From: Oceanotoga teriensis
GTDB lineage: Bacteria > Thermotogota > Thermotogae > Petrotogales > Petrotogaceae
Direction: 5' to 3'
Assembly: GCF_003148465.1 (NCBI RefSeq)
Contig: NZ_QGGI01000006.1
Span: 1 to 64,000, forward strand
Length of the DNA: 64,000 nucleotides
Position numbers and translations under genes: made by a program. Shown piece after piece: positions 1-64,000 of this stretch. Position 1 is the stretch's first letter, and the number at the start of each line of letters is the position of its first letter. Below the pieces are notes generated by a model. The model was not told where the DNA came from. It ran no database searches and saw only the letters and a program-made list of their open reading frames with translations.

Positions 1-151
1 TAACTACTACCATATTTTATGTTTATTAATTTTTTAATAAATAAAATTTCTTTCATTATTTATTATCTTTTATATTTTTTTGTTTTTTTTAATTTCTATG
101 AATTATCATGAAATATTCACTTAAGCGTATTTTATAGAGGGAGGAAATTTA

Positions 152-2599
152 ATGACAGGTTTAACCCCTATGATAAAGCAATATTTAGATATAAAAGAAA
201 ATTATAAAGATTCTATACTATTGTTTAGATTAGGAGACTTTTATGAAACTTTTTTTGAAGATGCAAAAATTATAAGTGAAGTTCTTCAAATAGTATTAAC
301 CAACAGAAATGGTCATCCTATGGCTGGAATACCTTATCATGCATTAGATAATTATTTAAAAAAAATACTTGATAATGGATATAAAGTTGCTATATGTGAA
401 CAAATGGAAGATCCATCTCAAGCAAAAGGTATAGTTAGAAGAGAAGTAACGAGAATAATAACTCCTGGAACTATAATAGAAGATAATATGCTTGATGAAT
501 ACAATAAATTTTCTTGTTTAATAGACAAAAAAGATGATAAATATATCATAGCTATATTTGATTTTTCAACAGGAGAAATATATCTTGACTCTTTAGATTT
601 AAATGAAAATGAATTGATTGATTTTATAATAAATTATGGGTTTGTCCAAGTTTTAATATCTTTTAGAGTAGAAAATATAAACAAAAAAATAAAAGAAATA
701 AGCAATAGGCTTTATACAGAAAAACTCGATGAATGGTATTTTTCTTCGGATTATAAAAATCATATAAAAGAAAGTTATGATATGCTTAGCATAGATCATT
801 TAGAATACACAAAAGATGAATTAAAAGTTTTAGATGCTGTATTAAAATACCTTGAAATAACCCAATTTCAAAAAATAAAACATTTCAAAATACCAAAGAG
901 ATTAAAAAATTTAGAATATATGTTTTTAGATAGTACAACAATATATAATTTAGGTATAGTTCCAAGTCCTGATATAAAAGGAAAAACTCTTTATGATGTA
1001 TTAAAATATACAAAAACTCCCATGGGAAATAGAAAACTCAGCGATATACTTATAAGGCCTTTAAAAGATAGAAAAAAAATAGAAAGAAGGCTAAATATAG
1101 TAGAATCTTTAAAAAATGATGAAATATTGATAAGAGAATTAGATGAATATTTATCATCTATAAGAGATATTGAAAGAATATCTTCAAGAATAGCATTACA
1201 AAAAGCTACGCCAAAGGATATTGCTGCTTTAAGAGATTCATTATCTATAATACCTTTTATAGATGACCTTTTAAAAACTAATAAAATATTAAAAGACTAT
1301 TTTTTAAATGTAGATCTTTTACAGGATTTAAAAGATATGATCGAAAAGACAATATTTGATGAACCTTCATTAGAAATTGGAAAAGGTGAAGTTATAAAAC
1401 AAGGAATATCTGAAGAACTTGATGAGTATAGAAATCTTACAAAAGATATAGATAAATATTTAAAAGAAATAGAAAATAAAGAAAAATCAAAAACTGGATT
1501 AACCTCTTTGAAAATAGGAAGAAATAAAGTTTATGGTTTTTATATAGAAATATCAAAAGCTCAGGCTAAAAATGCTCCAATAGAATATACAAGAAAACAA
1601 ACTTTAACAAATTCAGAAAGATTTATAACAAAAGAATTGAATGAACTAGAAAAAAAGCTTATAATATCTGAAGAAAAAATAAAAAAAATAGAAAAAGAAA
1701 TATTTGAAAAATTTATATCAAATATTTCAAGATATGTAAAAAAAATAAAACATCTATCTGAGAAAATAGCAGATGTAGATTATTTTAAATCTTTTGCTAT
1801 AGCTTCTAAAAAATATAATTATGTTAGACCTATTTTTTCTGATGAAAAAACACATATAAAATCTGGTAGACATCCAATAGTAGAAAATTTTGTTTCAGAA
1901 TTCACATCGAATGATTTCAGTTTAGACTTAGAAAAAACTTTTATAGTACTTACAGGTCCGAATATGAGTGGTAAATCTACTTATTTAAGACAGATGGGAC
2001 TTATAAGTATTATGGCCCAATCGGGTTGCTTTGTTCCAGCTGATTATGCAGAATTAAAAATACATGATAGAGTATTTACAAGAATAGGAGCTAAAGATGA
2101 TATAATAACTGGAAAATCTACATTCTTGATGGAAATGATGGAGATGTCTACAATTTTGAATCAAGCAACTGAAAAATCACTTGTTTTACTCGATGAAGTG
2201 GGAAGAGGGACTAGTACTTTAGATGGAATATCCGTTGCTTGGGCTATATCAGAATATATATTTCAAGTTTTAAAATCAACTACAATATTTGCCACACATT
2301 ATACAGAATTGACTTTATTATGTGATATATATCCAGAAGTTATAACAAAAAGAGTAAAAGTTATGGAAACAAATAATGGAGTAGTATTTCTTCATAAAAT
2401 AGAAGATGGAGTAAGTGATAATTCTTATGGTATAGAAGTTGCAAGATTAGCAGGATTTCCTTCAGAAATAGTAGAAAGATCAAAAGAGGTACTTGGAAAA
2501 CTTACCGATAAAGTAGATATAGAAAATAAAATAAAAAGAATGAGAAACATAAGTAAAAAAAAGTATAAAAGGCCTGAAGGACAGTTAAAAATGTTTTAG
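152..2599 (+). CDS. mutS: DNA mismatch repair protein MutS
   Basis: This protein recognises mispairs and small loops in DNA and starts mismatch repair. The N-terminal mismatch-reading motif is visible (GDFYETF, Phe30 and Glu32). The ATPase domain has Walker A GPNMSGKST near residue 602 and the Walker B region LLDEVGRGTS near 680. The last residues, QLKMF, match a beta-clamp-binding peptide. At 815 residues it has the usual MutS1 length. A GGGAGG ribosome-binding site precedes the ATG. No mutL lies in the window, but mutS2 follows four genes later. Identity is certain from the motifs. Confidence 0.97.
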   Translation: MTGLTPMIKQYLDIKENYKDSILLFRLGDFYETFFEDAKIISEVLQIVLTNRNGHPMAGIPYHALDNYLKKILDNGYKVAICEQMEDPSQAKGIVRREVTRIITPGTIIEDNMLDEYNKFSCLIDKKDDKYIIAIFDFSTGEIYLDSLDLNENELIDFIINYGFVQVLISFRVENINKKIKEISNRLYTEKLDEWYFSSDYKNHIKESYDMLSIDHLEYTKDELKVLDAVLKYLEITQFQKIKHFKIPKRLKNLEYMFLDSTTIYNLGIVPSPDIKGKTLYDVLKYTKTPMGNRKLSDILIRPLKDRKKIERRLNIVESLKNDEILIRELDEYLSSIRDIERISSRIALQKATPKDIAALRDSLSIIPFIDDLLKTNKILKDYFLNVDLLQDLKDMIEKTIFDEPSLEIGKGEVIKQGISEELDEYRNLTKDIDKYLKEIENKEKSKTGLTSLKIGRNKVYGFYIEISKAQAKNAPIEYTRKQTLTNSERFITKELNELEKKLIISEEKIKKIEKEIFEKFISNISRYVKKIKHLSEKIADVDYFKSFAIASKKYNYVRPIFSDEKTHIKSGRHPIVENFVSEFTSNDFSLDLEKTFIVLTGPNMSGKSTYLRQMGLISIMAQSGCFVPADYAELKIHDRVFTRIGAKDDIITGKSTFLMEMMEMSTILNQATEKSLVLLDEVGRGTSTLDGISVAWAISEYIFQVLKSTTIFATHYTELTLLCDIYPEVITKRVKVMETNNGVVFLHKIEDGVSDNSYGIEVARLAGFPSEIVERSKEVLGKLTDKVDIENKIKRMRNISKKKYKRPEGQLKMF

Positions 2600-2603
2600 T
2601 TTA

Positions 2604-2612
2604 TGATATAAT
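2604..2612 (+). promoter_or_regulatory. Extended -10 promoter for the Gls24/nusB/dxs operon
   Basis: The sequence TGATATAAT is a perfect extended -10 element just after the mutS stop and about 35 bases before the start codon of the next gene. No good -35 hexamer is seen, as is common for extended -10 promoters. It would give the following operon its own transcript with a very short leader. Confidence 0.55.
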
Positions 2613-2646
2613 TAATAAATGAAATTACTAAATGAGGAGGGATAAA

Positions 2647-3036
2647 ATGCCAATAAAAGAGGATAACAATTTTGGTGAAATTACAATATCAGAAAATGTT
2701 TTAAGGGATATAACATATAAAACAATAGAAAATTTTCTTATGGAAGAAAAAATATATACAAATAAAGTTCAAAAAGAACTCATGAAGAATATAAAAATAG
2801 CAAATAATGATGATGGAAGTTTAAGTGTTTTCTTAAGAATACCCGCAAAATATGGAGAAAATATAGTAGAATTTTCTAAAAAAGCACAAAAAATAATAAA
2901 AGAAGAGCTTGAAAAAATGTCTGAAATATTTATAACAAATGTTGATATAAGTATAGAAAATCTTGAATATCCTATGACAGAAGAAAATGAATCCGAGGAA
3001 GTTGTAGAAGAAAATAAAGAGAAATGGGATGAATAA
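2647..3036 (+). CDS. Asp23/Gls24 family protein
   Basis: This is a 129-residue Asp23/Gls24-type protein, recognised from the N-terminal pattern FGEITISENVLRDI, the alternating alpha/beta character and the acidic tail (EENESEEVVEENKEK). In Firmicutes and Thermotogota such a gene commonly sits next to nusB, as here. The exact role is unknown; some relatives are membrane-associated and linked to envelope stress. The upstream in-frame ATG at 2632 overlaps the ribosome-binding site GAGGAGGG, so the ATG at 2647, six bases after that site, is the better start. Confidence 0.75.
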   Translation: MPIKEDNNFGEITISENVLRDITYKTIENFLMEEKIYTNKVQKELMKNIKIANNDDGSLSVFLRIPAKYGENIVEFSKKAQKIIKEELEKMSEIFITNVDISIENLEYPMTEENESEEVVEENKEKWDE

Positions 3037-3038
3037 TA

Positions 3039-3476
3039 TTGAACTTCGAAAAAACTAAAATAAGAGAAGCAATAATCGAAACAATTTTTCAAATAAACTT
3101 TTTAGATGTTAGCCTTGAAGAATTAGAAGATACATTTAAAAAAATATCTGATAAAAAAAATATTTCTGAAATACATAAAAAACTTGGCTTAGAATATATA
3201 GAAGATATGAATGAATCTATTGAAGAAATAGATAAGAGTATAAAAAGATATTTAAAAAATTGGAAATTTGAGAGAATAGGAAATATAGAAAAAAGTATAT
3301 TGAGATTATCAATATACGAAATGTATTATAGAGATGACATACCATTTAAAGTTTCAATAGATGAGTCATTGAAGATACTTGAAAAGTATGGAGATGATAA
3401 ATCCATAAAGTTTGTTAATGGAATACTCGATTCTTTTGCAAAAGAGAATATAGTCGGAGCTGATAATGATGAATGA
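3039..3476 (+). CDS. nusB: Transcription antitermination factor NusB
   Basis: NusB is an RNA-binding helical protein that joins NusE and NusA in antitermination of rRNA operons. The 145-residue length, the opening helix KIREAIIETIFQI and the C-terminal signature KFVNGILDSFAKE are characteristic. The start is TTG, two bases after the stop of the preceding gene, with GGGATGA upstream as the ribosome-binding site. The end overlaps the dxs start, so the Gls24 gene, nusB and dxs form one operon. Confidence 0.92.
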   Translation: MNFEKTKIREAIIETIFQINFLDVSLEELEDTFKKISDKKNISEIHKKLGLEYIEDMNESIEEIDKSIKRYLKNWKFERIGNIEKSILRLSIYEMYYRDDIPFKVSIDESLKILEKYGDDKSIKFVNGILDSFAKENIVGADNDE

Positions 3477-5307
3477 AGAGCATCTATATCATGACCTATA
3501 TAAAATGGATTATGAACAATTAGACCTTCTTGCTCAAAAAATGAGAAAATATATAATGGAAACAGTATACTCAAATAATGGGCATTTAGCTTCTAATTTC
3601 GGGGTTGTTGAGTTAACTTTGGCACTCTACAGAGTATTCAATCCAGAAGAAGATGTTGTGATATGGGATACCAGTCATCAATCGTATGTACATAAATTAT
3701 TGACTGGCAGATGGGAAGAGTTTAAAACTCTAAGAAGAATGAATGGAATAAGTGGTTTTACAAATATACATGAATCAAAATATGATAAATTTGGCGCAGG
3801 GCATGCTGGAACATCAATTTCAGCTGCTCTGGGCTATTTTATTGGTGATAAGTGTAATGACAAAAAACGAAATATAATATCAATAATTGGTGATGGTGCT
3901 TTTACATGTGGCATGGCTTTGGAATCTTTAAATCAATTAAAATATATGAACAGTAATGTAAAAATAATATTAAATTCAAATGATATGTCTATATCTCCAA
4001 ATGTTGGAAGTTTATCAACTATGCTATCAAAAATAAGAATGAAAAAAAATTATAAAGATATAAAAAAGAATATGAAAGATATGCTAAATGATTCTGAAAT
4101 AGGTCAAGATCTTGAATTGGTTTTAAAAAGATTAAAAGATGCAGTGAAATATACTATATATAGTGAACCCATAGGTTTTTTTGAAGATCTTGGAATAAAA
4201 TATTATGGACCAGTTGATGGACATAATATTAGAGATTTAGAGCTTTTTTTGAGACTTTTAAAAGATCATGAAGATGGTCCAGCTGTTCTACATGTACTCA
4301 CAACAAAAGGCAAAGGTTTTGAAAATGCTGAAAAAAATCCAGATAAATTTCATGGAGTTTCAAAAAAGACTAATAATCAAAATCTTAGTTATTCTAAAAT
4401 AGTTGGGCATACATTAAGTTATATTCAAAAAGAAAATTTTATTACTTTTACTGCGGCGATGAAAGATGGAACGGGATTAGACATATTAGAAAAGACGAAT
4501 CCAAATAAAATAATTGATATGGGAATAACAGAACCATCAATAGTTACAACAGCAGCAGCAACTTCGCTTGCGGGAGTTTATCCAGTTGTTGATATTTATT
4601 CAACATTTATGCAAAGAGCTTTTGATTCAATAATACATGATGTTGCATTACAAGGAATTCCAGGGTTATACCTTCTGGATAGAGCTGGTTTAGTTGGAGA
4701 AGATGGCCCAACTCATCATGGAGTTTTTGATATTTCATATTTAAGATTAATTCCACAAATAGAAATATTGACTCCATTAAATGGTCAAGATCTTGCCAAT
4801 ATGATTTATACATCTGTAAAAGAAAAACCTTCTAAACCAAGATTTATAAGATTTCCAAAAGAATCAACTACAAAAACTGTAGATGAAATATTGTTAAATT
4901 TAAAAAATATAAATTTAAATTGGAAATACATAAAAACTTCAAATAATAATACTTATGTACTTGCAGTTGGAACTATATCAAATACTGTAAAAAAAGCTTT
5001 AAAAGATTATGATTTAAATATAATAGGTGTTAGAAGTATAAAACCTTTAGATCAATATGTAATAAATGATTTAAAAGAAAATGCTGATAAAATAATAATT
5101 TATGAAGAAAATGCTGAAAAGGGTGGTTTTAATGAAGAAATATACAAACTTTTAAAAGGCAAAGATATTTATAACTATGGAATAAAAGATGAATTTATAA
5201 CTCATGGTTCAAGAAAAGAGTTATTATCATTATGTGGACTTGATGAACAAAGTATAAAAAATCAAATTGAAAGTATTATGAATATAAATAATAAGAAGGT
5301 GAAATGA
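3466..5307 (+). CDS. dxs: 1-deoxy-D-xylulose-5-phosphate synthase
   Basis: This thiamine-diphosphate enzyme condenses pyruvate and glyceraldehyde 3-phosphate, the first step of the MEP isoprenoid pathway. The 613-residue protein shows the N-terminal SNFGVVELTLAL and DTSHQSYVHK motifs, the ThDP/Mg2+ motif GDGAFTCG...NSNDMSIS near residues 143-170, and the transketolase pyrimidine region (TEPSIVTTAAA, then DRAGLVGEDGPTHHG). The start overlaps the nusB end by 11 bases; ATG 3466 or ATG 3469 is possible. It depends on ThDP, as does the TPP riboswitch further along the window, but the two loci are not linked. Confidence 0.96.
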   Translation: MMNEEHLYHDLYKMDYEQLDLLAQKMRKYIMETVYSNNGHLASNFGVVELTLALYRVFNPEEDVVIWDTSHQSYVHKLLTGRWEEFKTLRRMNGISGFTNIHESKYDKFGAGHAGTSISAALGYFIGDKCNDKKRNIISIIGDGAFTCGMALESLNQLKYMNSNVKIILNSNDMSISPNVGSLSTMLSKIRMKKNYKDIKKNMKDMLNDSEIGQDLELVLKRLKDAVKYTIYSEPIGFFEDLGIKYYGPVDGHNIRDLELFLRLLKDHEDGPAVLHVLTTKGKGFENAEKNPDKFHGVSKKTNNQNLSYSKIVGHTLSYIQKENFITFTAAMKDGTGLDILEKTNPNKIIDMGITEPSIVTTAAATSLAGVYPVVDIYSTFMQRAFDSIIHDVALQGIPGLYLLDRAGLVGEDGPTHHGVFDISYLRLIPQIEILTPLNGQDLANMIYTSVKEKPSKPRFIRFPKESTTKTVDEILLNLKNINLNWKYIKTSNNNTYVLAVGTISNTVKKALKDYDLNIIGVRSIKPLDQYVINDLKENADKIIIYEENAEKGGFNEEIYKLLKGKDIYNYGIKDEFITHGSRKELLSLCGLDEQSIKNQIESIMNINNKKVK

Positions 5308-5864
5308 TGAAAAAAATAATAGTTTTCACGATACTTAGTTTATTAGCTTTAGTAACATTCTCAAATGAAATATTTTTCAATGCTGATTATTCTTTAACAC
5401 ATCAGGCAACATCTAGCTCTAATCAAGAATTATACCAAGGAAAATATAATTTCGACTATATGGGTGGAAGAGTATCATATCTTTTTAGCACAGATGATAC
5501 AAATGAAATAAAATATGGCCCATATTTAGGACTTTTTTATAATTATAAAATTGCTGATGGATCTCCATTAAGTATTGTTAATGAAAATATAGAAATGATA
5601 GGATTAGAATTAGGTTTAAATGTAAAATATTCGGCAACATTATTTAAAGATATAAATTTTTCTATAATAGCCTATGGAGGTGTAAATTCTATAGATTATT
5701 TAAAGACCTTTTCAACTGAAATACTTGTTGGCGCAGGGTTAAATTATAAGAATTTTTATATAAGTTCTGGATATGAGACGAGATATTATAAAAACGGGAA
5801 AGATAATTCTTATACAGTAGTTAATTATTTTCCCATACAAATAGGGGTGACTTATACATTTTGA
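5304..5864 (+). CDS. Secreted beta-barrel outer-membrane protein candidate
   Basis: The 186-residue product starts with a clear signal peptide (basic MMKKII, hydrophobic VFTILSLLALVTFS) and is then rich in alternating polar and aromatic strands. Its last residues, IGVTYTF, end in phenylalanine, the classic C-terminal signature of outer-membrane barrels. The family is not recognised. It could sit in the outer toga or act as a periplasmic strand-rich protein. It overlaps dxs by four bases and mutS2 by four, so it is translated within the same operon. Confidence 0.6.
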   Translation: MMKKIIVFTILSLLALVTFSNEIFFNADYSLTHQATSSSNQELYQGKYNFDYMGGRVSYLFSTDDTNEIKYGPYLGLFYNYKIADGSPLSIVNENIEMIGLELGLNVKYSATLFKDINFSIIAYGGVNSIDYLKTFSTEILVGAGLNYKNFYISSGYETRYYKNGKDNSYTVVNYFPIQIGVTYTF

Positions 5865-8167
5865 AAAAAGAATTTCTTGATTTAGAATTAAATAAAACAT
5901 TAGAAAAAATATCTGAATATACTCATACAAAATATGGTAAAGATTATTTAAAAAATGAAATCAAATTTTATGATGATTATAAAATATTAAAGCGGGAAAT
6001 AGAAATTTCCCGAAGTTTTTTTATATTATATCAACAAGGTTTTTTAGATTTAAGAGGTACTGATTATATAAAAGAGATAATAGAAAATATAAAAAATAAT
6101 TTAAATATAGAAATAAGAGATTATAGAATAATTGCTAATTTTCATTCTAAAATAAAAATATTTATAAAAGAAAATAAAAATTATTTAGATCCGATTACAG
6201 AAGAAATATTATCGAAATTAAATCCAATGGATGAGTTTGTTAATTATATATATGGAATAATAAATGAAGATGATCAAATTGATGATAATGCTACTTCAAC
6301 ATTATCATCAATAAGAAAAAATCTTAATAAAACAAAATCAAGAATAATACAAAATTACAATAAATTAAAAAATCAATATTCTAAATATTTAAGTTTAGAT
6401 CAACCAATATATAAAAATGGAAGACTTTGTTTATGTGTAAGTTCTACATACAGAAGAAATGTAAATGGTATAGTTGTTGGTAGGTCAGATTCTGGGAATA
6501 GTTTGTATATAGAACCATCTATAATAGCGCAATTAAATGAAGAAATAATAATACTTGAGAATGAAGAAAAAGCAGAAATATCAAGAATTTTAAGTGAATT
6601 AAGGTTTAAAATTAATAAAAAAATGAAAACGATAGAAAATAATATATTTTGGATTTCTTATATAGATTATCAAATAACTAAAACAAGATATGCTTTAGAT
6701 AATTATGGCGATTTTTTCTTACCATCTGAAAAAACAAGAAATATAAAATTTAGTGAACTGAAACATCCATTAATTTCAAAAAATGATATGATACCTATAA
6801 ATATAGATTTAAAAAAGAATGGAATTATAATAACTGGACCAAATACAGGTGGAAAAACAGTAACATTGAAGTCAATAGGCTTAGCATTTATAATGGCTCA
6901 TATGTCTTTACCTGTTTTAAGTGTAAAAGCAGAAATGCCCTTTATAAAAAATATATTTACTGATATAGGTGATGAACAAAGTATATCTCAAAATTTATCA
7001 ACTTTTTCTTCACATCTAAAAAATTTAAAAATAATACTTGAAGAAGCAGATGAAAAATCTATTGTAATAATTGATGAACTTGGAACTGGAACAGATCCTA
7101 TAGAAGGTGCTGCATTAGGAATATCCATAATAAAAAACTTAATAGAAAAAAACTCACTTATATTTATAACTTCTCATTTATCTGAAATAAAAACATATTC
7201 ATTAAATCAAGAAAATTTAATATCTGCCTCGATGTCTTTTGATATAAACTCATTAAAACCAACCTATGTATTACAAGTAGGTGTTCCAGGAGCTTCACAT
7301 GCAATTGAAATAGCTCAAAGGATGGGTTTTCCAGATGAAGTAATAGAACAGGCTAAAAATAATCTTGGAAATGAGTACAAACAGACAGAAAATGTTTACA
7401 AAGAACTTGGAGATATATATTCTGAAATAGAACAAGCAAGAAAATTAAAAAATGAAGAATTAAAAGAATTGAGTAAATTAAAAGAAGAATATGAAGAAAA
7501 ATATGAAAAAGTAAAAAATAAAGAAATAGAAAAAATTGATAAGGAAATAAAAAATTCAAAACAAATTTTAAAAGAAACAAAAAATGAAATAGAAAAAATT
7601 CTTTCTAATATAAAAAAATATAAAGAAAAAGATTATCAAGAAGTGAAAAATAAATTAAAAGAAATAGAAAAAATGAATGAAAATTTAAACAAAATAGGTA
7701 AAAAAGAAAAAATAGAAAATAAAAAATATTCTTTTAAAGAAAATATGATAGTACTTGCTCCAGGAAATAATAAGGCAAAAATAGTAAAAATAGAAAAAAA
7801 CAAAGCTAGGTTAAAATTTTTTAATCTTCCTGTTGAAATGACTTATGATTTAAATGAACTAAAACCTATCAAAAAAGAAGAAAAAAGTAAAGAATATACA
7901 TCATCCATAAGTACAAATGTAAAAACTTTTAAACCTGAAATAGACATAAGAGGATATACAGTATTAGATGCCATTCCAGAAATAGAAAATTTAATATCTG
8001 ATTTATTAACATATAGAATGGAACATGGATATATAATACATGGAAAAGGAACTGGAAAACTTGCAGAAGGAATATGGGAATATTTAAGAAAATGCAAAGA
8101 TATAAAGAGTTTTAGAATAGGTAAAGCAGGAGAAGGCGGAACAGGTGTAACTGTTGTGGAGGTGTAA
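5861..8167 (+). CDS. mutS2: MutS2 family endonuclease/ribosome-rescue ATPase
   Basis: MutS2 proteins lack the mismatch-reading domain. They act in recombination control or, in Bacillus, on collided ribosomes. Seen here are Walker A GPNTGGKT near residue 326, Walker B IIDELGTGTDP near 403, a long lysine/glutamate coiled coil at about 505-620, and a C-terminal Smr domain (DIRGYTVLDA and HGKGTGKL) from about 695 to the end at 768. The TTG start overlaps the preceding stop (TTGA), with AGGGGTGA as ribosome-binding site. A terminator-like hairpin lies inside the gene at 5993-6022. Confidence 0.95.
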   Translation: MKKEFLDLELNKTLEKISEYTHTKYGKDYLKNEIKFYDDYKILKREIEISRSFFILYQQGFLDLRGTDYIKEIIENIKNNLNIEIRDYRIIANFHSKIKIFIKENKNYLDPITEEILSKLNPMDEFVNYIYGIINEDDQIDDNATSTLSSIRKNLNKTKSRIIQNYNKLKNQYSKYLSLDQPIYKNGRLCLCVSSTYRRNVNGIVVGRSDSGNSLYIEPSIIAQLNEEIIILENEEKAEISRILSELRFKINKKMKTIENNIFWISYIDYQITKTRYALDNYGDFFLPSEKTRNIKFSELKHPLISKNDMIPINIDLKKNGIIITGPNTGGKTVTLKSIGLAFIMAHMSLPVLSVKAEMPFIKNIFTDIGDEQSISQNLSTFSSHLKNLKIILEEADEKSIVIIDELGTGTDPIEGAALGISIIKNLIEKNSLIFITSHLSEIKTYSLNQENLISASMSFDINSLKPTYVLQVGVPGASHAIEIAQRMGFPDEVIEQAKNNLGNEYKQTENVYKELGDIYSEIEQARKLKNEELKELSKLKEEYEEKYEKVKNKEIEKIDKEIKNSKQILKETKNEIEKILSNIKKYKEKDYQEVKNKLKEIEKMNENLNKIGKKEKIENKKYSFKENMIVLAPGNNKAKIVKIEKNKARLKFFNLPVEMTYDLNELKPIKKEEKSKEYTSSISTNVKTFKPEIDIRGYTVLDAIPEIENLISDLLTYRMEHGYIIHGKGTGKLAEGIWEYLRKCKDIKSFRIGKAGEGGTGVTVVEV
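5993..6022 (+). terminator. Intragenic terminator-like hairpin in mutS2
   Basis: An 8-bp stem, CGGGAAAT with ATTTCCCG, closes a four-base loop. AAG and seven T residues follow. It lies about 130 bases inside mutS2, so it can form only when ribosomes are not covering the message. Confidence 0.4.
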
Positions 8168-8172
8168 TAAAA

Positions 8173-10236
8173 ATGATATTCAGTTTAGATGTCGGAACAA
8201 GAACCCTCATAGGAGTAATTGCTGAATTAGATAAAGATGAAAAACTAATAATAAAAGATAGTATAATTCAAGAACATGAAAATAGAGCTATGATGGATGG
8301 GCAGATTCATGATGTTCATAAAGTGGCTAAAGGTGTACAAAAAATAATAGAAAAATTCAAAGAAAATGGATTTACAGATCTTAAAAATGTAGCTGTAGCT
8401 CTTGCTGGAAGATTTTTAATTACATCTACTGGAGAATATACGCAAGATATTTCTACAGAAGGATATATAGAAAAAGAATTAGTTAAAAAAATGGAATTAG
8501 AAGCCGTAAAAAGAGCAACAGAAAATCTTGATTATTCAAAAGGAATGTATTGTGTTGGTTATTCTGTTTTATATTATGAATTAGATGAAGAATGGATAAA
8601 ACATTTAGAAGGCCAAAAAGGAAACAAAGCTAATGTAAAAGTGATATCAGCTTTTTTACCAAAAAATGTAGTTGAAGCTATGATGTCTGTATTAGAAAAA
8701 AACAGTTTAAATCCAGTTCATATAACCCTTGAACCTATAGCAGCTATAAATCTTGTAGTTCCAGAAGATCTCAGAAATCTTAATATAGCGATGATAGATG
8801 TAGGTGCTGGTACTTCAGATATAGCAATATCTAATGAAGGAACCATAAAAGCATATGGGATGGTGCCTATAGCTGGTGATGAAATAACAGAAGCAATATC
8901 AAAAGAACTATTAATAGATTTTTCAACGGCAGAAAAAATAAAAAAAGAACTTTCAATTAATGAAGAGTTTACATATAAAGATATATTAGATTTTGAACAA
9001 AAAACAGATAAAAAAAATATAGAAAAAATAATAAATCCAATTATAGAAAATGCTGCAGTAGAAATATCTGAAAAAATAATAGAACTTAATGGTAAACCAC
9101 CAGTAGCTGTAATGATAGTTGGTGGTGGTGGAAAAGTACTTGGTTTCAAAGAAAAAATAGCAGAAAAACTAGGATTGCCAGAAAATAGAGTTGCTTTAAA
9201 AGATATAGAAACAATAAAAGATATAATATATTTAAAAGAACCACTTATTGGAAGTGAATATATAACGCCAGTGGGAATTGCAAATTCTGCTTTAAAAAGA
9301 GAAGGAAATGTATTCAATCATGTAAAAATAAATGGAACTACGATAAATATGATGATGATAGGAACAGATTTAAATGTGATGCAAGTTCTTTTACAATATG
9401 GATATTCAATATCTCAATTAATAGGAGTTCCTTCAAATGCAATAACGTACGAATTAAATGGTGAATTTAAAATAAAAAAAGGTAATATGGGAAAAGAAGC
9501 ATTGATAAAAATAAACAATCAAATAGCAAATTTAAAATCAAAAATTAAACCTGGAGATGAAATAGAAGTAGGAGTTCCTGAAAAGGGAGAACCTTTAGAA
9601 CTCAAAATTAAAGATATAATAAACCCAATAAACATTACAATAAATGGAATAAAAAAAGAACTATATCCAAAAGTAAAAATAAATGGAAAAGATTTAAATA
9701 TGAACGAAAAAATAAAAGATGGAGATAAATTAGAAACTAAAAATCCCAAAGTGTATGAAGTTTTAGATGAAAAAAGTTCAACCATTATATTCACAATAAA
9801 TGGAAAAACTTATGAAACATCATCTAATATTGTTATTATAAAGAATGATGAAATTATAGATGAAAACAATGAAATAAAAAACAATGATAGTATAATATTA
9901 AAAGCTGTGGACATGCCACAGATAAAAAAATTCTTAGATATAAAACTTAAAAGTCGAAAAATTATATTCAATGAAGAATTAATAGAATTGAATGAACAAA
10001 AAATATTAATAAAAAAATCTGGAAAACAAATTTCAGAAAATTCTAAAATAGAAAATAATGCAAACTATACGGTTGATATACAAGAAATACAACCAAATAT
10101 AATAAGCTTATTTTCACATCTTTCAATGGATGTAAAAAATGTAAAAAATTATCGACTCATGATAAATGGAAAAGAAGCTAAATCATTTATGACAATTCTG
10201 GAAGATGGAGATAAAGTTAGGTTTGATTATAAATGA
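8173..10236 (+). CDS. Long FtsA-like actin-fold ATPase
   Basis: The first 390 or so residues have the FtsA/actin fold: phosphate-1 motif FSLDVGTRTLIGV, a DVGAGTSDIAIS phosphate-2 motif near residue 212, and VGGGGKV near 317. FtsA normally has about 420 residues and tethers FtsZ to the membrane. This protein has 687. The extra C-terminal part carries repeated NG...DGD-type units (INGKDLNMNEKIKDGDK, MINGKEAKSFMTILEDGDK) that look like small beta-rich domains. No amphipathic membrane-targeting tail was recognised. Long FtsA-like proteins occur in Thermotogota and Clostridia; a role in cell division or envelope assembly is inferred. Confidence 0.8.
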   Translation: MIFSLDVGTRTLIGVIAELDKDEKLIIKDSIIQEHENRAMMDGQIHDVHKVAKGVQKIIEKFKENGFTDLKNVAVALAGRFLITSTGEYTQDISTEGYIEKELVKKMELEAVKRATENLDYSKGMYCVGYSVLYYELDEEWIKHLEGQKGNKANVKVISAFLPKNVVEAMMSVLEKNSLNPVHITLEPIAAINLVVPEDLRNLNIAMIDVGAGTSDIAISNEGTIKAYGMVPIAGDEITEAISKELLIDFSTAEKIKKELSINEEFTYKDILDFEQKTDKKNIEKIINPIIENAAVEISEKIIELNGKPPVAVMIVGGGGKVLGFKEKIAEKLGLPENRVALKDIETIKDIIYLKEPLIGSEYITPVGIANSALKREGNVFNHVKINGTTINMMMIGTDLNVMQVLLQYGYSISQLIGVPSNAITYELNGEFKIKKGNMGKEALIKINNQIANLKSKIKPGDEIEVGVPEKGEPLELKIKDIINPINITINGIKKELYPKVKINGKDLNMNEKIKDGDKLETKNPKVYEVLDEKSSTIIFTINGKTYETSSNIVIIKNDEIIDENNEIKNNDSIILKAVDMPQIKKFLDIKLKSRKIIFNEELIELNEQKILIKKSGKQISENSKIENNANYTVDIQEIQPNIISLFSHLSMDVKNVKNYRLMINGKEAKSFMTILEDGDKVRFDYK

Positions 10237-10580
10237 TAATTTCTATAGGAACAGACATAATAAAAATAGATAGAATGAATACAAAATTATCTGAAAAAAT
10301 TCTTAGTGAAAATGAAAAAAAAATATATATTAAAATAAATTCTGAGAAAAGAAAAAAAGAATTTTTAAGTGGAAGATTCTCTTTAAAAGAGTCTATAATA
10401 AAAGCTATAGGTCATTCTTTAATTATGAAAGATATTAGTATTTTAAATGATGAAAAAGGCAAACCCTATCTTGAAAAACAATCTCAAGAAATAATAAAAT
10501 TACAGGATTTTAATGTTCATTTAAGTATAAGTCATGAAAAAGAATATGCAGTAACTTTTGTAATAATAGAAAAGCAATGA
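10233..10580 (+). CDS. acpS: Holo-[acyl-carrier-protein] synthase
   Basis: AcpS transfers 4'-phosphopantetheine from CoA to acyl carrier protein. The 115-residue length and three signature blocks support this: IGTDIIKIDR at the start, the catalytic helix FLSGRFSLKESIIKAIG near residues 47-63, and LSISHEKEYA near the end. The ATG overlaps the stop of the FtsA-like gene (ATGA), so the two are translationally coupled, and ligA follows after eight bases. Confidence 0.93.
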   Translation: MIISIGTDIIKIDRMNTKLSEKILSENEKKIYIKINSEKRKKEFLSGRFSLKESIIKAIGHSLIMKDISILNDEKGKPYLEKQSQEIIKLQDFNVHLSISHEKEYAVTFVIIEKQ

Positions 10581-10588
10581 GGTGAAAT

Positions 10589-12568
10589 ATGAATAAAAAA
10601 GAAAAATATGAAGAATTAAAAAATAAAATAAATTATCATAATAATAAATATTATATAGAGAATGATCCTGAAATAACAGATGAAGAATATGATAAAATAT
10701 TTTCTGAACTTTTAAAAATTGAAAAAGAAAATCCTGAATATAAGACATTAGATTCACCTTCTCAAAGAGTGGGAGGCTTAAAGAATGAAAATTTTGAAAA
10801 AATACAACATACAATTCCAATGTTATCCCTTGACAATACTTATAATAGTGAAGAAATAATTGATTTTGATAGAAGAATTCAAAAAAATTTAAATGAACAA
10901 TATGAGTATATATGTGAATTAAAAATAGATGGTGTATCAATATCATTAAAATATGAAAATGGTATATTAATAAGGGCATTAACAAGAGGAAATGGAAGTA
11001 TAGGAGAAGATATAACTCAAAATGTAAAAACTATAATGAGTATACCATTAAAATTAAAAGAAAATATAAATATTGAAGTACGTGGCGAAATATTTATGAA
11101 AAATTTAGAATTTGAGAAAATAAATAAATTTAGAGAATCAAGAGGATTAAATATATTTGCTAATCCAAGAAATGCAACAGCTGGAACTTTAAAACTATTA
11201 GATACTTCTGAAGTTGCAAAAAGGAAAATGGATTCTTATATATATTATATAGTAAACAAAGAAGAGCTTGATATAAAAAATCAAGAATCAGCATTAAAAA
11301 AGCTCGAAGAACTTGGATTTAAAGTAAATGAAAATAATAAAAAGGCTTTAAATATACAACAAGTTATAGAATATTGGGAATTATGGAATAAAAACAGAAA
11401 AAAACTTGAATACGAAGCTGATGGTATAGTTGTAAAAATAAATAATTTTGATCAGCAAAGGAATTTAGGAGAAACAGTTAGATCACCGAGATGGGCAATA
11501 GCTTTTAAATTTCAGGCAGAAACAAAGACAACAAAAATAAATGAAATAAAATTACAAGTAGGTAGTACAGGAATAATAACTCCTGTAGCAGAATTAGAAC
11601 CTATTAAACTTGAAGGTACAATAGTAAAAAGATGTTCTTTACACAACTTTGAATATATAAAATTAAAAGATATAAAAGAAAAAGATACGGTAGTAATTCA
11701 AAAAGCGGGAGGAATAATTCCTCAAATAGTTAATGTTGTAAAAGAAAAAAGAACTGGAAAAGAAATAAAAGTAGAAGAACCTTTAAGATGTCCTGTATGT
11801 AATTCCGAAACAGGAAAATTAAATCCTAGTGAAGTAGCCATAAGATGTTTAAACCCATTGTGTCCTGAAAAACTTGCAAGAAGTCTGGAAAAATTTGTAT
11901 CGAGAGAAGCCATGAATATTGAAGGATTAGGTCCAAAATTAATAAAAAGAATGGTAGAAGCTAAAATAATAAAAGATATATCAGATATATATTATATAAA
12001 AGATACAGACCTCTTTTCATTGGGTGAAGGGATTGGAGAAAAAACTGTAGAAAATCTTTTAAAGGAAATAGAAAAATCAAAAAATCAATCTCTTGAATAT
12101 GTTTTAAATGGTCTTGGTATACCATTAGTAGGCAAAAAAACAGCTAAAGATTTATCAAAATATTTCAAAAATATAGATAATATAAAAAATTCTAATACAG
12201 ATAAATTAAAAGAAGTTGATGGTATTGGAGAAGATATTGCTAAATCTTTAAAAATATTTTTTGAAGAAGAAATAACACAAAAAATATTAAATAAATTAAA
12301 AAATGCAGGAATAAACTTTGAATACAAAAATGGACAAGAAAATGGAATACTAATAAATACAATAATTTCTCAAACTGGAACTCTAAAAAATATGTCAAGA
12401 AAAGAATTTTCAGATTATATAGAAAAAAAAGGTGGAATATTTTCATCAAGCGTAACTAAAAAAGTAGATATACTTGTGATCGGAGAAAATCCAGGTTCGA
12501 AACTTGAAAAAGCCAGAAAATATCAAATACCTGTAATGGAAGAAGATGAATTTTTTAATAAATATTAA
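10589..12568 (+). CDS. ligA: NAD-dependent DNA ligase
   Basis: LigA seals DNA nicks using NAD+. In order, the 659-residue protein shows the Ia domain with YxxN-type tyrosines (YHNNKYYI), the adenylation lysine in ELKIDG near residue 112, an OB fold, a four-cysteine zinc finger (CPVC...CLNPLC) near 406-430, helix-hairpin-helix repeats, and a C-terminal BRCT domain ending in ARKYQIPVMEEDEFF. The ribosome-binding site is AGGTGAAATATG-like. It belongs to the same transcription unit as the FtsA-like gene and acpS. Confidence 0.97.
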   Translation: MNKKEKYEELKNKINYHNNKYYIENDPEITDEEYDKIFSELLKIEKENPEYKTLDSPSQRVGGLKNENFEKIQHTIPMLSLDNTYNSEEIIDFDRRIQKNLNEQYEYICELKIDGVSISLKYENGILIRALTRGNGSIGEDITQNVKTIMSIPLKLKENINIEVRGEIFMKNLEFEKINKFRESRGLNIFANPRNATAGTLKLLDTSEVAKRKMDSYIYYIVNKEELDIKNQESALKKLEELGFKVNENNKKALNIQQVIEYWELWNKNRKKLEYEADGIVVKINNFDQQRNLGETVRSPRWAIAFKFQAETKTTKINEIKLQVGSTGIITPVAELEPIKLEGTIVKRCSLHNFEYIKLKDIKEKDTVVIQKAGGIIPQIVNVVKEKRTGKEIKVEEPLRCPVCNSETGKLNPSEVAIRCLNPLCPEKLARSLEKFVSREAMNIEGLGPKLIKRMVEAKIIKDISDIYYIKDTDLFSLGEGIGEKTVENLLKEIEKSKNQSLEYVLNGLGIPLVGKKTAKDLSKYFKNIDNIKNSNTDKLKEVDGIGEDIAKSLKIFFEEEITQKILNKLKNAGINFEYKNGQENGILINTIISQTGTLKNMSRKEFSDYIEKKGGIFSSSVTKKVDILVIGENPGSKLEKARKYQIPVMEEDEFFNKY

Positions 12569-12591
12569 ACTCAAACTACAAAAAATGAGAT

Positions 12592-12597
12592 TATAAT
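12592..12597 (+). promoter_or_regulatory. Possible -10 element before yqeY
   Basis: A TATAAT hexamer lies in the 67-base gap after ligA, about 40 bases before the yqeY start. No convincing -35 box or TGN extension is visible. Confidence 0.3.
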
Positions 12598-12635
12598 ATA
12601 AATAGAAAATATCAAATAAAGATGGAGGTAATAAT

Positions 12636-13079
12636 ATGATAAAAAAACAAATAATGGAAGATCTAAAAAAATACATGAAGGAAAAAAATAAAATAGCTTT
12701 AAATGCTGTAAAACTTTTAAATAATGAAATTAAAAATTTAGAAAAAGAAAGACAAGAAGAATTAAAAGAAGATGAAATAATAAAAATAGTACAAAAACAA
12801 ATAAAAATGAGAAATGATTCAATAGAACAATATAATAAAGCCGGAAGATCAGAACTTGCTGAAAATGAAGAAGAAGAAATTAAATATATTTCAAAATATA
12901 TGCCGGAACAATTAGATGATGAAGAACTTGAAAAAATAATAAAAAATTGTATAGAAGAACTTGGTGGAGAAATTACACCTAAAGAATTTGGAAAATTAAT
13001 GGGAAAAGTAATGCCAAAAGTTAAAGGAAAGGCAGATGGAACTAGGGTAAATAAAATAGTAAAAAAGTTGGTGGGTTAA
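12636..13079 (+). CDS. yqeY: GatB/YqeY domain protein
   Basis: This 147-residue protein matches the stand-alone YqeY family, related to the tail of the GatB amidotransferase subunit. Typical features are the helical N-terminal half (KNKIALNAVKLLNNEIKN), the middle block YISKYMPEQLDDEELEKII, and the C-terminal GKLMGKVMPKVKGKADGTRVNKIVKK. The tail of GatB contacts tRNA; the role of stand-alone copies is not settled. A GATGGAGGT ribosome-binding site precedes the ATG. Confidence 0.9.
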   Translation: MIKKQIMEDLKKYMKEKNKIALNAVKLLNNEIKNLEKERQEELKEDEIIKIVQKQIKMRNDSIEQYNKAGRSELAENEEEEIKYISKYMPEQLDDEELEKIIKNCIEELGGEITPKEFGKLMGKVMPKVKGKADGTRVNKIVKKLVG

Positions 13080-13083
13080 TTAG

Positions 13084-14304
13084 ATGAAAAAAACTTTAAT
13101 TTTTATATTATTTATTTTATTCTATTCTATGGTTTATTCTTCAGGGGTAATAAAAGCTAATTTAGGGATTAAAACATTAACAAATACTTTTATAGAACGA
13201 TCAATAATAGAAAAAATATCAAATCTAGCTCAAAAATCATATAATATAAAATTAATAAATAAAAAACAAAAAGCAAATCCAACTAAAGATGCAACAAATA
13301 CCTATGAAGAAATTAAAAATGATTATTATGGAGGATATGATGCATTTATAACTCTTAGTACAGATTCTTCGATGACTTTTATAAATTATTCCATAGAAAT
13401 AAAGAATAAAAATTTTCAATATATAAAATCTATAGAGGATAATAAAGAGTGGGTTGAAAAATTTAGTGTTGATATATTAGAAGAACTTGCAGTAAAAAGA
13501 TTTTATTTAGATAAATCATGGAATATACTTCAACTGACATATTATGAAGGGGTGGATGAATACTCATATTTTGATGATGATAAATTATATTTTATAAGTG
13601 ACAGATATATAAAAAATAGAGAAGTTTATATATGGGATTTCATGAAATCAAAAAAAGATAAAATAAAATTAGAACTTTCATCAGAATATTTTCCTCAAGC
13701 TTCTATAAATCATAAAAAAATAGTATTTCAATCGACAATGTTTGGAAAATGGGATATAGTAATATATGATTTAGAAAATGAAGAATTTAAAAGAATAACA
13801 TCTGAAAATGAGAATGGATATTCTCCATATTTTTGGGATCAAAACACGATATTATACACAGCAAATGATAAAAAATCAAAATATACACAAATTTGGAAAT
13901 ATGATATAAATACAGGAGAAAAAACTCAAATAACAGATCAACAAAAACTTGTTATTTTTAGACCAACAAAATATGAAGAAAATAAAATACTTTTTTATGC
14001 GACAAATTTAGAAACTGCTAACTCAAGTATATATTATATAGAAAATGGTGAAATAATAAATCTATTTAAAAATGATAATAATCAATCCGATAATTGGTCA
14101 AACAAAAATGGAGAAATAGTATATTCCCAATTTACTGATGGGAATTATAAAATATTTTATCATTATGAAAACATGGAAAAAAATCTAACATATACAATAA
14201 AAGATGATTGTTATTATCCTATGATAACAGAAAATGGTGAATATGTTTTTTTTAGTTTATATTATGGCGATAGTGAACCGGACATATATATAATAAGACT
14301 ATAA
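13084..14304 (+). CDS. TolB-like secreted beta-propeller protein
   Basis: The 406-residue product has a signal peptide (MKKTLIFILFILFYSMVYS), an N-terminal alpha/beta region up to about residue 150 like the TolB N domain, then repeats typical of a six-bladed propeller (DDKLYFISDRY, HKKIVFQSTMFGKWDIVIYDL, QNTILYTANDKK, EYVFFSLYYGDSEPDIYII). TolB acts in the periplasm in outer-membrane maintenance, but no tolQRA or pal genes are nearby. The fold is a good call; the function is inference. It starts four bases after yqeY. Confidence 0.7.
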   Translation: MKKTLIFILFILFYSMVYSSGVIKANLGIKTLTNTFIERSIIEKISNLAQKSYNIKLINKKQKANPTKDATNTYEEIKNDYYGGYDAFITLSTDSSMTFINYSIEIKNKNFQYIKSIEDNKEWVEKFSVDILEELAVKRFYLDKSWNILQLTYYEGVDEYSYFDDDKLYFISDRYIKNREVYIWDFMKSKKDKIKLELSSEYFPQASINHKKIVFQSTMFGKWDIVIYDLENEEFKRITSENENGYSPYFWDQNTILYTANDKKSKYTQIWKYDINTGEKTQITDQQKLVIFRPTKYEENKILFYATNLETANSSIYYIENGEIINLFKNDNNQSDNWSNKNGEIVYSQFTDGNYKIFYHYENMEKNLTYTIKDDCYYPMITENGEYVFFSLYYGDSEPDIYIIRL

Positions 14305-14313
14305 CAAATAAAA

Positions 14314-14402
14314 GCCGGAATGGCGGAATTGGTAGACGCGTAAGATTCAGAATCTTATAGATAATAAAGTCTGTGCGGGTTCAAGTCCCACTTCCGGCAC
14401 CA
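14314..14402 (+). tRNA. tRNA-Leu (anticodon CAG)
   Basis: This is a class II tRNA of 89 bases with encoded CCA. The acceptor stem GCCGGAA pairs with TTCCGGC and A is the discriminator. The five-base anticodon stem TAAGA/TCTTA encloses a loop with anticodon CAG at 14348-14350, and a long variable arm follows, as expected for leucine. The T-loop is TTCAAGT. The T stem has one C-A mismatch (14376 with 14390) where most relatives would have U-A. Confidence 0.95.
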
Positions 14403-14407
14403 AACAA

Positions 14408-14440
14408 TGGCAGACATCGATAAAAGTCTGCTATTTTTTA
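14408..14440 (+). terminator. Intrinsic terminator after tRNA-Leu
   Basis: GCAGAC (14410-14415) pairs with GTCTGC (14426-14431), extended by a G-T pair, and TATTTTTTA follows. It sits six bases after the tRNA CCA end. Confidence 0.8.
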
Positions 14441-14465
14441 TAAATTTTATATAAGAGGTGAAAAT

Positions 14466-15410
14466 ATGAGAAGTGTATTCAAAGATAAAACAAATACTTT
14501 TTTTGAAATACTCACATATAATCTTTTTGATTGGGATAAAGCATGGCAAAAATATAAAGAAAATAATTATGAAATAATAAATTATTATCAAAATAAAAAT
14601 AAAATAAATGATATAGAAGCTTCAGAAAAACTAAAAAAGATGGGAAGAAGATATTTAGATAAAGCTTTTTGGTTTAGAGAACCAATAATAAATGAAATAA
14701 AATCAAATATAATAAATATGATAACTCAAAATACAGAAAAATTTGAATTAAATAGAGCTGATTATACAATAGAAATTTTGGGATTATTTGGTGAAAAACC
14801 TCATCAATTTATAGAAACCTATAAGGGAAATATAATAGTAATAGACTTTATGTATTTCTATAATCATAAAGATGAAATAACTCTCGAAGAAATAATAAAA
14901 AATGCAATAAATGATTATTTAAAAAATATAAAATATGATGAAAAAAGGAAAATATTTTGGGTTTTAATAGATAATATAAAAAAAATAATAAACGATAATC
15001 CAAAGAATATGAAAAATGCAATGGAAAAGATTTGCAAAATAATAGATAAAAAATTAGACTATTACAATTGGATAGGTTTTTACATGGTTGGAAAGCAAAA
15101 AGACATATTAGAACTGGGACCATATATTGGTGAACCAACAGAGCATTTAAATATAAAATTTGGTGAAGGGATATGTGGACAAGCTGCTTCAACAGAAAAA
15201 ACATTCATAATATCTGATGTAAACAAAGAAAAAAATTATTTATCTTGTTCAGAAAAAACAAAATCAGAAATAGTTGTTCCCATATTTAATAAAAAGGGAA
15301 AAGTTGTTGGTGAAATAGATATAGATTCACACAAAATATCACCTTTCGATGAAAAAGACAAACAATTTTTGGAAGAAGTTTCTGACATGATAAAAAAACA
15401 GTATTTTTAG
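14466..15410 (+). CDS. GAF-domain protein, free-methionine-R-sulfoxide-reductase-like C-terminus
   Basis: The last 150 or so residues match the GAF fold of fRMsr enzymes: YNWIGFYMV, the FGEGICGQAA block with its cysteine, the second cysteine in NYLSCSEKTKSEIVVP, and GEIDIDSH near the end. Known fRMsr proteins of about 160 residues reduce free methionine-(R)-sulfoxide using these cysteines. Here about 160 extra N-terminal residues of unrecognised helical type precede it. Activity is plausible because two of the usual cysteines are kept, but a ligand-sensing GAF domain is the alternative. The ribosome-binding site is AGAGGTGAAAATATG. Confidence 0.65.
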   Translation: MRSVFKDKTNTFFEILTYNLFDWDKAWQKYKENNYEIINYYQNKNKINDIEASEKLKKMGRRYLDKAFWFREPIINEIKSNIINMITQNTEKFELNRADYTIEILGLFGEKPHQFIETYKGNIIVIDFMYFYNHKDEITLEEIIKNAINDYLKNIKYDEKRKIFWVLIDNIKKIINDNPKNMKNAMEKICKIIDKKLDYYNWIGFYMVGKQKDILELGPYIGEPTEHLNIKFGEGICGQAASTEKTFIISDVNKEKNYLSCSEKTKSEIVVPIFNKKGKVVGEIDIDSHKISPFDEKDKQFLEEVSDMIKKQYF

Positions 15411-15418
15411 GTGAAAAT

Positions 15419-16027
15419 ATGAAAAAAAATGAGTTCATTAATAAAATAAATAATTTTCAATCAAAACATTTGGGAATAAAAAATAAATATGCTGTTTTAA
15501 TTCCTTTGATAGAAATAAATGAACAACTTCATATAATATATGAAATAAGATCAAAAAAATTAAAAACTCAACCAGGAGAAGTATCATTTCCTGGAGGAAA
15601 AATTGAAAAAGGAGAATCTCCTTTAGAAGCAACTATTAGAGAAACTCAAGAAGAGTTGTTAATAAAAAAAGAAGATATAAGAATAATATCAGAAGGGGAT
15701 ATTTTAATATCGCCATATAATTTTTTATTATACTCTTATATAGGTATAATAGAAAAAGATTTAAGAGATATAAATCCATCAAAAGATGAAGTAGATCATA
15801 TATTTACAGTACCAATTGATTATTTTATAAATGAAAAACCTCAAAAATATATTATAAATATAGATACAAATACTGAAAAAAATTTTCCATATCATTTAAT
15901 ACCAGAAGGTGAAAAATATAATTGGAGAAAAGGCATATATCCTGTATATTTTTATAAATATAAAAATTATATAATATGGGGAATGACTGCAAGATTTACA
16001 AAAGAGATGATAAAAAGAATAAAATAA
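15419..16027 (+). CDS. Nudix hydrolase, CoA pyrophosphatase type
   Basis: The Nudix box is complete (GGKIEKGESPLEAT, then RETQEELLI, near residues 58-80). The preceding LKTQPGEVSFPGG matches the UPF0035 motif that marks CoA diphosphatases, enzymes that cleave CoA to 4'-phosphopantetheine and 3',5'-ADP. At 202 residues the size fits. It lies eight bases after the GAF gene with ribosome-binding site AGGTGAAAATATG, so the two share a transcript. The exact substrate is family-based inference. Confidence 0.8.
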   Translation: MKKNEFINKINNFQSKHLGIKNKYAVLIPLIEINEQLHIIYEIRSKKLKTQPGEVSFPGGKIEKGESPLEATIRETQEELLIKKEDIRIISEGDILISPYNFLLYSYIGIIEKDLRDINPSKDEVDHIFTVPIDYFINEKPQKYIINIDTNTEKNFPYHLIPEGEKYNWRKGIYPVYFYKYKNYIIWGMTARFTKEMIKRIK

Positions 16028-16055
16028 ACAGGAATATATTATTCCTGTTTATTTT
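16023..16055. terminator. Bidirectional terminator between the Nudix and dTMP kinase genes
   Basis: AATAAACAGGAATA pairs with TATTCCTGTTTATT in the gap between two convergent genes, with T-rich flanks on both strands. It probably ends both operons. Confidence 0.75.
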
Positions 16056-16720
16056 ATATATTTAATAACATAATTAAATATTTCATTTGATATATCTTCT
16101 TGAGATCTTAAATTATTGTTTTCAACACAATTTATTATATGCCAATTATATTTTTTTGCTATATATTTAGAATTATCATAAGTAATTTTCAAATAATCTA
16201 AATTTTTTTCATGGATATCTTCAACTTTAGATTTAGCTTTTCTTTCTTCTAATAATTTAAATGAAAATTCTATAGGAACATCTAAAAATATAACTAAATC
16301 TGGTATAGGAAGTTTCATTTTATTGAACTCTAAATCCCATAACCAATTTAAAAACAAATTTTTTTCATCAAGATTATCATATTTAGAACCTTGATGAACC
16401 ATATTAGACGTAGTATATCTATCAGCAAGAACAAGACCTCTATTGACATAAAAAGACTCCCATTCTTTTTTAAAAGAAGCATATCTATCAACAGCAAAAA
16501 AAGTTGAAGAAGTATAAGGATCTACATCATTTGGATTTTCTCCAAATTCACCATTTAAATACATTTTTACCAAAGCTGAAGAATTACTATCATAATTTGG
16601 ATATTCAACTTTCATACAATTAAAATCAAAATCCTTGAGTTTATCAAAAAGTAACTTTGTTTGAGTAGCCTTTCCACTAGAATCTGAGCCAGATTCAATA
16701 ACAATTAATTTGCCTTTCAA
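16049..16720 (-). CDS. Thymidylate kinase-like P-loop nucleotide kinase
   Basis: The protein opens MKGKLIVIESGSDSSGKATQ, a P-loop in the dTMP-kinase position. It continues with the DRY motif of this family (VLADRYTTSNMVHQG) and a base-binding region, giving 223 residues. dTMP kinase converts dTMP to dTDP. The P-loop has SS where most have DGxG, and ends GKAT as in clostridial relatives. A longer reading frame begins at 16744, but the GGAGGAGG ribosome-binding site lies inside that extension, eight bases before a TTG at 16720, which is therefore the likely start. Confidence 0.8.
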   Translation of the reverse strand: MKGKLIVIESGSDSSGKATQTKLLFDKLKDFDFNCMKVEYPNYDSNSSALVKMYLNGEFGENPNDVDPYTSSTFFAVDRYASFKKEWESFYVNRGLVLADRYTTSNMVHQGSKYDNLDEKNLFLNWLWDLEFNKMKLPIPDLVIFLDVPIEFSFKLLEERKAKSKVEDIHEKNLDYLKITYDNSKYIAKKYNWHIINCVENNNLRSQEDISNEIFNYVIKYIK

Positions 16721-16740
16721 AGAAAATTCCTCCTCCAAGA

Positions 16741-17403
16741 TCATTTTAAAAAATAAGGTGGTTTTATATAAAAATGAGTTCCACCATTTTTTCTACATAA
16801 AATACTTATAAATTGGGCATTATTATTTTTATTACCATAAGCGGTCATCATTGAATGAGGCTCAAGTTTATTATTTTTCATCATTGAAATTACAGGAGAA
16901 AATATTGAAGGATGAATGACAAAATTTGCCATTTTTTTATTTTTTAAAGCATATTTAGTTGCATAAAAAAAACCATTTAAAGATTCTAAATCATCAAAAG
17001 TTCTTGCAGTAAATCTGCTTTTATCATCGCTTGATCTTCCACCAAAATAATGTGGAGGATTGGAAATTATTAAATCAAAAGAATCACTTTCAAAATAATT
17101 TTTAATATTCTTAACATCATCATTTATAGCTTGAATATTGTTGCAATTATTCAAATTTAAATTTATTTTTAAAGAATCAAAAATAGATTTTTGAATTTCA
17201 ATACATGAAATAATAGAATTTTCAAACATTTTAGAAATAGCGATTGAAACATGTCCTGAACCGGCTCCTAATTCAAGAATTTTTAAATTATTTTTTAAAG
17301 GACTTGATTCGATTAAAAATAAAGAAGCAGAATTTGGCATATGAGTTTTCTCTACATTACTCAATTTCATATTTATATAGGTATCTTTAATTCTATTCAT
17401 CAT
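16741..17403 (-). CDS. Class I methyltransferase, TrmN6 (tRNA1Val m6A37) type
   Basis: The SAM-binding motif ILELGAGSGHVSIAI lies near residues 38-52, and the amino-methyltransferase catalytic motif is ISNPPHYFGG near 113, with NPPH in place of the usual NPPY. The 220-residue length and overall order match TrmN6/YfiC enzymes, which methylate adenosine 37 of a valine tRNA. The gene overlaps the lipoprotein gene upstream by 11 bases. Other small-molecule or protein N-methyltransferases with NPP[YFH] motifs remain possible. Confidence 0.72.
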   Translation of the reverse strand: MMNRIKDTYINMKLSNVEKTHMPNSASLFLIESSPLKNNLKILELGAGSGHVSIAISKMFENSIISCIEIQKSIFDSLKINLNLNNCNNIQAINDDVKNIKNYFESDSFDLIISNPPHYFGGRSSDDKSRFTARTFDDLESLNGFFYATKYALKNKKMANFVIHPSIFSPVISMMKNNKLEPHSMMTAYGNKNNNAQFISILCRKNGGTHFYIKPPYFLK

Positions 17404-19159
17404 TATTCGTTACAACTCCTGAATTATTTGAAATATTCTCAGAAAAAGATTCTTCTATTCCAGTAATTAAAGAAAAATTATTTATCTGAGCATTTAAAAT
17501 TTTATCATTAAAAGATTTAAAAAAACTGAAGTTATTTAAATTTAAGTTTTCAATATTTGAATTTTCAGAAGCAATTTTGCTCTTAAAATCTATATTAAAA
17601 TTTTTAACAGTTAAATCTTTAATTAATCCATAAAAAAGATTTTTAATATTTAAAACTTCAAATTTAGAATCAATAGAATAAAAATCAAATAAATTTTCTA
17701 AATTAACAGTAGTATTAGAAAAATTATTATTATAAGAAATAAATCTTGAAATATTTGAAATATCTAATAAAGAATTTTCAAAATTAACATCTTCTAAAAA
17801 AATTAATTTTCCTACTTTACCAGTTATATTAATATTGTTAAAATCAGCTTTAGATATTATTAAATTTCCGCCATCCATGATGATACTTCCAGAACCAAAA
17901 AAAAGAGTTTTTGCCGCTCCAGGCATAACAAAAAGATTACCTCTTATAATAAGTCTTGAATCAGCAAAAAATCTAATACTTGTACCAGATTCAACAAAAA
18001 GTGAACGATTTTTTTCCAATAAAAGATCAGAAGAAATAATAAAAGGAGAATTTATTTGTGTTAAAAGAGTATTTTCACTTATGTCTTCAAGAATACCAGA
18101 AGCATAAGGTAAAAAAGATGATGAAAATTTAAAGACTGGAACAGAAGGAAACCCTCTTGTACCATTTTCCGAAACCTTTCTAACAAAAGTAATTTCACTA
18201 TTACCAATTTCAACAAAAGAAGAACCAGTAATAATAGAACTTTTCCATCCAAAGTTCTTAGTGAAATATTCTATTTCATATTCATTAAAAAAAGGATCAA
18301 ATTCCCAAGAAATAAATCCAGAATCTTTTGAAATCAATCTTGAAGAAATATCAACCATTTCAGGAATTTTGTTATCCATATTTATATCAACATTTTTTGT
18401 AGAAAAATTATTATTAGAATCATATACTAAGATTTCTGTATTAAAATTAGATGAAGGATTAATTTCATATGGAAAGAAATAATCTCCATCTTTTTTTATA
18501 AATAACTTTAATTCAGAATCCCAATCATCTGTAAAATCAAAATTAGCATCTCCAAAAATATTTATTCTAATTTTATCAGAATTTACAACTGGAGCTGAAT
18601 CTTCATCTGTATTTATACTAATTTTTTTTTGAGTATAATTCATAAAATCATCATAAAATTTAAATGAAAGATTAATTATACCAGAATCTTTATATAAAGG
18701 AAATTCAATATTTTTAGAATTTGAAGTGGCTATAATGGTATCATTATTGTATAATTCTATAAAGTTGACATCATCTTCATCAAAATCAAAAGAAACTTTT
18801 AAAATTCCTTTATCTAGATAATTTTTAATTATAGAAACTTCAGGAGCATCTCCATCATAAAAAAAGTCTGTTGCATAAGAAGTAATTTCATCACCTGAAT
18901 TTTTAAATAAAAGTTTCACATCATGCTTGCCAGATTTTAAATTTTTAATATAAAAATCCCCCGGTGAAATAAAATCATTCACCGGAGAATTATCAATATA
19001 AATATTTACTTCATCATAATCAAAATTTGTAATAAATTCAAAAGGAATATTCGGAGAAAAAACATTTTCTGTCAATTTTACTTCATAATCTATAGATTTA
19101 TTACAAGACACAAAAAGAAAAGATATTATGAATAAAAATAAAGCGTAAATATATTTCAT
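17393..19159 (-). CDS. Large lipoprotein with beta-helix-like C-terminal region
   Basis: The 588-residue protein has a lipoprotein signal (hydrophobic stretch, then LFVSC at residues 15-19), so it is probably anchored on a membrane surface. The middle has strand-rich, immunoglobulin-like segments. From about residue 380 come short N- and I/L-rich repeats (GGNLIISKADFNNINITGKV, VNFENSLLDISNISRF) of the kind that form parallel beta-helices. The family is not recognised. It starts one base inside the hflC stop (TAATG), so it is translationally coupled to HflK and HflC. Confidence 0.6.
   Translation of the reverse strand: MKYIYALFLFIISFLFVSCNKSIDYEVKLTENVFSPNIPFEFITNFDYDEVNIYIDNSPVNDFISPGDFYIKNLKSGKHDVKLLFKNSGDEITSYATDFFYDGDAPEVSIIKNYLDKGILKVSFDFDEDDVNFIELYNNDTIIATSNSKNIEFPLYKDSGIINLSFKFYDDFMNYTQKKISINTDEDSAPVVNSDKIRINIFGDANFDFTDDWDSELKLFIKKDGDYFFPYEINPSSNFNTEILVYDSNNNFSTKNVDINMDNKIPEMVDISSRLISKDSGFISWEFDPFFNEYEIEYFTKNFGWKSSIITGSSFVEIGNSEITFVRKVSENGTRGFPSVPVFKFSSSFLPYASGILEDISENTLLTQINSPFIISSDLLLEKNRSLFVESGTSIRFFADSRLIIRGNLFVMPGAAKTLFFGSGSIIMDGGNLIISKADFNNINITGKVGKLIFLEDVNFENSLLDISNISRFISYNNNFSNTTVNLENLFDFYSIDSKFEVLNIKNLFYGLIKDLTVKNFNIDFKSKIASENSNIENLNLNNFSFFKSFNDKILNAQINNFSLITGIEESFSENISNNSGVVTNNDE
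18957..18988 (-). terminator. Intragenic terminator-like hairpin in the lipoprotein gene
   Basis: On the minus strand CCGGTGAA (18985-18978) pairs with TTCACCGG (18968-18961). Wobble pairs extend the stem, and A then five T follow. It lies about 175-200 bases inside the gene and is unusually GC-rich for this sequence. Confidence 0.4.
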
Positions 19160-20019
19160 TAATCCACCTCATGGAAATATTTCAAAAGAGGAGAATCCTC
19201 TGGAATTGTTATTATACTATCCTTAAAAGAATTTTTATAAATATCAGTTAATTTATCGAGTTCAAAGAAAGATTCATCTAATGAATAGGCATCTGAATAA
19301 ATTTTTATAGAGCTTGCATCCGCAGTTCCTCTTATTATTTCAGATTCTTTTCTTGCATCAGATAAAATTATTTTTACTTGTTTATCAGCTTCAGCTTTAA
19401 TTTTTTCAGATTCTCTTTTACCTTCAGCTCTTATTTGAGCAGCTATAGAAAATCTCTCAGCATTCATTCTATTGTATACTGCTTTAGTATTTTCTTGAGG
19501 TAAATCTGTTCTTTTAACTCTAACATCTACGATATTGATACCAAATTCTTTTAATGAATTTTCACTTCTATTTTTTATTTCATCTAATAAATTAAATCTT
19601 TGTTTAGATAAAATTTCTTCAAAATTATATTTTGCAATAACATCTCTAACATGAGAGTATATGATATCATCAATTCTTGTTAAAGCAGTGGACACCGTTC
19701 TCATACTTTCAATAAAAACTTTAGGATTAGATATTTTCCATAATGCATAAGTATCAACAACTATAGTTTTTTTATCAGCTGTTATCAATCTTTCAGGATT
19801 TATATCATATATCATTATTCTCTTTTCAAATTTATCAACATTATCGATAAAAGGAGTTTTAAAATGGAGTCCTGGTTCAGTTTCAATTTTTTTAATTTCT
19901 CCAAATCTTAAGACAGCAGCTTGTTGAGTTTGATCTAAAATATAAAAAGAAGAAAATAAAATAAATATTACAGTAAATACAATAATTAAAGATAAAATCA
20001 ACATTATTTTATTTTTCAT
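19159..20019 (-). CDS. hflC: HflC, SPFH/prohibitin membrane protein
   Basis: HflC pairs with HflK in a large membrane complex that controls the FtsH protease. One N-terminal transmembrane segment (residues 5-25) precedes ILDQTQQAAVLRFG, the usual start of the SPFH domain. Later blocks include DVRVKRTDLPQENTKAVYNRM and ERFSIAAQIRAEGKRESEKIKAEAD, which are hallmarks of HflC. It has 286 residues. It overlaps hflK by four bases (ATGA). No ftsH gene is present in the window. Confidence 0.93.
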   Translation of the reverse strand: MKNKIMLILSLIIVFTVIFILFSSFYILDQTQQAAVLRFGEIKKIETEPGLHFKTPFIDNVDKFEKRIMIYDINPERLITADKKTIVVDTYALWKISNPKVFIESMRTVSTALTRIDDIIYSHVRDVIAKYNFEEILSKQRFNLLDEIKNRSENSLKEFGINIVDVRVKRTDLPQENTKAVYNRMNAERFSIAAQIRAEGKRESEKIKAEADKQVKIILSDARKESEIIRGTADASSIKIYSDAYSLDESFFELDKLTDIYKNSFKDSIITIPEDSPLLKYFHEVD

Positions 20020-21005
20020 TTTACATCACCACCAAGAACCTCATCGAGATTCAACAATTTTAGAGTTCCACCATTATCCGAAATTATTTTTATTTTAGAT
20101 GATTCGAGCATTTCTTTTATTGAATCAAGAATTAATCTCTTTTTAGTGATATTTTCAGCAGCTTGATACTCTTTTAAAATTGATTTGAATTTTTCTGACT
20201 CACCTGTTGCGATGGCAACTTTCTCATAAGCATAAGATTCAGCTTCTCTGAGTATTTTCTGTGCTTCACCTTCGGCATTAGGAATAACATCATTAGAATA
20301 TCTTTGAGCTTCATTTATGGATTTTTCTTTATCTTGTTTTGCATTGTTAACATCATTAAAAGCTGCAACAACAGGATCAGGAGGATTAACATCTTGTAAA
20401 TAAACATTTTCTATTAAAATTCCAGCATCATATTCATTAAGTGTTTCTTGAACAATTTTTGCTGTTTCCATAGCAATTTCATCTCTTTCAGCAGTTAAAA
20501 CATCGTCTATTTCTGATAAAGCTACTCTTTCCCTTAAAATACTTTCTGTAGTAAATTTTACAAGATCATAATCACTTGTGAGATTAAAAACAAATTTAAC
20601 TGGATCATTAATTCTATATTGAACAACAGCTTCAACACTTAAAATATTTTCATCACCAGTTATCATATTTGATTCATCAACATTTGAAGAATATGATGCT
20701 TGTTTTGTAAAACCATCAGTATCAAATCCAATTTCAATCTTTTTAACAGATCTTATATCCAATATAGTTCTTGATTGTATTGGTAAAGGGAGATTATAAT
20801 GAATACCAGGACCTGAAGTATAAGTATATTTTCCAAAAGTTTTTACTAAAGAAACTTCAGATGGACCAACCTGATAAATTCCTGTTAAAAAATAAATACC
20901 AATTCCAATAATAATAAGAATTATAATGAGCTTTTTAGGGTTAAAATTTTTCTTTTTCTTTTCTTCTTGTGAATATTCAGGATTATAAACTTCATAATCA
21001 GCCAT
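20016..21005 (-). CDS. hflK: HflK, SPFH/prohibitin membrane protein
   Basis: HflK is the partner of HflC in the FtsH-regulating membrane complex. A transmembrane segment (about residues 22-42) is followed by YQVGPSEVSLVKTFGKY, the SPFH domain with LQDVNPPDPVVAAFNDVNNA, and a coiled region with ERYSND-like sequence. The chosen ATG at 21005 (MADYEVYN) follows GAGGAGGTG by five bases; an in-frame ATG at 21026 has no such site. The product has 329 residues. Confidence 0.92.
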   Translation of the reverse strand: MADYEVYNPEYSQEEKKKKNFNPKKLIIILIIIGIGIYFLTGIYQVGPSEVSLVKTFGKYTYTSGPGIHYNLPLPIQSRTILDIRSVKKIEIGFDTDGFTKQASYSSNVDESNMITGDENILSVEAVVQYRINDPVKFVFNLTSDYDLVKFTTESILRERVALSEIDDVLTAERDEIAMETAKIVQETLNEYDAGILIENVYLQDVNPPDPVVAAFNDVNNAKQDKEKSINEAQRYSNDVIPNAEGEAQKILREAESYAYEKVAIATGESEKFKSILKEYQAAENITKKRLILDSIKEMLESSKIKIISDNGGTLKLLNLDEVLGGDVK

Positions 21006-21062
21006 ATTACACCTCCTCTTTTGCAATTATAACATATATAACTCGTATAACCATAAAAAAAT

Positions 21063-21329
21063 TCAAATAAAATATGATTTATAATCAATAAGATATTTTT
21101 TTAATTCTATCATAGAAAAATTTCTTACCCATCTTTTAATTTCTAAGTTATCATTAAAAAGAATCAAAACCGGAACAGTAAAAATTAATAATTGACCAGA
21201 TATTTCTTTGTTCTTAGAAATTTCAAAAACTTCAAAATTGATTTTAAGTTCTTCAGCTATTTTTTTGATTTTAGGTTCCATAGCATGACAAACACCACAA
21301 TTTTCAGAAATAAAATATTTTAAATTCAT
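21063..21329 (-). CDS. Thioredoxin/glutaredoxin-like small redox protein
   Basis: This is an 88-residue thioredoxin-fold protein with CGVC redox motif at residues 10-13 and a cis-proline-like site at TVPVLIL. It has no signal peptide, so a cytoplasmic thiol-disulfide or thiol-monitoring role is likely. It is first in the hflKC operon, 57 bases before hflK. The substrate cannot be read from the sequence. Confidence 0.75.
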   Translation of the reverse strand: MNLKYFISENCGVCHAMEPKIKKIAEELKINFEVFEISKNKEISGQLLIFTVPVLILFNDNLEIKRWVRNFSMIELKKYLIDYKSYFI

Positions 21330-21405
21330 AATACCCCTCCTATGTATAATTAAAGAAATTTTACATTTAAAATATTTCTATAATATTAAAAAATATACTA
21401 AATTA

Positions 21406-21440
21406 TTGAAAATAATTGTCCATGTGTTATTATATATAAT
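21406..21440 (+). promoter_or_regulatory. Probable promoter of rarA
   Basis: TTGAAA at 21406 is followed after 16 bases by TGT-TATTAT (an extended -10 at 21428-21433). A second TATAAT lies at 21435-21440. The rarA start codon is about 27 bases on. Confidence 0.5.
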
Positions 21441-21466
21441 ATAAGATATAAATCAGGAGAATATAT

Positions 21467-22711
21467 ATGAAAGATCAAACGCCATTATATGAAAAAATAA
21501 GGCCAAAAAATTTAGATGAAGTTTTGTCTAATAAAATTTTAATAAATATAATAAAAAAATGGGTGGAAAATTCTACTCTAAAATCTTTTGTAATATCAGG
21601 AAAACCTGGAAGTGGAAAAACGACAATAATAAGAGCTTTATTAAATCAAATTGAAAATGATTATGAAATATATTCAATATCTGGAGCGATAGAAGGATCA
21701 AAAACTTTAAAAAAAATAATAAATATAGAAGAAAATTTATTTTCAAAACAAAAAATACTTTTTGTAGATGAAATACACAGATTAAATAGATCTGAACAAG
21801 ATACCTTATTATTAGCCCTTGAAAAAGGAGATATAATATTGATGGGAGCTACAACTGAAAATCCAGCTATAAGTCTAAATCCAGCTCTTCTATCAAGATT
21901 ATTACTTTTTAAAGTGCAAAATCTTTCAGATGATGATTATGAAAAAATATTCCAAAAAATAAAAGAATGTTATCCAAATTCAATAATAAGTAATGAAGTA
22001 AAGAATTTATTAAAAGATTATTTCGGAGATGATATAAGAAGATTAATAAACCTTCTCGAGGCTATTTTTGAAAGTGGTGAAAAAGAAATAAATAAAGAAA
22101 TAATATCAAATTTTATATCTACTAATTTGACATATAATATTGAAGATAAATATAACTATATATCAGCATATATAAAAAGTATAAGAGGTTCAGATCCTGA
22201 TGCTGCATTATTATATTTATCATATATGCTTGAAAATGGAGAAGATCCTATGTATATTGCAAGAAGAATTGTAGTACATGCCAGTGAAGATATAGGACTT
22301 GCAGATCCAAATGCTTTAAATATAGCTGTTTCAGCTATGATTGCTACAGAACATATAGGGTATCCAGAATGTTATTTAGCTCTTTCTGAAGCAACGATAT
22401 ATTTATGTTCAACTTCTAAGTCAAACTCAGTACTCAATGCATATAATAAAGCAAAAGAATTTATGATAAATAATAAATTTGAAATTCCAAAAAAACTATT
22501 AAATCCATTAAATAAAACTATGAAAAGCCAAGGTTTTGGCAAAGGATATAAATATCCACATGACTATGGAGGATTTTATAAATACAATTATATGCCTGAT
22601 AAATATAAGGATAAAATTTTTTATGAACCTTTAAACAAAGGATTAGAAAAGAAAATAAAAATAAAATTACAAAATTTTTGGAAAGATATAAAAAAATATA
22701 ACGAAGAATGA
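21467..22711 (+). CDS. rarA: Replication-associated recombination AAA+ ATPase RarA (MgsA)
   Basis: RarA is a clamp-loader-like AAA+ ATPase that acts at stalled replication forks. The 414-residue protein begins PLYEKIRPKNLDEV, with Walker A SGKPGSGKTT at 44-53, Walker B ILFVDEIHRL, sensor-1 GATTENPA, and the family motif IRGSDPDAALLYLSYMLENGEDP in the C-terminal half. Length and order match the MgsA/WRNIP1 family. Its TGA stop lies in the loop of the downstream terminator hairpin. Confidence 0.95.
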   Translation: MKDQTPLYEKIRPKNLDEVLSNKILINIIKKWVENSTLKSFVISGKPGSGKTTIIRALLNQIENDYEIYSISGAIEGSKTLKKIINIEENLFSKQKILFVDEIHRLNRSEQDTLLLALEKGDIILMGATTENPAISLNPALLSRLLLFKVQNLSDDDYEKIFQKIKECYPNSIISNEVKNLLKDYFGDDIRRLINLLEAIFESGEKEINKEIISNFISTNLTYNIEDKYNYISAYIKSIRGSDPDAALLYLSYMLENGEDPMYIARRIVVHASEDIGLADPNALNIAVSAMIATEHIGYPECYLALSEATIYLCSTSKSNSVLNAYNKAKEFMINNKFEIPKKLLNPLNKTMKSQGFGKGYKYPHDYGGFYKYNYMPDKYKDKIFYEPLNKGLEKKIKIKLQNFWKDIKKYNEE

Positions 22712-22725
22712 TCTTCGTTATATTT
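22694..22725. terminator. Bidirectional terminator overlapping the end of rarA
   Basis: AAATATAACGAAGA pairs with TCTTCGTTATATTT around a four-base loop, ATGA, that contains the rarA stop codon. T-rich DNA follows on the plus strand and A-rich DNA precedes it. It serves both rarA and the convergent S4 gene. Confidence 0.75.
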
Positions 22726-22945
22726 TATTTAATTCTTTGATGATTTCAAATGATTTTTCATCTATGACCTTGATTAAAATTTCTTTTTTACCAAGATCGA
22801 TATTGATTTCATCATTGGGTTTTACTTCATAACCTGGTTTTAAAGAATATGAATTTTTTGTTACTTTTCCATTTGAACATAAATCATGAGCTATAATTCG
22901 TCTCTTAGCTATTTTAATGTTCTTTAGATACTTATCCAATCTCAT
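22718..22945 (-). CDS. Small S4-domain RNA-binding protein, RqcP/Hsp15 type
   Basis: The 75-residue product is a single S4 domain (MRLDKYLKNIKIAKRRIIAHDLCSNGKV, read in two halves) followed by a short basic tail. RqcP and Hsp15 relatives bind obstructed 50S subunits carrying nascent chains. An upstream in-frame ATG at 23035 exists, but AAGGAG lies just before the ATG at 22945, which also fits the family's usual start. The domain assignment is firm; the ribosome quality-control role is by family only. Confidence 0.82.
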   Translation of the reverse strand: MRLDKYLKNIKIAKRRIIAHDLCSNGKVTKNSYSLKPGYEVKPNDEINIDLGKKEILIKVIDEKSFEIIKELNKI

Positions 22946-23074
22946 AGAATCACTCCTTATGTGAAAAATATTTCTTACAATATTAAACTTTGTAAGATAT
23001 TTGAAATATATTTCAATATAACTGATTAAATCCATTTTACTAAAATTAATTTACAATACTTCAATTTTTAACAC

Positions 23075-23104
23075 TTGACATTTAAAGTTCATATTTATTA
23101 TAAT
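23075..23104 (+). promoter_or_regulatory. Promoter of the oligopeptide transporter operon
   Basis: A consensus TTGACA at 23075-23080 and TATAAT at 23099-23104 are separated by 18 bases, about 40 bases before the first gene. A TATTAT at 23096, with 15-base spacing, overlaps it. Confidence 0.75.
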
Positions 23105-23141
23105 ATAGATTAGATGAATTTAATACATTGGGGTGAGAATA

Positions 23142-24206
23142 TTGAACGAACCAGTTCTGATCGTAAAAGATTTAAGAACATACTTTGATATTGCCGAAGG
23201 AACAGTAAAGGCAGTAAATGGGGTTTCATTTGAATTAAACATGAATGAAGCTCTTGGAGTAGTTGGTGAAACAGGTTCTGGTAAGAGTGTTACCATGAAG
23301 TCGGTCATGGGAATGATCAGAAAACCAGGTTATATTCCTGAAGGTAGTCAAATACTCTTTAAGACAAATGAATTTAGCAAAGATGGTTCAAAAGAATACA
23401 TCAACTTGGCTAAATTAAGCACCAAAGCATTTACGAGAATTAGAGGAAAACATATAGGTATGGTTTTCCAAGATCCAATGGCATCTTTAAATCCTATGTA
23501 TACAGTTGCAGATCAGATGATAGAGACTATAGTATATCATCAAAATGTTTCTCTTGAAGAAGCGAGAGAAAGGGCAATAGAACTTTTAACAAAAGTAGGA
23601 TTACCAAATGCAAAGGAAAGAATAGATGATTATCCTTTCCAATTTTCTGGAGGACAAAGACAAAGAATTATAATTGCTATAAGTCTTTCATGTAATCCTG
23701 AAGTATTAATAGCTGATGAACCTACAACGGCTTTAGATGTTACAATACAAGCTCAAATACTTGAATTAATGAAAGATTTGCAAAGGGATTTTGAAACAGC
23801 AATGGTTTATATAACACATGATTTATCTGTTGTTGCAGAAATAGCTGATAAAGTTATGGTTATGTATGGTGGAACTCAAATGGAAATGGCTGATGTATAC
23901 ACCATATTTGATAATCCAATGCATCCATATACACATGCTTTATTATCATGTATTCCAAGACATGATTTAAAGAAAGATGAATTAGAACCTATAAAAGGGC
24001 AACCACCTATAATGTTAAATCCTCCGCCATTATGTCCATTTTTACCAAGATGTCCAAGAGCAACTGAAAGGTGTAAAAAAGAATGGCCAGAATTACAAGA
24101 AGTTGAAAAAGGACACCTTTTAAGATGTTTCAATCCAGTATTAAACAAGAAAGGAAAAAAAGTTAATGATGGTGTTGAAATGGGTAAATTGGAGGATGAT
24201 AAATAA
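23142..24206 (+). CDS. oppD: Oligopeptide ABC transporter ATPase (OppD/DppD)
   Basis: This is the first ATPase of a peptide importer. It has Walker A GETGSGKS near residue 42, Q-loop VFQDPMASLNP, signature FSGGQRQR, Walker B LIADEPTTALD, and the C-terminal cysteine-rich oligopeptide/dipeptide tail (CPFLPRCPRATERC). The frame is open from GTG 23133, but GGGGTGAG sits there as the ribosome-binding site. TTG 23142 (GGTGAGAATATTG, like the GGTGAAAATATG starts elsewhere) is the likely start, giving 354 residues. It overlaps oppF by one base. Confidence 0.93.
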   Translation: MNEPVLIVKDLRTYFDIAEGTVKAVNGVSFELNMNEALGVVGETGSGKSVTMKSVMGMIRKPGYIPEGSQILFKTNEFSKDGSKEYINLAKLSTKAFTRIRGKHIGMVFQDPMASLNPMYTVADQMIETIVYHQNVSLEEARERAIELLTKVGLPNAKERIDDYPFQFSGGQRQRIIIAISLSCNPEVLIADEPTTALDVTIQAQILELMKDLQRDFETAMVYITHDLSVVAEIADKVMVMYGGTQMEMADVYTIFDNPMHPYTHALLSCIPRHDLKKDELEPIKGQPPIMLNPPPLCPFLPRCPRATERCKKEWPELQEVEKGHLLRCFNPVLNKKGKKVNDGVEMGKLEDDK

Positions 24207-25381
24207 TGTTGCTCAGAGTTAAAAACCTAAAAAAATACTTTCCCGTAAAACAAGGATTTGTTGTAGAAAAAACTGTTGGTTATGTAAAAGCTGTTGATAA
24301 TGTTTCATTTGAGCTAGAAAGAGGAGAGACTTATGGACTTGTTGGAGAATCTGGATGTGGAAAGACTACCATAGGTAAAACCATATTGAGATTACATGAT
24401 CCAACTTCTGGAAGTATTTTCATAGATGATAAAGAGACATCCCATTTATTTATGAAAAGAGGAGAAGCGAAAAGATTTTTAAAATCAGAATATATAGATA
24501 AAGCTGAAAAATATATCTCTGAAATGAAAAAAGCTGACAAAGTTCTCGAATCTTTAGAACCATATGAAAGAAATTATTTTGAATATTATTATAAAAATGG
24601 AGAAAATAAGTTTTATGAATGGATGATGTCAGATCTCAATAAAAAAAGACTAAATTTCAGAAGAAATGTTCAAATTGTTTTCCAAGATCCAACATCATCT
24701 CTAAACCCAAGAATGACAGTTGGACAAACACTTATAGAACCTTTGATGTTCCATAATGTGGTTAAAACTAAGCTAGAAGCGAAAGAAATTGCACTTGAAT
24801 TACTCAAAAAAGTTGGATTAAAAGCTTATCATGCTGATAGATATCCTCATCAATTTTCTGGAGGACAAAGACAAAGAGTTGCAGTTGCAAGAGCTATAGT
24901 TTTAAAACCAAAATTAATAATATTGGATGAACCAACTTCAGCTTTAGATGTTTCTGTACAGGCTCAAATAATAAAACTTTTAAAAGATTTACAGCAAGAA
25001 TTAAATGCAGGATTTCTTTTTATATCGCATGATCTTGGTGTTGTAAGATATATATCTAATTATGTTGGAGTTATGTATCTTGGAAGAATGGTAGAATATG
25101 GTGATGGAGATTCAGTATTTGATAATCCTTCTCACCCATATGCAAAAGCTCTTTTAAATGCGGCACCTGTACCAGATCCTAAAATAAGAAGAGATAGAAA
25201 ACAGTTTATAATAAAAGGTCAAGTACCATCTCCAATAAACAGACCTAATGGATGTTTTTTTAATCCAAGATGTAAATTTGTGATGGATGAATGTAAGAAA
25301 AATTATCCAGAATCATTCAATTTAAACAAAAATCACAGAGTTGCATGTTATTTATATAAAGATAAAGAGGGTAATAAATAA
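24206..25381 (+). CDS. oppF: Oligopeptide ABC transporter ATPase (OppF/DppF) with insertion
   Basis: This is the partner ATPase of OppD. Seen are Walker A GESGCGKTT, Q-loop VFQDPTSSLNPRMTV, signature FSGGQRQR, Walker B IILDEPTSALD and the C-terminal cysteine-rich tail. Compared with standard OppF of about 330 residues, this 391-residue form carries roughly 70 extra residues between Walker A and the Q-loop. They are mostly charged helix (EKYISEMKKADKVLESLEPY). The insertion would project from the nucleotide-binding domain near the permease interface. Confidence 0.92.
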   Translation: MLLRVKNLKKYFPVKQGFVVEKTVGYVKAVDNVSFELERGETYGLVGESGCGKTTIGKTILRLHDPTSGSIFIDDKETSHLFMKRGEAKRFLKSEYIDKAEKYISEMKKADKVLESLEPYERNYFEYYYKNGENKFYEWMMSDLNKKRLNFRRNVQIVFQDPTSSLNPRMTVGQTLIEPLMFHNVVKTKLEAKEIALELLKKVGLKAYHADRYPHQFSGGQRQRVAVARAIVLKPKLIILDEPTSALDVSVQAQIIKLLKDLQQELNAGFLFISHDLGVVRYISNYVGVMYLGRMVEYGDGDSVFDNPSHPYAKALLNAAPVPDPKIRRDRKQFIIKGQVPSPINRPNGCFFNPRCKFVMDECKKNYPESFNLNKNHRVACYLYKDKEGNK

Positions 25382-25461
25382 ATTAAGAGTTTAAAGGTAA
25401 TATTCCAAATATAAAGAGAAGAGAAGTCCGAAATTTAAAACACAGAGGGGAGGGCATATGC

Positions 25462-27198
25462 ATGAAAAAATTTTTTGTTATCATGCTAGTTATGGCTGCA
25501 GCATTATTTATGTTTGCAGAAGAAACAGAATGGTTGATAAGAGATGTTGAAGGTGGAGTCAAGGGAGGTACGCTTTATCTTGGAACTACATCTGGACCTA
25601 AAACACTCAATGCTTACTGGTCGCAAGAATCATCTTCAAGAGATATATATAAATATATGTATGAATCATTGATGGGAAGCGACAATAAAGCACAAGTTAA
25701 TCAACCAGCTTTGGCGAAGAGATTTTGGAGAGAAGAAACAGCTGATGGTGGAACAGCTTATTATTTTGAATTAAGAAAAGGTTTAAAATGGTCAGATGGT
25801 CAACCTTTAACAGTTGAAGATATTGTGTTTACATATGAAAATATCATAAAAGGTGATGGTATGACTGCTGATGGTGTTGAAACATATCAAGACACTGAAG
25901 GTAATTTGCCTGAATTAACTGTTGATGGAAATATTTTGAAGTTTAAATATCCAACAAAATATAGATTTGGATATGATTCTCTTGGTGGAATCACAATAAT
26001 GCCAAAACATATTTTCAAAGATAAAGTAGATTCACCAGAATCATTTGCTCAAATGTGGACTATAGAACAAATAGGAGATATAATTTCTTCAGGTCCATAT
26101 ATTGTTACAGAATATAGAGAAGGTGTAAGGGTAGTATTAGAAAGAAATCCTTATTACTTTATAAAATCAAAAGATGGTGTACAATTGCCATATCTTGATA
26201 AATTAGTATTTTTAATAGTTCAAGATACAAATACTATGAGATTAAAATTTGAAGCAGGAGATATAGATCTTCTTCAAATAAGTGCAGCGGATTATCCAGC
26301 AATAAAAGCACAACAAGCTGAAAAGAATTGGAATATAATAGTTGGTGGACCAAATGCAAGTTCACAATTTATAGCTTTCAACTTCAATGCAAAGGATCCA
26401 ATACATAGAGAATGGTTTAGAAATGATAATTTTAGACTTGCAATGTCATTTGCTTTTGATAGAGAAACTATAATAGATACATTGTATAACGGCCTTGGTG
26501 AACCTATGTATGGACCAAGAAATAGAACATCTGCATTCTACAATCCTGAAATAGAAAGTTTTGGATTTAGATATTCAATAGCAAAAGCAAAGAGATATTT
26601 ACAACAAGCTGGTTTTACATGGAATTCACAAGGTCAACTTCTTGATTGGGATGGAAATGTTGTTGAATTTGAAATTACAACAAACTCTGGTAGTAATGCA
26701 AGAGAAGAAATAGCAAATATTTTTGTTGATTCCGTTCAAAAACTTGGAATAAATGTAAATTATAGACCTGTACAATTCAATACATTAGTTCAGAACTTAT
26801 ATTCAGCTAATTGGGATTCTTTAATACTTGGATTACAAGGTGGAGACGATCCAGCTTGGGGTACAAATGTTTGGTCATTAAACGGTGGACTCCATTTCTG
26901 GAACTGGTCACCAGAAGTACAAGATTGGGTAGATCCTAATGAATATTATGTATCAGATGCTGAAAAGAGAATAGATGAAATAATGAAGATAAACAGATCT
27001 ATCATGGATCCTGCAAAAGTTCAAGACCTTTGGGATGAATGGCAAATGTTAGCAGCAGGTAAACAAATACTTGTTTATACAGTTTCACAGAATTATTTAG
27101 TTGCAATGAAAGATGATATAGTAATATTCAATCCAGAACCAAGTCCATTATATGGTGCGGGAGTTCTTTGGAATATAGAAGCAATATACAAGAAATAA
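25462..27198 (+). CDS. Extracellular solute-binding protein 5 family, peptide binding protein 1
   Basis: The 578-residue protein has a cleavable signal peptide (MKKFFVIMLVMAAALFMFA) and the SBP_bac_5 fold: KGGTLYLGT, LRKGLKWSDGQPLTVEDIVFTYE, and ILSSGPY-type blocks. It captures peptides or oligosaccharides for the adjacent permeases; the exact ligand is not readable. In Thermotogota many such proteins bind sugars rather than peptides. It is 80 bases after oppF, with GAGGGGAGGG as ribosome-binding site, and a terminator follows it. Confidence 0.9.
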   Translation: MKKFFVIMLVMAAALFMFAEETEWLIRDVEGGVKGGTLYLGTTSGPKTLNAYWSQESSSRDIYKYMYESLMGSDNKAQVNQPALAKRFWREETADGGTAYYFELRKGLKWSDGQPLTVEDIVFTYENIIKGDGMTADGVETYQDTEGNLPELTVDGNILKFKYPTKYRFGYDSLGGITIMPKHIFKDKVDSPESFAQMWTIEQIGDIISSGPYIVTEYREGVRVVLERNPYYFIKSKDGVQLPYLDKLVFLIVQDTNTMRLKFEAGDIDLLQISAADYPAIKAQQAEKNWNIIVGGPNASSQFIAFNFNAKDPIHREWFRNDNFRLAMSFAFDRETIIDTLYNGLGEPMYGPRNRTSAFYNPEIESFGFRYSIAKAKRYLQQAGFTWNSQGQLLDWDGNVVEFEITTNSGSNAREEIANIFVDSVQKLGINVNYRPVQFNTLVQNLYSANWDSLILGLQGGDDPAWGTNVWSLNGGLHFWNWSPEVQDWVDPNEYYVSDAEKRIDEIMKINRSIMDPAKVQDLWDEWQMLAAGKQILVYTVSQNYLVAMKDDIVIFNPEPSPLYGAGVLWNIEAIYKK

Positions 27199-27210
27199 TT
27201 CAATATAGAA

Positions 27211-27238
27211 GGCGGGAAGGGAAGCCTTCCCGCTTTTT
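27211..27238 (+). terminator. Terminator inside the transporter operon
   Basis: GCGGGAAGG pairs with CCTTCCCGC around GAAG, followed by TTTTT. It lies between the first binding protein and oppB, 25 bases before the oppB start. Partial readthrough would make binding protein and ATPases more abundant than permeases. Confidence 0.85.
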
Positions 27239-27262
27239 AAATTTTTAAGGAGGTAGAAAGAG

Positions 27263-28234
27263 TTGTTAAAGTACATACTCAGAAGACTCATACTGTCTTT
27301 ACCTGTACTATTGGGAGTATCAATAGTAGCCTTTCTTGTTATTTCTCTTGCTCCTGGGGATTTCTTGGATACTTATAGATTAAGTCCAAGTATTTCAAAG
27401 GAACAGATAGATAATCTTGAAAAACAGTTTGGTCTTGATAAAGAACCAGTTGTTCAATACTTTATATGGTTAAAAAATATTGTACAAGGAGACTGGGGTT
27501 ACTCATTTACTTATAAAGTACCTGTTTGGAATATTCTCTTTAGAAGATTGGAAGCTACTCTATTACTGAGTATTACCACATTCATTTTTACCTGGGGGAT
27601 AGGTATCCCGCTGGGTATAGTAAGTGCTTTAAAACAATATACATTTACAGATCAGGCTTTATCAGTTTTTGGTTTTATAGGAATATCAATACCTAATTTC
27701 TTTTTTGCTCTTTTATGGCTTTTTATGTCGGCATCCACTGGAATATTTCCTATAGGTGGAATAATATCGAATAATTTTGATAGTTTAAATTGGTTTCAAC
27801 AGATGGGAGACTATTTTTGGCATGTTATAGGACCTATGGTTACTCTTGGAACATCAGGTTTGGCAGGAACTATGAGAATTATGAGAGGACAATTACTTGA
27901 TGAATTAAATAAAGATTATGTTGAATTTGCAAGGGCAAAAGGTATGCCAAATAGAGTTGTAATCTATAAACATGCTATGAGAAATGCCATAAACCCTGTT
28001 GTAACTTCATTGGGATTTTCTATATCAGGACTTTTGGGTGGAGCGGTTCTTACAGAAAGAGTTTTCTCTTGGCCTGGAATGGGAAGTCTTATAATTGAAG
28101 CTTTAACACAGCAGGATATATTCCTTGTTATGGCCAATCTTATGTTGAGTGCATTATTGTTGGTATTTGGTAATTTGATTGCCGATATATTACTCGCAGC
28201 GGTTGACCCAAGAGTTAGACTTAGATTATCATAA
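27263..28234 (+). CDS. oppB: Oligopeptide ABC transporter permease (OppB/DppB)
   Basis: This 323-residue inner-membrane permease has a first transmembrane helix at residues 9-30, the family segment APGDFLDTY, further helices, and the EAA loop ELNKDYVEFARAKGMPNRVVIYKHAMRNA (seen in two parts) that contacts the ATPases. The start is TTG with AAGGAGGT eight bases upstream. It forms the translocation channel with OppC. Confidence 0.93.
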   Translation: MLKYILRRLILSLPVLLGVSIVAFLVISLAPGDFLDTYRLSPSISKEQIDNLEKQFGLDKEPVVQYFIWLKNIVQGDWGYSFTYKVPVWNILFRRLEATLLLSITTFIFTWGIGIPLGIVSALKQYTFTDQALSVFGFIGISIPNFFFALLWLFMSASTGIFPIGGIISNNFDSLNWFQQMGDYFWHVIGPMVTLGTSGLAGTMRIMRGQLLDELNKDYVEFARAKGMPNRVVIYKHAMRNAINPVVTSLGFSISGLLGGAVLTERVFSWPGMGSLIIEALTQQDIFLVMANLMLSALLLVFGNLIADILLAAVDPRVRLRLS

Positions 28235-28250
28235 TGGAGGGATATGAAAA

Positions 28251-29933
28251 ATGGCTGAAGAACAGAAAAAAATAAATACTCAAGCTCAAGAAAATTCATC
28301 TAATGAAAATAATGATGATGTTTTTGAGAATGAGTTTCTCTCTATGCCACAATTGGTTTGGAGAATATTAAAAAAACATAAACTTGGCTTAATAGCAATG
28401 TGGATACTTGCAATATTATATATATTGGCTATATTTGCAGACTTTTTTTCACCTATGAATCCTTATAACAATCATATAAAATATAGATTTTTAAGTCCTC
28501 AAAAAGTATATTCAAAAAATTTGGTAACTGGAGAGAAAGTCGGTTCACATGTTTATTTATATGAACAAACGAGAGATCCTGTAACCAGAAGAGGTACGTT
28601 TTTAGAAGCAACACATCTTGATAAAATCGTAGGATTTGATGAATTTCAAGATAAAGATGTTTATTTTGAACTTGGAACTTATAATGAAACATATGATGCA
28701 ACTGTAAATAATATTCAATATTATTATAAATCTATAATAAAAGCAAAAACAAAAAATGGAGAATATATACAACTTGAAAATAAAACAGATTCTCCTTCAA
28801 GTTTAATACCTGTTGACTGGCTTACTGGAGAAAATGTTAATTCTCAACCACAAAAAGATGGAGAATTATATTCAACATCATTTTCAAAACTTTTAAATGG
28901 TGAAGAAGTTGTAGAAAGATTAGATAATAGACCTTTAACTATAAATGAATTTAAAGAAAACTTTAGATATTCATCAAAATTAAAAGATAAAGAAATAGAA
29001 TCGATAGATTTTTACAAAAAACTCGATTTTGTATTGATAACTATAGGAGATTTTGATGAAGTTGAATTATATCCAGAAAATTTAAAAGCAGTTAATTTTA
29101 AAGAATATAAAATAAACTGGTTCGTTAAATCATGGGAATATAAATTACTTGGATTTATTCCAGCTTCACATCATTTATTTGGAACTGAAAAAACATTATT
29201 ACCAGAATACAATGATTACTTATCAGATGAAGGTCTTTTATTCCTTTGGGGTGCCGATCAATATGGAAGAGATATGATAAGTAGAATAGTTCATGCATCG
29301 AGAATATCATTATCTGTAGGTCTTGTTGGAATACTAATAACATTCACTATTGGACTTTTCCTTGGTGGTCTTGCTGGATTTTATGGAGGATGGACAGATG
29401 AAATACTTATGAGATTTACAGAAATACTAATGTCCATTCCAAGTTTTTACTTAATAATTTCTCTTGCAGCTGTTATGCCGCCTAAAATGGATCCTGCTAT
29501 AAGATATTTGTTTATAATAATAATACTGTCATTTATAGGATGGCCTTCAATGACGAGGGTAATAAGAGGTATGACACTCGGAATAAAACAAACAGAATTT
29601 GTTGAAGCTGCTATTGCAATGGGATATCCAGGAAGAAAAATAATATGGGGTCATTTAATACCTAATACAGCAACTTATATAATAGTATCTGCTACATTAC
29701 AAGTTCCTGGTTATATACTTGGAGAAGCCGGGTTGAGTTTCCTTGGTATAGGTATTACAGAACCATCTGCATCATGGGGACTTATGCTATCTCAGGCACA
29801 AAACATAGAGGCCTTAACAAATTACCCTTGGCTTATGTTACCAGGATTATTTATATTCATAACAGTTATTTCTTTCAATCTTTTTGGAGATGCTGTTAGA
29901 GATGCATTAGATCCAAGATCTTTGGGAAGATAA
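28251..29933 (+). CDS. oppC: Oligopeptide ABC transporter permease (OppC/DppC) with large insertion
   Basis: The C-terminal half is a normal OppC permease, with GADQYGRDMISRIVHASRISL near residue 330, several helices, and the EAA loop EFVEAAIAMGYPGRKIIWGHLIPN. After a first transmembrane helix at about 45-65 comes about 230 residues of extra sequence (LSPQKVYSKNLVTGEKV, HLDKIVGFDEFQDKDVYF) that would face the periplasm. The total is 560 residues against about 300 for E. coli OppC. The inserted domain is not recognised; it may interact with the binding proteins. Confidence 0.9.
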   Translation: MAEEQKKINTQAQENSSNENNDDVFENEFLSMPQLVWRILKKHKLGLIAMWILAILYILAIFADFFSPMNPYNNHIKYRFLSPQKVYSKNLVTGEKVGSHVYLYEQTRDPVTRRGTFLEATHLDKIVGFDEFQDKDVYFELGTYNETYDATVNNIQYYYKSIIKAKTKNGEYIQLENKTDSPSSLIPVDWLTGENVNSQPQKDGELYSTSFSKLLNGEEVVERLDNRPLTINEFKENFRYSSKLKDKEIESIDFYKKLDFVLITIGDFDEVELYPENLKAVNFKEYKINWFVKSWEYKLLGFIPASHHLFGTEKTLLPEYNDYLSDEGLLFLWGADQYGRDMISRIVHASRISLSVGLVGILITFTIGLFLGGLAGFYGGWTDEILMRFTEILMSIPSFYLIISLAAVMPPKMDPAIRYLFIIIILSFIGWPSMTRVIRGMTLGIKQTEFVEAAIAMGYPGRKIIWGHLIPNTATYIIVSATLQVPGYILGEAGLSFLGIGITEPSASWGLMLSQAQNIEALTNYPWLMLPGLFIFITVISFNLFGDAVRDALDPRSLGR

Positions 29934-30002
29934 TAATATAAAATACCTTTTAAGTTAGGTCTTAACAGAGGGAAGAGGCAAATATAACTTAGGAGGGTTT
30001 AT

Positions 30003-31757
30003 ATGAGAAAGTTAATTACTTTACTTGCTGTTATCACTTTATTTATAACAGCTTTTGCTGCAGAAGTTGATTGGCTAATTGAAGACACAGAGGGAGAAAA
30101 AGGTGGAACAATGTTTTGGTCTACAACTACAGATCCAAAAACATTAAATCCAGCTTGGGCTTCAGATAATAATTCTAATATGTTCATAAACATGTTCATA
30201 GCATCACTTTTGAGCAAAGATGAAGAGGCATTTTACAAAAAACCATATTTAGCAAAATCATATGAAGCAGTTAATGCTGCTGATGGTGGTATGGATTTAA
30301 CCTTTAATTTGAGAAAGGGGTTAAAATGGTCAGATGGAACACCTTTAACATCTGAAGATGTTAGATTTACATTCGAAGATATATACTTTAAAAAAAATAT
30401 GTCTGTTAATGGTAATGATGGATTTACCGATGAAGATGGAAATCTTCCAACAATAAAAGTTATCGATGATTACACAGTTGTTTTTCATTATAATAAACCT
30501 ATGAGAGTTGCAATTGGAAGTATAGGTTCAACAGGGATTTTACCTAAACATAAACTTGGACAATATGCAGATGATCCTGTAAAATTTCCTCAAATATGGA
30601 CACTTGAACAGATGGATGATTTAGTTGCTTCAGGACCTTTTATTTTCAAAGAATATAGAGAAGGGGTTAGATTAGTATTTGAAAAGAATCCTTATTTCTT
30701 TGCAAAAGATAAAAATGGAGTTCAACTACCTTATTTAGATGAACATATATGTGTAATAGTTCAAAATGCTGAAACTGAAGTATTGAAATTCCAGGCTGGA
30801 GAATTGGATTTCATATCTGTTTCTGCACCTACATATGTTTCATTGAAGGAAAAAGAAAGCTCTTTACCATATCATACAGTAATTGGAAGTTATGTACCAG
30901 GACCAACATTTGTATCATTTAATTTTAACTCTCCAAAAAAAGAACAAAGAGTATGGTTCAGAAATGTACATTTTAGAAAAGCTGTTTCTTATGCTTTAAA
31001 TAGAGAAGCAATAATTGATTCTATGTTGAATGGTTTGGGAACACCTACATATGCACCAAGAGTTCCAGGAGAACCATATTATGATAAAGAATTTATAGAT
31101 TCATTGGGTTATAGATATTCTTTATCTAAAGCTAAGAGAGAATTAAAAGAAGGCGGATTTACATGGGGAAATGATGGAAAATTATATGGACCTAATGGAA
31201 ATCTCGTACAATTTGATATGGTTACAAATGTTTCAACTACATCTTGGGTTGAAGTAGGTAATATATTAACAGATTCATTAGCTAAATTGGGAATAGAAGT
31301 TAATTTTAGACCTTTACAGTTCAATACAGTTGTAAATAATTTAATGGGCGGAAGTTTTGAATCTGTAATATTGAGACTTTCTGGAGAAACACCAGATCCA
31401 AATGATGGATGGAACACATATCTTTTAGATGGTGGATTACATTTTTGGAATTGGTCACCTGAATATTTAAAAGATGTAAATCCAGATCTTTTAGACCCAG
31501 CTGATTATGAAGTTGCTGAATGGGAAAGAAGAATAGATGAAATATACAGATTACAAAAATCAGAATTAGATGATGAAAAATTAAGAGATATGTTTGAAGA
31601 ATGGAGTAATCTTGAAGCACAATATATGCCAATGATTTATACATTTGCACAAAATAGCCTTCTCGCAGTTAGTGATTCATTACATCTAACTTCAGAGGAA
31701 CTTGTTCCATATAGAGGTGTACTTTGGAATATATGGACAGTTTGGAAAGATCAATAA
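30003..31757 (+). CDS. Extracellular solute-binding protein 5 family, peptide binding protein 2
   Basis: The 584-residue protein has a signal peptide (MRKLITLLAVITLFITAFA) and is clearly paralogous to binding protein 1: EVDWLIEDTEGEKGGTMFW, LRKGLKWSDGTPLTSEDVRF and NWSPEYL blocks occur in both. The two may serve one transporter with different ligands. It comes 69 bases after oppC with AGGAGGG upstream of the ATG. Confidence 0.9.
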   Translation: MRKLITLLAVITLFITAFAAEVDWLIEDTEGEKGGTMFWSTTTDPKTLNPAWASDNNSNMFINMFIASLLSKDEEAFYKKPYLAKSYEAVNAADGGMDLTFNLRKGLKWSDGTPLTSEDVRFTFEDIYFKKNMSVNGNDGFTDEDGNLPTIKVIDDYTVVFHYNKPMRVAIGSIGSTGILPKHKLGQYADDPVKFPQIWTLEQMDDLVASGPFIFKEYREGVRLVFEKNPYFFAKDKNGVQLPYLDEHICVIVQNAETEVLKFQAGELDFISVSAPTYVSLKEKESSLPYHTVIGSYVPGPTFVSFNFNSPKKEQRVWFRNVHFRKAVSYALNREAIIDSMLNGLGTPTYAPRVPGEPYYDKEFIDSLGYRYSLSKAKRELKEGGFTWGNDGKLYGPNGNLVQFDMVTNVSTTSWVEVGNILTDSLAKLGIEVNFRPLQFNTVVNNLMGGSFESVILRLSGETPDPNDGWNTYLLDGGLHFWNWSPEYLKDVNPDLLDPADYEVAEWERRIDEIYRLQKSELDDEKLRDMFEEWSNLEAQYMPMIYTFAQNSLLAVSDSLHLTSEELVPYRGVLWNIWTVWKDQ

Positions 31758-31766
31758 TAAGATAAT

Positions 31767-31790
31767 TAGTCCCCCAAATTGGGGGGCTTT
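31767..31790 (+). terminator. Terminator at the end of the transporter operon
   Basis: AGTCCCCC pairs with GGGGGGCT, with AAATT as loop and CTTTATAATATAAT after it. The stem is strong but the T tract is interrupted. Confidence 0.65.
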
Positions 31791-31888
31791 ATAATATAAT
31801 TTTATAAGATTAATAATTTTATAAAATTATATTATAAAAATAGTATTGATAAGTATAAAAATAATTATATAAGAGGAGAGTGTTAAAA

Positions 31889-32356
31889 ATGAAATATATT
31901 ATAATAAGTGATATTCATGATCCAGATAAAGGAATAAATCATAATTTAGAAAAAATAGATTTTAAATCTTATGATGGAGTGATAATTTGTGGTGACTTAA
32001 CTTCTGATACAGTGCTTTTCTATATTCAAAATTTGAATTCAAATGTTCATGCTGTATATGGTAATATGGATGAATTCTACCTTAGAAATAAGTTGCCAGA
32101 AATGAAGACCATTGAAATAAATAAAATAAAAATTGGATTATTACATGGGCATCAAACTGGTAGGGCATATACTGATAGATTGATTAAAAGATTCAATGAT
32201 AAAATTGATATTATGATTTATGGTCATTCTCATATACAAAATAGAGAAAATATAGATGAAATTGATATAATAAATCCAGGTGCTTTCTGTGATGGAGAAT
32301 ATGCAATAATAAAATTTAATGAAAATTCTTATGAAATTGATTTTTGTAAAATTTAA
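31889..32356 (+). CDS. YfcE/MJ0936-type metallophosphoesterase
   Basis: The 155-residue product carries all calcineurin-like metal motifs of the YfcE family: ISDIHD, CGDLTSD, VYGNMDE, LLHGHQTG and YGHSHIQ. These proteins hydrolyse phosphodiesters in vitro; the natural substrate is unclear. The frame is open from a GTG at 31880, but GAGGAGA immediately precedes that, so the ATG at 31889 is preferred. It is preceded by the transporter terminator and so is a separate unit. Confidence 0.9.
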   Translation: MKYIIISDIHDPDKGINHNLEKIDFKSYDGVIICGDLTSDTVLFYIQNLNSNVHAVYGNMDEFYLRNKLPEMKTIEINKIKIGLLHGHQTGRAYTDRLIKRFNDKIDIMIYGHSHIQNRENIDEIDIINPGAFCDGEYAIIKFNENSYEIDFCKI

Positions 32357-32364
32357 AAATTGTT

Positions 32365-32392
32365 TTGAATTTTAAAGAATTTGGGTTATAAT
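32365..32392 (+). promoter_or_regulatory. Promoter of the ferritin-like gene
   Basis: TTGAAT (32365-32370) and TATAAT (32387-32392) are separated by 16 bases, about 42 bases before the start codon. Confidence 0.6.
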
Positions 32393-32433
32393 TTAATTGT
32401 AGAAAGATATTATTAATAGATGGAGGGGATAAA

Positions 32434-32934
32434 ATGGCTAGTAAAGTTTTAGGAATTTTAGATTATGCTTTAGCTAAAGAAATGGAAGGAATGCAGTTTT
32501 ATAGATCGAAATCAAAAACAGTTAATCACCCAGAAGTAAAAAAAGCTTTTGAAGAACTAGGAAATATGGAAAAGGACCATGTAGACTATATAAATAAACT
32601 AATAAATACCATAGAAGAAGATGAACCTATAAGGTACAATGTTGAAGATATAGGTAAGGTATTTAATGAAAGACAAAAAAATGAAATAGTTTATGGAGGA
32701 GATTTCAAAGCTTTAAGAACTGATATACCAGTTTTGAGAATGGCGTATTTAATTGAAGAAGATTTTATGAATTTTTATGAAAAAGCTGCAAATTCTATTG
32801 AAGATGAAGAAGTAAAAAAGGTATTAAACCATTTAGCAGATTGGGAAAAAGCTCATAGAGATAAGATTAAAGAACTTTATGATAAAATATCTAAAGATTA
32901 TTGGGAACATATGGAAAGCGATCCTATATTCTAA
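32434..32934 (+). CDS. Ferritin-like/rubrerythrin-type di-iron protein
   Basis: This is a 166-residue four-helix protein with the di-iron ligands in ELGNMEKDH and HLADWEKAH, and glutamates in ALAKEMEGMQFY and YLIEEDFMNFYEKA. It lacks the C-terminal rubredoxin domain of true rubrerythrins. Such proteins handle peroxide or iron in anaerobes. It has its own promoter and terminator, so it is a single-gene unit. Confidence 0.82.
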   Translation: MASKVLGILDYALAKEMEGMQFYRSKSKTVNHPEVKKAFEELGNMEKDHVDYINKLINTIEEDEPIRYNVEDIGKVFNERQKNEIVYGGDFKALRTDIPVLRMAYLIEEDFMNFYEKAANSIEDEEVKKVLNHLADWEKAHRDKIKELYDKISKDYWEHMESDPIF

Positions 32935-32935
32935 T

Positions 32936-32980
32936 AAAAAAGGTATCGATATTTAAAATATCGATACCCTTCTTTTTTCT
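32936..32980 (+). terminator. Terminator after the ferritin-like gene
   Basis: GGTATCGATATTT pairs with AAATATCGATACC and CTTCTTTTTTCTTT follows. It sits between convergent genes; a separate hairpin (32983-33006, GATCTAT/ATAGATC) lies on the glpX side. Confidence 0.75.
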
Positions 32981-33013
32981 TTGATCTATGGGTCAATTTA
33001 TAGATCGAGGAAT

Positions 33014-34069
33014 TTAAAATAATTTTAAATTTAATAATTTTTGTTTTTCATCAGATTTATTAAGATTAACAAATTTTTCATCGCCATCTAAAGATTTAAT
33101 CCTTATAGTCTTTGTATCAAGATTATGAACAGTAGATATTTTTCTAATGGTAGCACTTGAACTTCTCATAGAAATTGATTCTGTTATTGCTTTTCCTTTT
33201 AAAAATTTTACGCCACTTAGAAAATCTCCTTCAGTAACACCTGTTGCAGCAAAAATTACATGTTTTCCTCCAACTAAATCATCCGTAAAATAAACTTTAT
33301 TCAAATCCCAACCTTCACCTAATGCTTTTAATTTTTCATCTTCATCTCTTGGCCAAATTTTGACTTGAATTTCCCCATCAAGAGTTTTCAGTGCACCAGC
33401 TGCTAATATTGCTTCTGGAGATCCCCCTATTCCAATATAAATATTTACACCGCTATCAGGCATACAAGTTGCTATGGCGCCTGCTATATCGCCATCTCCA
33501 ATTAATTTAATCCTTGCACCTATAGATCTAACATCATCTATTATATTTTTATGTCTATCTCTATTGAGTATTACCACTGTAATCTCAGAAATTGGAACAC
33601 CAAGTACTGCAGCTGCAACTTTGATATTTTCTTTTATCGGAGAATTTATATCTAATTTACCTTTTAATTCTGGACCAACAACTAACTTAGATGAATAAAA
33701 AGTAGGTAAAGATAAAATTTTACCTTTTTCTGCAGCAACCATAACACTTATAGCATTTGGAAGTCCATATGCAACAAGACGAGTACCATCAATTGGATCA
33801 ACTGCAATATCCATTTCATAAGAATTATCATTCCAATTTCCAACTTTTTCTCCATGATAAAGCATTGGTGCTTCATCTTTTTCACCTTCACCGATTATAA
33901 CTGTACCTTTGATATCTATATAATCCAACATCCCGCGCATTGCATCAACAGCTGCACCATCAACTTTTTCTTTATTTCCAAATCCTAAATAAATACTACT
34001 CATCAATGCTGCAGCTTCTGTTACTCTCACTAAATCAAGAGTAACCTCTGGGTATAACTCTTTTTCCAC
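33014..34069 (-). CDS. glpX: Fructose-1,6-bisphosphatase class II (GlpX)
   Basis: GlpX hydrolyses fructose 1,6-bisphosphate in gluconeogenesis. Its motifs are IIGEGEKDEAPMLYHGEKVG near residues 60-78, the metal site VDPIDGTRL near 92, and the later GIGGSPEAILAAGALKTLDG. It has 351 residues, close to the usual 330. The gene is monocistronic, and its start region overlaps a strong promoter pointing the other way. Confidence 0.95.
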   Translation of the reverse strand: MEKELYPEVTLDLVRVTEAAALMSSIYLGFGNKEKVDGAAVDAMRGMLDYIDIKGTVIIGEGEKDEAPMLYHGEKVGNWNDNSYEMDIAVDPIDGTRLVAYGLPNAISVMVAAEKGKILSLPTFYSSKLVVGPELKGKLDINSPIKENIKVAAAVLGVPISEITVVILNRDRHKNIIDDVRSIGARIKLIGDGDIAGAIATCMPDSGVNIYIGIGGSPEAILAAGALKTLDGEIQVKIWPRDEDEKLKALGEGWDLNKVYFTDDLVGGKHVIFAATGVTEGDFLSGVKFLKGKAITESISMRSSSATIRKISTVHNLDTKTIRIKSLDGDEKFVNLNKSDEKQKLLNLKLF

Positions 34070-34070
34070 T

Positions 34071-34100
34071 TTGACAACCCCCTATCCATGATGATATAAT
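34071..34100 (+). promoter_or_regulatory. Near-consensus promoter for the aminopeptidase gene, overlapping the glpX leader
   Basis: TTGACA (34071-34076), 18 bases, then TGA-TATAAT with the -10 at 34095-34100. It points at the M18 aminopeptidase and implies a leader of about 160 bases. The -35 hexamer lies immediately upstream of the divergent glpX start codon. Confidence 0.65.
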
Positions 34101-34108
34101 TTTAATAT

Positions 34109-34125
34109 AGTTAATTTTATTAACT
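34109..34125. repeat. Inverted repeat, possible operator
   Basis: AGTTAA-TTTTA-TTAACT lies just after the -10 box, at about +3 to +19 of the predicted transcript. A third related half-site (ACTAACT) follows at about 34128-34134. The position would suit a repressor, but no factor is known. Confidence 0.35.
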
Positions 34126-34267
34126 TTACTAACTAATTATTTTTCTGATGAAAATAATATAAGTTGCTTCTTAATTATATTATAGAATATTTTTTAAAAA
34201 AATGAAAATAATATAAAAGTTAAATAAAAACAAATAAACAAACTTATTTCTAATGGAGGTGTAAAAA

Positions 34268-35674
34268 ATGGACTATAAAGAACTTAGTAAAAAATTAACA
34301 TTGAATAGAAAAAATGTTTGGGAAAAAAATGATTTTAAAACTGTGGATGATTATACAGAAAACTATAAAAAATTTATGGATTATTCAAAAACAGAAAGAA
34401 AGGCTATAAAATATTCTAAAAAATTATTAGAAGAAAATGGTTATAAACCACTTGAATTTTTTGAAAAAGAAGGAAAATTAAAAGATGGAGATAAGGTTTA
34501 CTATATAAATAGAGATAAATCATTATTTGCAATTGAAATCAAAGGAAAAATAAAAAATGGTGTAAATATAGTTGGATCACATGTTGATGCACCAAGAATA
34601 GATTTTAAACCAGAACCTTTGATAGAAGATACAGAAATAGCAATGGCAAAAACACATTATTATGGAGGTATCAAAAAATATCAATGGCTTAATATACCTC
34701 TTGAATTACATGGTGTTATTATAAATTCAAAGGGGGAAACGGTAGAAGTATCTATAGGAGATGATTTAAAAGATCCTGTATTCGTCATATCTGATCTTTT
34801 ACCTCATTTAGATAGAAATAAAAAAGCGATAAGTGAAGCAATAGATCCAGAAAAAATGAATCTTTTATTGGGAACTATATCTATAAATTATGATTCAGAA
34901 GAAAAAATAAAAGACTCAGTTAAATTAAATATATTAAATATATTAAATGAAAAATATGGAATAATTGAAGAAGATCTCATAAGTGCTGAATTAGAAATAG
35001 TTCCATCGTTACCTTCACGTGATGTTGGACTTGATAGAAGTTTGATAGCAGCATATGGTCATGATGATAGAATTTGTGCATATACAAGTTTAACAGCATT
35101 GATAAATTCAAAAATTAATTCAAGATCTTCAGCTATACTTCTTGTTGATAAAGAAGAAATAGGTTCAGATGGAAATACTGGAGCAAAAAATCATTTTTGG
35201 ATACCAATGTTAAAAAAATTATTGAAATTACAAAATGAAGATGTTGCTATAGCAATAGAAGATGCTATAAACAACTCAATTTTATTATCTTCTGATGTAT
35301 CAGCTGCATTTGATCCGAATTATAAAGATGCACATGATATAAATAATGCTCCAAAACTAAATTATGGAATTGTTTTAACTAAATATACTGGTGCAAGAGG
35401 AAAAGCAGGAACTAATGATGCTAATGCTGAAGTAGTTGGAAAAGTTAGAAAAGTTTGGAATGAAAATAATATATTGTGGCAAACTGGAGAATTGGGAAGA
35501 ACAGACTTAGGTGGAGGAGGAACTATAGCAAAATTCTTTGCTGAACAGGGTTTAGATGTAATAGATGCTGGAGTAGCATTATTAGGAATGCATGCACCTT
35601 ATGAAATAGCTTCAAAGGGAGATCTTTATGAAACATATCTTGCATATAAAGCATTCATGGAAAATTATAAATAA
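34268..35674 (+). CDS. M18 family metalloaminopeptidase
   Basis: This zinc aminopeptidase of 468 residues releases N-terminal, often acidic, residues from peptides. The metal and catalytic motifs of the family are present: GSHVDAPRIDFKP, YGHDDRICAYTSL, DKEEIGSDGNTG and LGMHAPYEIASKGDLY. It has no signal peptide, so it is cytoplasmic and could act on peptides imported by the transporter upstream. The ribosome-binding site is AATGGAGGTG. Confidence 0.93.
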   Translation: MDYKELSKKLTLNRKNVWEKNDFKTVDDYTENYKKFMDYSKTERKAIKYSKKLLEENGYKPLEFFEKEGKLKDGDKVYYINRDKSLFAIEIKGKIKNGVNIVGSHVDAPRIDFKPEPLIEDTEIAMAKTHYYGGIKKYQWLNIPLELHGVIINSKGETVEVSIGDDLKDPVFVISDLLPHLDRNKKAISEAIDPEKMNLLLGTISINYDSEEKIKDSVKLNILNILNEKYGIIEEDLISAELEIVPSLPSRDVGLDRSLIAAYGHDDRICAYTSLTALINSKINSRSSAILLVDKEEIGSDGNTGAKNHFWIPMLKKLLKLQNEDVAIAIEDAINNSILLSSDVSAAFDPNYKDAHDINNAPKLNYGIVLTKYTGARGKAGTNDANAEVVGKVRKVWNENNILWQTGELGRTDLGGGGTIAKFFAEQGLDVIDAGVALLGMHAPYEIASKGDLYETYLAYKAFMENYK

Positions 35675-35676
35675 AA

Positions 35677-36237
35677 ATGAATATTTATGCTGGAAATCCA
35701 ATAAATTCAATGGAATTTTTTAGTATAAATTTAATTTTATCAACAGAGCCGTGGTCATTAAATGACCATAGCTCTTTTAATATTATATATAGAAACAATG
35801 ACTTTAAAGTTTTTAACAAAAATAATCAAATAGAAGAAAAAAATATATTAAAAGTATATGGATTTAATATCTTTATTGGAAAGTTAAAAGAAGCTCTTGA
35901 TTATAATCATTATATTTTAAGTAATCTAGAACAATGTGATTTAAACATTTTTTATATAGATGTTGACTATTCAAATATTGAAAAATACTTAAATCATATT
36001 AGTTCTTGTTCAAATTTTTCTGGAATAGATTCTATAATAATTCTTTATAACAAAAAAGTTTTTTCAGGAATTTATTATTACAGTAAAGACAAAAAAGAAT
36101 ACATAGAAAAAAACTCAATATATACTTTTTTTGAACTCAGAAAAAACTTTAATAATAAAAGAATAAATATAAAAAAACTCAAAGAAATTGTATATAAAGA
36201 TTTTTTGATAAAAAATAAAACTTTTAAAAGGATATAA
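35677..36237 (+). CDS. Hypothetical protein
   Basis: I do not recognise this 186-residue product. It has no signal peptide or clear transmembrane helix, is rich in N, I, K and Y, and has a strand-like block ILKVYGFNIFIGKLKEAL. Only two bases separate it from the aminopeptidase stop, and no good ribosome-binding site precedes ATG 35677; ATG 35710 is an alternative start. A terminator-like hairpin lies within its first 100 bases. The open frame is long for such AT-rich DNA and runs into another gene, so it is probably real. Confidence 0.5.
   Translation: MNIYAGNPINSMEFFSINLILSTEPWSLNDHSSFNIIYRNNDFKVFNKNNQIEEKNILKVYGFNIFIGKLKEALDYNHYILSNLEQCDLNIFYIDVDYSNIEKYLNHISSCSNFSGIDSIIILYNKKVFSGIYYYSKDKKEYIEKNSIYTFFELRKNFNNKRINIKKLKEIVYKDFLIKNKTFKRI
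35745..35778 (+). terminator. Terminator-like hairpin just inside the hypothetical gene
   Basis: AGAGC (35745-35749) pairs with GCTCT (35771-35775) and TGGTCAT with ATGACCA, separated by one mismatch and one wobble pair, with a TAA loop and TTTT at the end. It could end the aminopeptidase transcript. Confidence 0.45.
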
Positions 36238-36239
36238 AA

Positions 36240-36902
36240 ATGAAAATATTAAAAAAATTTTATATGAGAAAAATCTATAAATATATAAAAAATAATTATT
36301 TTGATTTAAAAATAGAATCTTCAAATGGAAAATTTAAAATAATAGAAGAAAAAAATTATATAAAAATAACAGAACAGATAATAAAAGGATTAAATGAAGG
36401 TATATACCTTTATCTTTTATATTATAAAGGGAAAAAAATAGATTTAAATATTTTATTTGAGATTTCAAATATCTTTGGGATAAAAATCATCGTGTTTGAA
36501 TCTGAAAAAATTATATATTTGTTTGAAAATGAATTAAAAATTTATAATAAGTATCAAGAAACTTTTAAAAGAATAATTCTATATAAAGAAATAAAATATT
36601 TTTTTGGATATTATGAAGAAATATCCAAAAATGAAAATATATTCTATTTTTTAAATAAAAAAATAGATATATTTATTTTAAATAATAAAAAAATAAACTT
36701 TGAAAATATTAAAGATTTGAGTAATATATATATATCACCTATATTTATGGATAAAATGATGTTTTTTCCAACATTATATGAAAAAGCTTTAAAAATGAAT
36801 AATCATATAGATATAATCAATGTAATAGAGAATTTAAAAATTTATAAAAAAAATATACAAAATGAAAAAATAATAAAAAAAATAATAAAAAAAATAGAAT
36901 AG
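36240..36902 (+). CDS. Hypothetical protein
   Basis: This unrecognised 220-residue protein is very rich in K, I, N and Y. No signal peptide, metal motif or nucleotide-binding motif is seen. It starts two bases after the previous gene, with AAGGAT as a weak ribosome-binding site, and ends at the terminator shared with atpC. The two hypothetical genes form a pair of unknown role. Confidence 0.5.
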   Translation: MKILKKFYMRKIYKYIKNNYFDLKIESSNGKFKIIEEKNYIKITEQIIKGLNEGIYLYLLYYKGKKIDLNILFEISNIFGIKIIVFESEKIIYLFENELKIYNKYQETFKRIILYKEIKYFFGYYEEISKNENIFYFLNKKIDIFILNNKKINFENIKDLSNIYISPIFMDKMMFFPTLYEKALKMNNHIDIINVIENLKIYKKNIQNEKIIKKIIKKIE

Positions 36903-36921
36903 GTTAAACCTATTCTATTTT
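36891..36921. terminator. Bidirectional terminator shared with the ATP synthase operon
   Basis: AAATAGAATAGG pairs with CCTATTCTATTT around TTAAA between the two convergent operons, with A- and T-rich flanks on both sides. Confidence 0.8.
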
Positions 36922-37313
36922 GTATTAGCAATATCAATTTTTGTCATATTTCTTTGAATTTCAGATTTTAATTTAGTTTTTTGCATAAAATCATCAGATT
37001 TTTTTAATTGTTCTTCTGCTTTTTCAACAGCTTTTCTTGCCGATTCCACATCGATTTCATCTGGTTTGAGTGCTTCTGTTGTTAGAACAGTAAAGTTTTT
37101 ACCATCCATATCCACAAGACCTCCAAGAACAGCATAAACAAGTTTCTTTTCATCTTTAGATATTATTTTTAATGGGGCAAACTTCAACTTTGCAACAATT
37201 GGAAGTCTATCTTGTAATACACCAATAGAACCATCTATTGTAGTAAATTCGACATATCTTGCATCAATATCTTCTTTAATGCCTTCAGGGGTTACTATTT
37301 TCACATTAAACAT
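36915..37313 (-). CDS. atpC: F-type ATP synthase epsilon subunit
   Basis: The 132-residue protein has the epsilon beta-sandwich (VTPEGIKEDIDARYVEFTT and GSIGVLQDRLPIVAKL) and a C-terminal helical hairpin from about residue 88. It is the last gene of the operon and a regulator of the catalytic head. Confidence 0.93.
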   Translation of the reverse strand: MFNVKIVTPEGIKEDIDARYVEFTTIDGSIGVLQDRLPIVAKLKFAPLKIISKDEKKLVYAVLGGLVDMDGKNFTVLTTEALKPDEIDVESARKAVEKAEEQLKKSDDFMQKTKLKSEIQRNMTKIDIANTK

Positions 37314-37325
37314 CGTTTATCCCCC

Positions 37326-39574
<2,249 letters not shown>

Positions 39575-39588
39575 CTAAACCACCGCCA

Positions 39589-41106
39589 TTAGGCTTTATA
39601 CGTTTTTAAGAAAGATTCTATAATACTTTTCAATTTATTTTTTAAATCATCTGAAAGATCTTTAGTATCTTTTATTTCACTCAATACCTCTTGATTTTCT
39701 CTATGCATAAACTGTAAAAAATCCTTCTCGAAAGCCAAAATTTTGTTTGTTGGAATATCTGAAAGATATCCTTCAGTTCCAGCGAAAAGAATAACTACTT
39801 CTTCTTCAACATCCAATGGTGAATATTGTTTTTGTTTTAAAAGTTCCATTAACTTTTCACCTTTTATGAGTTGTCTCTTTGTAGCTTCATCAAGATCTGA
39901 TGAAAATTGTGAAAATGATTCTAATTCTCTATACTGAGCTAAATCAAGTTTTAAACTACCTGAAACTTTCTTAATAGCTTTAGTTTGAGCTGCACCACCG
40001 ACTCTTGATACAGAAAGACCAATATTAACGGCAGGTCTAATACCAGACATAAATAGAGAAGACTCAAGATATATCTGACCATCTGTTATTGAAATAACAT
40101 TAGTAGGTATATAAGCAGAAATATCATTAGCTTGAGTTTCTATTATAGGTAAAGCAGTCAAAGAACCTCCACCAAAATCATCGTTTAATCTTGCAGCCCT
40201 TTCAAGCAATCTTGAATGTAAATAAAAGACATCACCAGGATATGCTTCTCTTCCAGGAGGTCTTCTAAGAAGTAAAGAAAGCTCTCTATAAGCTTGTGCA
40301 TGTTTGCTCAAATCATCATATACAACGAGTGCATCTTGACTATTAAACATGAAATATTCTCCTATAGCTGCTCCAGCATAAGGTGCAAGATAAAGTAAAG
40401 ATGCTGGGTCAGAAGCACTTGCAACTACAATAGTTGTATATTCCATAGCACCGTTCTTTTCAAGCTGATCAATAGATCTTGCTATAGATGATGATTTTTG
40501 ACCTATAGCTACATAAATACATTTAACATTTTTCCCTTTTTGATTTATAATCGTATCTATTGCGATTGCAGTTTTACCAGTTTGTCTATCGCCTATAATT
40601 AATTCTCTCTGACCTCTTCCAATAGGTATTGTACTATCTATAACTTTTAACCCAGTTTGAAGAGGAGTATCAACAGGTTTTCTTGAAATAACTCCTGTTG
40701 CTTTTCTTTCAATTGGATAATTTTCTTCTGATTTTATCTCACCTTTACCATCAAGAGGAATTCCAAGTGGATTGACTACTCTTCCTAAAAGGGCATTTCC
40801 AACGGGAACTTCTATAATTCTATTAGTTCTTATAACCTTGTCGCCTTCTTTTATGTTTTTGTAGTCGCCTAAAGAAATAATTCCGGCATTATCTTCTTCA
40901 AGATTCATGGCAATACCATAAACTATATCGCCTTGTTGAGTATGAATTTCAACTAATTCATTAGCCATAGTTTCTTTCATCCCATAGGCTCTTACTATAC
41001 CGTCACTTACCTGCATTACCCAACCTATTTCTTTAATTTCACCACTCTCGTAGCTTTTGATACGCTCCTCTATAACTTTTGTGAGCTCATCTGGATTTAT
41101 GCGCAA
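39589..41106 (-). CDS. atpA: F-type ATP synthase alpha subunit
   Basis: This non-catalytic nucleotide-binding subunit of 505 residues has P-loop GDRQTGKTA near residue 170, the [14 protein letters not shown] region, and the alpha signature [14 protein letters not shown] near 365. It starts three bases after the atpH stop. Confidence 0.97.
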
Positions 41107-41108
41107 AA

Positions 41109-41666
41109 TTAATCACCCCCGGTTTGAGCATATGAGCGTTTTATACTGTCTAAATACCCTTTAATGGAGTAATCATAATACTTATCTTCAACATAAAGTT
41201 GAATACCACCAATTAAAGATTCATCAAGAGATGTTTTTAAAATAACATCCCTACCAGTTTTATTTTTTAAAATATTCTTTAAATCTTCTGAATTTTTTGA
41301 ATCTATGGGTTTTGCTGTTATAATTTCAGCCTTTATAAGTTTTTTTAATTCAAGATTATAATTATTTAAAATTTTAACTATAAAAAACAGAAGTTCTTGT
41401 CTTGATTTTAAAACCAATGAATGAATAAATTTTTCAAACAATGTATCCTCAATTTTAGATGATTCATATATTTTTTTTGTAATATAATCTTTTGGAAGTA
41501 GAGGACTATTAATCATATCATGAAAAACGCTATCAGAATTAATCTTATCGATTATATTCTGAATAGCTTCTATATAATTTTCTAAATTACTCATTTTATC
41601 ATTTTTCTGTAAAATTTCTAAAAAAGCATCGGTATATCTTGTTGCTAAAGAATATGAAAGCTTCAT
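41109..41666 (-). CDS. atpH: F-type ATP synthase delta subunit
   Basis: This is the peripheral-stalk subunit of 185 residues, OSCP family. It has an all-helical N-terminal domain ([13 protein letters not shown]) and the C-terminal signature [21 protein letters not shown]. It overlaps atpF by four bases. Confidence 0.92.
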
Positions 41667-42157
41667 AACTGATCACCTTTTTCATTGAGATTAGATAAAG
41701 CTCTTCTTATTAATTCTTCGTTGGCTTTTTGATCTAATTTTTCTTTTAAAATCATAGATGAAACTGTTAAAGCCATAGTAACTACCTTAGCTTGTATATC
41801 TTTCATAGCTTCATTTTTTATTTCCACCGCAGAAGTTTCAGCTTTTTCAATTATTTTATCTTTTTGAATTTCAGCTTCATCCTTAGCTTCAGAAATAATT
41901 TTTTTTGCTTGTTCTTCAGCATCTTTTAAAATTTCACTTTTCTGATTTTTGATATCTTCATATTCTTTTTCAGCTTTTTCTTTAGCTTCTTGAGCATTAA
42001 TTCTAAGTCTTTCAGCTTCGTTTAAGTTTTTTTCAACCTCATTTTTTCTTTTATCAGTCATATCAAAATAAGGTTTATAAAGTAACTTATACAAAAAAAG
42101 CATAAAAACTAAAAACCCGATTAAATTTACAATAGAAGTCAAATTAAACGAAAGCAC
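41663..42157 (-). CDS. atpF: F-type ATP synthase b subunit
   Basis: The 164-residue protein has one N-terminal transmembrane helix (residues 6-27) and then a long charged coiled coil (RKNEVEKNLNEAERLRINAQ) forming the outer stalk. The start is GTG preceded by GGAAAGGGGG. Confidence 0.93.
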   Translation of the reverse strand: MLSFNLTSIVNLIGFLVFMLFLYKLLYKPYFDMTDKRKNEVEKNLNEAERLRINAQEAKEKAEKEYEDIKNQKSEILKDAEEQAKKIISEAKDEAEIQKDKIIEKAETSAVEIKNEAMKDIQAKVVTMALTVSSMILKEKLDQKANEELIRRALSNLNEKGDQL

Positions 42158-42197
42158 TCTTTTACCCCCTTTCCGGGTTAAAGTGTAAAATGTTTCA

Positions 42198-42488
42198 TTA
42201 TGGTAACACGAAAATCATTACAAGAGAAATAACCAAAGAATAAAGACCAGTAGATTCAGTAACGGCCATAGCTAATAACATTCTTGTGGTTATAGTTCCT
42301 GACATCTCAGGTTGTCTTGCTATTGAATCCATAGCATGAGCACCAACTTGACCTTCTCCAACACCCGGTCCGATAGCACCGATACCCATTGCAAGACCTG
42401 CACCTAAAAGTTTACCTAAATAATATAAACCCCATCCTAAAGCTCCACCGTTTGAAACTAACTGTTGTAACATCTCTTTTAAATCCAT
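42198..42488 (-). CDS. atpE: F-type ATP synthase c subunit, sodium-type with two carboxylates
   Basis: The 96-residue hairpin forms the ion-carrying ring. The second helix carries AVTESTGLYSL: Glu78 with Val76, Ser79, Thr80 and Tyr83, the set of residues that binds sodium in Ilyobacter-type rings. In the first helix the usual glutamine of GPGVGQG is glutamate (GPGVGEG, Glu45), giving two acidic groups per site as described for Fusobacterium nucleatum. Sodium coupling is thus a strong inference. Compared with the Ilyobacter protein it has about a dozen extra N-terminal residues. Confidence 0.95.
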   Translation of the reverse strand: MDLKEMLQQLVSNGGALGWGLYYLGKLLGAGLAMGIGAIGPGVGEGQVGAHAMDSIARQPEMSGTITTRMLLAMAVTESTGLYSLVISLVMIFVLP

Positions 42489-42523
42489 ATAACTTCATCC
42501 TCCTTTATTATAGAAGATAATTT

Positions 42524-43345
42524 TTATTCTAACAATGAACCAATATAGGCTATTGAGAGTAAAGCGAAAACGAAAGCCTGAATAAGGCCTACAAACCATC
42601 CAAAAAATCCCCATAAGAAAATAGGGATAACAAAGTACTTCAACATATAACTAATTATTAAAACAAGAATTCCACCACCCATTATATTACCAAAAAGCCT
42701 CAAAGAATGTGAAACAGGTTTAGCAATTTCACTTATGAGGTTCAACGGAAGCATAATAGGATTAGGTTCTATAAAACTTTTGAGCCATTTTCCAACACCT
42801 TTAGATTTTGCAGCAAAAACATGACTTATTATAAATACCATTAATGCAAAAGTCAAATTTGTATTCAAATCAGATGTAGGCGTATACCAAGTATCAGTAA
42901 AAAGTTGTACAGACAAACCTGAATCAGTAGGAAGTACACTTATACCAGGCATGCCACTCAAAATATTTGCAAAGCCAATGAATAAAAATAAGCTCATTGA
43001 AATCACAAATGTAGGTTTTCTATACTTTTGGTCAGGTACAGAATCTTCAACTAATTCCCAAAAATAATCAAGCATTAATTCAACAATACTTTGTTTTCTT
43101 CCAGGAATTCTTTCAAACTTTACAGATTTTGCGAATAAAATAATAATTAATATTATTAGACCTGACATCAATACAGTCATAGGATTTATCTGACCAAGAA
43201 AACCGCCGTTCCCAAACTCTACAATCCATCTCTGGCCAACACCTTCAAGTTCAGACTTAGAAGTAAATACATTTACTATTCCAAGTATCACATAAAGGGC
43301 AAAAAAAAGGATTATAGTGTTCTTAAGCTTTTTTTCTTTCAGCAT
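42524..43345 (-). CDS. atpB: F-type ATP synthase a subunit
   Basis: This 273-residue membrane subunit provides the ion half-channels. The fourth-helix arginine region SLRLFGNIMGGGILVLII and the last helix FVFALLSIAYIG are clear, along with multiple hydrophobic helices. It lies between the AtpI-like gene and atpE, the standard order. Confidence 0.94.
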   Translation of the reverse strand: MLKEKKLKNTIILFFALYVILGIVNVFTSKSELEGVGQRWIVEFGNGGFLGQINPMTVLMSGLIILIIILFAKSVKFERIPGRKQSIVELMLDYFWELVEDSVPDQKYRKPTFVISMSLFLFIGFANILSGMPGISVLPTDSGLSVQLFTDTWYTPTSDLNTNLTFALMVFIISHVFAAKSKGVGKWLKSFIEPNPIMLPLNLISEIAKPVSHSLRLFGNIMGGGILVLIISYMLKYFVIPIFLWGFFGWFVGLIQAFVFALLSIAYIGSLLE

Positions 43346-43363
43346 TAAAACACCCCCACTAAA

Positions 43364-43711
43364 TCATTTTTGTGAGATGAAAGGTACTATTTTCAAATTA
43401 AATAAACCTAAAAAAGTAATTAATAAAGCTTTTTCAGAGAAAATACCAGATATAATAAGAATTATACCATACATTAAATACCTAAAAAAATATCCTGCAG
43501 GAATTTTTTTTTTCTTTAAACTAAATATATTTTGTTTCATTTTATTTATATCTTCATACATCATATAAAATCCTAAAATAACTCCTAAAGTACCCCAAAA
43601 AACCCATAAAGCTTGAAAACCAACAAAAAATAGCAATACGATAACTTCAATAATCGATATCGTTATTGCTTTAATCATCATCTCTATTAATTTTCTTTTC
43701 AATTGAGTCAT
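43364..43711 (-). CDS. AtpI-like membrane protein
   Basis: The product has 115 residues with about four hydrophobic segments, in the place of atpI, whose products help assemble the c-ring. ATG 43711 has AAGAGG nine bases upstream and overlaps the preceding gene by 41 bases. The ATG pair at 43681/43678 is an alternative with a smaller overlap. Sequence identity to AtpI is weak to my eye; position is the main support. Confidence 0.6.
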   Translation of the reverse strand: MTQLKRKLIEMMIKAITISIIEVIVLLFFVGFQALWVFWGTLGVILGFYMMYEDINKMKQNIFSLKKKKIPAGYFFRYLMYGIILIISGIFSEKALLITFLGLFNLKIVPFISQK

Positions 43712-43925
43712 ATCTTTCGGCCTCTTTAAGTAATTCTTTTATACCACTATATAAACCTGATGCAACACCAAGTAGCAAAAACAAAATCAAAAATAGTTTT
43801 GAATCAGTTTTGCTATATATAAACCAACCTATACCGAGTCCTACAAAGATATTTGCTAAGACTGTTACGCCAAAAAGTATAACAAGGTTCATTTGATTAA
43901 AAGCTCTTAAATCGAGTTTTTTCAT
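43671..43925 (-). CDS. AtpZ-like small membrane protein
   Basis: This is an 84-residue protein with two transmembrane helices (residues about 12-34 and 42-62) and a charged tail, of the AtpZ/AtpI family found first in many F-ATPase operons. It may help c-ring assembly or ion transport. The chosen ATG 43925 follows GGAGG by seven bases; the open frame upstream to 43961 lacks a ribosome-binding site. Confidence 0.7.
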   Translation of the reverse strand: MKKLDLRAFNQMNLVILFGVTVLANIFVGLGIGWFIYSKTDSKLFLILFLLLGVASGLYSGIKELLKEAERYDSIEKKINRDDD

Positions 43926-43966
43926 AATAATCCTCCATAAAAAGGATAAAACAGGAATCAATAACT

Positions 43967-43995
43967 ATTATACTCTTATTTTCAAATATTTTCAA
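43967..43995 (-). promoter_or_regulatory. Promoter of the ATP synthase operon
   Basis: Read on the minus strand, TTGAAA (43995-43990), 17 bases, then TATAAT (43972-43967). It lies 42 bases before the first start codon. Confidence 0.75.
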
Positions 43996-44034
43996 ATTAA
44001 CTCCCTATTACTAATATAATAAACTAATGTTTCA

Positions 44035-44043
44035 TGATATAAT
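44035..44043 (+). promoter_or_regulatory. Extended -10 promoter before the AmrA gene
   Basis: TGATATAAT ends 20 bases before the start codon at 44064, so transcription would begin almost at the ribosome-binding site GAGGGGGTGA. No clear -35 hexamer is visible. Confidence 0.5.
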
Positions 44044-44063
44044 CGAAGTGAGGGGGTGATTTT

Positions 44064-44585
44064 ATGAGAGAAAAACACTTTTTTTGTCAGTATGCAAGGG
44101 AGATTATACAAAATTATATCATAAAAAATGAGATTCAAGACATAAGATATAAATACTTTCAAAAAGAATTTGAAGATAATTATTCATGTTTTGTAACTCT
44201 TCATACTTTAGAAGATGAACTTAGAGGTTGTATTGGAACTATAATTCCACAATATAAAAATCTTTATGAAGAAATAAAACATAATTCTATTTTAGCTTCA
44301 ATAAAAGATTATAGATTTCCTCCGCTGAAAGAAGAAGAGTTAAATAATATTTATATAAGTATAGATATATTAACTCCGTTGAAAAAAATAGAAAATATAA
44401 AAGAACTCGATCCTGTAAAATATGGAATTATGGTTGAACACGATTATAAAAAAGGTGTATTACTTCCAAATCTTGATGGAATTAATACGATTGAAGATCA
44501 GATAAGAATAGCAAAATTAAAAGCTGGACTAAATTATGATGAGAAAGTTGATATATATAGTTTTGAAACAAAAAGATACTTTTAG
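44064..44585 (+). CDS. AMMECR1/AmrA family protein
   Basis: The 173-residue protein matches AMMECR1: FVTLHTLEDELRGCIGTI near residues 37-54, LKEEELNNIYISIDILTP, and GVLLPNLDG. Its function is unknown; in bacteria and archaea it is often encoded with a MEMO-like protein and a radical SAM enzyme (AmmeMemoRadiSam). Here the radical SAM gene follows after 11 bases but no MEMO gene is present. Confidence 0.88.
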   Translation: MREKHFFCQYAREIIQNYIIKNEIQDIRYKYFQKEFEDNYSCFVTLHTLEDELRGCIGTIIPQYKNLYEEIKHNSILASIKDYRFPPLKEEELNNIYISIDILTPLKKIENIKELDPVKYGIMVEHDYKKGVLLPNLDGINTIEDQIRIAKLKAGLNYDEKVDIYSFETKRYF

Positions 44586-44596
44586 GGAGGGATTTT

Positions 44597-45592
44597 ATGA
44601 ATATGAATGCTTTATTTTCTTCTCAAAAAGAAGAAGGAATTTTATGCAATTTATGTCCTCATGAATGTATCATTGAAGAAAATAAAACTGGTTTTTGTAA
44701 AACTAGAAAGAATATTTCTTCTGAATTGAATAGTATAAATTATGCCGAAGTTACAGGATTTGAAATAGAACCCATAGAAAAAAAACCATTATTTCATTTT
44801 AAACCGGGTAAAAATATTTTATCTTTAGGAAGTTGGGGATGTAATTTAATATGTCCTTATTGTCAAAACCATGAAATTTCACAAGAAATACCTGCATATA
44901 GCAAAAAAATATATCCGAATGCTATTCCGAATTTAATAGAAAAATATAAAGTCGGTGGAATTGCTTTTACATATTCTGAACCAATAGTTTGGTTTGAATA
45001 TGTTTTAGATGCGTGTCGTGAAATAAAAAATTATGATCTTGATATATATACAATTATGGTTAGTAATGGATATATAAAAAAAGAACCACTTGAATTGTTA
45101 CTTCAATACATAGATGCTTTTAACATAGATTTAAAAACTTTTGATAGTGAAACTTACAAAAAAATTTTTAATGGCGATTTAGAGAAAATAAAAGAGAATA
45201 TAAAAATAATTTTTGAAAAAAATGCTCATATAGAAATAACAACTCTTATAGTACCAGATATAAACGAAAATTTACAAGAACTTGAAGAAGAATTCAAATG
45301 GATATCAAGTTTATCGAGTAAAATTCCATTACATATAAATAAATATTTTCCAAGATATAAATATTCAAAAAAAGCTACAGATATAGGAAAATTGATAGAA
45401 ATATATCAAATAGCAAAAAAACATCTTGAATTTGTTTATATCGGAAATATATGGGATCCAAAGTATGAATCTACTTATTGTCCTGAATGTGGAGAACTAT
45501 TGGTAGAAAGAAAGGGATACAATATAAAAATTGTAAATCTAAATGAAAATGGAGGATGTATCAAGTGTGGAAGAAAGGTAATGGAAATGTAA
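44597..45592 (+). CDS. AmmeMemoRadiSam-type radical SAM enzyme (AmrS)
   Basis: The 331-residue protein carries the radical SAM triad CNLICPYC (CxxxCxxC) near residues 85-92, preceded by an N-terminal cysteine cluster (CNLCPHEC...GFC). The C-terminal four-cysteine ribbon (CPEC...CIKC) near 295-325 would bind zinc or an extra cluster. The set matches AmrS, related to pyruvate-formate-lyase activators. The substrate is not known. Confidence 0.88.
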   Translation: MNMNALFSSQKEEGILCNLCPHECIIEENKTGFCKTRKNISSELNSINYAEVTGFEIEPIEKKPLFHFKPGKNILSLGSWGCNLICPYCQNHEISQEIPAYSKKIYPNAIPNLIEKYKVGGIAFTYSEPIVWFEYVLDACREIKNYDLDIYTIMVSNGYIKKEPLELLLQYIDAFNIDLKTFDSETYKKIFNGDLEKIKENIKIIFEKNAHIEITTLIVPDINENLQELEEEFKWISSLSSKIPLHINKYFPRYKYSKKATDIGKLIEIYQIAKKHLEFVYIGNIWDPKYESTYCPECGELLVERKGYNIKIVNLNENGGCIKCGRKVMEM

Positions 45593-46599
45593 AAAATATA
45601 TTATATATAACATTTTTTCTTATAGCGGTATTTTTATTAGCGTTCATTATATTTTATAAACCTAAACCAACATATTCAGATAAACAAATGGATGTTCTAG
45701 GAACAATAGTTCGTGTTAGAGTGAGTGGAGAAAAAGTTAGTTCTTCTACACTATTAGATATAGCAGAAAAAGAATTTCAAAGATTACATAATAAATTTTC
45801 GGCAAATATAGAAGAAAGTGTTGTTAATCAATTAAATGAAAAAAGAGAATTAATAATGGATGAAGAATCTTTATTCTTGATAAAATCCTCAATAAATATC
45901 TCAAAAATGACAGGGGATGCTTTTGATCCAACACTTAGACCTGTATTAAAATTATGGGGATTTGATGATGTAGAATCACCAAAACAAGTTCCAAATTCAG
46001 AAGAATTGAAAAAAACTCTAGAACTTGTTAATTATAGGTATATTGAAATAGAAGGAAATAAAGTAAAACTCACAAAACCAGGAGTAAAAATAGATCTTGG
46101 TGGCATCGCAAAAGGATATTCAGTGGATATGGTTATACATAGAATAAAAGAATTAGATCCAAAAGCAACGGGCTTTATAGATGCTGGTGGAGATATAGGA
46201 ATAATAGGCCCAAAATATGGAAATTTACCATGGGCAATTGGAATAAGAGATCCTTTTAATACAACTCAATATACAAATATAGATATAATTTATTTATATG
46301 ATGGAGCTATAGCAACATCTGGAGATTATGAAAGATATTTTATAGAAAATGATAAAAAATATCATCATCTCATAGATCCAAAAACGGGGTATCCAGCAAA
46401 TGATGCTGTTAGCACTACAGTTATAGCTGATGATTTGATGAATGCAGATGCTTTTGCTACTGCGGCATTTATACTTGGAATAAACAATCCTTCATTAGAT
46501 TATTTTACAAATTTTGGACTTCAAGTTTTTATAATAGGCAAAGATAAATCTACTAAAGAAACTCAAGGTTTTGATTATTTTAGGGAGAAAGGAAGATAA
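45565..46599 (+). CDS. apbE: ApbE family FAD:protein FMN transferase
   Basis: ApbE proteins attach FMN to threonine of exported or membrane electron-transfer proteins such as RnfG/RnfD. Motifs are DPTLRPVLKLWGFDD, KIDLGGIAKGYSVD, GFIDAGGDIGI and HHLIDPKTGYPA. The N-terminus has one membrane helix (ILYITFFLIAVFLLAFIIFY) without a lipobox cysteine. The frame opens at ATG 45556, directly on the GGAGG. GTG 45565, ten bases after that site, is chosen but not certain. It overlaps the radical SAM gene. Confidence 0.87.
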   Translation: MWKKGNGNVKNILYITFFLIAVFLLAFIIFYKPKPTYSDKQMDVLGTIVRVRVSGEKVSSSTLLDIAEKEFQRLHNKFSANIEESVVNQLNEKRELIMDEESLFLIKSSINISKMTGDAFDPTLRPVLKLWGFDDVESPKQVPNSEELKKTLELVNYRYIEIEGNKVKLTKPGVKIDLGGIAKGYSVDMVIHRIKELDPKATGFIDAGGDIGIIGPKYGNLPWAIGIRDPFNTTQYTNIDIIYLYDGAIATSGDYERYFIENDKKYHHLIDPKTGYPANDAVSTTVIADDLMNADAFATAAFILGINNPSLDYFTNFGLQVFIIGKDKSTKETQGFDYFREKGR

Positions 46600-46967
46600 T
46601 GAAATTAATAAATAAAAAAGATATAATAATAATAATTGGTATTATTATTATATCTTTAGTATTCATTTTAATAAATAAAAGTGATAAAAAAATAAGGGGT
46701 GCTGATGTTTATATAAAAAATGAAAAAGTAATGGAAATAACGAAAGAAGGAACATATACATTATTTGATGAAAATGAAATACCAATAATGAAAATAGAAT
46801 ATTTAAATCAAAAAATTAGAGCTGTAGAATCGAATTGTCCATTACAAATATGTGTGAATATGGGATGGGTTGACAGTCCAAATCATGAAATCATATGTAT
46901 ACCAAATAAAGTTATAATAAAACCTATTGGAAAAGATGAAACTGGAGTTGATCTATTGACATGGTAA
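46599..46967 (+). CDS. NusG domain II-containing membrane protein
   Basis: This is a 122-residue protein with one N-terminal transmembrane helix and an extracytoplasmic beta domain carrying the conserved cysteines of this family (SNCPLQICVNMGW and IICIPNKVIIK). Such proteins occur beside ApbE and Gx transporter genes in flavin-based electron-transfer loci. It overlaps both neighbours (ATG shares a base with the apbE stop). Confidence 0.8.
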   Translation: MKLINKKDIIIIIGIIIISLVFILINKSDKKIRGADVYIKNEKVMEITKEGTYTLFDENEIPIMKIEYLNQKIRAVESNCPLQICVNMGWVDSPNHEIICIPNKVIIKPIGKDETGVDLLTW

Positions 46968-47473
46968 AATCAAAAAGTATATCTTATATTTCAATATTAA
47001 CAGCTATGGCATCTGCAATATATTATGTTGAAACATTTTTACCTTTACCTGTAGGTGTACCAGGTGCTAGATGGGGATTTTCTAATTTTCCAATAATAAT
47101 ATCTGTTATTGAAAATATGGGATTTGTTAATATAATGATGATAGCTTTATTAAAGACAGTTATAGGTTCTATATTAAGCGGGAAATTTCTTGCTCCAACA
47201 TTTTATTTGGGATTAAGTGGAGCATTAGCTTCTGCTTTGATGATGTATTTAATGAATAAAATATTTAAAAAACTTTCTATACTTGGAATAAGCGAAATAG
47301 GAGCTTTTTTTTCAAATACTGCACAAATAATAGTTGCAGGAGTTTTTATAGTAAAATCTAAAGGAATAGTGTATTATTATCCATATATGATACTATTTGG
47401 AGCCTTAACGGCATTTATAAATGCATATGTCGTAAAAATAGTGAAAAGGAGTGTAAAATTTGATAACAACTAA
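46961..47473 (+). CDS. Gx transporter/heptaprenyl-diphosphate-synthase-component-I-like membrane protein
   Basis: The 170-residue membrane protein has about five helices with family motif PVGVPGARWGFSNFPIII near residues 31-48. Annotation pipelines call it Gx transporter or HepS component I; neither activity is shown. It forms a three-gene unit with apbE and the NusG-II gene, and overlaps the latter by seven bases. A part in moving quinone or flavin precursors is a guess from context. Confidence 0.75.
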   Translation: MVKSKSISYISILTAMASAIYYVETFLPLPVGVPGARWGFSNFPIIISVIENMGFVNIMMIALLKTVIGSILSGKFLAPTFYLGLSGALASALMMYLMNKIFKKLSILGISEIGAFFSNTAQIIVAGVFIVKSKGIVYYYPYMILFGALTAFINAYVVKIVKRSVKFDNN

Positions 47474-48071
47474 TAATAATATAGTATTAGGATCAAAATC
47501 TCCGAGAAGACAATCTTTATTGAAATTTATAGTTAATGATTTTAAGATAAGAACTTCAGATATAAATGAAGAATATTGTAGCAAAAATGCAGATGATATA
47601 GTTGAAGAAATCTCAGAGAAAAAAAGTAAATCTATAAAAATACAAAAAGAAGAAATATTGATAACTTCTGATACAATGGTTTTTTATGAAAATTATAAAC
47701 TTGGAAAACCTCGAAATAAAGATGAGGCTTTTAAAATGTTATCAATGCTTTCTGGCAAAAAACATTATGTTTATACTGGAATAACATTTAGAACTTTAAG
47801 TAATATAACAACTTTTAATGAAAAAACAGAAGTATATTTTAGAAAATTGGATGAACAAATTATAGATTATTATATAGAAAATTTTAATGTATATGATAAA
47901 GCTGGAGCATATGGAATTCAAGACTTTGGAGCTGTTTTAGTAGAAAAAATAAATGGTGATTATTACAATATAATGGGGTTTCCAATTTCAAAAATATATT
48001 ACAATCTTATTGATTTCATGCGGGGGGATGGAATTGAATACAGAATTATTACCAAGGGAAAAATTACTTAG
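47460..48071 (+). CDS. maf: Maf/YhdE nucleotide pyrophosphatase
   Basis: The 203-residue protein has the Maf signature GSKSPRRQSLL at residues 12-22, the TSDTMV and GKPRNKDEAFKML blocks, and DKAGAYGIQDFGA. Maf proteins hydrolyse modified or canonical nucleoside triphosphates and are linked to septum control. The TTG start overlaps the preceding gene by 14 bases, with AGGAG upstream. Confidence 0.92.
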   Translation: MITTNNNIVLGSKSPRRQSLLKFIVNDFKIRTSDINEEYCSKNADDIVEEISEKKSKSIKIQKEEILITSDTMVFYENYKLGKPRNKDEAFKMLSMLSGKKHYVYTGITFRTLSNITTFNEKTEVYFRKLDEQIIDYYIENFNVYDKAGAYGIQDFGAVLVEKINGDYYNIMGFPISKIYYNLIDFMRGDGIEYRIITKGKIT

Positions 48072-48708
48072 TTATGGATCGGAAAGACTTACTGACCAAG
48101 AACTCATTGCTATAATCTTGAGAAGAGGTGTAAAAGGGGCAAATGTTTTTGAAGTATCAAAAAAAATTATAGAAAAATATGAAAATTTTATTCAATTATA
48201 TGATATAAGTATAGAAGAACTTCAAAAAATAAAAGGGGTAGGTCAAGTTTCAGCTATAAATTTAAAAGCCTCTTTAGAAATGGGAAAAAGATATCATATA
48301 CAAAAAATGAGATATAAAAGCAAAAAAATGGAATCTCCATTGAATGTTTATAACTATTGTGAAGATCTTATACATTCAGACAAAGAGATAGTAAGAGTTT
48401 TAATATTAGATTCGAAATTAAATCTTATAATACATGAAGATGTAAGTATTGGTACAGCAAATGCTTCTATAGCCCATCCAAGAGATATATTTAAAAAAGC
48501 AATTATACATAATGCTGTATCTATAATTCTTGTTCATAATCATCCTTCGGGAGATCCAAGGCCAAGTATGCAAGACTATGATCTTACAGAAAAAGTAAAA
48601 CAATCTGGAGAAATCCTGGGAATAAAATTACAAGATCATATAATAATAGGTAAAAATAAATATTATAGTTTTAATATATCCAGGATGGTGGAACTTGATG
48701 ACAGATGA
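48034..48708 (+). CDS. radC: RadC family JAMM/MPN protein
   Basis: The first 90 or so residues hold a helix-hairpin-helix (IEELQKIKGVGQVSAINLKA). The rest is a JAMM domain with HNHPSGDPRPS. RadC is widespread but its function is unsettled. The frame is open from TTG 48010. GGGGGG at 48022-48027 fits a start at TTG 48034, giving the usual MNTELLPREKLLSYG opening; ATG 48028 would be too close to it. It overlaps the end of maf. Confidence 0.9.
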   Translation: MNTELLPREKLLSYGSERLTDQELIAIILRRGVKGANVFEVSKKIIEKYENFIQLYDISIEELQKIKGVGQVSAINLKASLEMGKRYHIQKMRYKSKKMESPLNVYNYCEDLIHSDKEIVRVLILDSKLNLIIHEDVSIGTANASIAHPRDIFKKAIIHNAVSIILVHNHPSGDPRPSMQDYDLTEKVKQSGEILGIKLQDHIIIGKNKYYSFNISRMVELDDR

Positions 48709-49906
48709 CAAAAAATTTGAAAATATAATGAAATTAAAGAGAGAATTCGAAAAAGATCTCATAAAACAAGGGAAAAAAATAGAACCAAAAAAAGAAAAAA
48801 CTAAACCTACTATATATAAACCAGATATAGATCAAATATCAATAAATGTTCCCGTGCAAAATATTAAGACATGGGTTGATTTTGTTTTATATGATATAGA
48901 ATTAGAAGATGAAAAACTTTCATTGATATTTGAAAATAGATTGAGTTCAAAATCTCCAATGCAATATTATAATCAATTTGGTTTAATGCATATGTTAAGA
49001 AATGATTATGATAAGGCTGAAAACTTTTTTTTAACTGGAAATGATATCGAATCAAGATTTAATTTAGGAATGTTAAAGATATTTAGAAAAGATAAAGACA
49101 TATTAAATTATACTAAGAGTTTTTTAGATAATCACAGAAAAAGTCCATATCCTTATTTATTATTATGTACATTATCTTTAGTACAAGAAAAGTATTCAAT
49201 GGCAGCAAAATTTTTAAAAATAGCTAATGACTATTTAAATTATTCTTTTATAAGTATGGCAACAGCACTTTATGATAAAGATATACAAAAAGCATCAAGT
49301 TATATATCAAAAGCATTCCTCGAAGGAAAAGCTAAAAAAACTATAAATATATTAAATTTTTATATAGGACAATATTCTAATGATATAGAAAAATCGATTT
49401 CAGCATTGGCCTCATTGAGAAAAGATAATTTTCCTTGTGTATCCTGTATAAAAGATTTCAATAATAACAAAGCTAATTCTAAAATACCTGATTATTGTTC
49501 ATTTTCAAAAACTATATATTCTTATGTAGATCAAAATAAAATAATACCTTATTCTGTGAATACAATAGCTGCTGAAATAATTAAATCTTTTAATATGAAA
49601 GATGAAGAAAAAACTAACAAATTAATTCAAAAACTTATAAATTCATATGATGGTATAAATGTTTTATTTTTCAAAACTAAAACGAATGAATTGAAAAAGG
49701 GATTAAAAACTAATGGGTTTTATCATGAAGAAAATACTTATAGAGTTGGATTAACCGATGGAAAAAATTATTATAAAGAAATAGTTCAAGTTATAGAAAA
49801 CCTTTATGAAAGATATCATACTTATTTTGATTTTATGATAGATATACCATTTTATGAAAGTTTAAAAATAGTTTTAGGTTGGAAAACTTGCAAAAGAATA
49901 TATTAA
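48698..49906 (+). CDS. Tetratricopeptide-like helical protein of unknown function
   Basis: This protein of about 402 residues has a basic N-terminus and helix pairs resembling TPR units (LMHMLRNDYDKAENFFLTGN, YSMAAKFLKIANDYL, KDIQKASSYISKAFLEGKA). It has no signal peptide or membrane helix. Four cysteines occur close together (CVSC near 248, and two others). The family is not recognised. The start is ATG 48698 or TTG 48695; either overlaps radC. It leads into deoC, 16 bases on. Confidence 0.6.
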   Translation: MTDDKKFENIMKLKREFEKDLIKQGKKIEPKKEKTKPTIYKPDIDQISINVPVQNIKTWVDFVLYDIELEDEKLSLIFENRLSSKSPMQYYNQFGLMHMLRNDYDKAENFFLTGNDIESRFNLGMLKIFRKDKDILNYTKSFLDNHRKSPYPYLLLCTLSLVQEKYSMAAKFLKIANDYLNYSFISMATALYDKDIQKASSYISKAFLEGKAKKTINILNFYIGQYSNDIEKSISALASLRKDNFPCVSCIKDFNNNKANSKIPDYCSFSKTIYSYVDQNKIIPYSVNTIAAEIIKSFNMKDEEKTNKLIQKLINSYDGINVLFFKTKTNELKKGLKTNGFYHEENTYRVGLTDGKNYYKEIVQVIENLYERYHTYFDFMIDIPFYESLKIVLGWKTCKRIY

Positions 49907-49922
49907 AAATAGGAGGATAAAA

Positions 49923-50660
49923 ATGGAAAATAAAGAATTAAAAGAAATGATAGATCAAGAAATAAAAAGAGTTAACAATGATTATATTATGCAAGAAAAA
50001 AATATAACAATTGAACCTAAAGACATGGCAAAATATATAGACCATACAGTCTTAAAAGCCGAAACAACTCCACAAGATATAGTAAAACTATGTAAAGAAG
50101 CGAAAGAAAATCATTTCTTTTCAGTATGCATAAATCCTGCATATGTTTCATTAGCTAAAGAAGAACTTGAAAATAGTGAAGTGAAAATAGCTACAGTTAT
50201 AGGATTTCCTCTTGGTGCAAATGATACAACAGTAAAAGCCTATGAAACTCAAATTGCTCGTGAAGATGGTGCAGATGAATTTGATATGGTTATAAATGTT
50301 GGGATGCTTAAAAATAAATATTATGATTATGTATTAAATGATATAAAATCAGTAGTAGAAGCTGCTGATGGAAAACTTGTAAAAGTTATAATAGAAACAT
50401 GTTATTTAACAAAAGAGGAAAAGATAGCTGCATGTTTATTATCAAAATTAGCTGGAGCTCAATTTGTAAAAACTTCTACAGGATTTGGAACGAATGGGGC
50501 AACAAAAGAAGATGTATCATTGATGAAATTTGTAGTTGGTGATGAATTAAAAGTAAAAGCCTCAGGAGGAGTTAGAGACTTTGATGGAGCTTTAACTATG
50601 ATAAAAAACGGTGCAGAAAGAATAGGTGCAAGTGCAGGAATAAAGATAATAAATTCATAA
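49923..50660 (+). CDS. deoC: Deoxyribose-phosphate aldolase
   Basis: DeoC cleaves 2-deoxyribose 5-phosphate to glyceraldehyde 3-phosphate and acetaldehyde. Conserved blocks are YIDHTVLKAETT, VCINPAYV, VINVGML, VIIETCYLT and the Schiff-base lysine in FVKTSTGFG (Lys183). The final phosphate site is GGVRDFDGA. About 35 extra N-terminal residues precede the core, as in Thermotoga DeoC. The ribosome-binding site is AGGAGG. Confidence 0.96.
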   Translation: MENKELKEMIDQEIKRVNNDYIMQEKNITIEPKDMAKYIDHTVLKAETTPQDIVKLCKEAKENHFFSVCINPAYVSLAKEELENSEVKIATVIGFPLGANDTTVKAYETQIAREDGADEFDMVINVGMLKNKYYDYVLNDIKSVVEAADGKLVKVIIETCYLTKEEKIAACLLSKLAGAQFVKTSTGFGTNGATKEDVSLMKFVVGDELKVKASGGVRDFDGALTMIKNGAERIGASAGIKIINS

Positions 50661-50664
50661 ATAA

Positions 50665-50689
50665 AAAGGGTCGTTAAAAACGACCCTTT
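50665..50689. terminator. Terminator between deoC and the cold-shock gene
   Basis: AAAGGGTCG pairs with CGACCCTTT around TTAAAAA. The T tract is better on the minus strand (TTTTTAT), so it mainly ends the csp transcript. It may also end deoC. Confidence 0.75.
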
Positions 50690-50724
50690 ATCTTTTGAAA
50701 CCCTAACGGGTGATTATGGTTAAA

Positions 50725-50925
50725 TTAGTCAGCGAGTGTAACGTTTGAAGCTTGTGGTCCTTTTTCGCCTTCAACAATTTCAAATTCTACATTCTGATTT
50801 TCTTCTAATTTCTTGTAACCATCCATAGTAATTGCTGAGAAATGAACAAATACATCATTTCCATCTTCTGCTGTGATGAAACCATAACCCTTTTTTGAAT
50901 CAAACCATTTTACTGAACCTTTCAC
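50725..50925 (-). CDS. csp: Cold-shock domain protein
   Basis: This 66-residue cold-shock domain has both RNA-binding motifs: KGYGFI (RNP1) and VFVHFSA (RNP2). It acts as an RNA chaperone. GGAGGT lies seven bases before the start codon. It is monocistronic with its own promoter and terminator. Confidence 0.96.
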
Positions 50926-50988
50926 TATTTTACCTCCAAATTAAACTGAGCCACCCACTGCAGACATCAGTTTTGATACTATACATAT

Positions 50989-51017
50989 ATTATATATAAT
51001 TTTAGAAAAAATATCAA
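50989..51017 (-). promoter_or_regulatory. Promoter of the cold-shock gene
   Basis: On the minus strand TTGATA (51017-51012), a 17-base spacer, then TATAAT (50994-50989). The leader is about 57 bases long. Confidence 0.75.
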
Positions 51018-51205
51018 GTAAAATAATTGTAACGAACTCAATGTGTTTTATTTTTTTATATTAAATATCTTACCTTTCTTTTAATAGATTAAGTATAAAA
51101 AACATAAATATCTTCTTTTATAAACGAATAAATCTTAAAAGAGAAATAAAATTAACTTTAATTTAAATTAAAAGTGATAAAATATATTAAGAAAAATTAA
51201 ATAAA

Positions 51206-51288
51206 AAACAGGGGAGCTCAAATGCTGAGAGGATGTAAAAAACATCGACCCTAAAACCTGATCCAGATAATGCTGGCGTAGGAAGTTA
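51206..51288 (+). promoter_or_regulatory. TPP riboswitch (THI element) aptamer
   Basis: The conserved TPP aptamer cores are visible: CAGGGGAGCTC near 51209, ATGCTGAGAGGATG near 51222, ACCCTAAAACCTGATC near 51248, and GATAATGCTGGCGTAGGAAG near 51266-51285. The outer P1 helix is short (AAC with GTT). An intrinsic terminator follows directly, so thiamine diphosphate probably stops transcription of the transporter genes. Confidence 0.93.
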
Positions 51289-51296
51289 AAAATAAA

Positions 51297-51331
51297 ACTC
51301 TTATACCAGTCTTGGTATAAGAGTTTTTTTT
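51297..51331 (+). terminator. Riboswitch-controlled terminator
   Basis: ACTCTTATACC pairs perfectly with GGTATAAGAGT around six bases and runs into eight T residues. The thiB-like ribosome-binding site GGAGGT begins right after the T tract. I could not identify the competing antiterminator pairing. Confidence 0.88.
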
Positions 51332-51342
51332 GGAGGTGTAGT

Positions 51343-52320
51343 ATGAAAAAATTGGGATTATTATTTATGACTGTCATTTTATTAGGTGTTATAACATTTT
51401 CAAATGGGTTAACTATTTATACATATGAAAGTATGAGTTGGATAGAAGATAATCTTGTACAAAAGTTTGAAAAAAAGTATAATACTAATATAAGAGTTAT
51501 AAAATTAGGTGATGCAGGTGGAATAGTATCAAGATTAATACTTGAACAAAGAAATCCAAAAGCTGATTTAGTTATTGGTTTGGATCAATCACTTGCAGTA
51601 AAAGCTTTAGAAGAAGATTTATTAGTACCATATAAATCCAAAAATTTATCAAAAATAAAAGATAAAAATCTTTTATTTGATAAAAATTATTATTTAACTC
51701 CTTTTGATTATGGAGCTATTGCATTTATATATGATCCAGAAAAAATAGATCAAGAATTAAAGACATTTGAAGATTTAAAAAAAATGAATAAATCTATAAT
51801 TATACAAAATCCTTCTATGTCAAGTACAGCACAATCACTATTATTATGGACAATAGCGATATACGGTGAAAATTGGAAAGAATTCTGGAAAAGTTTTAAA
51901 AATAGTATATTAACAGTAACTCCGGGTTGGAGTGAATCTTTTGCAAAATTTGAAGCGGGAGAAGCTCCTATGATGTTATCTTATGCAACAGATGGAGCTT
52001 ATTCTTATGAATATTATAAACAAGTCAAATATAAAGAATTTATTCCAGAAGAAGGTGGATATGTACAAATAGAAGCAGCAGGAATAGTAAATAAAACTAA
52101 AAATCGAGATTTAGCTGAAAAATTTATAGACTTTATGCTTGAAGAAGAATTTCAGAAAGAAATTCCATTGAACAATTGGATGTTTCCGGTAATAAATACA
52201 GAAATGCCAGAATCATTTAAATATGCAAAAGAACCAAATAAAATATTAAGTATTGATTCAAAACAAATAAGTGAAAATCTTGATAAATGGTTAAAAGAAT
52301 GGGAGGAAATAATGTATTAA
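51343..52320 (+). CDS. Thiamine-type ABC transporter substrate-binding protein
   Basis: The 325-residue protein has a signal peptide (MKKLGLLFMTVILLGVITFS) and the family-1 binding fold of ThiB/TbpA (LTIYTYESMSWIEDNLVQKF, GDAGGIVSRL, NPKADLVIGLDQSL, LTPFDYGAIAFIYDP). The ligand, thiamine or its phosphates, is inferred from the riboswitch and family. In Gram-negative-type systems it works in the periplasm. It is followed after four bases by the permease. Confidence 0.88.
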   Translation: MKKLGLLFMTVILLGVITFSNGLTIYTYESMSWIEDNLVQKFEKKYNTNIRVIKLGDAGGIVSRLILEQRNPKADLVIGLDQSLAVKALEEDLLVPYKSKNLSKIKDKNLLFDKNYYLTPFDYGAIAFIYDPEKIDQELKTFEDLKKMNKSIIIQNPSMSSTAQSLLLWTIAIYGENWKEFWKSFKNSILTVTPGWSESFAKFEAGEAPMMLSYATDGAYSYEYYKQVKYKEFIPEEGGYVQIEAAGIVNKTKNRDLAEKFIDFMLEEEFQKEIPLNNWMFPVINTEMPESFKYAKEPNKILSIDSKQISENLDKWLKEWEEIMY

Positions 52321-52324
52321 AAAT

Positions 52325-53851
52325 ATGAAAAAAAACTACATAATAATAATATATTCGTTGATATGGATAATTCCAATATATATACTCATGAAAGATTTTT
52401 TTAAAATCGATTCATTAAATTATATAAAGGATTCGTATTATTTACGAATCCTTTTGAATACTATTATTCAAGCATTATTATCATCTGTTTTTTCTTTTAT
52501 TGTTGCTATAGTCCCAGCAATATATGTTTCAAAGTCAAAGAGTATTTTATCAAAAATATTAGAAGCATCAATATTTATACCATTCTTTTTTCCACCTATA
52601 TCAGCGGTAATTGCATTTAGTTTAATATATTCAAATTATGGAATACTTAATAACCTCGGTATGAACATAAATATAATGTATACTTTAAAAGGTGTGGTAA
52701 TGGCACATATATTTTATAATTCTCCAATTTTTGTAAAATATATATCTTCTTCTATAAGATCTATTCCGAATAATATAATAGAAAATGCTGAACTTGAAGG
52801 AAGCAATAAAATAAAATTATTTTTAAAAATACAAATTCCTATGATTTTTCCATCTATTTTAAGGGCTTTTTTTCTTGTGTTTACATATAGTTTTACGAGT
52901 TTTGCAATTGTAATGAGTATAGGAGGTCTTAGATATTCAACGCTGGAAGTTGCAATTTCTAATGCTTTAAGGGGGAATCTTGATTTTTCTAAGGCGTTAA
53001 GCTTAGCGATATTACAATTTATAATACTTTTAATATTAAATATTTTTACAACAACAAATGAAAATTATGAAATAGAATATAAAACATATGATAAAAAAGT
53101 TAATAAAATACTTTTAATAGGAGCATTAATTTATTTTATATTTGAATACTCGATAATAATAACAGGAATATTATCTTCTGTATATGATTTTATAAATATG
53201 AAATTTGATATTGAAGGACTAAAAAATATATTTTCAACAGAATTTAATAATAAATATCCTGTTATAAAATCTATAATAAATTCTTTATCAATATCATTTA
53301 TTTCAGCAATAACAAGTACTTTAATAGCCTATATAATTTTGAAAAATTATACGAAATTTAGTAATATAATAATACTTTCAACACTTGGAATATCTTCAGC
53401 ATTTTTAGCTACATCATTATTGTATATGAATATACTATACAACATAAATTATGTTATATTATTAGTAATAGGCTTTATATTAATAACTATTCCAATATCT
53501 TATTCATTTTTATATCAACATGTATTAGGATTTAAAAAAGAAATACTTGAAGCTGGAGCTATCGATGGTGCAAATAAATTAAAAATATTTACAAAAATAG
53601 AATTACCAATATTATTTCCAATTTTAATCTCGACTTTTATGCAAATATTTGCAATAATATATGGAGAATTTACCATAACTTATACAATGCAATTGAGAGA
53701 TTATTTGCCTCTTGTAAGTGTTGTAAATTTTACAATTTCATCTTCAAGATTAATTAAGGAATCATCTGCATTATCTGCAATAAATGTATTAATAATTTTT
53801 ATGTTATTTTTAATATCAAATAAAATTCAAACAAAATATATAAAAAATTAG
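52325..53851 (+). CDS. Fused two-domain ABC permease, ThiP type
   Basis: The 508-residue membrane protein has two permease halves joined in one chain, each with an EAA-like loop: ENAELEGSNKIKLFLKIQIP near 155 and EAGAIDGANKLKIFTKIELP near 420. About 12 helices are expected, as in ThiP. No ATPase gene (ThiQ) follows; the next gene is on the other strand. A terminator-like hairpin lies about 100 bases inside the gene. Confidence 0.87.
   Translation: MKKNYIIIIYSLIWIIPIYILMKDFFKIDSLNYIKDSYYLRILLNTIIQALLSSVFSFIVAIVPAIYVSKSKSILSKILEASIFIPFFFPPISAVIAFSLIYSNYGILNNLGMNINIMYTLKGVVMAHIFYNSPIFVKYISSSIRSIPNNIIENAELEGSNKIKLFLKIQIPMIFPSILRAFFLVFTYSFTSFAIVMSIGGLRYSTLEVAISNALRGNLDFSKALSLAILQFIILLILNIFTTTNENYEIEYKTYDKKVNKILLIGALIYFIFEYSIIITGILSSVYDFINMKFDIEGLKNIFSTEFNNKYPVIKSIINSLSISFISAITSTLIAYIILKNYTKFSNIIILSTLGISSAFLATSLLYMNILYNINYVILLVIGFILITIPISYSFLYQHVLGFKKEILEAGAIDGANKLKIFTKIELPILFPILISTFMQIFAIIYGEFTITYTMQLRDYLPLVSVVNFTISSSRLIKESSALSAINVLIIFMLFLISNKIQTKYIKN
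52426..52455 (+). terminator. Intragenic terminator-like hairpin in the permease gene
   Basis: AAAGGATTCGTA pairs perfectly with TACGAATCCTTT (12 bp) around a five-base loop, ending in four T. It lies 101-130 bases inside the gene. Confidence 0.4.
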
Positions 53852-53876
53852 GATGAAAAATTCATCCTAATTTTTT
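53842..53876. terminator. Bidirectional terminator after the thiamine transporter genes
   Basis: A 16-bp stem, AAAAAATTAGGATGAA with TTCATCCTAATTTTTT, surrounds a three-base loop between convergent genes. Confidence 0.8.
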
Positions 53877-54567
53877 AATCTATTATAGCGATTGAAAATT
53901 CTGTAATTAAATAAGCTTTCATAAGTTTAAATTTTTCACTTTTATCTTCTATTAAATCATCAAACATATCTTCAAAAGAATCATAATGTTTTGGTTTGAG
54001 TCTAACAACAAAATTAAATTCTCTTAATTCAAAAATATCAATATCTTCAGAAAATCCAAAAACTTTTAAATATTTATAAACAATATCTTCTAGATAATTT
54101 TTTAATTTATTTTTGAAATATAAAAATTTCATAAAATGTTTCCTTATGATTGTAGCTATATCCATAGCAACAATACGTTTAATAGTTATAAGTTCAAAAA
54201 TATCATCATATTCAAATGAGATTTTATTTCCAAAATAAAATCCTTTATATATACCAGAAGTCGACTCATTATTTAAAATATCTTCTCCAACGGCTAAAGC
54301 AAAAGGAAAAGAAATAATAGTTTTCAAATAAGAGTCATAATCTATTACTAAATCTTCATCTTTAAAATCAATAATTTCATAAGCTTTCTTTGTAGCTTTT
54401 TGTTCAGACTTAATGAATTTTTCTGAAGCTATTTTTAGTTTGTCAAGTATTTCATTCACATCATCTTCATTAATATCTTTTAAAAAATCAAGATTAAAAT
54501 TTTTAAGTTCAGGATTATCTTTTAAGATTCTATCTATAAATTTTTTAAAATCATCATTATTATTCAT
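53875..54567 (-). CDS. Hypothetical protein
   Basis: This unrecognised 230-residue protein has an acidic N-terminal helical part (about residues 1-70, with NEDDVNEILDKLKIASEKF) and a middle strand/helix region. No signal peptide or metal motif is seen. The GGAGGAG ribosome-binding site and separation from neighbours by terminators and promoters suggest a single-gene unit. Confidence 0.6.
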   Translation of the reverse strand: MNNNDDFKKFIDRILKDNPELKNFNLDFLKDINEDDVNEILDKLKIASEKFIKSEQKATKKAYEIIDFKDEDLVIDYDSYLKTIISFPFALAVGEDILNNESTSGIYKGFYFGNKISFEYDDIFELITIKRIVAMDIATIIRKHFMKFLYFKNKLKNYLEDIVYKYLKVFGFSEDIDIFELREFNFVVRLKPKHYDSFEDMFDDLIEDKSEKFKLMKAYLITEFSIAIID

Positions 54568-54656
54568 AAAAACTCCTCCAAAAACAAAACTTTCATAATC
54601 CCAATGATATAGTAATAAAATTAAAAAAAGTTTAATTAAATGTATTAATTAATAAA

Positions 54657-55883
54657 TCAATACTTTATTCCATAAAAAGCCCAATGATTAACAGTATCCC
54701 CGTCTATTATAAAAGGTTCGGTATAACCTGTTTTTTTAGAATTTCCAAGATAATAAGACTCAATTTCTTTCAAATTATTAATATTAAAAGAAGCTTTAAT
54801 ATTCTCCAATAAAAATTTATCTTTGATTTTAGAGTCAAGTTTTTTTAATGTTTTTGAAGATTCTTTAAAATAAAGATAACTACCGAGCCAATAACCATTA
54901 ATTTTTAAGAAATTTTTTGTTCCTTGTATTGGAGAAATATCATTCTTTAAATTTCTACTTGAAGATCCGTAAACATCTAATATAATGTCAATAATTCCTT
55001 TTTTTATAGGAATTTTAGAAAATTTTGAAGAAACAAAAATTATGTTACCTGTTTTTCCCATAGACTCCATATAGTTTTTAGATGATTTAATTACTTCATA
55101 TTTATCATCACATGCGATATAAAATGAAGATTCAGGAATATTACCTATTATTTTTTTTAAAAAAAATCCAGAACCAGTCCCTAATTCAAGAATAAATTTA
55201 TTAGATAGATCAAATTTATTAAATCTCTTATATATCCAATCCATACCTTTATATACAAGATTAACGAAAGATTGATTAGATTTTTTAACATAATTTTCTC
55301 CAGGTTTTTCAACTTCTTCTATTTCAGGTTTATTATAATCGGCAGAATCAGTTATAATAATACCATTATCAATATTAGCTTTATATCCACATTTGCAAGA
55401 AATCTCTCCCTTAAAAACTTGATTGTCTTCTATAGAACCTTTAGATAAATTAAGCTTTGAATCACATTCAGGGCAATATAAAAAGTTTATAAAAAAAAGA
55501 GGTACACCAATTTTAGTATAATTATCATTAAAATTTTTTCTTATAGAAATTATTTTTTCGTTAATATCTTTTATAGCTTTAGTAATAAGGTCTTTTTCGT
55601 TCAAAAGTTCATGTTTCTTATTATCAAAAAAACTAACATAATAATCCAATCCATCTTGATTTGTAAGATTAGTAAACCTTTTAATAGAAAAAATTTTTTG
55701 AATTTGAGAAACTGTAAAACGCATAGACTTAAGTTCTAAAATTTCTTCAAGATCTTTTTCGCATCTATCATCAAAAGTATATTGATTATGAATTTTCTCA
55801 GGCGTCAATAAACCTATTTCTATATAGTACCGAACTGTATCTATAGTTAAATCAAATTGTTTTGCAAATTTACCTATTTTCAA
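54657..55883 (-). CDS. MerR-type regulator fused to a zinc-ribbon and SAM methyltransferase domain
   Basis: The first 75 or so residues are a MerR helix-turn-helix (KIGKFAKQFDLTIDTVRYYI, then LLTPEKIHNQYTFDDR) and a helical linker follows. Next is a cysteine ribbon (CPEC...CKCG, near residues 148-180), then a class I methyltransferase with ILELGTGSGFFLKKI near residue 236. The 408-residue protein may thus sense through or couple DNA binding to methyl transfer. The open frame begins at TTG 55910, but GGGGGG lies before TTG 55883, the preferred start. Substrate and target genes are unknown. Confidence 0.75.
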   Translation of the reverse strand: MKIGKFAKQFDLTIDTVRYYIEIGLLTPEKIHNQYTFDDRCEKDLEEILELKSMRFTVSQIQKIFSIKRFTNLTNQDGLDYYVSFFDNKKHELLNEKDLITKAIKDINEKIISIRKNFNDNYTKIGVPLFFINFLYCPECDSKLNLSKGSIEDNQVFKGEISCKCGYKANIDNGIIITDSADYNKPEIEEVEKPGENYVKKSNQSFVNLVYKGMDWIYKRFNKFDLSNKFILELGTGSGFFLKKIIGNIPESSFYIACDDKYEVIKSSKNYMESMGKTGNIIFVSSKFSKIPIKKGIIDIILDVYGSSSRNLKNDISPIQGTKNFLKINGYWLGSYLYFKESSKTLKKLDSKIKDKFLLENIKASFNINNLKEIESYYLGNSKKTGYTEPFIIDGDTVNHWAFYGIKY

Positions 55884-55896
55884 TGAAAATCCCCCC

Positions 55897-55910
55897 TTGA
55901 AACCTTTCAA
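55897..55910. repeat. Inverted repeat, possible operator of the divergent pair
   Basis: TTGAAA-CC-TTTCAA is a perfect 6-bp inverted repeat. It covers the predicted transcription start of the MerR fusion gene (-) and the -35 box of the esterase promoter (+), a good place for autoregulation. Confidence 0.5.
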
Positions 55911-55915
55911 TAATT

Positions 55916-55924
55916 ATTATATCA
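55916..55924 (-). promoter_or_regulatory. Extended -10 promoter of the MerR fusion gene
   Basis: On the minus strand TGATATAAT, with the predicted start about at the inverted repeat. It overlaps the esterase promoter. Confidence 0.5.
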
Positions 55925-55960
55925 TAAATTAAAAGTTAAAAAATAAATGGAGGTAAAAAA

Positions 55961-56719
55961 ATGAATTATAAGAAAATTCAAACTAATGTCAATCCAAAAG
56001 CAAAGCAGAAATTTTTAAAAGGGGAAAAATATAACGAAGTTGTACTTTTAATTCATGGATACAATGGAATTCCAAATGATATGTATTATCTTGGTGAAAG
56101 ATTAAATGAAGAAGGATATAATGTTTTTATTCCAAGACTTCCTGGGCATGGAACAAATAAGGAAGATTTTATTAATTCAAATTGGAAAGATTGGATAAGA
56201 TACTCTTATGAATCATATTTGAATTTAAAGTCACAATATGACAATGTATATATAGGCGGATTATCAATGGGAGGAGTTATAACTGCAATACTAGCTTCTA
56301 AATTTCAACCTAAAAAAATATTTTTATGTGCACCAGCATTTATTGCAAAAGATAAAAGATTAAAATGGACACCTATATTGAAATATTTTATAAAAGAAAA
56401 AGAAAGAAAAAATCCTCCAACATTTGAAGACAAAGATCTGAAAAAACTTGCCGAAGAATATTGGAATTTTAATATAATATCCAAAGTATCAGATCTAAAA
56501 AAAGTGCAAAAAATGGGAATAAAAAATTTAAAAAATATAAAATCAAAAACATTAACAATAATCTCTAAAAAAGATGAAGCAGTACCTTTCGAAGTAAAAG
56601 AAATAATAGATAAAAATATAAAAAGTGAATATTTAATACTTGAAAAAAGTAATCATATAGTAGTAAATGACACAGAAAAAGAAATAGTTGCTCAAAAAAT
56701 AATAGAATTTTTAAAATAA
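55961..56719 (+). CDS. Carboxylesterase/monoacylglycerol-lipase-like alpha/beta hydrolase
   Basis: The 252-residue hydrolase has oxyanion motif LIHGYNG near residue 29, nucleophile GLSMGG near 98, acid in KKDEAVPF and the base in SNHIVVND. It matches the Est30/monoglyceride-lipase group of small cytoplasmic esterases. The natural substrate is unknown. It is divergent from the MerR fusion gene, which may control it. Confidence 0.85.
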   Translation: MNYKKIQTNVNPKAKQKFLKGEKYNEVVLLIHGYNGIPNDMYYLGERLNEEGYNVFIPRLPGHGTNKEDFINSNWKDWIRYSYESYLNLKSQYDNVYIGGLSMGGVITAILASKFQPKKIFLCAPAFIAKDKRLKWTPILKYFIKEKERKNPPTFEDKDLKKLAEEYWNFNIISKVSDLKKVQKMGIKNLKNIKSKTLTIISKKDEAVPFEVKEIIDKNIKSEYLILEKSNHIVVNDTEKEIVAQKIIEFLK

Positions 56720-56723
56720 AATT

Positions 56724-56772
56724 AAAACACATGATTACTAATACAAAAAAATATAGAGTAATCATGTGTTTA
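56724..56772. terminator. Bidirectional terminator between the esterase and NIF3 genes
   Basis: AAACACATGATTACT pairs with AGTAATCATGTGTTT around a 17-base loop in the gap between convergent genes. Confidence 0.65.
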
Positions 56773-56793
56773 TATAATTTTTATAGAATATGA

Positions 56794-57525
56794 TCAAATT
56801 TCATTATAAATATCTAAAAATTTAAATTCCACATCAAACTTATCAGATAAAAGTTTTGAAAGATTTTTAACTCCAAAAGTTTCAGTAGCATAGTGCCCAG
56901 CATTTATAAAGTTTATACATCTTTCTTTAGCAATATTTCTTGTATATTCTTTAACATCACCAGTTATAAAAGTATCAATATCATCATCAAGTTTATTTAA
57001 AAAATCGCTACCTTCACCTGATACAATTGCTACGTTTTTTACATGAGGATTATTTTTATAAACAAGCAATTTTTGTCCTTCAAATAAAATTTCGACTTTA
57101 TTCAAAAATTCTTCAAAATCCATTTTAGAATCATATTCACCTAAAAAACCAACTTCAAATCTTTTAGCATTTTTCAATTTCAAAGAATTTAAAATTGAAA
57201 TATTATTACCATATCCAGAATGAGCATCTAAAGGTAAATGATAACCTATAAGAGTTAAATCATTTTTTATTACTTTTTCAACCCTTTTCTTCATAAATCC
57301 AGATAAATTAAAAAAATTTTTTCCAAAAATACCGTGATGAACTAAAAGCATATCTGCATTATAGTCTATAGCTTTATCTATAAAGTCTTCATTAAATGAT
57401 ACTCCACAAGCAATTTTTTTAACCTCTTCTTTTCCTTCTATTTGAATGCCATTATGACAAAAGTCGTTGAAGTTCCAAGGTTCAAGTATAGAATTTAAAA
57501 ATTTTTCACATTCAAAAATATTCAT
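56794..57525 (-). CDS. NIF3/YbgI-family dinuclear metal protein
   Basis: The 243-residue protein shows the NIF3 metal motifs: LLVHHGIFGK near residue 60, LPLDAHSGYGNN, GEGSDFL and NAGHYATE. Family members have been called GTP cyclohydrolase I type 2 or TrmK-associated; no activity is sure. It is four bases after the adenosine-kinase-family gene, likely on the same transcript. Confidence 0.88.
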   Translation of the reverse strand: MNIFECEKFLNSILEPWNFNDFCHNGIQIEGKEEVKKIACGVSFNEDFIDKAIDYNADMLLVHHGIFGKNFFNLSGFMKKRVEKVIKNDLTLIGYHLPLDAHSGYGNNISILNSLKLKNAKRFEVGFLGEYDSKMDFEEFLNKVEILFEGQKLLVYKNNPHVKNVAIVSGEGSDFLNKLDDDIDTFITGDVKEYTRNIAKERCINFINAGHYATETFGVKNLSKLLSDKFDVEFKFLDIYNEI

Positions 57526-57529
57526 AGAA

Positions 57530-58021
57530 TCACCTCTTATAATTAGTGACTTTTCTTAAAAAATCATATCTTTTTTGAATATCTTCTTCTTCTTCAATAC
57601 CTTTAGGAGTAAATCCATCAATAACACCCATTATACCTCTTCCTTGATCAGTTTCAGCTATAACTAATTCTAATGGATTAGCAGTAGCTGCAAAAATATT
57701 AACTACTTCTTGAACATTTTGAATAGAATTCATAACACTTATAGGAAAGCCATTTTTAATAACTAAAACAAAAATATGACCAGCAGCAATTTTTTTTGCA
57801 TTCTTTACAGCATTTTTTATTAAATCATCATCATTTCCATCGTAACGTATCAAACATGGCCCAGAAGCTTCATTAAAAGCCAAACCAAATTTAATAGCTG
57901 GATTAGTTGTAACAAGAGTTTCATAGATATCTTCTACTGTTTTGATAAAATGTGATTGTCCTACAATAATGTTAGCATTTTCAGGAATATCAACCTTAAT
58001 AACATCAAAATTTAAACTCAT
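57530..58021 (-). CDS. Adenosine-specific kinase family (DUF355) protein
   Basis: The 163-residue protein matches the family typified by an archaeal adenosine-specific kinase: [40 protein letters not shown], and [18 protein letters not shown] 58021 (MSLNFDV) has GAGGTGG just upstream; the frame extends to 58039 without a site. The biological role is not established. Confidence 0.8.
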
Positions 58022-58141
58022 TATTAACCACCTCTTCAAAAAGATAAATTATAAAAAAATCCTATCATTATATAATTATAATACCAAAATAAAACTAAAT
58101 AATAAAAACTAAATAAAATTATGTTAACTTAGGAGGAAAAA

Positions 58142-58771
58142 ATGAATATATATCTTACAAGACATGGACAAACTGAATGGAATATTCAAAAAAAATTTCA
58201 AGGATGGAAAAATTCAAACTTAACAGAAATTGGAAAAAGACAAGCAGAATTATTATCAAAAAGATTAAAAAAAATAAAAATAGACAAAATATATACCAGT
58301 CCATTAAAACGAGCGTATGAAACATCAGAAATAATAAAAAATAATAGAAAAATGCCTATAATAGAAAAAGAAGGACTAAAAGAAATATATCTTGGAGAAT
58401 TTGAAGGAAAAAACTATGAAAAAATAAAAGAAAGCAATAAATTACCAAAACAGTTATATAATTTTTGGTATGAACCAGAGAATTATAAACCTGATAAAGG
58501 AGAAACTTTTCAAGAATTAAAAAAAAGAGTAGAAAATACATTATATCAAATAATAAATGAAAACAATGAAAGTTCAGATATATTAATAGTAACACATGGA
58601 GTAACGTTGAAAATGATATTTTTAATATTATTAAATGAAAATATCAAAAATATTTGGAAAACAACATATACTGAAAATACATCACTGAGTTTATTTGAAT
58701 ATAATAATGAAAAATTTAAATTAAAAATTCATGGTGATATAAAACATTTAGAAGAAAATTATAATGGATAA
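58142..58771 (+). CDS. Histidine phosphatase family (phosphoglycerate-mutase-like) protein
   Basis: The 209-residue protein carries the catalytic RHGQTEWN at residues 7-14, the YTSPLKRAYETSEII block, EIYLGEFEG, and the second histidine in IVTHGVTLK. It could be a cofactor-dependent phosphoglycerate mutase relative or another phosphatase (for example of adenosylcobalamin phosphate). The TAGGAGG site is six bases before the ATG. Confidence 0.87.
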   Translation: MNIYLTRHGQTEWNIQKKFQGWKNSNLTEIGKRQAELLSKRLKKIKIDKIYTSPLKRAYETSEIIKNNRKMPIIEKEGLKEIYLGEFEGKNYEKIKESNKLPKQLYNFWYEPENYKPDKGETFQELKKRVENTLYQIINENNESSDILIVTHGVTLKMIFLILLNENIKNIWKTTYTENTSLSLFEYNNEKFKLKIHGDIKHLEENYNG

Positions 58772-58872
58772 AAATAATCCGTTTATTTTATGTTAACTTT
58801 AGATTGATGTAAATGAAATTAATATACTGTATATTTAATTATGTAAATAAAAAAATAAAAGGAGGTAGTGCG

Positions 58873-59001
58873 ATGATAAGATTATTGAAATTAAGATATT
58901 ATATTTTAGCATTTGCGGGAATAGTGTCCCAATTTATTGCTAATTTGCTCAATCCTCAAAAATCATGGGATAGCTCTGCCTCGAAGGTTTTAATTTTTTA
59001 A
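58873..59001 (+). CDS. Small membrane-type peptide, possible signal or leader peptide
   Basis: A 42-residue peptide: basic MIRLLKLRYY, hydrophobic ILAFAGIVSQFIANLL and a polar tail NPQKSWDSSASKVLIF. A perfect GGAGGTAGTG ribosome-binding site lies just upstream, so ATG 58873 is preferred to the in-frame ATG 58813. The family is not recognised. The charge pattern places the N-terminus in the cytoplasm with the tail exported or cleaved off. Two near-tandem terminators follow, then the micro-ORF and exporter genes. Confidence 0.65.
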   Translation: MIRLLKLRYYILAFAGIVSQFIANLLNPQKSWDSSASKVLIF

Positions 59002-59010
59002 ACTAATATC

Positions 59011-59046
59011 AAAGGCCGTGACTATCCATAGTCACGGCCTTTTTTT
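59011..59046 (+). terminator. Intrinsic terminator 1 after the small peptide gene
   Basis: AAGGCCGTGACTA pairs with TAGTCACGGCCTT and seven T residues follow. Its GTGAC/GTCAC core is shared with terminator 2. Confidence 0.9.
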
Positions 59047-59050
59047 GTAT

Positions 59051-59083
59051 AAAAACCGTGACGAAATGGTCACGGTTTTTTTT
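59051..59083 (+). terminator. Intrinsic terminator 2 after the small peptide gene
   Basis: AAAAACCGTGAC pairs with GTCACGGTTTTT around GAAATG, with eight T residues. Its 5' arm (59056-59062) can also pair with the 3' arm of terminator 1 (59031-59037), an alternative structure that would break both terminators. Confidence 0.85.
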
Positions 59084-59111
59084 ATTAAAAATAATTAAGG
59101 GGATGATACAA

Positions 59112-59138
59112 ATGACGAAAAAAGTGATTAAAAATTAA
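59112..59138 (+). CDS. Possible 8-codon micro-ORF
   Basis: The frame MTKKVIKN is preceded by GGGG nine bases upstream, within AAGGGGATGATACAA. Length alone gives no support; it is listed because a ribosome-binding site is present and similar peptides follow. Confidence 0.25.
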   Translation: MTKKVIKN

Positions 59139-59238
59139 TTAATTAGTTTTTAAAAAAATAAAGTTATATAAAAAATATTTTTTTTGAAATAATTATTGAT
59201 TAAATTTAATTAAATTAAAGTTAACGGGAGGAAAAGAT

Positions 59239-59340
59239 ATGAAAAGATTAAAATATTTAAATAAAGAACAAAAAAACGAATTAATAGATAAAATGAATCA
59301 ATATAAAAACATAGTATATGAAATTACACGAAAAATTTGA
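59239..59340 (+). CDS. Micro-protein A, lysine-rich 33 residues
   Basis: It starts at ATG after CGGGAGGAAAAGAT, a strong ribosome-binding site. The product is highly charged and helical in pattern (KYLNKEQKNELIDKM), with no cysteine and no signal peptide. It looks related to micro-proteins B and C. It is first of four genes leading to the exporter pair; the start of B lies ten bases on. The function is not known. Confidence 0.6.
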   Translation: MKRLKYLNKEQKNELIDKMNQYKNIVYEITRKI

Positions 59341-59349
59341 GGTGAAAAT

Positions 59350-59448
59350 ATGAATAAATACTTAGAAAAAATATTGAATAAAAAACAAAAAAAAGAAATA
59401 GAAAACATATATAAATACATTCATTATGATAATATAAGAAAATTCTAA
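59350..59448 (+). CDS. Micro-protein B, lysine-rich 32 residues
   Basis: The ribosome-binding site is GGTGAAAATATG, identical in form to those of larger genes in this window. The product includes KILNKKQKKEIENIY, aligning with the KYLNKEQKNELIDKM block of A, so the two probably arose by duplication. No cysteine or signal is seen. The function is unknown. Confidence 0.6.
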   Translation: MNKYLEKILNKKQKKEIENIYKYIHYDNIRKF

Positions 59449-59460
59449 GGAGATAGAGAT

Positions 59461-59571
59461 ATGAAAAAATTAAAATATATAGAAATAAAAAAAGATATAA
59501 AAAAAACTGAAATAAATATATTTCAAATACTAAAATATGAAGAAATAAAAGTTCAAAAAAAGGTGGCTTAA
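59461..59571 (+). CDS. Micro-protein C, lysine-rich 36 residues
   Basis: It begins after GGAGATAGAGAT and ends five bases before the exporter start. The product opens MKKLKYIEIKKDIKK, like the MKRLKY start of A, and is basic and helical. Its last codons contain the exporter's ribosome-binding site AGGTGG, so the two genes are tightly linked. The function is unknown. Confidence 0.55.
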   Translation: MKKLKYIEIKKDIKKTEINIFQILKYEEIKVQKKVA

Positions 59572-59575
59572 TAAA

Positions 59576-61306
59576 ATGTTTAAAATATTAAAATATTTAA
59601 AAAAATATAAATTATTTACGTTTATATCCATATTAGCAATGTTAGGGTTTACGGGATTAGATCTCTTAAACCCTTATATAACAAAAACTCTTGTAGATAA
59701 AGTATTTGTTGAACAACAATATGATATATTTTTAAAATTAATATTAATACTTATTGGAATAATGATATTAAAATCAATTTTTGCATATACGAGAGAATTT
59801 TTATTTGATTATATAGGAACTAAAGTTATGGGAGATATAAAAAAAGATTTATTTTCGGAAATGCAAAAATATGATTTTTCATTTTTTGATAATAAAAATA
59901 CTGGAGAATTAATGTCAAGAATAGGAGAAGATGCAGAAAATATATGGAATGCTTTAGGATTTGGAATAGGATTTTTAAGTGAAGCAATAATTACATTTAT
60001 ATCAGCAACAACTATATTATTTTATTTAAATTATAAATTAGCTATATTAAGTGTAATTACAATGCCAATAATATTTTATTTAGCTTTAAAAATGGAAAAT
60101 AAAATATCAAAATCCTATGATGAAATATCAGATCAAGCAGCAAAAATAAATACAACAGCACAAGAAAATATTTCAGGAGTAAGACTTGTAAAGGCTTATG
60201 CGAATGAAAAAAAAGAAGTATTAAAATTTTTAAATCTTAATAAACAAAATTATGATTTAAATATGAAAAAAACAAGAATATTTGGAAAATACTATCCAGC
60301 AATAGAATTAGTTGGAAATATGACTATGATAATTGTGATGATTTTTGGTGGAATGCTTACAATTAAAGAAGAAATAACTATAGGTACACTCTTAGCTTTT
60401 ACAGAATATATATGGCTTTTAATATGGCCTATGAGAACTGTAGGAATGTTTATGAATGTTATTTCACAAGCTAATTCATCAGCAAGAAAAATCCAAAAGA
60501 TAAAAGATTATGAACCTAAAATAGTAGATAATAAAAAAGATTTAGAAATAAAAGATTCAAAAATAGTATTTAACAATGTATGGTTTAAATATAATGATAA
60601 ATATATATTAAAAAATATAAATTTGAAAATACAAAAAGGACAAACATTAGCTATAATAGGACCTACTGGATCTGGAAAAACTTCTTTAGTAAACTTAATT
60701 GCAAGATTCTACGAAATAGATAAAGGAAATATATATATAGACAATGAAGATATAAGAAATTACTCATTAAAAAAATTAAGAGAAAATATAAGTTATGTAT
60801 TTCAAGAAAATTTTCTTTTTTCAGAATCAGTAGAAGAGAATATAAAACTTGCAGGAAATGAAAATGATATAAAATTAAACGAAATATTAGAAAATTCTGG
60901 TTCAAAAGAATTTGTAGAAAAATTAAAATATCAAGAAAAAACAATAATAGGTGAAAGAGGGCAGGGATTATCAGGTGGTCAAAAACAAAGGCTTACAATA
61001 GCAAGAGCTTTAAATAAGAATTCAAAAATTATAGTGCTTGATGATGCAACATCTGCATTAGATATGGAAACTGAATATGAAGTATTAAAAAATATAAATA
61101 AATTAAATAAAGAGCAAATAAAAATAATAATAGCACATAGAATATCAGCTGTAAAAAATGCAGATCAAATAGTATATCTTGAAGATGGTGAAATAAAAGA
61201 AATTGGAACACATATGCAATTGATAAACAAAAAAGGAAAATATTATAATATATATTTACAACAATTTAAAGACTTTATAGAAGAAGAAATTGATGAGGTG
61301 ATATAA
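59576..61306 (+). CDS. Heterodimeric ABC exporter subunit with degenerate Walker B
   Basis: This is a 576-residue half-transporter: six transmembrane helices in the first 300 or so residues, then an ATPase domain with Walker A GPTGSGKTS near 362, Q-loop VFQENFLF, signature LSGGQ at 465-469, and Walker B IVLDDATSALD, where Asp490 replaces the catalytic glutamate. This Asp is typical of the degenerate site of Thermotoga TM287/TM288-type heterodimers. It has no peptidase domain at its N-terminus. The ribosome-binding site is AGGTGG inside micro-protein C. It shares its last base with the next gene. Confidence 0.92.
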   Translation: MFKILKYLKKYKLFTFISILAMLGFTGLDLLNPYITKTLVDKVFVEQQYDIFLKLILILIGIMILKSIFAYTREFLFDYIGTKVMGDIKKDLFSEMQKYDFSFFDNKNTGELMSRIGEDAENIWNALGFGIGFLSEAIITFISATTILFYLNYKLAILSVITMPIIFYLALKMENKISKSYDEISDQAAKINTTAQENISGVRLVKAYANEKKEVLKFLNLNKQNYDLNMKKTRIFGKYYPAIELVGNMTMIIVMIFGGMLTIKEEITIGTLLAFTEYIWLLIWPMRTVGMFMNVISQANSSARKIQKIKDYEPKIVDNKKDLEIKDSKIVFNNVWFKYNDKYILKNINLKIQKGQTLAIIGPTGSGKTSLVNLIARFYEIDKGNIYIDNEDIRNYSLKKLRENISYVFQENFLFSESVEENIKLAGNENDIKLNEILENSGSKEFVEKLKYQEKTIIGERGQGLSGGQKQRLTIARALNKNSKIIVLDDATSALDMETEYEVLKNINKLNKEQIKIIIAHRISAVKNADQIVYLEDGEIKEIGTHMQLINKKGKYYNIYLQQFKDFIEEEIDEVI

Positions 61307-63090
61307 TGGCCTATAATGCAAGTAAATTAGATGAAAAAACGATAAGAATGTCTCGAAAAGAATTATTTAAGAGATTATTTTCATATTTAAAACCATTTAA
61401 AAAAACAATTATATTGATAACATTTGTTATGATAATAATAATGTTTGTAAATCTATTAAATCCATACATATTAAAGATATCTATAGATAATTACATAAAA
61501 AATTCTGATGTAAAAGGTCTTTTAATAATTGGGATAATTGGTATAATATTGAATATAATATCTTCAATATTATCTAGATATAGAATAGTAACAATGGGAG
61601 ATATAACAAATAAGATAGTAGTGAATATAAGACATGATTTATATAAACACATACAAAAATTATCTTTTGATTTTTTTGATGAAAGACCTGTTGGAAAAAT
61701 ATTAGCGAGAGTAATAGGCGATATAAATTCATTACAAAATTTTTTTCATTCAATAATAGTTAATTTTTTTCCAGAAATATTGACCATAATAACAGTGACT
61801 ATAATAATGTTAATAATGAATTATAAATTAGCAATAGTAACTTTATTAGTAATTCCATTGCTAATAATGACTTTGGCAGTAATTCAAATACTTGTTAGAA
61901 AAAGATGGGAGAACTTCAGAAAAAAAAGGTCTAATTTAAATTCATACACACATGAAGAATTTTCGGGAATAAAGGTGATACAGGCTTTTAATGCAGAGAA
62001 AAAAGCAGAAAATACATTTTTTAATTATGTGGATGAAATGGTAAATTCATTTATAAATGCAGTAAGATTACAAGATTTTTTAGATCCTGCAATCTTTATT
62101 TCTCAAGGAGTTGGATTGGTGATAATATATACATATAGTTTTAATCTAATAAAAAATAATCAATTAACAATAGGAGAATTATTTGCATTTACATGGTATA
62201 TGTCGATATTTTGGAGACCTATATTCAATATAGCTAATTTTTACAATAATTTAATAACAAGTTTTTCAGCAGCTGATAGAGTTTTTGAAATATTTAATAT
62301 AAAACCATCAGTTAAAGATACAAAAGAAAATAAAATGCCTGAAATAAAAGGAGAAATTGAATTTAAAGACGTGAATTTTTCCTATGATAGAGAAAAAAAG
62401 GTTTTAAAATCTATAAATTTTAAAGTAAAAGAAGGAGAATCAATAGCACTCGTAGGTCCAACTGGAGCTGGAAAAACTACTATAATAAATTTGCTGAGTA
62501 GATTTTATGATCCAAGTGAAGGTCAAATACTTGTAGATGGTAAAGATATAAAAGATTATTCAATAGAAAGTTATAGAGAACAAATGGGAATAATGTTACA
62601 AGATACATTTTTATTTTCAACTACAATAAAAGAAAATATAATTTATTCAAACCCAAATATAAATGAAAAAGAAATAGTAAAATCATCAATAGCTATTGGT
62701 TCTCATACTTTCATACAAAATTTAGAAAAAAAATATGATACAAATGTAAATGAAAGAGGAACAAGATTATCAGTAGGTCAAAGACAATTAATTTCTTTAA
62801 CAAGAGCTATGATAGCAAATCCAAAAATATTAATACTTGATGAAGCAACTTCAAACATAGATACAGAAACAGAACAAAAAGTCCAGCAAGGAATAAAAGA
62901 ACTATTAAAAAATAGAACATCTTTCATAATAGCTCATAGATTATCAACTATAAGAGATTGTGATAAAATATTTTATATAGATAATGGAGAAATAGAAGAA
63001 ATGGGAACACATATGCAATTAATGGAAAAACAAGGAAAATATTATGAATTATATATGACACAATTTAAATTTTTAAAAGAAGGAGTATAA
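61306..63090 (+). CDS. Heterodimeric ABC exporter subunit with canonical Walker B
   Basis: This 594-residue partner has six helices, then Walker A GPTGAGKTT, Q-loop IMLQDTFLF, signature LSVGQ at 488-492 (Val490 for Gly), and Walker B ILILDEATSNID with the catalytic Glu513. The altered signature and the Asp in the partner form one weak ATP site; Glu513 and the partner's LSGGQ form the active one. It exports lipids, drugs or peptides; the micro-proteins upstream suggest peptides. Confidence 0.92.
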   Translation: MAYNASKLDEKTIRMSRKELFKRLFSYLKPFKKTIILITFVMIIIMFVNLLNPYILKISIDNYIKNSDVKGLLIIGIIGIILNIISSILSRYRIVTMGDITNKIVVNIRHDLYKHIQKLSFDFFDERPVGKILARVIGDINSLQNFFHSIIVNFFPEILTIITVTIIMLIMNYKLAIVTLLVIPLLIMTLAVIQILVRKRWENFRKKRSNLNSYTHEEFSGIKVIQAFNAEKKAENTFFNYVDEMVNSFINAVRLQDFLDPAIFISQGVGLVIIYTYSFNLIKNNQLTIGELFAFTWYMSIFWRPIFNIANFYNNLITSFSAADRVFEIFNIKPSVKDTKENKMPEIKGEIEFKDVNFSYDREKKVLKSINFKVKEGESIALVGPTGAGKTTIINLLSRFYDPSEGQILVDGKDIKDYSIESYREQMGIMLQDTFLFSTTIKENIIYSNPNINEKEIVKSSIAIGSHTFIQNLEKKYDTNVNERGTRLSVGQRQLISLTRAMIANPKILILDEATSNIDTETEQKVQQGIKELLKNRTSFIIAHRLSTIRDCDKIFYIDNGEIEEMGTHMQLMEKQGKYYELYMTQFKFLKEGV

Positions 63091-63121
63091 AAAAAGTTGG
63101 AATTAATTCCAACTTTTTTTA
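63089..63121. terminator. Terminator after the exporter pair
   Basis: AAAAAAAGTTGGAA pairs with TTCCAACTTTTTTT around TTAA, ending the exporter transcript and possibly the convergent VTT gene. Confidence 0.8.
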
Positions 63122-63129
63122 TTTTAAAT

Positions 63130-63789
63130 TCAAATATTATCTTTAATTTTTTGAGTCACAAAATGAAGTAAAAAAATACTTCCAATTATAACTATAAATC
63201 CTATTATAGATAAAGTTTTCCCAGTTAAAAATCCTTTTATTATATCAGCAGCTAATGTATACAATAAAATATTTGGCATCATAGTAATCCAAGTCCAAAA
63301 AGCATATTTATAAAAATCAACTTTAGTCAATCCAAAAATATAATTCATCAAATTAAATGGAAAAATAGGAATTAACCGTGTAATTGCTATAAAAGTAGTT
63401 CCTTTTGAGGCAGTTAATTCGTATATTTTATTATAATTAGGTTTTTTAGACAAAAAATTTTTAATAGAATCTTGAGCAAAATACCTTGAAATTAAAAAGG
63501 CAAAACAAGCTCCCAATGTAGAGGAAAAAGAATTAATAAAAAAACCATAAAAACTTCCAAAATTAATAGAAGTTAAAACAAACAATATAGAACCAGGAAC
63601 AGCCATTATAACAGCAATAATGAATATTATTGAATAAATAATAAAATTATTATTGGAGAAAGAATTAATGAAATTAAGTAAAATATTCAAATATTTCTCT
63701 ACATCCATAGTGCTTCCAATGATCATAAAAAACAGAACTATTGATATTAACAAAATAGGTTTCCATAGTTCTCTAAAAAAGTCTTTCAT
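63130..63789 (-). CDS. TVP38/TMEM64 family (VTT domain) membrane protein
   Basis: A 219-residue protein of about six helices with VTT-domain blocks: PGSILFVLTSINFGSFYGFF near residues 64-83, and FIAITRLIPIFPFNLMNYIFG near 131-152. Relatives act in lipid flipping or envelope upkeep. The ribosome-binding site is AAGGGAG. It is a single gene with no close partner. Confidence 0.88.
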   Translation of the reverse strand: MKDFFRELWKPILLISIVLFFMIIGSTMDVEKYLNILLNFINSFSNNNFIIYSIIFIIAVIMAVPGSILFVLTSINFGSFYGFFINSFSSTLGACFAFLISRYFAQDSIKNFLSKKPNYNKIYELTASKGTTFIAITRLIPIFPFNLMNYIFGLTKVDFYKYAFWTWITMMPNILLYTLAADIIKGFLTGKTLSIIGFIVIIGSIFLLHFVTQKIKDNI

Positions 63790-63889
63790 AAAAAATACTC
63801 CCTTAACGAAAATATGATATATAATAGAATTATAACATAGAGATTAATAAAAAATATGGAATAAAATAAAAAATTTTAAAATTGTATAG

Positions 63890-63918
63890 TTGATACACTC
63901 ATAAGGTTAATGTATAAT
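63890..63918 (+). promoter_or_regulatory. Consensus promoter of the gene at the window end
   Basis: TTGATA (63890-63895), 17 bases, then TATAAT (63913-63918). The start codon lies 69 bases later. Confidence 0.75.
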
Positions 63919-63986
63919 TAATGTATATCAATTAAAAATATACTAAATTATAATATTATTCTAATGAAAATAAGGGGGAGATTTTT

Positions 63987-64000
63987 ATGGCAAAGAAAAA
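63987..64000 (+). CDS. Partial gene cut by the window end
   Basis: An ATG after AAGGGGGAG reads MAKK before the sequence stops. A basic start after a good promoter shows a gene, but the product cannot be named. Confidence 0.6.

Follow-up and report, generated by a model that had tools for sequence, protein, structure and literature searches.

What is the relation of a string of very small ORFs, and of the two terminators among them, to the ABC exporter that they precede? The question is raised by a locus in the 64,000-nt stretch of DNA analysed here (the window; Table 1). A reading made from the letters alone had described a 42-codon ORF, tandem terminators and three micro-ORFs, each led by a Shine-Dalgarno (SD) sequence, before a heterodimeric exporter whose ribosome-binding site lies inside the last micro-ORF, and all of these are present as described. 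That reading also suggested that the peptides are made with, and perhaps exported by, the pump. Judging from comparative sequence analysis, we consider it probable instead that these genes form an inducible efflux operon under the control of a ribosome-mediated transcription attenuator.

Table 1. Features of the exporter locus, in coordinates of the 64,000-nt window
Feature	Position	Strand	Remarks
Leader SD = segment A	58861..58872	+	Anti-antiterminator 5' strand; GAGGTAG.GC pairs with GCTCTGCCTC at 58973-58982
Leader ORF (peptide 1), 42 codons	58873..59001	+	MIRLLKLRYY...SWDSSASKVLIF; SD AGGAGG
GGGAATAGTGT element	58917..58927	+	Inside leader ORF; near-exact match in g5 leaders
Segment B (GGGATAGCTCTGCCTC)	58967..58982	+	Partner of A (terminator can form) or of C (antiterminator)
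Terminator 1	59011..59042	+	14-bp stem; segment C (CTATCC, 59022-59027) within 5' half
Terminator 2	59051..59080	+	5' arm CCGTGAC complementary to GTCACGG, the 3' arm of terminator 1
Nano-ORF, 8 codons	59112..59138	+	MTKKVIKN; SD-led; between terminators and micro-ORF 1
Micro-ORF 1 (peptide 2), 33 aa	59239..59340	+	Own SD; paralogous to micro-ORF 2
Micro-ORF 2 (peptide 3), 32 aa	59350..59448	+	Own SD
Micro-ORF 3 (peptide 4), 36 aa	59461..59571	+	Own SD; exporter SD (AAGGTGG) within its last codons
ABC exporter subunit A, 576 aa	59576..61306	+	D replaces catalytic E after Walker B (IIVLDDATSALD)
ABC exporter subunit B, 594 aa	61306..63090	+	Canonical Walker B (ILILDEATSNID)

The exporter is encoded by two adjacent genes joined at a TAATG, each specifying a transmembrane domain (TMD) followed by a nucleotide-binding domain (ABC_membrane and ABC_tran in Pfam). 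One ATPase site is degenerate, with LDDATS in subunit A and LDEATS in subunit B. Neither subunit has a C39 peptidase domain in Pfam, and the TMD begins near residue 16 in A and residue 35 in B. The closest single-chain solved relative of subunit B is TM288 (match over 572 residues), and the TM287/TM288 pump of Thermotoga maritima is likewise a heterodimeric exporter, but the match of subunit A, too, is to TM288 (339 bits). Within the phylum, orthologs of subunit A are confined to four genera (52-57% identity), and among the contigs of named genomes only distant exporters (26-31% identity) were found as relatives. Searched as DNA against the genome that carries it, the cluster gave only low-complexity, AT-rich matches within large genes.

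The DNA between the leader and the exporter carries two strong intrinsic terminators on the exporter's strand, where 0.1 would be expected from shuffles, and the order of leader, terminator 1 and terminator 2 recurs before every subunit A ortholog with assembled upstream DNA, in all four genera. The impression that this pair looks regulated is supported. The pivot of the proposed switch is segment B, inside the leader ORF, for which there are two alternative partners, the leader's own SD (A:B) and segment C in the 5' half of terminator 1 (B:C); the two pairings share B and are mutually exclusive, and both covary. The A:B fold and duplex in the window amount to -15.8 kcal/mol (p=0.003 against shuffles), and over the four genera 6 of the 12 A:B pairs have changed on both sides, as have 9 of the 11 model pairs of terminator 1 in compensatory fashion. 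Taken jointly, the SD:B helix and terminator 1 are 97.6% paired, with compensatory double changes in 15 of 23 pairs (0/500 shuffles; at most 47% paired in slid controls). On an independently made alignment, B:C is 95.8% paired with double changes in 4 of 9 pairs, and slid controls reach at most 60%. Duplex energies are better than those of shuffles in all genera; with 6-7 bp (p=0.038), the window has the weakest B:C helix among them.

The ORF that overlaps this switch has the marks of a translated leader. In g5, g7 and g8, too, an ORF stands at this position before the exporter; the SD is strong, and element B is read in one common frame across all four genera; among g5 leaders, indels are multiples of three within the ORF and not so after its stop. 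Peptide 1 had been called membrane-type, which is true of the window (mean hydrophobicity of 0.60 over 18 residues) but not of the orthologous leaders of other genera, which are not hydrophobic. Conservation lies with the RNA more than with the peptide, and peptide 1 is therefore better explained as an attenuator leader ORF than as an exported or signalling peptide, and on these alignments it is best read as the leader peptide of a ribosome-mediated attenuator. As a protein family in its own right peptide 1 was rejected: its weak matches outside the locus carry stops or sit in unrelated frames. We identified no stall codon or arrest motif in the leader, and no sigma-70 promoter was scored in front of it.

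Across the phylum, the RNA model R2 has strong matches in 9 of 103 genomes (E from 4e-15 to 4e-35). Eight of the nine stand before this exporter, the one in G024 being degraded, and the ninth stands before a lost copy (G027). Weak matches to R1 or R2 occur in g3, g9, g10, g29 and elsewhere. On inspection, L054, L055 and L119-L122 look like leaderless ordinary terminators and were set aside, and L123 in G071 was retained as a candidate. A DNA search within the family of G071 for further copies of its leader yielded nothing but short matches in the terminator region.

The set of alternative pairings amounts to an anti-antiterminator/antiterminator/terminator design, as in the vmlR and bmrB-bmrCD leaders. 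During normal translation, ribosomes would finish or leave the leader, B would be covered or would re-pair with the SD, and terminator 1 (and 2) would form and end transcription. An early stall on the leader, caused for example by a ribosome-targeting antibiotic, would cover the SD and leave B free to take the 5' half of terminator 1, and RNA polymerase would continue into the micro-ORFs and the exporter. The pump may then expel the inducing or a related compound. Since the SD and the anti-antiterminator are the same RNA, an untranslated leader would also be switched off. When the SD region is kept from pairing, terminator 1 is still favoured in the window (-71.7 against -59.1 kcal/mol with B:C enforced, both computed for 37 C and not for the growth temperature), and antitermination there would therefore need a kinetic route; the antiterminators of g7 and g8 are near-isoenergetic or are themselves the minimum free energy fold.

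Characterised leader-peptide attenuators of efflux pumps that sense drugs or stress come mainly from Bacillota. Among the closest parallels is bmrB-bmrCD of Bacillus subtilis (PMC4191407), which also combines a small leader ORF, alternative stem-loops and an intrinsic terminator with a heterodimeric multidrug ABC exporter; leader translation is required there, the system responds to ribosome-targeting drugs, and it is proposed to read ribosome stalling, as we propose for the window. It belongs to a different phylum, however, and its terminator lies inside the ORF, whereas terminator 1 of the window lies beyond the leader stop. The window differs further in using the leader SD itself as the anti-antiterminator strand, in having twin terminators with interchangeable arms, and in having nano- and micro-ORFs between leader and pump. 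The vmlR leader of B. subtilis (PMC9226507) likewise arranges an anti-antiterminator, an antiterminator and a terminator around a translated upstream ORF, but that ORF has three codons, with an SD left single-stranded ahead of the first hairpin; the SD of vmlR itself is sequestered as well, and the target is an ABC-F ribosome-protection protein, not an ABC exporter. In streptococci, the mef(E)/mel leader (PMC4335068) is reported to give macrolide-inducible transcription attenuation of efflux genes, with other pumps and another leader peptide. Predicted attenuators named 'ABC-leaders' (PMC2965389) precede ABC exporters, among them one in a multidrug export operon of lactobacilli; the text of that paper does not mention Thermotogae and shows no leader/SD switch of the present kind. 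The window's attenuator would add a case shared by four genera of a phylum rich in thermophiles, in which the ribosome-binding site of the leader itself serves as the switch and the two terminators have matching arms. For organisms in which genetic tools are scarce it would provide a regulator that is open to direct testing and possibly responsive to antibiotics.

Could the switch be thrown by something other than a ribosome? A protein, a ligand or a specific charged tRNA might be sensed on the leader RNA, ORF translation being secondary. The conserved GGGAATAGTGT element, which also resembles leader sequences of g8 (GGGATTGGTGT) and G071 (GGGAATGGTGT), speaks for such a sensor, and an Rfam 15 scan of the leader region gave 13 weak matches with none at the gathering score, leaving room for an undescribed binder. 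On the other hand, the switch's pairing partner is, in four genera, the SD of an ORF that is real and translated, and ribosome occupancy is therefore its natural input; the leaders show no run of a single regulatory codon. We regard this account as unlikely.

The view that the micro-ORFs encode signals or bacteriocins exported by the adjacent pump is harder still to sustain, and we think it improbable. In its favour, SD-led small ORFs run co-directionally straight into the exporter, and chance does not readily produce them: among 20,000 first-order Markov simulations, 0.9% gave one SD-led ATG ORF of at least 30 aa in 59083-59575, and none gave two or the three observed. Micro-ORFs 1 and 2 resemble each other (p=0.0046). 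The proposed tie of the cluster to the exporter is supported, and small ORFs occupy the equivalent place before the orthologous exporters of g5 and g8, where they are under purifying selection (dN/dS about 0.12-0.28). Among relatives, however, the number of micro-ORFs before the exporter ranges from 0 to 3, and the exporter of G025 is intact although no 30-40 aa micro-ORF precedes it. Peptides 2, 3 and 4, with net charges of +5, +5 and +6, are charged amphipathic helices and have no detectable relatives by sequence, and the pump lacks a C39 peptidase domain. Moreover, some relatives' micro-ORFs fall in a micro-protein family of 30-45 residues that we define here as 'SYYEGF' and that is also found away from exporters, often as a stand-alone gene. 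That the terminators merely end an upstream transcript, the exporter operon having its own later promoter and the leader pairing being incidental, is very improbable: strong terminators are common between genes and AT-rich promoter-like sites are frequent in the region, but covarying alternative pairings in four genera, the exclusive linkage to this exporter among 103 genomes and the matching arms of the two terminators would go unexplained.

Within the attenuator reading, the matching arms, which are also found in g5, g7 and g8, suggest a tentative and rather doubtful extension. When B takes the 5' half of terminator 1, the freed 3' arm might pair with the 5' arm of terminator 2, so that one stall would disarm both terminators; the read-through RNA might then make fast-evolving helical proteins of the SYYEGF family (30-45 residues), whose partners would be efflux pumps from several superfamilies. 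As a thermodynamic optimum this domino pairing was rejected, appearing in some g5 folds and not in that of the window. The SYYEGF family is absent from Pfam and NCBIfam; it is conserved, and at several independent loci its neighbours are MFS and ABC pumps. Scored against shuffles of the same peptide, the g5 micro-ORFs and the second micro-ORF of g8 (m2) belong to it (0/1000), and window peptides 2, 3 and 4 do not demonstrably do so (matched in score by 613, 726 and 235 of 1000 shuffles); a fit of these peptides to the profile, suggested by eye (YKNIVYEITRKI, YKYIHYDNIRKF), was rejected on this ground. The nano-ORF of the window had been overlooked in the sequence-only reading; nano-ORFs come after terminator 2 in g5 and g8 also.

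The sequence-only reading saw in this cluster peptides made with, and perhaps exported by, the pump, and regarded a peptide signalling system as plausible in this phylum. The cluster is real, and orthologous exporters are preceded by the same order of leader ORF and terminators. The core of the cluster is a predicted attenuator whose kind is already known and whose setting and details are new. The evidence does not support peptide 1 as a signalling peptide, and that reading is likewise unsupported for peptides 2-4. Every feature of that reading was found where it had been placed: a 42-codon ORF led by a Shine-Dalgarno sequence (SD), a pair of strong terminators, three micro-ORFs that each have an SD and are separated by 9-12 nt, and an exporter whose SD lies within the last micro-ORF and whose two ABC half-transporter genes overlap as TAATG. 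An AT-richness artefact is a very unlikely source of the micro-ORFs, because in 20,000 simulations of this stretch a set of three ORFs, each with an SD and 30 or more codons, never appeared.

Features of the leader-exporter locus and related sites
Feature	Position	Strand	Sequence
Leader ORF, window (peptide 1)	58873-59001		MIRLLKLRYYILAFAGIVSQFIANLLNPQKSWDSSASKVLIF
Leader, genus g5			MLIKRLFALTLSDSGNSVSIFCDNLAHINYY
Leader, genus g8			MIRRKFSAVNGIFNLSGIGVSILDSLASVSAS
Leader, genus g7			MNLRLFSQSNSWDSFTSKYLSIKI
Segments A; B; C	58861-58872; 58967-58982; 59022-59027		
Terminators 1; 2	59011-59042; 59051-59080		
Element like GGGAATAGTGT	58917-58927		
Additional 8-codon ORF	59112-59138		
Micro-ORFs 1-3 (peptides 2-4)	59239-59340; 59350-59448; 59461-59571		
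Subunits A; B	59576-61306; 61306-63090		
Interrupted exporter, G024	L022 (G024:C11:200056-204054)		
Leader without pump, G027	L050 (G027:C11:43973-44138)		
Candidate in G071	L128 (G071:C6:3000-10500), ~2280-2660	reverse complement	
SYYEGF pair, window's genome	L085 (G000:C7:17500-25500), 3924-4031 and 4046-4150	minus (ORFs on reverse complement)	
SYYEGF locus, window's genome	L114 (G000:C18:41079-41183)		
Three micro-ORFs, G036	L086 (G036:C169), 3368-3699		

One degenerate and one canonical site are the hallmark of heterodimeric exporters; subunit A has the degenerate LDDATS and subunit B the canonical LDEATS. Both contain only ABC_membrane and ABC_tran domains, and among single half-transporter chains in the PDB both match TM288 best. 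Neither reached an NCBIfam equivalog cut-off, so the pump is given no substrate name. Among 103 genomes of the class, orthologs of subunit A (52-57% identity) occur only in four genera of the window's family: its own (g1), g5 (G022-G028), g7 (G035) and g8 (G036/G037). Wherever the upstream DNA of an ortholog is assembled, the order is constant: the leader ORF comes first, then terminators 1 and 2, then from none to three micro-ORFs, in many cases preceded by a nano-ORF, and last the pump. The leaders have in common how they begin (M..[KR]L[FL]-like) and their codons across segment B; of the leaders compared, only peptide 1 of the window has a hydrophobic stretch. We infer that the leader is translated, because g5 indels within the ORF are all multiples of three, whereas those after the stop are of 5 and 1 nt. 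In G024 the exporter genes appear interrupted, which could be decay or an assembly error, with leader and terminators intact; in G027 the pump is lost, and the leader and terminator 1 that persist may be a relic or a regulatory RNA left behind.

Segment B, which is sequence-homologous in all genera carrying the exporter, is complementary to two partners: the leader SD region (A; -15.8 to -18.9 kcal/mol) and, in terminator 1, its 5' half (C; -14.6 to -18.7 kcal/mol). A covariance model built from g5 (R1) recovered the window, g7 and g8 sites, unseen in its building, and strong matches to a second model (R2) were confined to the nine sites in the 103 genomes. On the nine-sequence alignment, which derives from R1 and is biased toward the structure used for fitting, pairing across A:B and terminator 1 reaches 97.6%, and 15 of 23 pairs have compensatory changes; shuffles never scored as high, and partners slid by 1-3 columns gave at most 47%. 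Because of this bias, B:C was scored on an ordinary MAFFT alignment, where pairing was 95.8%, 4 of 9 pairs had double changes, and slid versions gave at most 60%. The register in which B pairs with the SD lies ~6 nt further upstream in g5 than in g1, g7 and g8; thus, the SD pairing outlived a shift of partner. Comparative analysis shows predicted pairings that are mutually exclusive and covary around a translated leader before the pump. By analogy with vmlR and bmrB, our models for this step, a ribosome stalling early on the leader would free B and allow read-through. For the window, folding energies favour terminator 1 even when the SD region is kept from pairing, and therefore the decision would be kinetic.

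The 3' arm of terminator 1 is exactly complementary to the 5' arm of terminator 2 in all four genera (7 nt, GTCACGG, in the window; 8-11 in g5; 9 in g8; 5 in g7), even though g1, g5 and g8 have entirely different stem sequences. With B:C enforced, some g5 folds use this arm pairing and the window fold retains terminator 2. Domino antitermination across both terminators is possible but unproven; repeated terminator duplication would also explain the matching arms.

Outside A, B and C lies an element like GGGAATAGTGT, found also at the homologous place in L046-L052 and L128; its reading frame in the window differs from that in g5, and no pairing partner common to all sites was found. A weak R2 match in another family (G071, genus g27) precedes another ABC exporter encoded by two genes (29-34% identity). 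Its SD, GGGTTGTCCAA, pairs with TTGGACAGCCC within a 39-codon ORF, its terminator loop GGGTTGT is able to pair with ACAGCCC, and it carries GTGGGAATGGTGT, which resembles the element (GGGAATAGTGT) seen in g1 and g5. This single site may represent a leader-peptide attenuator with this layout from outside the window's family but within the phylum; a DNA search among G071 relatives found no equivalent leader.

The g5 and g8 micro-ORFs after the terminators are under purifying selection (dN/dS ~0.12-0.28, g5 dS being partly near saturation). A g5 profile search led to homologs at other loci, one to three tandem SD-led ORFs, in g1, g2, g4, g5, g6, g7 and g8 of the window's family only. Their consensus is a K/R-rich start followed by SYYEGF(D/N)..(M/L)..L..I..E..R, and neither Pfam nor NCBIfam has a matching family. 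AlphaFold predicts a single helix for a member from the window's genome (residues 2-34, mean pLDDT 84.6). In g8, m2 is a member (0/1000 shuffles as good) and m3 probably so (14/1000). Peptides 2-4 failed the profile-versus-shuffle test for membership; peptides 2 and 3 are mutually related (p=0.0046), and all three are counterparts of the g5 and g8 micro-ORFs by position.

Many SYYEGF ORFs are predicted stand-alone micro-genes, because a TTGAC(A)/TATAAT-like promoter lies directly 5' and a terminator directly 3'. Several in g5 and g6 lie directly upstream of MFS or ABC transporters: before MFS genes in g6 (L100, L105, L115) and g5 (L078, L082-L084), and before an ABC exporter gene in g6 (L103, L104). 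These transporters are of multidrug type and belong to different superfamilies. The window's own genome has stand-alone tandem pairs at L085 and L114, with SD and a terminator next. In G036, a locus flanked by genes of amino-acid biosynthesis has three micro-ORFs of 35-36 aa in tandem, each with an SD; two are SYYEGF-type, and a terminator-like hairpin comes next.

Follow-up and report, generated by a model that had tools for sequence, protein, structure and literature searches.

Micro-protein genes of a Petrotogaceae family between a putative ribosome-sensing attenuator and an ABC exporter gene pair in Oceanotoga teriensis

The window analyzed here, a stretch of 64,000 nucleotides from the 2.79-Mb genome of Oceanotoga teriensis (contig NZ_QGGI01000006.1), contains three tandem micro-ORFs (A, B, and C), an array that ends 4 bp 5' of a heterodimeric ABC exporter gene pair. 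The features of the locus are as follows.

58861..58871 (+): segment 1, the Shine-Dalgarno (SD) sequence of the leader ORF, GGAGGTAGTGC; pairs with segment 2
58873..59001 (+): leader peptide ORF of 42 amino acids, MIRLLKLRYYILAFAGIVSQFIANLLNPQKSWDSSASKVLIF; SD-led, with equally placed counterparts in the orthologous operons of six relatives
58965..58982 (+): segment 2, ATGGGATAGCTCTGCCTC; its alternative pairing partners are segment 1 and terminator T1
59011..59042 (+): intrinsic terminator T1, with a 14-bp stem and a T tract; segment 3 forms its middle part
59051..59080 (+): intrinsic terminator T2, whose 5' arm is a possible pairing partner of the T1 3' arm
59112..59138 (+): tiny ORF of 8 amino acids, MTKKVIKN, just 3' of T2
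59239..59340 (+): micro-protein A, 33 amino acids, MKRLKYLNKEQKNELIDKMNQYKNIVYEITRKI, SD GGGAGG; family member
59350..59448 (+): micro-protein B, 32 amino acids, MNKYLEKILNKKQKKEIENIYKYIHYDNIRKF, SD GAGGTG; probable family member, related to A
59461..59571 (+): micro-protein C, 36 amino acids, MKKLKYIEIKKDIKKTEINIFQILKYEEIKVQKKVA, SD AAGGAG; family membership unsupported
59576..61306 (+): ABC exporter half 1 (ABC1), PF00664 + PF00005, membrane domain and nucleotide-binding domain (NBD), with LDDATS in Walker B and an LSGGQ signature
61306..63090 (+): ABC exporter half 2 (ABC2), PF00664 + PF00005, with LDEATS in Walker B and an LSVGQ signature

A sequence-only reading of this stretch had described three tandem micro-ORFs with separate ribosome-binding sites and without cysteine or signal sequences; all three were present, each led by an SD, and their translations contained neither cysteine nor a signal sequence. 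Elsewhere in the window, a TPP riboswitch (RF00059, Rfam) was found at 51200-51301; the binding-protein and permease genes that follow it look like those of a thiamine-type ABC importer. The reverse strand encodes at 54657-55910 a methyltransferase domain fused to a MerR-type DNA-binding domain.

The leader region consists of 57% A, a composition from which the lysine richness of the predicted peptides follows, and A, B, and C have no orthologue in a second species. Both points would suit chance ORFs of an extremely A-rich leader, a reading that we regard as very improbable for two reasons. Among 5000 dinucleotide-preserving shuffles of 59084-59575, one SD-led ORF of 25-60 amino acids arose in 24 and two arose in none. 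Moreover, A and B are placed among true family members, with 930 background ORFs from the same genomes scoring below them (see below). The whole plus strand of the window holds six SD-led ORFs of this size, four of which fall inside one 700-bp stretch that includes A, B, and C.

Composition-keeping shuffles revealed a significant similarity between A and B (p = 0.0025; overall about 0.001-0.003), while the values for A-C (p = 0.18) and B-C (p = 0.02) were insecure and weak, respectively; with softer gap costs, both of the latter gave p of about 0.03-0.05. The earlier description of the three proteins as related therefore stands for A and B and is doubtful where C is concerned, and the MK(R/K)LKY start that had been put forward as common to A and C is literally present but not significant.

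The micro-ORF in the same slot of the G015 operon matched a set of small ORFs and was the seed of a wider family, for which profiles were built from these small ORFs, with A, B, and C left out. The members have 28-41 amino acids and consist of a basic N-terminal tail and one helix with a C-terminal E-x-x-R, the frequent motif being S-Y-Y-x-x-[FY]-[DN] ... [ED]-x-x-R near the C-terminus. Helix prediction, which the sequence-only reading had proposed as a check, returned one long helix when family members were modeled with AlphaFold2, and for A a single long helix with a mean pLDDT of 86.

Profile matches were obtained in all 21 Petrotogaceae genomes, in 20 of them at E <= 2e-9; the sole match in G011 (E = 0.025) is the micro-ORF preceding that genome's own copy of the ABC pair. 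Among the remaining 82 genomes of the phylum, the profile search returned no convincing family member. The only size-plausible small-ORF match beyond Petrotogaceae (G055:C41) lies opposite a gene and was rejected. No meaningful match to the family was found in Pfam, NCBIfam, PADLOC, or PHROGs, the PDB profile search gave only noise, a tblastn search of plasmids with one family member gave no match, and A scored below the cut-off against the GA-module and DmpI models. A likeness by eye to Sda histidine-kinase inhibitors (ESYFKA..IENEIKRR) was also discarded; PF08970 matched no micro-ORF and the hhalign probability was 0.9%. As far as searched (21 + 82 genomes of the phylum), the family appears to be previously unnamed and undescribed, and specific to Petrotogaceae.

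Profile searches of the window's own genome revealed two paralogous genes each on contigs C7 and C18 and one on C32, and tandem sets of two or three family genes occur in this genome as well as in G004, G005, G007, and G010. At L085 (G007:C169), the two detected micro-genes are separated by a third ORF of similar kind, MKKMIKNSCDYYFSKMERLTEQVFQEYRRTVRIG, between 2475 and 2592, suggesting another tandem triplet.

The plain profile of the family detected neither A (p = 0.11) nor B (p = 0.6). In a C-anchored comparison with 12 family members, A and B reached mean scores of 28.1 and 23.6, which only two of 932 like-sized background ORFs of the same genomes exceeded, both being true members that had been omitted from the reference set; the corresponding shuffle p-values of 0.0003 for A and 0.002 for B are somewhat optimistic, since the anchoring was picked after the family had been seen. 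In the same comparison, C ranked 13 of 932, with a shuffle p of 0.34. The alignment showed that A and B bear the nearly invariant E and R positions, B having D for E, and both thus combine similarity beyond composition with the C-terminal E/D-x-x-R motif, a combination not found in C. Their membership is also supported by position: between T2 and the ABC gene, the operons of G010, G013, and G015 have a clear family member, and that of G011 has a weaker one. On these comparisons, the assignment of A to the family is well supported, that of B is probable, and that of C is possible.

Two computations on family members in relatives, the window's genus being represented by one genome, gave pN/pS values of 0.34 and 0.31; per site, silent changes outnumber amino-acid changes about threefold, which points to purifying selection on the family. 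Selection on these tiny ORFs, as proposed earlier, is consequently upheld through the wider family in relatives (pN/pS about 0.3) and not through A, B, and C themselves.

The exporter genes following the array encode a pair with an altered Walker-B glutamate in one half and an altered signature in the other, one of the two ATP sites being canonical and the other degenerate. Among solved structures, the best-scoring bacterial half-transporter for ABC1 was TM_0288 (E = 4e-100). Like TM287/288 of Thermotoga maritima, the pair is a heterodimeric ABC exporter in which one ATP site is degenerate, but the sequences are only distantly similar. Only four genera of Petrotogaceae yielded orthologues of ABC1 with more than 50% identity, and a GTDB contig scan with the ABC protein returned remote transporters only. 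In G020 (C11:201556-202554, locus L017), the ABC1 orthologue has three apparent in-frame stops, and the leader and terminators look intact.

The two intrinsic terminators upstream of the array are strong, and the terminator search revealed three terminator-like sites against 0.1 expected. Counterparts of the leader ORF occupy the same place in G001, G010, G013, G015, G019, and G020, and these six leaders were compared with that of the window's own genome. Segment 2 lies late in the leader region and is complementary both to the leader SD and to the 5' half or loop of T1; its equivalents in the six relatives differ in sequence and keep the pairing match. Both pairings were found in 7 of 7 readable leaders, with energies of -13 to -17 kcal/mol for segment 1 with segment 2, and of -14 to -17 kcal/mol for segment 2 with T1. 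The pairing segments are GAGGTAG.GC / GC.CTGCCTC and GGATAG / CTATCC in the window, GGTTATCACA / TGTGATAACC / GGTTATCACA in genus g6 (which we informally take to be Marinitoga), and GAGGTAAAG / CTTTACCTC and GGATAGCT / AGCTATCC in G001. The observed combined pairing score was reached by 0 of 400 dinucleotide shuffles in each of four leaders.

The arms of T1 and T2 were also complementary to each other in 7 of 7 leaders (-10 to -23 kcal/mol), and this tandem sharing of arms, at 59011-59080 and in the six relatives, might form a relay disarming both terminators. ORFs of 5-12 codons led by a strong SD were observed right after T2 in six genomes (the window, L007 at 1291-1326, L017 at 1405-1440, L008, L009, and L052), with the peptides MTKKVIKN, MILKFVRWVFN, MTFKSVRWNFN, MTFKNVGFFLNE, MNKLIRGITEN, and MVFNF; they are possibly a further translated control element.

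Two marks of bmrB-type control were found at this locus: a predicted leader ORF located 5' of an ABC multidrug exporter pair, and a terminator whose antiterminator and anti-antiterminator pairings exclude each other. Judged by these sequence features, the element preceding A, B, and C looks like a BmrB-type ribosome-sensing attenuator, the control logic of which is well supported.

The genomic context of the family was analyzed at 29 loci, comprising 17 operonic loci, 11 stand-alone loci, and one running into a contig end. Exporter genes (MFS or ABC drug-type) follow at 16 of the 17 operonic loci, and another gene follows at the remaining one; an MFS pump lies behind nine loci (eight Mef-like, with 44-99% identity among the five compared, and one distant MFS), while ABC exporter genes lie behind seven. 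Of the functions suggested in the sequence-only reading, that of exporter partners fits this context best, and that of regulators is possible. The company of exporters and the attenuator together suggest a part in drug or translation stress. At one syntenic site in genus g3, informally and presumably Petrotoga, the micro-gene lies next to the same divergent gene throughout (L087-L090), but two species have an MFS pump behind it and two others an ABC exporter, as if the pumps had been swapped.

At most of the stand-alone and MFS-linked loci, a promoter of the TTGACA-17-TATAAT type was found, matching 10-12 of 12 positions. The attenuator-type, ABC-embedded loci that were scanned (A in the window, G010, G013, and G015) had promoter scores of 8-9 of 12, no better than shuffles. 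With no evident promoter at the ABC-embedded copies, A to C are probably transcribed only by polymerases passing T1 and T2, barring another promoter type.

Leaderless multi-peptide bacteriocins of the aureocin A70 type consist of tandem small cationic leaderless peptides beside an ABC exporter. A, B, and C, which are small, cationic, helical, and in tandem next to an exporter, share this arrangement, and some stand-alone loci of the family also have tandem copies. Even so, it is most unlikely that they are antimicrobial or signaling peptides exported by the adjacent pair, and the earlier suggestion of leaderless peptides is not supported, because the family is conserved between species instead of diversifying, includes conserved stand-alone copies, and occurs beside Mef-like MFS pumps or, at many loci, without any transporter. 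In addition, the exporter is apparently under a drug-type, ribosome-sensing attenuator, the ABC proteins lack a peptidase domain, and no modifying enzyme is encoded nearby.

A further explanation is that A, B, and C act in cis only, as translated spacers or extra leader peptides whose amino-acid sequence hardly matters, by keeping the mRNA occupied by ribosomes, by shielding it from Rho or RNases, or by coupling translation into the ABC gene. The stop-to-start gaps of 4-12 nt, with SDs at or overlapping the stops, are in accordance with this, as is the variation of the slot between genera: G001 has two ORFs there (36 and 38 amino acids, not recognized as family members), and G011 has ORFs of 52, 40, and 35 amino acids. 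Since G019 and G020 lack such an ORF in the slot and G001 has different ones there, the exporter does not require the micro-proteins. We nevertheless consider an exclusive action in cis unlikely, if a good deal less so than chance ORFs or bacteriocins. Relatives of A and B are found at stand-alone loci, where they have a promoter of their own and are followed by a terminator or a convergent gene, so that the peptide there has no gene to lead; this suggests that the peptide itself is kept and not its translation in cis. The conservation of the amino-acid sequence (pN/pS about 0.3) and the C-terminal motif common to the family argue in the same direction.

We therefore lean, by a modest degree, toward trans-acting helpers: A and B, and possibly C, would be micro-protein genes of a Petrotogaceae family in a drug-inducible, attenuator-controlled exporter operon, and their products would act in trans as helical helpers. 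This best explanation takes the ORFs, the family, the pairings, the terminators, and the lack of an evident separate promoter from the sequence. Transcription would start 5' of the leader ORF. If the leader is free of ribosomes, segment 1 would pair with segment 2, T1 and T2 would form, and transcription would stop; fast translation of the leader would have the same outcome, the ribosome then lying over segment 2. Were a ribosome to stall or slow down near the start of the leader, it would cover segment 1 and leave segment 2 free to pair with the 5' half of T1, so that T1 would fail. The freed 3' arm of T1 may then sequester the 5' arm of T2, a presumed relay by which RNA polymerase would enter the three micro-protein genes and the exporter genes. 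A and B would serve exporter-based drug tolerance as short helical helpers in trans, and most likely bind a shared cytoplasmic partner. Drug sensing, the relay from T1 to T2, the action in trans, and the partner are thus the parts of the explanation that we infer.

In Bacillus subtilis, lincomycin, erythromycin, and chloramphenicol act through translation of the bmrB leader to cause read-through into bmrCD (PMC4191407), and by likeness to this system, the inducers here would be ribosome-targeting drugs. The two loci share a leader ORF, a terminator with competing antiterminator and anti-antiterminator, and a heterodimeric ABC multidrug exporter downstream (PMC4191407). They differ in that the terminator lies within bmrB, whereas here two arm-sharing terminators follow the leader ORF. 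In addition, the first pairing arm is here provided by the SD, and micro-protein genes separate the terminators from the exporter. A tiny peptide tied to drug exposure is also known from Sinorhizobium meliloti, where the leader peptide peTrpL acts in trans on a multidrug-efflux operon within an RNA-protein complex on smeR mRNA (PMC7298713); a sequence relation to the micro-proteins was neither expected nor found, and its mechanism need not apply here. The micro-proteins are most likely trans-acting helpers co-induced with the pump by translation-blocking drugs, their molecular job being conjectural.

Beyond the sequence-only reading, the analysis adds the upstream attenuator with a leader ORF of its own, as well as paralogues at other sites of the genome. 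A broader generalization, which we put forward tentatively and with less confidence than the explanation of this operon, is that helical micro-proteins of 28-41 amino acids are, throughout Petrotogaceae, trans companions of multidrug exporters, placed repeatedly ahead of unrelated MFS and ABC pumps and here set under a ribosome-sensing attenuator with an arm-sharing relay of two terminators. Proteins this small routinely escape annotation, and this family is present in 21 of 21 Petrotogaceae genomes and recognized by no Pfam, NCBIfam, PHROGs, or PADLOC model. Its recurrent placement ahead of different drug pumps provides a testable link between micro-proteins and exporter function, and the attenuator would extend bmrB-like antibiotic sensing to Thermotogota, with a simple double-terminator relay.
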